From a virus: a DNA stretch of 22,219 bases. Below, piece by piece: positions 1-22,219 of this stretch (position 1 is the stretch's first letter; the number at the start of each line of letters is the position of its first letter). The notes below the pieces were generated by a model. The model was not told the DNA's origin. It saw only the letters and a list, made by a program, of their open reading frames with translations, and ran no database searches. The DNA lies in the IMG/VR virus record IMGVR_UViG_3300006736_000103, positions 1-22,219 of that record. One strand, given 5' to 3'. Position numbers and translations under genes: made by a program.

Positions 1-2217
1 CAGTGCGGCGGACTGCATTCCCTTCCACACATCCTTCATCCCCATCCATCTGCCAGACGAAGCGGGTGTTGCCGACATCATTTTTTGAATGGAGGATATC
101 GTCCCGGCGAAAGTCTTGGAAAGAGCCGGGCCTAGAGCCTCGCTGGTTTCTTCCCCCCACATTTTTGCTTCCTCTTTTCGGCGTTGACTTTCGGGCATTG
201 CCCCTACGATCTTTTCTTGTATGCCACGCAGCCCTCCCAACCTAGTTCGTATCCCCGCTAATTCTTTTCTGTCGTCCTGTTTTCCCTCCCTTTCAAATTC
301 TGCTAACAGTCGTTTCCTCTTACGTTTTTCCAACGCAACTTCGCGCTTTAGTTTGTCAGCTTCCGTTTTTCTATCATCTTCTAGCTTTTTCTGTTTTTCC
401 CTTTTCCTTTGAGACTCTTTCCAAACTTGTAGTCTTTCCCACGCCTTGCGTTCTGCATCATATACACTAGCCACACTAGCCATATCCTTCGCGGCCAAGT
501 TGGACAGGGCTTCGGATTTTCGACGATTAAAATCCTCCTCCCATTTTTGGCGGTCTAGTTGTCTTTGAGCTTCGTCGGCGGCTTCCGGTCGGCCTTGCGC
601 CCTCAGGGTAGCAATCCGCAGGACATTTGATCGATGCCGCGGGGCCTTCGACAGTTTGGCCTGCAAGGCTTTTATTCTGTCTTGTGCTTCTAAAAGTTCA
701 TCGGCCTCCGTTTCGGCTTTTGTTCTGCCAGCCCTTTTTTTCATAAGGGCATCGTATCGTTTGTTGGCCGCTTTTTCCATCTCAGCACTTTCCTTTTCAA
801 CCCGTTTTCTTACCCCTATCCATTGGAAAGTAAGCGTTTGCCACATCTCACGCAGACCCGCTCCCTTAGTTAAACCAACAAACAGAACGGATAGACTGGC
901 ACCAGCAGCAACAATCGCCGCCGCCCAACCACCGACAGCAACGGAAAGTCCGCCGAACAGAGCTTTAATCTTTATCAAACCACCGGCTACTCCAGCAAAA
1001 GCCACCTTGGACAAAGCAAAAACCTTGATCAGTCCATCCCACGCCTTTGCCACCAATCCGATTCCCATTCCTAAAGCACCGAGGCCCGCCGCAGCCAGCA
1101 CCGCCACACCCGTCACTTTTTTGACCGCAGTAGGAAGCAGATTTACTAACATCAAGAATTTAGTTAGCTTAGTAATAATTGGGTCCATCGCTCCACCCAT
1201 TTCAGCAAACAGAAGTTTGTAAGATTCTTTCAATTTGCCCAATCTACGGGACAGCGTTCCGGCGGCTTTTGTTTCGGCTTCCATCGTCATGCCCGCGGAA
1301 TTCGTAACATGAACCAAGTCTTTCGCCAGCCCTGTCGCATCTTGCATGGCGGCGGCAACACCCTTCAATCCTCGAATGTTCGGGAAGAGAATAGAAGCCT
1401 GATCCATAGACAAGCCATTTATCTTTTTCATTACGCCGGTAAAGCCTATGGCTTTTAGGGTTGATACACTCAATTCAAATCCCAACTCTCTTGCAAGTTT
1501 TCTACCTTCAGAGGTGGGCTTCAAAAAGGAACGAATGGTTCCCACTACGGCGGTCATCGCCTGATCCGCGTTAATTCCAGCACGGGTTATGGTGGAAATA
1601 GAAGACAGTAATTGATCGAGTGAAAGTCCGGAGGTGGCGGCTGTCGCGGCAACCTTACCTATAGAACTGGCCAATTGTTCATATGTGAGTTTTCCTCGCT
1701 TCACCGTGGCAAATAGTTTATCGGAAATCTGCATGGCATCTTCGGCCTTCATGCCATACGAATTCATTATTGTTGTGATTGCATCAGCAGAAATGGCTGT
1801 GTCTGTAAATCCAGCCCCAGCCGATAGGACAGAGACTTTCAACACCCCCAATGCTTTACTGGCTTCAATACTAGCCGATAAAATATCATACAAACCTTTG
1901 CTCAACGTCGCGGTTGATTGACCAAATTCTATTGCGAGGCTCTTCAGTCCCCGTTCATAATCTCCCATAAAATGAGCTGTGGATTTATCAAGCATGGTAT
2001 TAACCATAGCGAGTTGTTTTTCAAATTTCACAGCGGCCCAAACAGCGGCGGCGGTCGCGGCTCCAGCTATAAGAAAAACTCGTTTTGATGTTTGACCAAG
2101 TCTCACCAATCCAGCATTAGAGACTTTCAGACGTGAGCCAAGGACCTTCATCTTGGCACTAAGGGCAGTTAATCCCCGCGATCTGTATTCAACGTATAGG
2201 TCTGCTATTTTTGCCAT
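1..2217 (-). CDS. phage tail tape measure protein, TP901-like (3' end beyond window)
   Basis: The tape measure protein sets tail length during assembly and usually helps deliver DNA. The frame is open from ATG at 2217 to the left edge (739 codons, no stop), so the C-terminus is missing. Residues about 60-340 look like the TP901/PhageMin_Tail core. Hydrophobic, Gly/Ala-rich segments at about 365-450 are probable membrane-crossing stretches. From about 465 the protein is a long Lys/Glu/Arg-rich coiled coil. It lies directly downstream of the tail assembly chaperone, as expected, and its start lies inside the end of the chaperone's -1 frame (29-nt overlap). No upstream gene of sheath type is present, which favours a siphovirus. 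Family assignment is from sequence character and position; confident. Confidence 0.93.
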   Translation of the reverse strand, partial: MAKIADLYVEYRSRGLTALSAKMKVLGSRLKVSNAGLVRLGQTSKRVFLIAGAATAAAVWAAVKFEKQLAMVNTMLDKSTAHFMGDYERGLKSLAIEFGQSTATLSKGLYDILSASIEASKALGVLKVSVLSAGAGFTDTAISADAITTIMNSYGMKAEDAMQISDKLFATVKRGKLTYEQLASSIGKVAATAATSGLSLDQLLSSISTITRAGINADQAMTAVVGTIRSFLKPTSEGRKLARELGFELSVSTLKAIGFTGVMKKINGLSMDQASILFPNIRGLKGVAAAMQDATGLAKDLVHVTNSAGMTMEAETKAAGTLSRRLGKLKESYKLLFAEMGGAMDPIITKLTKFLMLVNLLPTAVKKVTGVAVLAAAGLGALGMGIGLVAKAWDGLIKVFALSKVAFAGVAGGLIKIKALFGGLSVAVGGWAAAIVAAGASLSVLFVGLTKGAGLREMWQTLTFQWIGVRKRVEKESAEMEKAANKRYDALMKKRAGRTKAETEADELLEAQDRIKALQAKLSKAPRHRSNVLRIATLRAQGRPEAADEAQRQLDRQKWEEDFNRRKSEALSNLAAKDMASVASVYDAERKAWERLQVWKESQRKREKQKKLEDDRKTEADKLKREVALEKRKRKRLLAEFEREGKQDDRKELAGIRTRLGGLRGIQEKIVGAMPESQRRKEEAKMWGEETSEALGPALSKTFAGTISSIQKMMSATPASSGRWMGMKDVWKGMQSAAL

Positions 2218-2877
2218 CGGAACTTATAAATATCGCCGGGGGAATAATCCCCTTCTCAGCAATTCTCCTCTGCGTTACTGCCGGGTCTTCCCTTGCAATC
2301 CTGCCCTTGCTCTTACCATCACCCTCAAAATGAGCGTGAATTTCAAAAACATCTTTTAGCCTCGCATTAAATTGAGGTATAGTTAATTCAAGAATCTGTT
2401 TCGTCGTATACCCGTACTTCCAAGCTAAAAGGGAGAAGGCGTAATCCCACTTTAATCGATCTCCTCCCTCAGTAGGTTTTTTGCTTCTTCCTCCGGGACA
2501 TTCAACCCCCCCACAATCGCATCCAGTTCTTCAAGATCGGTCTCATTGAGTTTCTGTTGAACTTCTTCTAAAGTAAGTTCGGGTTCCTGTCTCATCATCA
2601 GTCGCCACAACATAAAAATAGAACCCTCTGGAGAAATAATCTCCTCGTTTAGTTCTAACTCACTAATGGATTGAGAAACAAGATCGGTGATAATCATTCT
2701 ACGTTCAGTTGCATCCATCCCCTCAGCAGACTTACGGAAGTCCTCTATTCGTTTACTACGAATGTAAGAACGCAGTGCGATAAAATCGCCCACAGAGAAA
2801 GGTGTGATTTCATACTTCGTGCCATCGATAGTAATGTACACGCCAGCACCAGCGGCTTTTTCAAGTGAGTCAGCCAT
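2189..2877 (-). CDS. tail assembly chaperone, frameshifted long form (G-T type)
   Basis: This is the predicted -1 frameshift product of the 141-residue chaperone gene. Ribosomes slipping at A AAA AAC (2482-2476) would read on in the -1 frame for 95 codons to TGA at 2191-2189, giving about 229 residues. The -1 extension has no ATG of its own near its beginning and is protein-like (KWDYAFSLLAWKYGYTTKQI and onward). It has no stop until it overlaps the tape measure start at 2217 by 29 nt. This is the standard gpG/gpGT arrangement: the short form coats the tape measure and the extension contacts the tail tube subunit. Seen directly: the heptamer, the frame relation and the open extension. Inferred: that frameshifting occurs. 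Confidence 0.85.
2452..2877 (-). CDS. tail assembly chaperone, short form (G type)
   Basis: A 141-residue acidic protein between tail tube genes and tape measure gene, the fixed position of tail assembly chaperones. The N-terminal part (ITIDGTKYEITPFSVGDFIAL) resembles tail chaperones that begin with a small beta unit, followed by helices rich in Glu and Leu. ATG at 2877 is preceded by GGAG at a good distance. The zero-frame stop is at 2454-2452, only seven codons after the slippery heptamer, so the short form is the default product. It is expected to bind tape measure protein in the cytoplasm and be absent from the finished virion. Sequence similarity to a named family is weak, so the call rests mainly on gene order plus the frameshift site. 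Confidence 0.85.
   Translation of the reverse strand: MADSLEKAAGAGVYITIDGTKYEITPFSVGDFIALRSYIRSKRIEDFRKSAEGMDATERRMIITDLVSQSISELELNEEIISPEGSIFMLWRLMMRQEPELTLEEVQQKLNETDLEELDAIVGGLNVPEEEAKNLLREEID
2476..2494 (-). promoter_or_regulatory. programmed -1 ribosomal frameshift site
   Basis: The slippery heptamer A AAA AAC lies at 2482-2476, in the correct phase for the chaperone frame (GCA AAA AAC, codons 132-134). A Shine-Dalgarno-like GGAGG sits 7 nt upstream (2494-2490). Internal Shine-Dalgarno sequences stimulate -1 slippage in dnaX. After slippage the next codons are CCT ACT GAG in the open -1 frame. I did not establish a downstream pseudoknot. Confidence 0.85.
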
Positions 2878-2922
2878 AGTACGACTCCTATAAACAACTT
2901 AACGGCGACCTCGGTCCCGTTG

Positions 2923-4146
2923 TTACACAGATTCAGTGCCTATGCGATACGTGCCCTGAAAATCTAATGATTCGTTGAGCAAAGTATCCACGGCGGTATT
3001 CGGATGGATTCCGTTTATGATTCCCCAACTGGTATAATATAGATCGTTCGGCTCGTCAGTATAAAATCTCAGTATGCCTCGTTTTTGTATCATGAGCGCG
3101 CCAAGTGGATTTATCCAATGGCGTTCCGCGGACCCGCTCCAGCCGATAAGCCCAGCCTTGAACCGCCTCCATCCGGTGCTTACAAAGTCGGTCACGTCGT
3201 GTGTATCACAGGTAACGTCGAATCCCCAGTTGGTGAACCCTCCGGCCTCCAACACCATCGGCACGTGGCGGTACGTGGCCACAACCGCGGCGTCGCTGGC
3301 GGGAGCAGTGCCAAATGTGATTGTCCCTTTGGGCGTGAGCGTGAAATCATTACCGAGGGTCCTCGCCGCTCCGCCGACGGTCACCGTCAGGTTGTCATAC
3401 TCCACGTTCTCGTAGTCGAAGGAAAACGCCGTCTGGCTTCCAGTTCCAGTACCGACTGCCTCGCTGGTTTCAGTATCGTATGTAGTAGTTATCCAAGAGG
3501 CGTTCGATATCGTCCCGTCATTATCATTACCCGTCGTGTCGTCGGCGTTGGTCCCGCTACCTTCGTAGAGCATTAACTCCATACCCACTTCGGTGGACAA
3601 CGCGTCGGGGAACTTGCCCTTGTTCAGATCGCTGATCTGCGCGGTTGACAACTCGGTATCATAGATGCGAACCATTCCTATATCGCGCACGCTTGTGTTG
3701 GTGGTGTTGCCAATGATCAAATCCGAACCATTCGCAAGATTTCCAGCAGCACCCGAATCCGTGACAGCCGTGCCGTTGTTCACATAGAGATTGATCGCAG
3801 CCGCCCCATCCGTCGTCGCGACAAGGTGAACCCACTTGTTCGTCGCGACACTAACGGAGGAAGTCGCCGTCTTAGTGCTGGAATCACCGATCACCTGAAA
3901 TCTGGCGTCGCTGGAGTTCACAATCTCTAGTTTATAGCCGCGCTCCGCGCCGTTCTTGTTCACAATCTCGCCGTCGCCCGCGGCCGGAATGCGGCACCAA
4001 CACTCGATGGAGAAGGCATCTCCACCACCGACGAAATCCAACGAAGCCGCATCCGCAACGGTGATGATGTCGTTCGTCGCATTACACGACAAAGCGTACT
4101 GCTTCGCCAGATGAAAGCTTCCGGCGTATCCAATTATCTCAGCCAT
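2923..4146 (-). CDS. tail tube-like protein with inserted LamG-type domain
   Basis: A 407-residue virion protein with three parts. Residues 1-13 match the start of the neighbouring 126-residue tail tube protein (MAEIIGYAGS against MAEITGYSGQ). Residues about 14-222 look like a LamG/concanavalin-type jelly roll (FSIECWCRIP, KWVHLVATTDG, INLYVNNG, DIGMVRIYDTELS). Residues about 229-293 are a small beta domain of the GTGTGSQTAFSF...LTVTVGG type common in phage structural proteins. Residues about 303-400 return to tail tube sequence (CDTHDVTDF, TGWRRFKAGLIGWSGS, LDFQG). It is therefore a tail tube paralogue with a carbohydrate-binding-like insertion, perhaps displayed on the tail surface. GAGGAGGT precedes the ATG. 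Function is inferred; the paralogy is directly visible. Confidence 0.82.
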   Translation of the reverse strand: MAEIIGYAGSFHLAKQYALSCNATNDIITVADAASLDFVGGGDAFSIECWCRIPAAGDGEIVNKNGAERGYKLEIVNSSDARFQVIGDSSTKTATSSVSVATNKWVHLVATTDGAAAINLYVNNGTAVTDSGAAGNLANGSDLIIGNTTNTSVRDIGMVRIYDTELSTAQISDLNKGKFPDALSTEVGMELMLYEGSGTNADDTTGNDNDGTISNASWITTTYDTETSEAVGTGTGSQTAFSFDYENVEYDNLTVTVGGAARTLGNDFTLTPKGTITFGTAPASDAAVVATYRHVPMVLEAGGFTNWGFDVTCDTHDVTDFVSTGWRRFKAGLIGWSGSAERHWINPLGALMIQKRGILRFYTDEPNDLYYTSWGIINGIHPNTAVDTLLNESLDFQGTYRIGTESV

Positions 4147-4177
4147 AATAAGACCTCCTCAATCTTCCAAGGTCAGA

Positions 4178-4558
4178 TTATGTATAACTCAAATCGGAAT
4201 TACCTTGGAAGTCCATTGATATCGTTTGAACACCATCCACAGCAGTGGAGTGATGCCAGCCCGTGCAGATTGCGTTGCCGGACAGGTAGTTGGTGCTGTT
4301 GATATACAGCTTCAACGTAGCGTTGCTACCCACGTCCGAGGGGACGATGCTATTCGTCGCATCCGCAAACATTTCGAACGAGCCGCTCCAGCCCTTCAGA
4401 CCAGCGAGGAATCGCCGCCATCCCGAACTCGTGAAGTCCGTGATGTCGTGCGTGTCACCAACAAGGTCCAAAGACCAACCCGTTGTGTGATACGACACGT
4501 CAGAGTCAACAATAACACCGAAGTCAATCTGTCCACTGTAACCAGTTATTTCCGCCAT
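4178..4558 (-). CDS. major tail tube protein
   Basis: A 126-residue protein that probably polymerises into the tail tube. It sits between the tail terminator gene and the chaperone, the usual place for the tube subunit. Residues 35-61 (GDTHDITDF, SGWRRFLAGLKGWSGS) and 115-119 (MDFQG) are shared with the C-terminal part of the adjacent 407-residue protein, so the two are paralogues and this one is the plain form. Predominantly beta in character with few charged residues, as expected for a tube protein. The start at 4558 has AGAGGAGAGG just upstream. It is the likelier bulk tube subunit because it lacks the large insertion. Confidence 0.83.
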   Translation of the reverse strand: MAEITGYSGQIDFGVIVDSDVSYHTTGWSLDLVGDTHDITDFTSSGWRRFLAGLKGWSGSFEMFADATNSIVPSDVGSNATLKLYINSTNYLSGNAICTGWHHSTAVDGVQTISMDFQGNSDLSYT

Positions 4559-4577
4559 GATGCCTCTCCTCTAGTTT

Positions 4578-4979
4578 TTAGGTGTATCGTACTCGGTAAT
4601 CCACCGAATGCATCCACCCGTCTTCCGTTTTTATCGGGCCTTCGCTGCCCTCTCGTATGCACCCTATGTGCGTAAAGCTATCATAGGTCAACGTCGCCCT
4701 GTTGAACAACAAGTTCAAATCCGAATACACCGTTTCTATCGGATCAACATTTGACGAGTCGTCGAAAATCAAGAACCTGACAATCGCGTCCTCCCACTCG
4801 CCCGCGAACGTGTGGTGGGGCAGTTGCGCTTGAATGGTAAAGATAATCCAAGGCATCGATGGCACGCTGGTCCCCACGCGTGGGGGGACCTGCTCGTAGA
4901 AGAAGTCGCTACCCACGGCGTTGTACAACGTGGAGTTCGCCTTCGCCTTGGTGAAGATTGCTTTTATCAACTGCTTCAT
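4578..4979 (-). CDS. tail terminator / tail completion protein (DUF3168-like)
   Basis: A 133-residue protein resembling the DUF3168 group, small proteins that cap the tail tube and join it to the head. Typical features are an N-terminal helix (MKQLIKAIFTKAKANSTLYNAVG), a middle stretch ending in PWIIFTIQ, an acidic 'RFLIFDDSSNVDPIETVYSDL' helix-strand region and a final 'HSVDYRVRYT' strand. Its ATG overlaps the stop of the upstream gp10-like gene (ATGA), which suggests translational coupling. Gene order (gp10-like, this, tail tube) matches lambdoid and HK97-like phages. Family assignment from recognisable pattern and position; good but not certain. Confidence 0.78.
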   Translation of the reverse strand: MKQLIKAIFTKAKANSTLYNAVGSDFFYEQVPPRVGTSVPSMPWIIFTIQAQLPHHTFAGEWEDAIVRFLIFDDSSNVDPIETVYSDLNLLFNRATLTYDSFTHIGCIREGSEGPIKTEDGWMHSVDYRVRYT

Positions 4980-5425
4980 ATCTTGCCCATCGGCCTTCTG
5001 AATATACTCTCAACTATCTTTTGTGCTGCTATTAAAGCTGGCCACATAAATGGTCTTGCTTTCATGCGGCTGGTCCCAAACTCCAAAGTTTTCCCATACT
5101 TTACATTGGTCCCAACACGACTTATTGGCAACGTAGGATGAAGCCAGTGAGTTATTCCTCTTCTTAGTCGTCCTGTCTGCACTCTCGGAACCTCGCCGGG
5201 TCTCGATCTAAATGAGCTTATCTTCCCAGCTCTTTCTCCGCTCTTAGGATCAATCATTGTTCGCTTAGTTCCGGCTTTTACAACCGCAGCTCCGCTTTCA
5301 GTTCTACCGCCTCTGTGCATAGACTTCTTGATAAGATTCTCAACAACCAAAGCAGATTCTAAAACATCCTTACGTGCTTTACGCATGATGTTTCTCTTCA
5401 CCTGTTCTCCATGCCATATCAACAT
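4976..5425 (-). CDS. HK97 gp10-like head-tail connector / tail component
   Basis: A 149-residue basic protein of the HK97-gp10-like group, which acts at the neck during head-tail joining. Visible features are an N-terminal helix with 'DVLESALVVENLIKKSMHRGG', a central 'GEVPRVQTGRLRRGI' segment (the family's typical P.dTGrLr turn), 'VGTNVKYGKTLEFGTSRMKARPFMWPAL' (the family's Y...lEfGTs.m.aRPFm.PA signature) and a C-terminal helix. The frame is open further upstream to 5575, but I choose ATG at 5425 because it overlaps the preceding stop as TAATG and the upstream extension is Arg-rich shadow sequence of the neighbouring gene. Ends in an ATGA overlap with the tail terminator gene. Confidence 0.88.
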   Translation of the reverse strand: MLIWHGEQVKRNIMRKARKDVLESALVVENLIKKSMHRGGRTESGAAVVKAGTKRTMIDPKSGERAGKISSFRSRPGEVPRVQTGRLRRGITHWLHPTLPISRVGTNVKYGKTLEFGTSRMKARPFMWPALIAAQKIVESIFRRPMGKI

Positions 5426-5766
5426 TATGCTATACTCGGTGAGATTAACTGCATCTCGACTTCCATGTGGTGTCCCATCCTGTCGATGTCCCTCACCAAC
5501 TTTATGTTGTACACATTTCCGTCTGCGTCCGTTACGGTGTCGTGGACCACGATGGTCTTGTACTTCCCTTCGCAAAACATCTTGTGTGTTGATACCTCGC
5601 GTTCCGAACCATATATCGCTTGCTCCCTACCAGACATCGGTTGAATCCTGCACGGCATATTACCAAATCGTATCGACTCAACTTCGGTCACCGTGCCATA
5701 ATCGTCCTTGGTCGCCGTTAGCAGCTTCACCGTCGCCGTATTATTCATAAGGCTGCGGAATGTCAT
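5425..5766 (-). CDS. head closure / head-tail joining protein
   Basis: A 113-residue protein of the head-tail joining type (SPP1 gp16-like, Phage_H_T_join). The N-terminus (MNNTATVKLLTATKDDYGTV) matches the common start of such proteins, in which a short strand is followed by 'D.yG'. A central 'MPCRIQPMSGRE' and a later 'FCEGKYKTIVVHDTVTDADGNVYNIKLVRDID' resemble the family's beta barrel with an 'adG..y.V..v.d.d' strand. It lies between the gp6-like connector and the gp10-like gene, and shares TAATG junctions with both, so it is part of the neck operon. It probably closes the portal channel after packaging. Assignment from pattern and context. Confidence 0.8.
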   Translation of the reverse strand: MTFRSLMNNTATVKLLTATKDDYGTVTEVESIRFGNMPCRIQPMSGREQAIYGSEREVSTHKMFCEGKYKTIVVHDTVTDADGNVYNIKLVRDIDRMGHHMEVEMQLISPSIA

Positions 5767-6935
5767 TATGCTCCGTAGATCAACGTTCGCTTGTATGGCG
5801 CGAGTTTCATTGACACCATATTGCTGACCTTCTCCTTGCCCGTTGAACTGAATACCGCGCCCAGCCGGTCGGCCATCGTGTAGGAATAGTCGCCGATTTT
5901 TTCCGAACGCAACGAGGAATCCTTCTGAGTAATATCAAATAACATCTTCACCAGTTCGGCACACGCCGATTCGATGTCGGGGGGCACCGTTGCGTATCCC
6001 GCGGTGTATTTCACATAGATGTTGTTATGTCCGTAGTCCCATATGAACGGGTTGTAAAGTCGCCCGTTCTCCGGATACACTTCCACGCTGTCCTCGCACT
6101 CCTCGGGGATGTCCAAGTTCACCAACACTCCGTTCGCATCGCGGCTCGGCACTTTCACGCAGTCCACGGGATCGTAGTTACTGAACGTGGAAACCACCGA
6201 CCCATCCCATCCGGATACGGCATCGATAGCCACAGCCAACGCAGTAAAGGTGGCGTAGCTCGCCAGCGTTAGTTCTGTCGTCGCTTCCGTTCCGTCAATC
6301 ACCGTCGTCAGTCGGAGGGTGCTGTTTGTCACCTCCACGCGAGCGCGCTGCGCGGTGCCCGTAAAACTCACGGTAGCCGCGGTATTCCGCGATATCGAAA
6401 TCATGTTGGTCCGGATTATAGGTATGTTCTCCAGCCACAGGTCGGGCTTGCCATCCCCGTCCCGATATTCGGTGTAAGTATCACTGGTCACAACGTACCC
6501 CAGTTCTTCATTTATCATGCGCGTCGCGTATCCGATCAGCAGCGACAGAAGGTAGTTGTCCTCCACCGTCAACGTAACGGCGTTGGTCGCGCCGTTACAA
6601 GCCGTCGCAGCCCTCAGGTTCAAGTCGCTGGCGGGTGGGTTTCCACTGCCAATGGCAATCGCGGTCCAACCCGATACGTCGTTGATCGTATCGGCAACGC
6701 CGGAAATCGTATCGGAGTCGGTCTCCGACAGGTCAATAGTAGTAGTCCCGGCATCGCCCCCTCCGGTTATTACAAGAGAGACAGTATTGGCGTATGTATC
6801 CGAAACAGTCACCTCAACTGTAGCCGCCGTCGAATCACCAGCCGAGCAATACAAAGATATCGCGTCTTCCGAGATATCCTCGTCGGTCAGGTGAAGATAC
6901 GCCTTCAATTTTTCTACTGTTATCAAATCAGCCAT
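5766..6935 (-). CDS. gp6-like head-tail connector with two inserted beta domains
   Basis: A 389-residue protein, several times longer than usual gp6-like connectors (about 100 residues). The connector pieces are residues 1-28 (MADLITVEKLKAYLHLTDED), about 125-182 (LLSLLIGYATRMINEELGY, YRDGDGKPDLWLENIPI) and about 296-389 (IYVKYTAGYATVPPDIESACAELVKMLF). Between them lie two Thr/Val/Ala-rich insertions at about 29-124 and 183-260. They resemble each other: INDVSGWTAIAI at 84-95 and IDAVSGWDGSVV at 237-248. Such SGW-containing beta modules occur in phage structural proteins. The connector core places it at the neck; the insertions may decorate the neck or head surface. Overlaps the head-closure gene at TAATG. 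Confidence 0.78.
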   Translation of the reverse strand: MADLITVEKLKAYLHLTDEDISEDAISLYCSAGDSTAATVEVTVSDTYANTVSLVITGGGDAGTTTIDLSETDSDTISGVADTINDVSGWTAIAIGSGNPPASDLNLRAATACNGATNAVTLTVEDNYLLSLLIGYATRMINEELGYVVTSDTYTEYRDGDGKPDLWLENIPIIRTNMISISRNTAATVSFTGTAQRARVEVTNSTLRLTTVIDGTEATTELTLASYATFTALAVAIDAVSGWDGSVVSTFSNYDPVDCVKVPSRDANGVLVNLDIPEECEDSVEVYPENGRLYNPFIWDYGHNNIYVKYTAGYATVPPDIESACAELVKMLFDITQKDSSLRSEKIGDYSYTMADRLGAVFSSTGKEKVSNMVSMKLAPYKRTLIYGA

Positions 6936-6936
6936 G

Positions 6937-7188
6937 TTATCGTAATAATAGATTCCAGATGTTCAGTATTCCCAGCCCGGCAAGGAACGCCACGAGAACG
7001 AAAAACCGCTTACCCAGACTCGATACATCTTCCCGCACTTTGCAAGTATGGTATCTGGTTTCGAGGAAGCCCTCCATAATTTCCTTCGCTCCCTCCCTAC
7101 CTCCTTCGCGGGCCACGTCCTTCACCCACTCCTCCAAGGGCACGGGGATGTTTATCTTCGAACCGTTTATATCATTCACCTCGCTCAT
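6937..7188 (-). CDS. small membrane-anchored protein, XhlA/holin-like in layout
   Basis: An 83-residue protein with a polar, charged N-terminal two-thirds (WVKDVAREGGREGAKEIMEGF) and one C-terminal hydrophobic segment at about residues 61-82 ending in a single Arg. The layout, a short coiled-coil or helical stretch followed by a C-terminal membrane helix, is like XhlA-type holin partners, but I see no diagnostic motif. Its ATG overlaps the glycosyltransferase stop (ATGA) and its stop is 1 nt from the connector start, so it is co-translated with neck genes. That is an unusual place for a lysis gene. It could also be a membrane-associated morphogenesis factor. Confidence 0.6.
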   Translation of the reverse strand: MSEVNDINGSKINIPVPLEEWVKDVAREGGREGAKEIMEGFLETRYHTCKVREDVSSLGKRFFVLVAFLAGLGILNIWNLLLR

Positions 7189-8357
7189 GCTGCTTTTAGC
7201 TCCTTAAACAAATCTGCGAATGATTGTGCGGTTTTCCTCACATCAAATTCCCGTTCAGCCGTTGCCCGATTCTCTTTCTTCTTCTCCGGTGACCTTTCCT
7301 CCCAACATCGCTCCATCGCCTCGACGAACTCCGGCAGGTTCTCCGGGTCAGCCGAGTATGGGGTGTAAGGATTCTGACTGCCCGCGACCACGCTCAACCC
7401 GCAGGCCATCGCCTCTCGGATTGTCCTCGTCGCCATTACGTGCGGGGTGATAAGCATATCCGCCACGTTGTAGAATCTTTCTAGGTTCGGAACGATAGGG
7501 GACACCTCGCCCAGCACTCCCCGTTCCTTCAGGCATTCCATTATCACGCCTCGACCACGATCATTATTGTCAACACCGTACATATGTAGTTTCGCCTTTG
7601 GGTGCTTCTCTGCGAACAACGCGAAGGCGTGTATCACGTGGAACGGGTCCTTGTCCTTGCGCCAAATGTCAGCGACCATTACGTTGATCTCGCCGCGGTG
7701 TTCACCGTAGTCGTATTCCGATTCCGTCGGCTTCCAGAAGTCCAAATCGACGAACGGGGTGAACACCCGCACGTCCTTGAACAACAGTTGCCAGTAATGC
7801 TCGAATCCCGGCCACAGGGTTACCATGACTTTCCATCGGTCATCCTTGTTCATCTTCTTGTACATTTGATAGATCGGCGTCTCACCACTACGCTCTATCC
7901 TGTATGAACTGTTCGGTCTACCGTGCGCCACGTGAATTCTCGGGGCGTTGACTTTATCAAACCGCTCGTCCAGTCCGGTGTGAGACACTATCACATCGCT
8001 CTGTTCAGCGAATTCCCACGGGGCCACGAGAACCCCTCTGTCTGCGGACCACGCGGGCGGGCGCGTGCCGATGTTCCGTTCGCCTACCACAAAGTCCACT
8101 TCCTTCTTGCAGTTCGGACACACGCCCTTGTGCTTTATCAGTCGTCTTCGCCCCTTCACCTCATACACGGAGGGCTGGGGGTCGAATATCGCGGCGTTGA
8201 TACCGAGTTCCCGCTCTGCCAACACCAGTTCGCGAGCCGTCTCGTAAAGGCCACACTGATGCGGGGTGGTCGGTGCAACATGTACGACTTTCATCTTCCG
8301 CTTACGCCGCCGCATTTTCCGACGCTGTTGTTCCCGTTGTTCTTTCTTGATGTTCAC
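7185..8357 (-). CDS. GT4-like glycosyltransferase
   Basis: A GT-B-fold glycosyltransferase of about 390 residues, probably transferring a sugar from a nucleotide-sugar donor. Seen: KVVHVAPTTPHQCGLYETA (N-terminal Rossmann strand and Gly-rich turn), INVMVADIWRKDKDP (start of the C-terminal domain), AKLHMYGVD, FYNVADMLITPH and IREAMACGLSVVAG, the last being the usual donor-site E-x-A-G-P/L-V-V-A region. A CPNC knuckle (CPNCKKEV) lies in the N-terminal domain, which is unusual. I chose GTG at 8357: it overlaps the upstream stop as TAGTG with GGAG upstream. ATG at 8315 or 8294 are alternatives that drop a Lys/Arg-rich leader. It sits among head genes, so a virion protein may be the acceptor; this is inference. 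Confidence 0.83.
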   Translation of the reverse strand: MNIKKEQREQQRRKMRRRKRKMKVVHVAPTTPHQCGLYETARELVLAERELGINAAIFDPQPSVYEVKGRRRLIKHKGVCPNCKKEVDFVVGERNIGTRPPAWSADRGVLVAPWEFAEQSDVIVSHTGLDERFDKVNAPRIHVAHGRPNSSYRIERSGETPIYQMYKKMNKDDRWKVMVTLWPGFEHYWQLLFKDVRVFTPFVDLDFWKPTESEYDYGEHRGEINVMVADIWRKDKDPFHVIHAFALFAEKHPKAKLHMYGVDNNDRGRGVIMECLKERGVLGEVSPIVPNLERFYNVADMLITPHVMATRTIREAMACGLSVVAGSQNPYTPYSADPENLPEFVEAMERCWEERSPEKKKENRATAEREFDVRKTAQSFADLFKELKAA

Positions 8358-9679
8358 TAGGCTGCAACTCCCACTCCCGTTCCCACGGGACTGTTTCTGC
8401 GGCGAACGTCCGTACTGTTCCCGCCTAAATCTTTGGTGGCTTCCAACCATAGAACACCTGTCACGTCCACATCCGAAACTGCTCCGCCGTATATGATCGC
8501 CCTATTTGAAGTCGTAGTGGAACAACCTGTTCCTCTTATCGTTCCCGTACTGGTTATACGAGCCTCGTCTAAAACCATATGATGCCCGTTACCCCCAGCT
8601 ACTTCACCCATTGAACTTATATTAAATTGGCCTGTGCCAAGGGTCAGCCGCCCATCCTCCGAAGGATTAGGTGATGCCGCATTACCAAACTCCACGTCGC
8701 CCAAGTCGCCGCCCGCGCCGTCGGTAAAGGTAAGGCCAGAGAAGGTGTTCCCAGACCCTCGCAACCGGAGCGTCGCACATTCCAATCTTGCCGACTGAGT
8801 TATTGTGAAGCCGGGACTCCCGCCACCAAGATACAACAGCACATTGGGACACAGGATTGGAGTATTGTTTGAACGGGAAGCCGCTTGCCACACAAGAACC
8901 GTCCCGGTTGTCACCGTGCCCTGTATGTCAAGAAAGTTATTTGCCGGTGGTGTAGTCGCATAAAGATAATCGTCTTCCCCATCGCCCCCAATAGTTGCCC
9001 CCGCCTGAACGGTTATCTTACTAGCATCCACCCTATCTGTACGGGTAATATTTGCACCACTCACGACAACATAATGAGCCATTTCATGTGTTGTGGTATT
9101 CCAATCAGCATCGTTCGTTCCGCTATGATAAAAGGTTCCACTATTGGATAGCGTCCCTCCAGCATAGGATAGATCACCCTTAACAACAGCATCATTACTC
9201 GCCATATTAAACGTGCCTGTCGTCATCAAAAGATTCTCACAATACAAATCGTCAGTCTGTGTGTGAGTTCCCCCCGTGTTTATTTCATAATGCCCATCGG
9301 AAACCGTATTGCACGTAATGAGGCCCGTACCGTTCAACAGGAACTCCATGCCCGTGCAGTCCGACATCCCGGCAGTCTTCACGAGGTCACTTTGGCATTC
9401 TATCTTGAAGTCCGCCGTCGCGACAACTTTTCCACCAAGGACGCACCGCCCGTTCACGTCGATCACCCTCTCCGCACCGGCAGTCTCCGTTAAAACCCCG
9501 GTGTAGTTCGTCATATCCATCCCGGCCAACTCCACGTTCGCTTGCGTGACGTTGAGCGTCACGTTGCCGGATGTGTCGGAGTATTCCGTGGTGTCGGCGT
9601 CGGAGGGGATCAGACCGCCGATCCACGTTCCGCCAACCACATAATTACCACCACCAGCAGTGGGTTTAACATTCGCCAT
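8357..9679 (-). CDS. beta-repeat virion protein, possible head fibre or decoration
   Basis: A 440-residue Gly/Thr/Asn-rich protein with no charged helical regions. The start (MANVKPTAGGGNYVVGGTWIGGLIPSDADT) is typical of phage proteins with parallel beta-helix or beta-solenoid folds. Many short repeated strands follow (GTFNMASNDAVVKGDLSYAGG, GGTLSNSGTFYHSG, ARLECATLRLRGSGNTFSGLTF, LTLGTGQFNISSMGEV, ITSTGTIRGTG). I see no catalytic motif. It lies directly upstream of the glycosyltransferase (TAGTG overlap) and downstream of small capsid-proximal genes, so a head fibre, a decoration protein, or a glycosylated surface protein is plausible. A role in host binding cannot be read from the sequence alone. 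Confidence 0.7.
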   Translation of the reverse strand: MANVKPTAGGGNYVVGGTWIGGLIPSDADTTEYSDTSGNVTLNVTQANVELAGMDMTNYTGVLTETAGAERVIDVNGRCVLGGKVVATADFKIECQSDLVKTAGMSDCTGMEFLLNGTGLITCNTVSDGHYEINTGGTHTQTDDLYCENLLMTTGTFNMASNDAVVKGDLSYAGGTLSNSGTFYHSGTNDADWNTTTHEMAHYVVVSGANITRTDRVDASKITVQAGATIGGDGEDDYLYATTPPANNFLDIQGTVTTGTVLVWQAASRSNNTPILCPNVLLYLGGGSPGFTITQSARLECATLRLRGSGNTFSGLTFTDGAGGDLGDVEFGNAASPNPSEDGRLTLGTGQFNISSMGEVAGGNGHHMVLDEARITSTGTIRGTGCSTTTSNRAIIYGGAVSDVDVTGVLWLEATKDLGGNSTDVRRRNSPVGTGVGVAA

Positions 9680-9687
9680 GTTCTATC

Positions 9688-10053
9688 CTAATCGTGGAAC
9701 GCCGTCACATAAATATTCCCAGTAGCCGCGGCAGTCACGCACTTATAGTGCAACTTCGTTTGTCCGCGACACGGAATCCGGTGCGTCTGCAACTTGTAGT
9801 AGATCGCCCCGTCGGTGGAAGGGTCTCCCGTCGCCGAGTCGCAGATAAAGTGCATATCCTCGTCTGAGGATATATGCAGGAACCAACTGTTCGCCGTAAT
9901 GGAAAGTTCCGTATTCGCGTCCCAGTCGGAAGTCGTCGCCTTGGTTCCAAGTGCTGTTTGATTTGCTGGAATCGTTGCATCCCTTACCAACAAAACGTCC
10001 GACTCCATCCCATCCGTATCAACCGCCTGTGAACTCACTCGCCAAAATGCCAT
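9688..10053 (-). CDS. small virion-associated protein of unknown function
   Basis: A 121-residue protein that I do not recognise. It is beta-rich, with Thr/Ser/Asp-rich stretches (NQTALGTKATTSDWDANTEL), an aromatic strand (SWFLHISSDEDMHFICDS) and a C-terminal segment (LHYKCVTAAATGNIYVTAFHD). It sits 8 nt from the beta-repeat gene and 10 nt from the next upstream gene in the capsid-proximal cluster. The composition resembles minor capsid or decoration proteins. There is no signal peptide or membrane segment. The whole ORF reads in frame with its neighbours' strand and spacing, which supports its reality. Confidence 0.72.
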   Translation of the reverse strand: MAFWRVSSQAVDTDGMESDVLLVRDATIPANQTALGTKATTSDWDANTELSITANSWFLHISSDEDMHFICDSATGDPSTDGAIYYKLQTHRIPCRGQTKLHYKCVTAAATGNIYVTAFHD

Positions 10054-10063
10054 GGTTTCACCT

Positions 10064-10447
10064 CTACCTTACTTGCCAATAAAATGTCAGCGTTGTATCA
10101 CTAGATGCACCAGACGCTGAAAAACGAATTCCATTTAGACCCTTCACGCTCCAGTGCATTAAACCTGTAGTGCTTTTCGCCAACGTAGTCATGTCTTGAT
10201 TACAACCTGCAAGCGGACTGCGCATAGATGTGGTGTAATCACTGTCTACTGAAGCCACCGTGTGCCAACCTGCCGTGGCGTGTGGGCGTACCTCTGTTGT
10301 GAAAGCATCTAGAACGGCGTCAACACCGTTTCCAACTTGAACCCACAGATTTGAACATCCCTCTTGAGGTTCAATGGTGCAGATCACCGGAGTTGAGGCA
10401 TCTGAAGCGATACCTGTTGCTGATCCCTTCCAACCACTTGTAGCCAT
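10064..10447 (-). CDS. small virion-associated protein of unknown function
   Basis: A 127-residue beta-rich protein with no recognised family. The start (MATSGWKGSATGIASDASTPVI) and the end (IRFSASGASSDTTLTFYWQVR) have the pattern of small phage structural proteins that end in a tyrosine- and tryptophan-containing strand. Three Cys residues (ICTIEPQEGCS, LAGCNQ) are spread and do not form a knuckle. CTAGGAGAATAAA precedes the ATG. It lies between the structured gap at 10448-10628 and the 121-residue gene and is probably a capsid decoration or minor head protein, by context only. Confidence 0.72.
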   Translation of the reverse strand: MATSGWKGSATGIASDASTPVICTIEPQEGCSNLWVQVGNGVDAVLDAFTTEVRPHATAGWHTVASVDSDYTTSMRSPLAGCNQDMTTLAKSTTGLMHWSVKGLNGIRFSASGASSDTTLTFYWQVR

Positions 10448-10628
10448 TTTATTCTCCTAGTGGCCGGAAAGAATACTTTGCGCGTGTCATTCTAACGGCC
10501 ATGCTCAATCTTGTGTTTCACCTTGCCTTACCGAACGAACAGAAACACGATGTCTTACGCATCGTTCGGCTTGTATTTGAATGTAACTGCGGCGGGCGAG
10601 GGTTGCCCCGCCCATACCACAACCTCGA
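10448..10628. other. 181-bp intergenic gap with strong potential hairpins
   Basis: This is the longest gap inside the minus-strand structural cluster. It holds a strong inverted repeat at 10594-10613 (GGGCG with a bulged A, GGG, loop TTG, CCC, CGCCC). A second inverted repeat lies at 10531-10569 (CCGAACGA ... TCGTTCGG), overlapping an alternative pairing CGATG/CATCG at 10548-10564. Neither hairpin is followed by a T-run on either strand, so they are not classic terminators. The only ORFs are tiny (for example a 17-codon frame at 10502-10449 on the minus strand). It may be an mRNA processing or expression-balancing element. Confidence 0.45.
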
Positions 10629-11009
10629 TTAATCTACGTCCGCCGGTGCCTCAATAGCTCCGGTCTCAACAACTTCCACCGGCTCCCTGCCCATCGCCTC
10701 ATCTACTGATCGAGTCTCAATAATCTTTGCGATTGGGTTGTCCTTACCGTTGTCCGTCTGCTCCGTGAGTTCCTTCGCTATTCTCTCCGGCACCCACACG
10801 TCCGCCGTGTCGAAATCCCAATCCACTCGCGTCACGGCCTTGTTGCCTTCGAGGGCCAACTCGGCCCTCTTCGTAGGATAGTAATCTTTGCCTTTTCGCG
10901 TTTTCGTTTCGGGGTCGCCCGTGCCATCGTCAATTCTTACATAACACTTCGGGAGCAGTCTGATCTTTACCGTTGCAGGTTCATTCTTTGCGTCAAACTT
11001 ATACGCCAT
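10629..11009 (-). CDS. hypothetical protein in the head gene cluster
   Basis: A 126-residue charged protein I do not recognise. The N-terminal half (ATVKIRLLPKCYVRIDDGTGDPETKTRKGKDYYPTKRAELALEG) is beta-like and basic. The C-terminal half is acidic (EVVETGAIEAPADVD). It carries a 'DVWVPERIAKELTEQ' segment that looks helical. It is less Thr/Gly-rich than its neighbours, so it may be an assembly or neck factor rather than a surface protein. It is isolated by 87 nt upstream and the 181-nt structured gap downstream. Gene reality is supported by strand, length and a start at ATG 11009 with CCGGAG upstream. Confidence 0.7.
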   Translation of the reverse strand: MAYKFDAKNEPATVKIRLLPKCYVRIDDGTGDPETKTRKGKDYYPTKRAELALEGNKAVTRVDWDFDTADVWVPERIAKELTEQTDNGKDNPIAKIIETRSVDEAMGREPVEVVETGAIEAPADVD

Positions 11010-11096
11010 GTCAATTCTCCGGCGAGTCGGTTCCGATTGGCAACCGTTCTCCGCCTTAAACCCAGCCGTAAGAATTAACCCACGACTGAGTGCTTA

Positions 11097-11447
11097 TTAT
11101 GCGCTAATATGTAACGCTGTGTCCGTATCGGAGGTAAACAAAGCTCCAGTCTTGTTGGGATCGGACGTTTTCAAACCCGTAATATACATCGTGTCACTCG
11201 AAGACGTAGGTTCATACCACAACTTAACATCACCAGAATCACCGAACTGGAATTGCTGGGTGTCACTGACACGGATGTCCGCGCCCTTCGTCAGAACGAC
11301 GTTGTTCCCGTCTTCGTCATACTCAATAGCAAAGTCACCGTCAGTACCGAAGTAAAACAGCCTGTCGTCGCGCATGAATACGGCGTCGGGATACCGCTCC
11401 AACGCCGTGCCGGTTTGTCTCGTTGAACCTATACTCGTTGTAGCCAT
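11097..11447 (-). CDS. small virion-associated protein of unknown function
   Basis: A 116-residue protein with beta-strand-like segments 'DRLFYFGTDGDFAIEYDEDGNNVVLTKG' and 'QFQFGDSGDVKLWYEPTSSSDTMYITG'. The repeated 'FGd.GD..i.yde' pattern resembles sequences in phage proteins that describe a per-frame or per-strand beta repeat, often seen in fibre or stabiliser proteins. It ends in 'DTALHISA'. ATG at 11447 overlaps the preceding stop codon (TAATG), with AGAGGAAGAG as a ribosome site. It is probably a minor structural protein by context. I cannot assign a precise family. Confidence 0.72.
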   Translation of the reverse strand: MATTSIGSTRQTGTALERYPDAVFMRDDRLFYFGTDGDFAIEYDEDGNNVVLTKGADIRVSDTQQFQFGDSGDVKLWYEPTSSSDTMYITGLKTSDPNKTGALFTSDTDTALHISA

Positions 11448-11689
11448 TAATCTCTTCCTCTCCGACCCAACCCGATTCCGTCTTGCTCAAGCCACCTGAC
11501 TGGGTAGGTCTGCCAGAACGTCAGGTCTGTACCAAAACGGAACCAAACCGCCCTCGCGGGCGCGCTCGTATGTGCGGGCGCGCCCGCGGGGAAATCAATT
11601 TTAATACGGGGTACGTCCGCCAGCGAACGGCGATTCCTCCAAATCGTGGCCAATGAAAGCTGCCGTGATTTTGGAACCCGTTCCGTCAC
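11447..11689 (-). CDS. possible small overlapping gene
   Basis: An 80-codon frame starts at GTG 11689 inside the 3' end of the 166-residue gene and ends at TAA overlapping the next ATG (TAATG). Only its part after 11600 lies in otherwise unassigned DNA (about 52 codons, IKIDFPAGAPAHT ... FGTDLTFWQTYPVRW). The TAATG junction is the same architecture used by several certain genes here, which argues for translation. Against this, the GTG has no clear ribosome site, the start is 89 nt inside another gene, and the region is very GC-rich with a 14-bp palindrome (11574-11587). A start nearer 11600 would need a non-standard codon. Confidence 0.3.
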   Translation of the reverse strand: MTERVPKSRQLSLATIWRNRRSLADVPRIKIDFPAGAPAHTSAPARAVWFRFGTDLTFWQTYPVRWLEQDGIGLGRRGRD

Positions 11690-12101
11690 CGTCGAACTGC
11701 ACGTTGACGTAACGAGATACGTTCGGACAAGTCAGAACGTACATGCCTATCTGGTCGATTGTGGCAATACTGTTGGACGAGAAGGTCAGATCAGATATTG
11801 CTGTATCTGATTCAGCCCTCGCATACGCATACGAAGTATCGCTCTCAATCTTCACCTTGCCACAACTGTCGGACGGAACAGCCGCCCCAGCCGTGCCACT
11901 GGTCATAAAGTCCGACTCCCGACTCGTCCAAACTTCGACATTGTTAATGTCGCTACCACTCGCCGGGTTATAGAACAACATAACCGTTCCATTAGTCGCC
12001 GTCCCCACGTCAATGTGGGTCAAAATTGAATCCGTAGTCGCAGCCGTGGCCCTGTCGGTGGCCAGACAAGCGAAATGAGAAACTGCTAGTATGCCTTTCA
12101 T
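11601..12101 (-). CDS. small capsid-proximal virion protein
   Basis: A 166-residue protein immediately downstream of the major capsid gene. It is beta-rich with Ser/Thr/Asp runs (TTDSILTHIDVGTATNGTVMLFYNPASGSD, DTAISDLTFSSNSIATIDQIGMYVL) and a C-terminal segment 'RYVNVQFDGDGTGSKITAAFIGHDLEESPF', which has the pattern of phage structural proteins ending in a beta sandwich. Position just after the capsid gene is typical of decoration or head-stabilising proteins. AAGAGGAT precedes the start. I infer a head decoration or minor capsid role; the family name is not certain. Confidence 0.75.
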   Translation of the reverse strand: MKGILAVSHFACLATDRATAATTDSILTHIDVGTATNGTVMLFYNPASGSDINNVEVWTSRESDFMTSGTAGAAVPSDSCGKVKIESDTSYAYARAESDTAISDLTFSSNSIATIDQIGMYVLTCPNVSRYVNVQFDGDGTGSKITAAFIGHDLEESPFAGGRTPY

Positions 12102-12119
12102 ATTTTCAATCCTCTTTCT

Positions 12120-13223
12120 TTATGCGCTGATGCCCTTGATAACTACGAAGGCTTCAGGCTGTTTGGGCAGGCAACCAACATATTTAACCAGCCGAATCCA
12201 AACCTGATCGGCCGCGAACGCCGTGTCCGCTTCGGTACTGGTATCAATACGCAACCCGCCATTTTCACCAATGAGGAACTCGCCCCAGTTGCCGCCGACG
12301 ATGTAGCTCTCGTTCGCGGCGGGACGCGCGGAGGCAATCGGAACCTGCGTGGTGGTCTTCAGCGGCGAACCATACAGAGTCGGAATCCGAGCCGCTCCAG
12401 CGTTATCCGCATAGATGTACCGGCCTTCGGCGTCCTTCAACTGACGGAGAGTGTTGACCGTGCGCGGGGCGGTAATCCAACCGTTCACCCGCAGCGCGCC
12501 GTTACAACTATTCTCGACCTGATATTCAGCATCCAGAATATTGTCGAAGTCAACCACGGCACTCAGGTCCGTCGAGTTCACCCGCAAATTGTAGTACAAC
12601 CCGAGAGGCTTTTCTCCACCTGTGCCTTCCAAGAACACTTTATCCTCTTCCAACGCCAGTGCCTTGGCTAGTTGCTGTCGCACCAGTGCGTCGATGCTGA
12701 TGTTAGCGTTCATCAACAGCTCTCGGGACATCTTATACAAACACACAGCCTTCTTGGCTTCGAGCGTGTCGTCCCCGAACTCCAGCGTGGTGTCCTCAGT
12801 TATCGCGGTGTTCTCGCTGCCCCAACTGATCACCGGGCCGGTATTAACTCGGTTGAACCGAATCTTGTCCGTCTCCATCTGAATGACCTGCACGCCCGGC
12901 ATCGAACGCACAACCGAGGTCGCCTGAAGGAGGGGGATGATCTCACTGGACAACTGCGTGGGGACGAAAACCCCGCCGCGGTGCCCGTGGTCCTGACTGA
13001 GTGCCTTCTGGAACATGCCCTTTTCGATCTCGGCTTCGTCCCAAATGCCCAAACATACGCCGCGGAGATACTTGCTGATCGAGGCGTTCTTTTTGACCAC
13101 CTCAATATGCGGGTCTCCGCCGCTCTTGCGTAAGTTTACCTTCGTGTTCGCGGCGATGCTCTTGCGGAAAGTTTCCCTCAGCCGCTTTTTAAGGGCCACT
13201 TTCTGTTTAGCTGTCATTTTCAT
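12120..13223 (-). CDS. major capsid protein, HK97 fold
   Basis: A 367-residue HK97-type major capsid protein that assembles the icosahedral head. The N-terminal ~65 residues are basic and helical (a scaffold-like delta-domain). The capsid domain starts near 'GGVFVPTQLSSEIIPLLQATSVVRSMPGVQ'. Familiar features follow: 'ISWGSENTAITEDTTLEFGDDTLEAKKAVCLYKMSRELLMNANISIDALVRQQLAKALALEEDKVFLEGTGG' in segments, 'GWITAPRTVNTLRQLKDAEGRYIY', 'LYGSPLKTTTQVP', 'YIVGGNWGEFLIGENGGLRID' and the C-terminal 'KQPEAFVVIKGI'. AAAGGAAG lies upstream of ATG 13223. It follows the scaffold/protease-like genes and precedes decoration genes, as expected. Confidence 0.95.
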   Translation of the reverse strand: MKMTAKQKVALKKRLRETFRKSIAANTKVNLRKSGGDPHIEVVKKNASISKYLRGVCLGIWDEAEIEKGMFQKALSQDHGHRGGVFVPTQLSSEIIPLLQATSVVRSMPGVQVIQMETDKIRFNRVNTGPVISWGSENTAITEDTTLEFGDDTLEAKKAVCLYKMSRELLMNANISIDALVRQQLAKALALEEDKVFLEGTGGEKPLGLYYNLRVNSTDLSAVVDFDNILDAEYQVENSCNGALRVNGWITAPRTVNTLRQLKDAEGRYIYADNAGAARIPTLYGSPLKTTTQVPIASARPAANESYIVGGNWGEFLIGENGGLRIDTSTEADTAFAADQVWIRLVKYVGCLPKQPEAFVVIKGISA

Positions 13224-13240
13224 ATCTGTACTTCCTTTAG

Positions 13241-14173
13241 TTATTCCGTCTCACTGGTGGCACCCTCAGCAACTTCCTCAGCCAAGGCTTCCGTAGTAAG
13301 CTCGTTGACATCCACTTCTTCCAACTCTTCGTCCGTAGGTTTCGTTACAGCAGCCATCTCCTCCTTGACCTCGGCGCGAATCTTCTCTTCGAGTTCCGCG
13401 CGTTCGGTGGCCCTGTTCGCTTCGGCTTCCGCCTCCGCCTTCTTCTCGTCCCGCAAGGCTTCCACGACGCGAGTGGTCACGGTGTTTGCAACCTCTTCCT
13501 TGACCTTCTCCGTGATTCTGCTGACGATTTTATCCTCGTCCAGCACGGAACCTGCTACATCTTTGTCCATGACTATCTCCTCGTCTATGTCATCTTCCAC
13601 CTCGGTGGCAAGTTTGACGACGGCCTTGACGGCAGACACTAGGTCTCCGGGCATATCATCTTCATAGACTTTGATTATCTCTATCTGTTCGGCCAGCCCC
13701 TTTGCAAGACTGCCGTCAATCTCTTCGTCGGTGTCGGGCACGAACGATTTGAGGATTTCCAAGTCCTTCTCGTCGGCCAGTTCCATCTCACCCTGTGGAG
13801 AAGTCCCGTCCGGCTCCTCAACCAATTTCAAATTCTTGGACATCCGATAAGTGCGATAGCCCCGGAACCCTTTGTTGCTGACCCCCTTCGACGTGGTGCT
13901 GTACTCGCAGCTCAACGTGGTATCATTGTCACCCACCGGGGAGTAATACAGAGAGAAGCTCCGGGGGGCCTGTATCGTGGTGCCGTTGATCACGAGCGAC
14001 GTGTCGTCCTGCGCGCCCTTGGTGGAGAATGAAACATCTAGACTGATATCCTTCTTCTCCACGTCCCCGTCATTCTTGAAGAATAAAAACGGGGTGGCGT
14101 TCGCGGGCCGGTTGACCCATGACACCTCTTGAATTTGCATGTTCTTCAGTCGTCGGCGTTTTCGCTTTGCCAT
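13241..14173 (-). CDS. scaffold-like protein with 'VNRPAN' motif (C-terminal part of an XkdF-type protease/scaffold?)
   Basis: A 310-residue protein just upstream of the major capsid gene. Residues about 8-33 (RLKNMQIQEVSWVNRPANAT, then PFLFFK) match the E-[IV]-S-x-V-[DN]-R-P-A-N segment that normally follows the protease domain in XkdF-type capsid proteases. The middle includes beta segments and 'DISLDVSF', 'YSTTSKGVSNKGFRGYRTYRMSKN'. From about residue 130 it is a highly acidic, Glu/Lys-rich helical coiled coil (EEKIRAEVKEEMAAVTK), typical of scaffold proteins. It probably guides capsid assembly and is removed by the protease encoded at 21514-22219. No catalytic residues are seen here. Confidence 0.72.
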   Translation of the reverse strand: MAKRKRRRLKNMQIQEVSWVNRPANATPFLFFKNDGDVEKKDISLDVSFSTKGAQDDTSLVINGTTIQAPRSFSLYYSPVGDNDTTLSCEYSTTSKGVSNKGFRGYRTYRMSKNLKLVEEPDGTSPQGEMELADEKDLEILKSFVPDTDEEIDGSLAKGLAEQIEIIKVYEDDMPGDLVSAVKAVVKLATEVEDDIDEEIVMDKDVAGSVLDEDKIVSRITEKVKEEVANTVTTRVVEALRDEKKAEAEAEANRATERAELEEKIRAEVKEEMAAVTKPTDEELEEVDVNELTTEALAEEVAEGATSETE

Positions 14174-14307
14174 CTCGTTGACCGAGTTCGATCAACAGCA
14201 CCGAGGCAAGCGGATAAACAGAGTCCCTGCCGGGTCTGAAAAACTCGTCCCTCTACAACCATAAGGTTCCAAGAAACCCCAAATATTCAACAAAATATTT
14301 ACCCCCA
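14174..14307. other. divergent intergenic region between head operon and plus-strand block
   Basis: This 134-bp stretch separates the minus-strand scaffold gene from the promoter repeat. I found no convincing minus-strand promoter and only a weak ribosome site before 14173. The AT-rich end (AAATATTCAACAAAATATTT) precedes a C-rich run that leads into the repeat. Transcription of the head genes may therefore begin outside this stretch. Confidence 0.4.
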
Positions 14308-14437
14308 CCCAAAATACGCCATAAGTCTTTATACCACAAGGAGATAAAATCTTACAAATATTTTCGATTTTCTAAAGTTTTTTCTTGACGTTGCCGATAT
14401 GTATGATAGAATACAGTTGTCATGGAAAAGGAAAACA
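14308..14437 (+). repeat. 130-bp promoter repeat, copy 1
   Basis: This segment is repeated at 17470-17599 with a single mismatch (T at 14364 against C at 17526) and no gaps. It contains an inverted repeat AGAT-AAA-ATCT (14342-14352), an AT-rich tract and a promoter (14385-14412), and ends just inside a short leader frame. The repeat boundaries include the first codons of that frame (ATG at 14422). It looks like a mobile or duplicated control cassette driving two transcription units of the same block. Confidence 0.95.
14385..14412 (+). promoter_or_regulatory. sigma70-type promoter P1 of the plus-strand block
   Basis: The -35 box TTGACG (14385-14390), a 16-bp spacer and the -10 box TAGAAT (14407-14412) preceded by TGA, an extended -10 feature. 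Transcription would start near 14418-14420, only a few bases before ATG 14422. The same promoter is repeated downstream at 17547. Confidence 0.75.
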
Positions 14438-14451
14438 CAAAACCTCAAACC

Positions 14452-14466
14452 GGAAAGGAAACGAAA
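14452..14466 (+). promoter_or_regulatory. translation-initiation cassette, copy 1
   Basis: GGAAAGGAAACGAAA directly precedes ATG 14467. It is one of eight near-identical sites in this block and decides the start of the winged-helix gene in favour of 14467 over ATG 14422. Confidence 0.8.
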
Positions 14467-14718
14467 ATGAAGTACCCCGAACTTACCGAGATGGAGAACA
14501 AGGTCATCGCAGCAATCAAAGTGGATGAGATTTACAGCCAGTCGGACAGCGGTAGTTGTTGGACCTGCGTCGAGCAAATCGCCGAGGACTCGGGACTGGC
14601 AGTCAACCAAGTCAAGGGCGTGTTGGGTAGCCTGCAAAAGAAGCGAGTTCTGTTCATCGACGAAGACAACGGGGCGGGCGACGAAGGCTCAATCACCGTA
14701 GCAGAGCAATACAGGTAA
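14467..14718 (+). CDS. winged-helix DNA-binding-like protein
   Basis: An 83-residue protein with the pattern of a winged helix: 'LTEMENKVIAAI' (helix 1), 'WTCVEQIAEDSGLAVNQVKGVLGSLQKKRVLFIDED' (helix-turn-helix and wing). It could regulate this block or host genes. The frame is open from ATG 14422, 2-4 bases from the predicted transcription start, which would make a leaderless 98-residue form. I prefer ATG 14467 because it follows the conserved GGAAAGGAA cassette. It is the first gene of the block, in the position of an early regulator. The fold is inferred from pattern only. Confidence 0.75.
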   Translation: MKYPELTEMENKVIAAIKVDEIYSQSDSGSCWTCVEQIAEDSGLAVNQVKGVLGSLQKKRVLFIDEDNGAGDEGSITVAEQYR

Positions 14719-14738
14719 CCAATCGTGAAACCTCAACA

Positions 14739-14754
14739 GGGAAAGAAAACTGAG
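14739..14754 (+). promoter_or_regulatory. translation-initiation cassette, copy 2
   Basis: GGGAAAGAAAACTGAG precedes ATG 14755. It is preceded by GTGAAACCTCAACAG, a leader also seen in variant form before 17635 and 18065. It favours ATG 14755 over the in-frame GTG 14725. Confidence 0.75.
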
Positions 14755-15984
14755 ATGAGCAACGAGACAAAGACAGACGGCTGGTTTCCGGTCAACCTCT
14801 TAGACAACCTGCAAGAGAAGATCGCCCGGCTGAACCGACGGGCAGCACGGCTCGGGCTTGAGCCGCTGGAACTGATAGTAACTGACGAGCGAGAAGTAAT
14901 GCCCGTCGGCGAGATTCAGGGCTGGGACGGGAACACCGGACTTCCCTGCTCCCATACCATCTTCCACACCTGCGCCAGAGTACAGGTCATCGGCAAGGCC
15001 CCGAAGCTGCACGGGTGGTTCTTCGTGGCACGCATCGAACATACAGACAACACCAACCTCCTCTACTCAGTGCCGAACGAAACCGTGCCAGACGAGTACT
15101 GGCAAGCTGAGGCATGGTGCGATCACTGCCAAACCACACGCCGCCGGAACGACACGTTCGTTGTTCGCAACGAAGAGGGCGAGTACAAGCAAGTCGGTTC
15201 CTCCTGCATCAAGGACTTTCTGGGTCACGACATCCCCCTCGGCTTCTGGCGGGTCTTCCGAGACATGGCCGATACCGACTGGCTGGACAAGAACTGCTAC
15301 CCCCCGACGGCACGGGAATTCGGCTTGGAGGGCATTCTCAATCTCACCGCCGCCGTCATCCACAAGTTCGGTTGGAGAAGCCGACAGACAGCAGAGCTGG
15401 AATGCAAGGAAGCCACATCAGACACCGTGAGTAACTATTACTTCCACCCGCCGACCAAAGAGCAGAACAGGGTACAAGTTACTGACACCGACAAGGAACA
15501 GGCGAAGGCCGCTCACCAATGGGCTGCTGCACTGACCGACGAGCAGACCACCGGTAATAACTACCTGACAAACCTCCGAGCCATCGCCCAGAACGGAACG
15601 GTGACCGACAGAAGTTGGGGCATCGGCTGCTCCATCATCATCGCCCACAAGCACGAAGTCGAGCGTCGTCTCCGTGCGAAACTGGCCTCACAGCGTCAGG
15701 CCACCTGCGAGTGGATCGGTGAGGTCGGACAGCGAATAGAGATGAAGGTTCAATGTCTGCTGGTGAAGGAAATGGAAAGTCAGTTCGGAGTCACCACCCT
15801 GCACAAGATGGTTGATGAGGACGGGAACGAGATGGTGTGGTTTGCCAGCGGGACCCACAACAACCTCAACACCAACGAATGGTACAAGGTCAAGGCGACT
15901 GTAAAGAATCACGACACCTTCCGGGACGTGAGGCAAACCAAGATCAATCGGGTGAAGGTCGTCGAAGAACTGGGAGCCGTATAA
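14755..15984 (+). CDS. zinc-ribbon and OB-like protein, nucleic-acid-binding candidate
   Basis: A 409-residue protein, the largest in the block. An N-terminal helical part (LQEKIARLNRRAARLGLEPLEL) is followed by a beta-rich part. Then a cysteine unit 'WCDHCQTTRRRNDTFVV', followed by 'GEYKQVGSSCIKDFLGHD', forms a C-x2-C ... C arrangement seen in phage proteins of unknown function. The C-terminus (WFASGTHNNLNTNEWYKVKATVK, then HDTFRDVRQTKINRVKVVEE) has an OB-fold-like 'G.v..h..y.g..qT.i.R' pattern. Together these suggest binding of nucleic acid or a related substrate, but no enzymatic motif is visible. In-frame GTG 14725 is an alternative start; the cassette favours 14755. Confidence 0.72.
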   Translation: MSNETKTDGWFPVNLLDNLQEKIARLNRRAARLGLEPLELIVTDEREVMPVGEIQGWDGNTGLPCSHTIFHTCARVQVIGKAPKLHGWFFVARIEHTDNTNLLYSVPNETVPDEYWQAEAWCDHCQTTRRRNDTFVVRNEEGEYKQVGSSCIKDFLGHDIPLGFWRVFRDMADTDWLDKNCYPPTAREFGLEGILNLTAAVIHKFGWRSRQTAELECKEATSDTVSNYYFHPPTKEQNRVQVTDTDKEQAKAAHQWAAALTDEQTTGNNYLTNLRAIAQNGTVTDRSWGIGCSIIIAHKHEVERRLRAKLASQRQATCEWIGEVGQRIEMKVQCLLVKEMESQFGVTTLHKMVDEDGNEMVWFASGTHNNLNTNEWYKVKATVKNHDTFRDVRQTKINRVKVVEELGAV

Positions 15985-15986
15985 CC

Positions 15987-16001
15987 GAGAAGGAAACGAA
16001 A
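15987..16001 (+). promoter_or_regulatory. translation-initiation cassette, copy 3
   Basis: GAGAAGGAAACGAAA precedes ATG 16002 and decides this start over the longer upstream frame, which overlaps the previous gene. Confidence 0.75.
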
Positions 16002-16214
16002 ATGAGCGACAAGAATCCTCAACCCCGAACAGTCGGCGACAAGGTGTTCATCGGGAAGACCTCGTGGGTGAAATGCCCGAGGTGCGACGGGACCGGACTC
16101 GCAGTAGAGAGCAAAACCGTACATGATCCGGACGGTTCAGTCCGCGTGATCGAGAGCGAACTTTGCTCCCAGTGCTGCGGAACGAGCATGGTCAAAGAAG
16201 AGAAAGGAAACTGA
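16002..16214 (+). CDS. small zinc-finger protein (DnaJ-like CxxC pairs)
   Basis: A 70-residue protein with two CxxC pairs: CPRC followed by DGTG, and CSQC followed by CGTS. This resembles one repeat of the DnaJ cysteine-rich zinc domain (CxxCxGxG twice). It probably binds one zinc ion. Longer upstream frame (from 15837) lies inside the previous gene, so the cassette-defined ATG 16002 is preferred. There is one base between its stop and the next ATG (16216), a tight operon. Role unknown; a redox or protein/nucleic-acid interaction module is possible. Confidence 0.75.
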   Translation: MSDKNPQPRTVGDKVFIGKTSWVKCPRCDGTGLAVESKTVHDPDGSVRVIESELCSQCCGTSMVKEEKGN

Positions 16215-16215
16215 A
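16200..16215 (+). promoter_or_regulatory. translation-initiation cassette, copy 4
   Basis: GAGAAAGGAAACTGAA precedes ATG 16216 and overlaps the last codons of the zinc-finger gene. Confidence 0.75.
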
Positions 16216-16446
16216 ATGTGCGCGGACTACAACGCAGGTCTACAAGAGGATTCCGAAAAAGAAGAGATGAGTAAAATCTTCCGCTACGAATACATCCTCG
16301 GCACGAACAGGCCGGGGAAGGACGACAACAGTGAGCCTCGGCCATGCTGCCCACAAGTGATAAAAGCGGAAAGAAGAAAACGTATTGACACCTACCGGGC
16401 AATGGCCGAACACGAAATCCCCCTGCACATAGGAGTCAGACAATGA
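16216..16446 (+). CDS. small hypothetical protein
   Basis: A 76-residue charged protein that I do not recognise. It has an acidic N-terminal region (LQEDSEKEEMSK), a 'FRYEYILGTNRPGKDD' segment, and a basic helical part (KAERRKRIDTYRAMAEH). One Cys pair 'PCCPQ' is present, not a clear zinc motif. The conserved cassette at 16200-16215 supports its start, and its stop overlaps the next ATG (ATGA at 16443-16446), which supports translation of both. Confidence 0.7.
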   Translation: MCADYNAGLQEDSEKEEMSKIFRYEYILGTNRPGKDDNSEPRPCCPQVIKAERRKRIDTYRAMAEHEIPLHIGVRQ

Positions 16447-16562
16447 ACGTACTAATCTTCACCGTGGGAATCGTCGGCATTGGAGTCGCTGCCGTGTGGC
16501 TGGCCGATGCCGTCGAAGAACTGATCGAGCACGGCTACTACAAGAAAGGGCAACGCAGATGA
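16443..16562 (+). CDS. 39-residue single-pass membrane protein
   Basis: A short gene: MNVLIFTVGIVGIGVAAVWL forms a hydrophobic, Gly/Val/Ile-rich segment (about residues 3-22), followed by an acidic and aromatic tail (ADAVEELIEHGYYKKGQRR). It starts in an ATGA overlap with the 76-residue gene and ends in an ATGA overlap with the 69-residue gene, so it is embedded in a coupled run. Positive charge at the C-terminus suggests an N-out, C-in or similar single-span topology. Function unknown; small phage membrane proteins can modify host membrane or superinfection, but nothing here shows it. Confidence 0.68.
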   Translation: MNVLIFTVGIVGIGVAAVWLADAVEELIEHGYYKKGQRR

Positions 16563-16768
16563 CCACCAACCACGCGAACCTGACCGACTCAGTTCGAGCA
16601 TTAGAAGACGAGTTACTTCGCACCGTGGGAATCTCCAAACACGGGAGCGACAGATTCCGCCTCGTCGCAACGCTGGAGATCGACAACTTCCTCGACGATC
16701 TGATTCATTGGAACGATTGCTGTGGAGTATCCGAGGTGTTCGGTGTAACAGAATTCGGACCGGCATAA
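16559..16768 (+). CDS. small hypothetical protein
   Basis: A 69-residue acidic protein, unrecognised: 'LTDSVRALEDELLRTVGISKHGSDRFRLVATLEIDNFLDDLIHWNDCCGVSEVFGV'. Several amphipathic helices are likely. The frame is open upstream to 16496, but ATG 16559 in an ATGA overlap with the preceding gene is the better start. It is part of the tightly packed small-gene run. The 'DCCGV' Cys pair is isolated. Function unknown; perhaps a small inhibitor or regulatory protein. Confidence 0.68.
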   Translation: MTTNHANLTDSVRALEDELLRTVGISKHGSDRFRLVATLEIDNFLDDLIHWNDCCGVSEVFGVTEFGPA

Positions 16769-16783
16769 CATAGGAGAAATAAC

Positions 16784-16987
16784 ATGAGCGAAGGGATGTT
16801 GAAAAAACAGGCGGTGAAACGGTACGTGATGGATCGGGTTGCCTTGCTGAGACCGTACTGGGATTGCAGACAGTTCAGCGCGTCGGCGTACCCCGTGATC
16901 GAGGCCGAGTTCAGGGTGCTGTTAGACCGAATGATCGAGAGACAGCCCACGCTCGGCAAAACCTTCAAGCCAGAACTACTAGCGTAG
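16784..16987 (+). CDS. histone-fold-like small protein (tentative)
   Basis: A 67-residue protein preceded by TAGGAGAAATAAC, so the start is well supported. The C-terminal half 'FSASAYPVIEAEFRVLLDRMIERQPTLGKTFKPELL' resembles the helix and 'G-K-T-[FIV]-K-P-E-[DL]-L' end of small bacterial and phage histone-fold (NFYB/DUF1931-like) proteins, which read 'vsadAye.LdakV.elLd.aieRA..nGrkTvkpeDL'. The N-terminal part (KKQAVKRYVMDRVALLRPYW) would be the first helix. If right, it would bind DNA as a dimer. The similarity is a pattern match by eye and the Asp of the usual ending is absent, so confidence in the fold is low; the gene itself is convincing. Confidence 0.72.
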   Translation: MSEGMLKKQAVKRYVMDRVALLRPYWDCRQFSASAYPVIEAEFRVLLDRMIERQPTLGKTFKPELLA

Positions 16988-16997
16988 AAGAAATGAA

Positions 16998-17209
16998 ATG
17001 AGCATAATGATAGCCGACCTCGAACGGGAAATGAAAAAGTCCGGCGAAACGTCGAGTGCCTAAAAATGCTGTGCGATTCGCTGGACAAAACCAAAGCGGA
17101 CAAAGACGGGCTGGTGATGAATCTGACCGCCGACCTCCAATCCGTGCGGCAGATGTCGCAGAGCATCGTGCTGGCAATGGACCGCCTCATTAGAACGTGG
17201 ACTTTCTAG
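16998..17209 (+). pseudogene. small coiled-coil gene broken by a frameshift
   Basis: Two short frames lie head to tail. The first (16998-17063) encodes 21 residues beginning 'MSIMIADLEREMKK'. The second (from within 17036, ending TAG 17209; ATG at 17066) encodes 'VRRNVECLKMLCDSLDKTKADKDG' and a helical region. Reading one extra A in the A5 run at 17034-17038 would join them into one continuous protein of about 70 residues: an amphipathic, coiled-coil-like protein. The break may be a sequencing error in the A run, a real mutation, or a shift by ribosome slippage at the G AAA AAG site. The second frame alone could be a 47-residue gene. Confidence 0.5.
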
Positions 17210-17219
17210 GAGAATGAAA

Positions 17220-17450
17220 ATGAGAACGATTAAAGTTGAACACATCCGAGAACCGCTGTGCCGCGTCATGGCAAACCTGAACCACCTGCGGGTTGCAGCC
17301 GCTCAGAAGCGGACGAAGCCCCGCGAAGTGGTCGCCCCGCATTGGGACTACAAGAATCTATACTGGGTCTGCCCTCTCTGCGGAATGGTGTACTTCGACT
17401 GGGAGCAGACGCTGCGGTGTATCAAGCGATGCGAGAAAGAAGGTGCGTGA
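17220..17450 (+). CDS. small zinc-finger-like protein
   Basis: A 76-residue protein with the C-terminal cysteine cluster 'CPLCGMVYFDWEQTLRCIKRC' in outline: C-x2-C, then C-x3-C. This probably binds one zinc ion. The N-terminal part is basic (KVEHIREPLCRVM, AAQKRTKPREVV). AGGAG at 17208-17212 is 7 nt before ATG 17220 and only 1 nt before ATG 17214, so 17220 is chosen. It is the last gene before the second promoter repeat. Function unknown; nucleic acid contact is plausible. Confidence 0.7.
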   Translation: MRTIKVEHIREPLCRVMANLNHLRVAAAQKRTKPREVVAPHWDYKNLYWVCPLCGMVYFDWEQTLRCIKRCEKEGA

Positions 17451-17469
17451 TGAGTTTTTTACCCCCCCT

Positions 17470-17599
17470 CCCAAAATACGCCATAAGTCTTTATACCACA
17501 AGGAGATAAAATCTTACAAATATTTCCGATTTTCTAAAGTTTTTTCTTGACGTTGCCGATATGTATGATAGAATACAGTTGTCATGGAAAAGGAAAACA
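17470..17599 (+). repeat. 130-bp promoter repeat, copy 2
   Basis: Second copy of the element at 14308-14437, offset 3162 bp, one mismatch. It follows the short zinc-finger gene and begins in a C-rich stretch like copy 1. It carries the same promoter and the same ATG (17584) near the predicted transcription start. The near identity means recent duplication, gene conversion, or selection to keep two promoters equal. Confidence 0.95.
17547..17574 (+). promoter_or_regulatory. sigma70-type promoter P2 of the plus-strand block
   Basis: TTGACG (17547-17552), 16-bp spacer, TAGAAT (17569-17574) with a preceding TGA; identical to P1. It would restart transcription for the genes from 17635 onward. Confidence 0.75.
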
Positions 17600-17618
17600 A
17601 CAAGATGAAAACTCAACA

Positions 17619-17634
17619 GGGAAAGGAAACTGAA
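17619..17634 (+). promoter_or_regulatory. translation-initiation cassette, copy 5
   Basis: GGGAAAGGAAACTGAA precedes ATG 17635 and selects it over ATG 17584 of the same frame. Confidence 0.8.
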
Positions 17635-18024
17635 ATGATGAAGAAAATTCAAACTCTGAAATGCGTACAGTGCGGCAAGGAACTGGTCGGAAACATGACT
17701 ACCGGCTCGGAAGATGAAGTAAAGTACGCTGAAGGCAAAATAACTGGACGGTTGAATTTCTGCTCTCAGGATTGCTGGGATGAATATGAATACGAACGCA
17801 CTTTCGATACCAACCCCAGAATGGCAATGGGGCTGGTCAAGATGATATCAAGTTTGAGTCATTTGGATACTGCCGTACGTGAAGAAAATGACTTTGACCG
17901 CGAATTTGTAGTTAAAGGAGTTCGGATAGTTGGACAGCCGGGAATCCCCACGAAGAAGGCCGAACTGATCCTCGACACCTTCGAAGATTCCAAGTATCGC
18001 ATAACGATTGAAAAGGTTTCGTAG
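17635..18024 (+). CDS. small zinc-ribbon-like protein
   Basis: A 129-residue protein with an N-terminal C-x2-C (CVQC, then GKEL) and 'FCSQDCWDEY' (C-x3-C). The pair spacing fits a zinc ribbon or treble-clef-like finger. The remainder is an unrecognised mixed alpha/beta region (EEYERTFDTNP-like, then REFVVKGVRIVG, KAELILDTFEDSKYRITIEKV). The upstream frame from ATG 17584 would give a leaderless 146-residue form. The cassette supports ATG 17635 (or 17638). It is the first gene of the P2 unit. Function unknown. Confidence 0.72.
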   Translation: MMKKIQTLKCVQCGKELVGNMTTGSEDEVKYAEGKITGRLNFCSQDCWDEYEYERTFDTNPRMAMGLVKMISSLSHLDTAVREENDFDREFVVKGVRIVGQPGIPTKKAELILDTFEDSKYRITIEKVS

Positions 18025-18048
18025 TTACCAAGCGTGAAACTCCTAACC

Positions 18049-18064
18049 GGGAAAGGAAACTGAA
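18049..18064 (+). promoter_or_regulatory. translation-initiation cassette, copy 6
   Basis: GGGAAAGGAAACTGAA precedes ATG 18065, preceded by GCGTGAAACTCCTAACC, a variant of the leader before copy 2. Confidence 0.8.
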
Positions 18065-18310
18065 ATGACGACCACACACGAACTTGAACTGATGAGAGAG
18101 GCCGAAACCGAAGCCGCCCACAATCGAGTGGCAATGATGAACGAATCTTTTGAGGCATGGGTGGAAGAGATGGAAGCAGAGATCAAACTTGAGAAAGAGG
18201 CGGACGACATCGCCGACGACATTGAAGAGTACATGGAATCGAAGGCCCTTGAAAATGAAGAACAGGCCCAGACATTCTGCAATGACTTCTCCAGCGGCGT
18301 GCAGTATTAG
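18065..18310 (+). CDS. small acidic coiled-coil protein
   Basis: An 81-residue, strongly acidic helical protein (ELELMREAETEAAHNRV, EAWVEEMEAEIKLEKEADDI, ADDIEEYMESK). It is not assigned to a family. The DNA encoding 'EAEIKLEKEADDI' (18172-18211) is repeated almost exactly at the 3' end of the 174-residue gene (19388-19427), so the C-terminal part is shared between two genes of the block. Acidic small phage proteins are often inhibitors or DNA mimics; this is only a possibility here. Confidence 0.72.
   Translation: MTTTHELELMREAETEAAHNRVAMMNESFEAWVEEMEAEIKLEKEADDIADDIEEYMESKALENEEQAQTFCNDFSSGVQY
18172..18211 (+). repeat. 40-bp duplicated coding segment, copy 1
   Basis: Matches 19388-19427 with one mismatch (position 31 of the segment). 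It encodes EAEIKLEKEADDI in the 81-residue gene. In the other copy the same frame ends with a stop right after ADDI. Confidence 0.9.
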
Positions 18311-18315
18311 AACAA

Positions 18316-18424
18316 GCGCGGGCATCAGCCCGCGCCTCACGGTCCAGCAGGGCCATGAGGCATGGGCTGATTAACCCAGTAGAAGGAAAGGAAACGAAAT
18401 GACCAAAGTTAGAACCCATCAAGA
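18316..18424 (+). repeat. 109-bp repeat with hairpin and gene start, copy 1
   Basis: Perfect or near-perfect repeat of 18823-18931 (offset 507). It comprises a strong hairpin GCGCGGGC-ATCA-GCCCGCGC (18316-18335), a second imperfect hairpin (CAGC...CCATG-AGG-CATGG...GCTG), the initiation cassette and the first codons MTKVRTHQ of the gene that follows. The hairpin has no T-run, so it is not a typical terminator; it may protect or regulate the mRNA. Confidence 0.92.
18383..18398 (+). promoter_or_regulatory. translation-initiation cassette, copy 7
   Basis: AAGGAAAGGAAACGAA precedes ATG 18399 and lies inside the 109-bp repeat. Confidence 0.75.
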
Positions 18425-18815
18425 CCTCGACGAACAAGGTAATGCATTCTGGATCATCGTCCGGCAACGAGGCGGGGCGAAGTTCCACCAGACCAATCCG
18501 AAGACGAAGGAGGTCATCACCTACGGTTCCCTCGGTGAGGCCCTCGACGCCGCCGATGCCCAAGAGGTGAAGGACCACGGACGATTCACCTACACCATCG
18601 TCAACTCCCCGGAGTCTGATCGTCCGATGTACCAGATCACGATCAGGAAGCGTGGGAACAGGCGGGGTGATCGCGGCCAGTTGGGTGAGACTCATTATTT
18701 CGAAAACTTGGACGGGACCAAATTCCGAACGCACGACAAGGCCAAGGCGACGAAGAAGGCCAAACTGTATAACGAGATCGCATCGTGGTGTGTCTTCAAG
18801 GTCGAGACCGTATAG
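18399..18815 (+). CDS. hypothetical protein with internal repeat
   Basis: A 138-residue protein with no recognised family. Two halves resemble each other: 'FWIIVRQRGGAKFHQ ... YGSLGEALDAADAQEV ... YTIVN' and 'YQITIRKRGNRRGDRG ... FRTHDKAKATKKAKL ... CVFKVETV', so it may be a duplicated small beta-alpha domain. Its first eight residues (MTKVRTHQ) are identical to the 174-residue protein because both genes start inside the 109-bp repeat. The hairpin and cassette upstream suggest its own mRNA leader. Function unknown. Confidence 0.72.
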   Translation: MTKVRTHQDLDEQGNAFWIIVRQRGGAKFHQTNPKTKEVITYGSLGEALDAADAQEVKDHGRFTYTIVNSPESDRPMYQITIRKRGNRRGDRGQLGETHYFENLDGTKFRTHDKAKATKKAKLYNEIASWCVFKVETV

Positions 18816-18822
18816 AGCAACG

Positions 18823-18931
18823 GCGCGGGCATCAGCCCGCGCCTCACGGTCCAGCAGGGCCATGAGGCATGGGCTGATTAACCCAGTAGAAGGAAAGGAA
18901 ACGAAATGACCAAAGTTAGAACCCATCAAGA
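18823..18931 (+). repeat. 109-bp repeat with hairpin and gene start, copy 2
   Basis: Second copy of 18316-18424. It follows directly after the stop of the 138-residue gene and gives the next gene the same leader, cassette and N-terminus. Confidence 0.92.
18890..18905 (+). promoter_or_regulatory. translation-initiation cassette, copy 8
   Basis: AAGGAAAGGAAACGAA precedes ATG 18906, inside repeat copy 2. Confidence 0.75.
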
Positions 18932-19430
18932 AGCGGATGCGTTGCGGCAAGAAGCGGCAGAGTGCGAGCAGCGTAGGCAAAAGTCAATCACCGACAGCGG
19001 GACCGATGGATTTGTAAGCCAGTGGGCAGATGGCCTGAACGCTCGGGTAGCCCGGCTGCAAGCCGACATTATCGAGGACGGCGGCGAGGCAACATTCACA
19101 GGGCTATTCAACCTAGAGGGTCGCCGAGTGCGAGCGAAGGTGATTGATGGCAAGTTCGGCCCGTGCTGGGCTTTCTGCGACGAGAACGACAAGTTCACTG
19201 GTCAATTCATTTCGGCTTTTCCCAAACGAGCGTCAACGATGATACGAAAAGGCTTCGAGGAGAAAGACGAACTCGCTCCGGCTCGCGCCAAGATTTGTGG
19301 CGGCAAAGGTCGAGGACTGAGAGGCGCGGCCAGTTGTTACGTTGCTGCTGTACGAACAGATGATGGGTATCCGAAGGACGCCATTACGGAAGCAGAGATC
19401 AAACTTGAGAAAGAGGCCGACGACATCTAA
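18906..19430 (+). CDS. hypothetical protein with a transferred C-terminal tail
   Basis: A 174-residue protein, last gene of the plus-strand block. It starts with MTKVRTHQ from the repeat, continues with a helical, Glu/Arg-rich region (ADALRQEAAECEQRRQK), a beta region 'ATFTGLFNLEGRRVRAKVIDGKFGPCWAFCDEND' with two Cys, and 'FPKRASTMIRKGFEEK'. The final residues (EAEIKLEKEADDI) are the duplicated segment shared with the 81-residue protein. The gene appears to be a mosaic of a shared start, a private core and a borrowed tail. Function unknown. A terminator follows at 19449. Confidence 0.72.
   Translation: MTKVRTHQEADALRQEAAECEQRRQKSITDSGTDGFVSQWADGLNARVARLQADIIEDGGEATFTGLFNLEGRRVRAKVIDGKFGPCWAFCDENDKFTGQFISAFPKRASTMIRKGFEEKDELAPARAKICGGKGRGLRGAASCYVAAVRTDDGYPKDAITEAEIKLEKEADDI
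19388..19427 (+). repeat. 40-bp duplicated coding segment, copy 2
   Basis: Matches 18172-18211 with one mismatch and ends at the stop of the 174-residue gene. The similarity stops exactly where the coding frame ends, which suggests recombination between the two genes. Confidence 0.9.
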
Positions 19431-19448
19431 CAGCTTTGCCCTTCGCCT

Positions 19449-19483
19449 ACCGTCCTGCCCTTCACGGGGTGGGGCGGTTTTTT
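19449..19483 (+). terminator. Rho-independent terminator of the plus-strand block
   Basis: ACCGTCCTGCCC pairs with GGGGTGGGGCGGT through about 12 base pairs including three G-T wobbles, with loop near TTCACG, followed by TTTTTT (19478-19483). It lies 18 nt after the last plus-strand gene and points at the oppositely oriented downstream operon. Confidence 0.85.
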
Positions 19484-19485
19484 AT

Positions 19486-19545
19486 TGGAGGCGGCGAGAA
19501 TTGAACTCGCGTTAGCCGTTGAATCGGCTCTTCCCTGTCGCCCCC
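19486..19545 (-). ncRNA. 60-nt tRNA-like element lacking a D-arm
   Basis: On the minus strand, a 7-bp acceptor-like stem (GGGGGCG with CGCCTCC, one G-T pair) and discriminator A enclose a perfect T-arm (GCGAG-TTCAATT-CTCGC) and an anticodon-like hairpin (AGCCG-ATTCAA-CGGCT, 6-nt loop). The normal D-arm is replaced by about 9 nt, 'ACAGGGAAG'. It begins at the last base of the phosphoesterase stop codon. The missing D-arm and 6-nt loop mean it is not a normal tRNA. The GGGGGCGACAGG start resembles the 5' end of tmRNA tRNA-like domains, where the D-arm is also reduced. It may be a tRNA remnant, integration-related, or a functional tRNA mimic. Confidence 0.5.
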
Positions 19546-20720
19546 TATCGTATCCCGCTCAAATCCCACCGGCAGAAATTATACCACCCGTGATCGGGGT
19601 GCGTGAGGAACGACACCTGATACGGCTTGCTCCATCTACCTGATATGGCGTCTAGTTCGGTGCTACCGCACAGGCAACCGCACATTATCCCGAAAGGACC
19701 TGCTCCTGCTTGATGCCAGTGCGCCCTCATTCTATCGTCAAATTTCCTACCGGCTCGCATTCTCTTTACTGCTTCCCGTCCGTCCTCTCTGGCAAACCCA
19801 CCGAACGGAAGTCCTTGATACGATCTCACGCTATCTCCGTGATCGGTCAAAATAATCTGTCCGCCAATATCTATCTCTGCTTTCTGTGATTTGTACTCAT
19901 GCCAGTGTACGTTCTTGTGGTCGCGGAGCAGCAGCCGCACCATCTCCGCGATGATGTGATTGTACGAGTTCGTGCTCCGCCGCTTAGACCCCTTCTTCTT
20001 GGTCAGCCGCGAGTGATTGTCGGTTTTGATAAAATGCACGTGAACGACATCGAAGTGGGCGCAGAACGGCGATATGAACTTCTCGGCCAGCAGGTGGCTC
20101 ACGTTCACCACAGCAACCGGGAGGGGGAACTCCGCGTACGTTATGAGTTCGTCGTGGATATTGCCGGTAACCATATCACCTAGAATCGGAATGTGGACCT
20201 CGTCGATACGATGACCGTGGCGTTCCGTGAGAATCCACTTGATCTCTTTGTCGGAAAGGAACGCCACCCGGCGTGCCGCGATATCAGTGTTGTACTTGTT
20301 GAACCCCTCCATCTCCTCTTCGTCAATCACCTCGCTGTAATGCCAGTCGGCCGCGGGCGCACACGCGGGCGTGTTGCGCTCGCTCGTGTGCGCGCGAATA
20401 GGCTTGACGAGTTTGGGGGGTGGGATGGTCTGCAACGCACTAAGAATCTCGTCGTTGAATTTCAATGACTCCCCATACCACTTGCGGAGGTGGGTATTGG
20501 TATTCTGGAGGGAACGTATCCTCGCCTCCGCTGCGGCCAGCCGCGACGCCACAGCCTCCTCATTCTTCACTTCCATAGCCACGTTGCCAACCGTCCCACG
20601 GGCGAACGTGAACCCCCGTTCCTTGAGGTTCCGATAAGCAGCCCGCACAGCCCACTCATTCGCCTTCAGCGAATCAACAATGATAGCCTTGTTATCTTCG
20701 GTCAGTTCATTTCTGGCCAT
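19545..20720 (-). CDS. metallophosphoesterase with N-terminal helix-turn-helix-like region
   Basis: A 391-residue calcineurin-like phosphoesterase. Metal-binding motifs in order: D125-x-H127 (ADWHYSEV), G181-D182 (ILGDMVTGN), N235-H236-x-R (TDNHSR), H294 (LTDHGDS) and H334-x-H336 (AHWHQAG). This set is that of Mre11/SbcD-type enzymes that cut DNA or other phosphodiesters. Residues about 1-55 (KANEWAVRAAYRNLKERGF, RGTVGNVAMEV) look like a helix-turn-helix, followed by a short coiled coil (55-95). AGGAG precedes ATG 20720. It is read after the lipoprotein protease. A role in DNA processing or recombination is inferred, not shown. Confidence 0.82.
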   Translation of the reverse strand: MARNELTEDNKAIIVDSLKANEWAVRAAYRNLKERGFTFARGTVGNVAMEVKNEEAVASRLAAAEARIRSLQNTNTHLRKWYGESLKFNDEILSALQTIPPPKLVKPIRAHTSERNTPACAPAADWHYSEVIDEEEMEGFNKYNTDIAARRVAFLSDKEIKWILTERHGHRIDEVHIPILGDMVTGNIHDELITYAEFPLPVAVVNVSHLLAEKFISPFCAHFDVVHVHFIKTDNHSRLTKKKGSKRRSTNSYNHIIAEMVRLLLRDHKNVHWHEYKSQKAEIDIGGQIILTDHGDSVRSYQGLPFGGFAREDGREAVKRMRAGRKFDDRMRAHWHQAGAGPFGIMCGCLCGSTELDAISGRWSKPYQVSFLTHPDHGWYNFCRWDLSGIR

Positions 20721-20741
20721 ACCGTTCTCCTCTCACCCCCA

Positions 20742-21527
20742 TTATACGCCTTTGCCCCGTAAGTCTTGAATTATTTTTTCATCCACGAAGATAAAAATTC
20801 CCATGTGCCACGCCGGAGTGGACCTCGGCCAGTTCAAATCCATGATGCCAACGATGCTGCTGATGATACCGATAAGCCTACCCTGCTCGTCAAAAATCCC
20901 CCCACCGGAATCCCCGAAGGAGATTCCACCTGAATAAACGCCCCTCGTGCGTTTGCTTTTCTCGTGTGTCAGGTCCCACCGACAGAACACCCCCTCGTTG
21001 TAACCCGGCATGCTTGACGATCCGGAGAACCCGCACTTGGACAGACGCTGTCCCATACGCATCCAAGGACGCATGAACGGAACGACTGCCGCTCTGGCTT
21101 TCCCTCTCGGTACAATAGCTTCAAGCAACGCTAAATCATTTACAAAATCCTGTCCAATCACTTTCGCAGACGCGATGTAGACAGGCTGCGGCTGGCCGAA
21201 CAAGTCGAAATCGTAGAACTCCACGACCAGTCTCGTCTGCAATTTGCGGGTTATGGGAGGCACGGCATGCGGGCGAACAATCACGCCCGTCATCGGTCTG
21301 AAGGGAACAAATTCAATCTTCCACAGGATGTGCGCCGCGGTGAGTATTTCAATCTTGTTCAGCTTCCACGACACCCATTTCACGCTCACCACGACACCGG
21401 ACCCCCGAAGGAAACTCACCGTTGGACGAACGACGTGGTTGCGAATGCGGAGCGAACGCAGGGGTTCGCCACAACCGATCACCATCAGCACCAACATAAA
21501 CGGGATGAGTCTCTTAATCAGGTTCAT
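20742..21527 (-). CDS. trypsin-like serine protease with lipoprotein signal
   Basis: A 261-residue protein with a type II signal peptide: basic start (MNLIKRLIPF), hydrophobic core, and lipobox V-I-G-C with the lipidated Cys19. The rest has an S1/trypsin-like triad: H66 in TAAHIL, D131 in NDLALLE and S207 in GDSGGG. Catalytic residue order and spacing fit a functional protease of modest length. It would be exported and anchored in a membrane, outside the cytoplasm. Its start lies inside the last 14 nt of the capsid protease gene, so it is translated with head genes. Lipoprotein proteases are unusual in phage head operons; superinfection exclusion or envelope modification are possible roles, both inferred. 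Confidence 0.85.
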   Translation of the reverse strand: MNLIKRLIPFMLVLMVIGCGEPLRSLRIRNHVVRPTVSFLRGSGVVVSVKWVSWKLNKIEILTAAHILWKIEFVPFRPMTGVIVRPHAVPPITRKLQTRLVVEFYDFDLFGQPQPVYIASAKVIGQDFVNDLALLEAIVPRGKARAAVVPFMRPWMRMGQRLSKCGFSGSSSMPGYNEGVFCRWDLTHEKSKRTRGVYSGGISFGDSGGGIFDEQGRLIGIISSIVGIMDLNWPRSTPAWHMGIFIFVDEKIIQDLRGKGV

Positions 21528-22219
21528 CCACGTCCTCCATTACCATGTCCGCGCTTCCGCTCATGCTGAACCCAGCGATCTTCCCTTCCTTCACCGCCTT
21601 CCACAATTCCTCCTGCTCCGGCGGAATGTAAGCACAGATGTACCAACTATGCTCGGGGATGGCCTCGCCGTTCTTCAACACCCTGTCGTCGGTGTAGAAA
21701 CACTCAACGATGGGTGTTGTAACCGCCCGGCCCTCGTGCATGATTTTCATCCGCCCGCCCGTGCTCACCATCCAGTTTTTCATCGCCGCGTAGATTTCCG
21801 GACCGGCTGCGTAGTCGCCTTGTTTGTCAACCTCCATCGCAGTGTACACGATGCCACCGACGATTCGCTCCTCTTCGGATTTGATGAAGGTGCTCTCCTT
21901 CTTCACCGCAGCCTCCACCCCCGTCTTGTACTTGTGGGACTTCAGCCACGTGCGCGCCTGCGCGGGCGTGAACTTACCATCGGAGAACCGTATCGACACG
22001 ACCTTCGACTTGCCTCCCTTGATTCCGAATATGGCGTGGATTCCGGAACCGAAGTGGTTGTTCTTACGGGCGAATGACGTGAACTTCTTGGAATCCAACT
22101 GCGCGGCGGCGTGCTCTCCGGGGTACGGCTTTGAAATGTAGTTCAGGGCAGGACCCCCAGAATCCCCTGTGTCGTCATCATCCTCCGGGTGACCTGACAC
22201 CCCATCCCCCACGAGATCG
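21514..22219 (-). CDS. XkdF-type capsid maturation protease (5' end beyond window)
   Basis: The frame is open to the right edge, so the N-terminus is outside the window. Two regions are visible. The first (YPGEHAAAQLDSKKFTSFARKNNHFGSGIHAIFGI ... RFSDGKFTPAQARTWLKSHKY, in segments) is a module often placed before phage prohead proteases. The second is a Peptidase_S78_2/XkdF-like protease: 'VYTAMEVDKQGDYA', 'IMHEGRAV' with the probable catalytic His, 'IPEHSWYICAYIPPEQEELWKAV' and 'GFSMSGSA' with the probable catalytic Ser. It would cut scaffold and capsid protein during maturation. It ends soon after the catalytic Ser segment, without the usual 'EISLVDRPAN' continuation, which instead begins the gene at 14173. 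Confidence 0.85.
   Translation of the reverse strand, partial: DLVGDGVSGHPEDDDDTGDSGGPALNYISKPYPGEHAAAQLDSKKFTSFARKNNHFGSGIHAIFGIKGGKSKVVSIRFSDGKFTPAQARTWLKSHKYKTGVEAAVKKESTFIKSEEERIVGGIVYTAMEVDKQGDYAAGPEIYAAMKNWMVSTGGRMKIMHEGRAVTTPIVECFYTDDRVLKNGEAIPEHSWYICAYIPPEQEELWKAVKEGKIAGFSMSGSADMVMEDVDEPD

Follow-up and report, generated by a model that had tools for sequence, protein, structure and literature searches.

Phage lysis of Gram-negative bacteria is usually explained by three steps, those of the holin, the endolysin, and the spanin. The HtrA protease DegS is anchored in the membrane, and phage T5 makes Llp, a receptor-blocking outer-membrane lipoprotein. In Listeria, a prophage-derived secreted metzincin and its lipoprotein partner (Mtz/Tim) raise the sensitivity to phage lysis and increase virion release about 5-fold (PMC8235301). 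Trypsin-like genes of phages have already been catalogued, as PHROG 9683, as named entries, and in a mention in PMC10783043. In the open-access literature, we found no description of a lipid-anchored phage trypsin or of a recurrent position of such genes in lysis cassettes.

A predicted lipid-anchored protease in a tailed-phage fragment

The stretch of DNA analyzed here (the window, 22,219 nt) is a 22-kb IMG/VR fragment of a tailed phage, with genes for an HK97-type capsid protein (12120-13223), a head-tail adaptor, a neck protein, and major tail proteins. On its minus strand, at 20742-21527, lies a gene for a putative lipoprotein of 261 aa with a trypsin-like (S1/HtrA-fold) protease domain. 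The open reading frame has an ATG start and its own Shine-Dalgarno sequence, GGAGG, at 21534-21538, 6 nt before the ATG and within the end of the upstream gene, and its codon-position GC resembles that of the neighboring genes. The protein was assigned to Pfam Trypsin_2 (PF13365) by both its profile score (E = 6.8e-10, 40.3 bits, above the gathering cutoff of 27.6) and a His-Asp-Ser triad with a GxSGG motif. The putative catalytic residues, His66 (TAAH, codon 21330-21332), Asp131 (NDLAL, codon 21135-21137), and Ser207 (GDSGGG, codon 20907-20909), showed no variation across 13 aligned phage homologues, and a profile match aligned the His, Asp, and Ser of this protease family with their catalytic counterparts in HtrA.

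The first 19 codons (21471-21527, minus strand) encode a predicted signal peptide and lipobox, MVIGC-GEP, in which Cys19 (codon 21471-21473) directly follows MNLIKRLIPFMLVL and the +2 residue is Gly, not Asp. All signal peptides in this study were assessed by simple rules, without a trained predictor; by this rule-based scan, the N terminus MNLIKRLIPFMLVLMVIGC-GEP looks like a typical lipoprotein signal, and MNLIKRLIPFMLVLMVIGC has a positive n-region, a hydrophobic stretch, and a lipobox of the L-x-[GAS]-C type. The lipobox (VIGC) and full triad that the first-pass annotation had pointed out are thus borne out by the open reading frame, the Cys19 of MVIGC, the Trypsin_2 match, and the 13-homologue alignment.

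An AlphaFold2 model, computed with the homologue alignment as input, reached a pLDDT of 81 and a pTM of 0.79, with one uncertain loop at residues 73-93. The model has the fold of an HtrA-type protease domain. Its best structural neighbors were DegS, DegP, and DegQ (Z about 25); for DegS, Z was 25.4 and the rmsd about 2.2 over 193 residues, and the best Foldseek match had an E value of 1.7e-9. Neither the profile search nor the model showed a PDZ domain, and the protease domain extends to the end of the chain, residue 261. Together, the lipobox, the triad, and the predicted fold support an exported, lipid-anchored envelope serine protease, and with it the earlier suggestion that the enzyme would act outside the cytoplasm. 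Two other identities were rejected: a spanin, either unimolecular or o-spanin, as the protein has a lone signal sequence and a catalytic domain and is without a C-terminal TM segment, and the RT-Protease of PADLOC, as only the protease part matched, weakly (6.9e-5, profile positions 355-484 of 506), and no reverse transcriptase domain is present.

We found no sequence-close relative of the protein in IMG/VR or GTDB genomes, and a tblastn search of INPHARED phages that admitted E values up to 10 likewise gave none. Its match to PHROG 9683 was weak (E = 9.2e-4) and covered the serine region only (residues 205-228).

The gene immediately upstream (21514-22218, minus strand), the 5′ end of which is cut by the contig end, encodes an XkdF-type head maturation protease (PF14550, 7.6e-15; phrog_3017, 3e-16), and its end overlaps the start of the trypsin gene by 14 nt. 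Downstream, 21 nt after the trypsin stop codon, is a gene for a metallophosphoesterase-type "exonuclease" with an N-terminal helix-turn-helix-like part (19545-20720, minus strand; phrog_284, 2.2e-36), which a custom HMM links to the genes that follow phage trypsins. The 14-nt overlap makes it plausible that the trypsin is, as the first-pass annotation claimed, translated along with the capsid protease. The term "head operon" of that annotation calls for caution, as a plus-strand block (14725-19430) separates the metallophosphoesterase gene from the scaffold and capsid genes. No lysis cassette was recognized on the 22-kb fragment.

Two further features of this region were observed. Residues 29-97 of the XkdF-type protein, ahead of the protease domain, resemble parts of phage capsid proteins, with about 40-43% identity to those of the Roseobacter phages CRP-82x/831 and the Synechococcus phages S-CBS1/S-CBS3, and represent a domain common to head protease and capsid genes. 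Also, the plus-strand neighbors at 18399-18815 and 18906-19430 share the start MTKVRTHQ and then diverge, as if a leader and start region had been duplicated.

Variable position of the gene among related phages

Capsid and exonuclease scans of IMG/VR yielded six related records (G001-G006) and three short fragments. Whole-record profile searches detected Trypsin_2 in G005 (93.5 kb, 73 bits) and G006 (103.8 kb, 53 bits), but gave no such match in G001-G004, among which G004 (87 kb) is the sole large record, or in the three short fragments; a Trypsin_2 lipoprotein is therefore encoded by two of the three larger records. The proteases of G005 and G006 have the lipoboxes MNLRRPKLFILALTAVVVLGC and MKKFLFLLFPVLLIGC, respectively, so a lipoprotein is predicted for each of the three trypsins of the phage group, including that of the window. 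Other lipobox candidates were rare in the genomes of the group, numbering 4 among about 360 non-overlapping ORFs, in a scan where the window gene itself was masked by a longer antisense ORF. The tree placed the window and G006 proteases as sisters (support 98/99). That of G005 stood apart, in a weakly supported grouping with the non-lysis protease L029; the branches of all three are very long. As the tree splits G005 from the other two, descent of the lipobox from one ancestor of the three lipoproteases is only a possibility. The G006 protease matched PHROG 9683 over positions 40-190 of 233 at 1e-11.

The position of the gene varies: it adjoins the XkdF gene in the window, lies downstream of the exonuclease gene in G006, among small accessory genes and about a dozen genes from XkdF, and is found past the tail genes in G005. 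Both G003 (a 16-kb fragment) and G004 have XkdF without a trypsin. The link to capsid proteases that the first-pass annotation had anticipated therefore does not hold, and we rejected a general linkage of trypsin genes of this type to capsid proteases, as G005, G006, and the distant homologues all place the protease elsewhere. On the other hand, similar proteases recur in phages, which speaks against the non-conserved passenger that the same annotation had named as its refutation; the gene is an accessory one, recurrent but not universal in the phage group, and no lone passenger.

In G005, the lipoprotease gene shares 20 nt with an overlapping ORF that combines a lipobox with a TM segment at the C terminus, the layout of a unimolecular spanin; the sole profile match of this ORF was a marginal one to a holin (E = 0.022). 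Searches of G004-G006 with phrog_7 and Amidase_2 recognized no endolysin.

In addition, G006 has a 170-aa ORF (L055:4769-5281) with a lipobox, a periplasmic helical part, a TM segment, and a basic cytoplasmic tail, an arrangement like that of a unimolecular spanin; it had no family match and lies about 50 kb from the trypsin gene. Directly 3′ of the G006 lipoprotease gene is a 360-aa gene (L018:10671-11753) with no Pfam or PHROG match, the product of which resembles by eye an alpha-barrel sugar-acting enzyme. Inside its structural block, the window has a glycosyltransferase-like gene (7185-8450; PF13692, 1.1e-6), and similar-looking genes are present in G005 (L020:17552-18772) and G006 (L018:3-389).

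Homologues in lysis cassettes

A scan with the three lipoproteases led to a podophage-like contig (L030), tblastn from this contig led to Sulfitobacter phages and the Microcystis phage Mae-JY35, and a final pattern scan added eleven further loci. Because many of these loci are closely related, they represent perhaps four to six independent lineages. In L030, the gene for a Sec-exported trypsin overlaps that for a lysozyme-type endolysin by 4 nt, and a holin gene follows. The gene order is endolysin, small TM proteins, XhlA, protease, and metallophosphoesterase in the Sulfitobacter phages, where the protease gene lies toward the integrase end, a frequent site of lysogenic-conversion genes; in Mae-JY35, it is amidase endolysin, TM protein, Rz-like protein, Rz1-like lipoprotein, TM protein, protease, and metallophosphoesterase. 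Among the eleven further loci, L048 and its group have the order endolysin, Rz, Rz1, TM protein, and protease, and endolysin-like genes were found upstream of the protease in L038, L039, L042, L044, L046, L047, and L048. Rz and Rz1-like genes were recognized in L043, L045, and L046 (by eye) and in L048 (by profile). As these four loci and Mae-JY35 have both the protease and Rz/Rz1-like genes, we dismissed the protease as a general spanin replacement.

A metallophosphoesterase gene lies 3′ of the protease gene in all eleven loci except L040, with an antisense ORF intervening in L043 and L045. The metallophosphoesterases that follow proteases belong to several PHROGs (704, 284, and 221); therefore, these loci are not one cassette copied unchanged. 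However, metallophosphoesterase genes of this kind also adjoin terminase genes in phages where no protease was detected, so the adjacency may mark only a module boundary, and we do not take it as proof of functional coupling.

The window protein is 16-22% identical to the lysis-cassette proteins, from which very long tree branches separate it. By the rule-based scan, the homologues outside the group of the window are Sec-exported and non-lipidated, looking like soluble periplasmic enzymes. Several other candidates were set aside. The soluble protease L029 has a zinc-ribbon-like part at its N terminus and is encoded beside recombinases, not in a phage lysis locus. INPHARED trypsins labeled Acinetobacter, Staphylococcus, Listeria, Salmonella, or "Bacteriophage sp." were excluded, as they probably stem from contaminating bacterial DNA or wrongly assigned contigs. 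Three such records that we inspected had a bacterial look, with HtrA-like genes surrounded by cytochrome, two-component, or metabolic genes. The phage-labeled records MW462191.1 (L026) and MT835515.1 (L035) look bacterial by gene content.

Possible roles and relation to known systems

On the basis of genomic context, we tentatively favor a membrane-anchored late envelope protease that aids lysis or virion release. The enzyme, of the trypsin/HtrA-domain type without a PDZ domain, would be synthesized late from the structural gene block, exported by Sec, cleaved by signal peptidase II, and then lipid anchored; in a Gram-negative host, the Gly at +2 would favor the outer membrane. There it would cleave host envelope proteins, upon which the envelope would give way and virions would be released, with the protease acting as an auxiliary to the holin-endolysin-spanin system and not as a replacement. 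We infer the lipidation, proteolytic activity, host type, timing, and substrate of the window protein, and likewise that it does the same job as its lysis-cassette homologues.

A lysis role is favored because the homologues sit in lysis cassettes and the G005 copy overlaps a spanin-like ORF, because both the window and most cassette loci have a metallophosphoesterase gene next after that for the protease, because the triad, predicted fold, and lipobox fit an anchored envelope protease and predicted lipoproteases recur in G005 and G006, and because the Listeria metzincin provides a precedent. It is weakened because the gene lies outside any recognizable lysis cassette in the group of the window, because the two endolysin profiles gave no match in G004-G006 and G004 is without Trypsin_2, because the window and cassette proteins are so distant in sequence, because the Sulfitobacter copy lies toward the integrase end, and because the metallophosphoesterase neighbor also occurs beside terminase genes. 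In addition, since several cassettes already have a full spanin pair, there is no obvious need for the protease in lysis. That the protease goes with lysis genes describes the context of the loci found and is not a statistical test against all phages.

A broader proposal, which we hold with more doubt, is that exported trypsin-like proteases may be a recurrent, undescribed part of tailed-phage lysis cassettes, lying beside holin, endolysin, and spanins and breaking envelope proteins at release, and that the versions in the window phage and in its relatives of 90-104 kb may be held in the membrane by a lipid anchor. Complete cassettes repeatedly end with the protease gene, which suggests that envelope protein links are also attacked. 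Cultured phages with such a protease exist, namely, Sulfitobacter phages pCB2047-A/C and NYA-2014a and Microcystis phage Mae-JY35.

It is also possible that the anchored protease cleaves a surface receptor, which would protect the infected cell from superinfection and stop progeny from being trapped on debris. Outer-membrane phage lipoproteins can block receptors, as T5 Llp does, a lipid-anchored protease would be suitably placed, and an accessory, fast-diverging gene is what would be expected of exclusion genes. However, the homologues lie inside lysis cassettes, one overlapping an endolysin gene, those beyond the group of the window look soluble and periplasmic rather than surface-anchored, and we found neither a receptor nor an early promoter or exclusion partner, all of which makes such a role unlikely in our estimation. 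The cutting of a superinfecting phage's receptor or tail, which the first-pass annotation had raised, gained no direct evidence, nothing in the sequence points specifically to exclusion, and the context of the homologues leads to lysis cassettes instead. If receptors are the target, superinfection exclusion would here take a proteolytic form, of which we found no description in the open-access literature.

The proximity of the model to DegS, DegP, and DegQ (Z about 25), the absence of the gene from the large relative G004, its varying position, and the weakly supported grouping of the G005 copy with the non-lysis L029 would all suit an accessory moron or host-manipulation gene, i.e., a captured HtrA-like enzyme that deals with protein stress in the periplasm or, during infection, cleaves a stress sensor or inhibitor, with no specific role in lysis or exclusion. 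We nevertheless regard this as rather improbable, as the protein has no PDZ or regulatory domain, and both the recurrent position at the end of lysis cassettes and the conservation of the triad at identities of 16-26% point to a function late in infection. A virion-related role, either in structural-protein processing, e.g., with the capsid protease whose gene it overlaps by 14 nt, or as a protein carried in the particle, is very improbable, as the signal peptide would direct the protease out of the cytoplasm, the site of head assembly, G004 has XkdF without the protease, and the gene lies away from the head genes in G005, G006, and the distant homologues.

Among known systems, the HtrA/Deg proteases (DegS, DegP, and DegQ) resemble the window protein in the predicted fold of the protease domain and in the periplasmic side of action. 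They differ in that the window protein has no PDZ domain, would be held by a lipid anchor instead of a TM helix, carries GDSGGG where GNSGG is usual in HtrA, and is encoded by a phage gene. PHROG 9683 ("protease," category "other"; Trypsin_2), found, e.g., in Sulfitobacter phages pCB2047-A, pCB2047-C, and NYA-2014a, likewise comprises small exported trypsin-like proteins with the triad of the window protein, which are encoded in a late-gene position and immediately 5′ of a metallophosphoesterase gene; its members differ in having a type I signal peptide, a conserved Cys pair (CSGT/HC), no lipobox, and a place in lysis cassettes, and the window protein is a predicted lipoprotein adjoining the capsid protease that matches their profile weakly (9e-4). 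Spanins (Rz/Rz1 and unimolecular) and XhlA are likewise envelope-targeted late proteins, some of them lipoproteins, and are encoded beside homologous proteases; spanins are not enzymes, however, while the window protein has a full catalytic triad, and several cassettes hold both spanins and a protease. T5 Llp (PMC9586334) is likewise a phage outer-membrane lipoprotein, but a receptor blocker and no protease. The Mtz/Tim pair of Listeria is, like the proposed enzyme, a phage-derived envelope protease system that promotes phage lysis and release, but it involves a metalloprotease, a Gram-positive host, and a separate lipoprotein substrate (PMC8235301).
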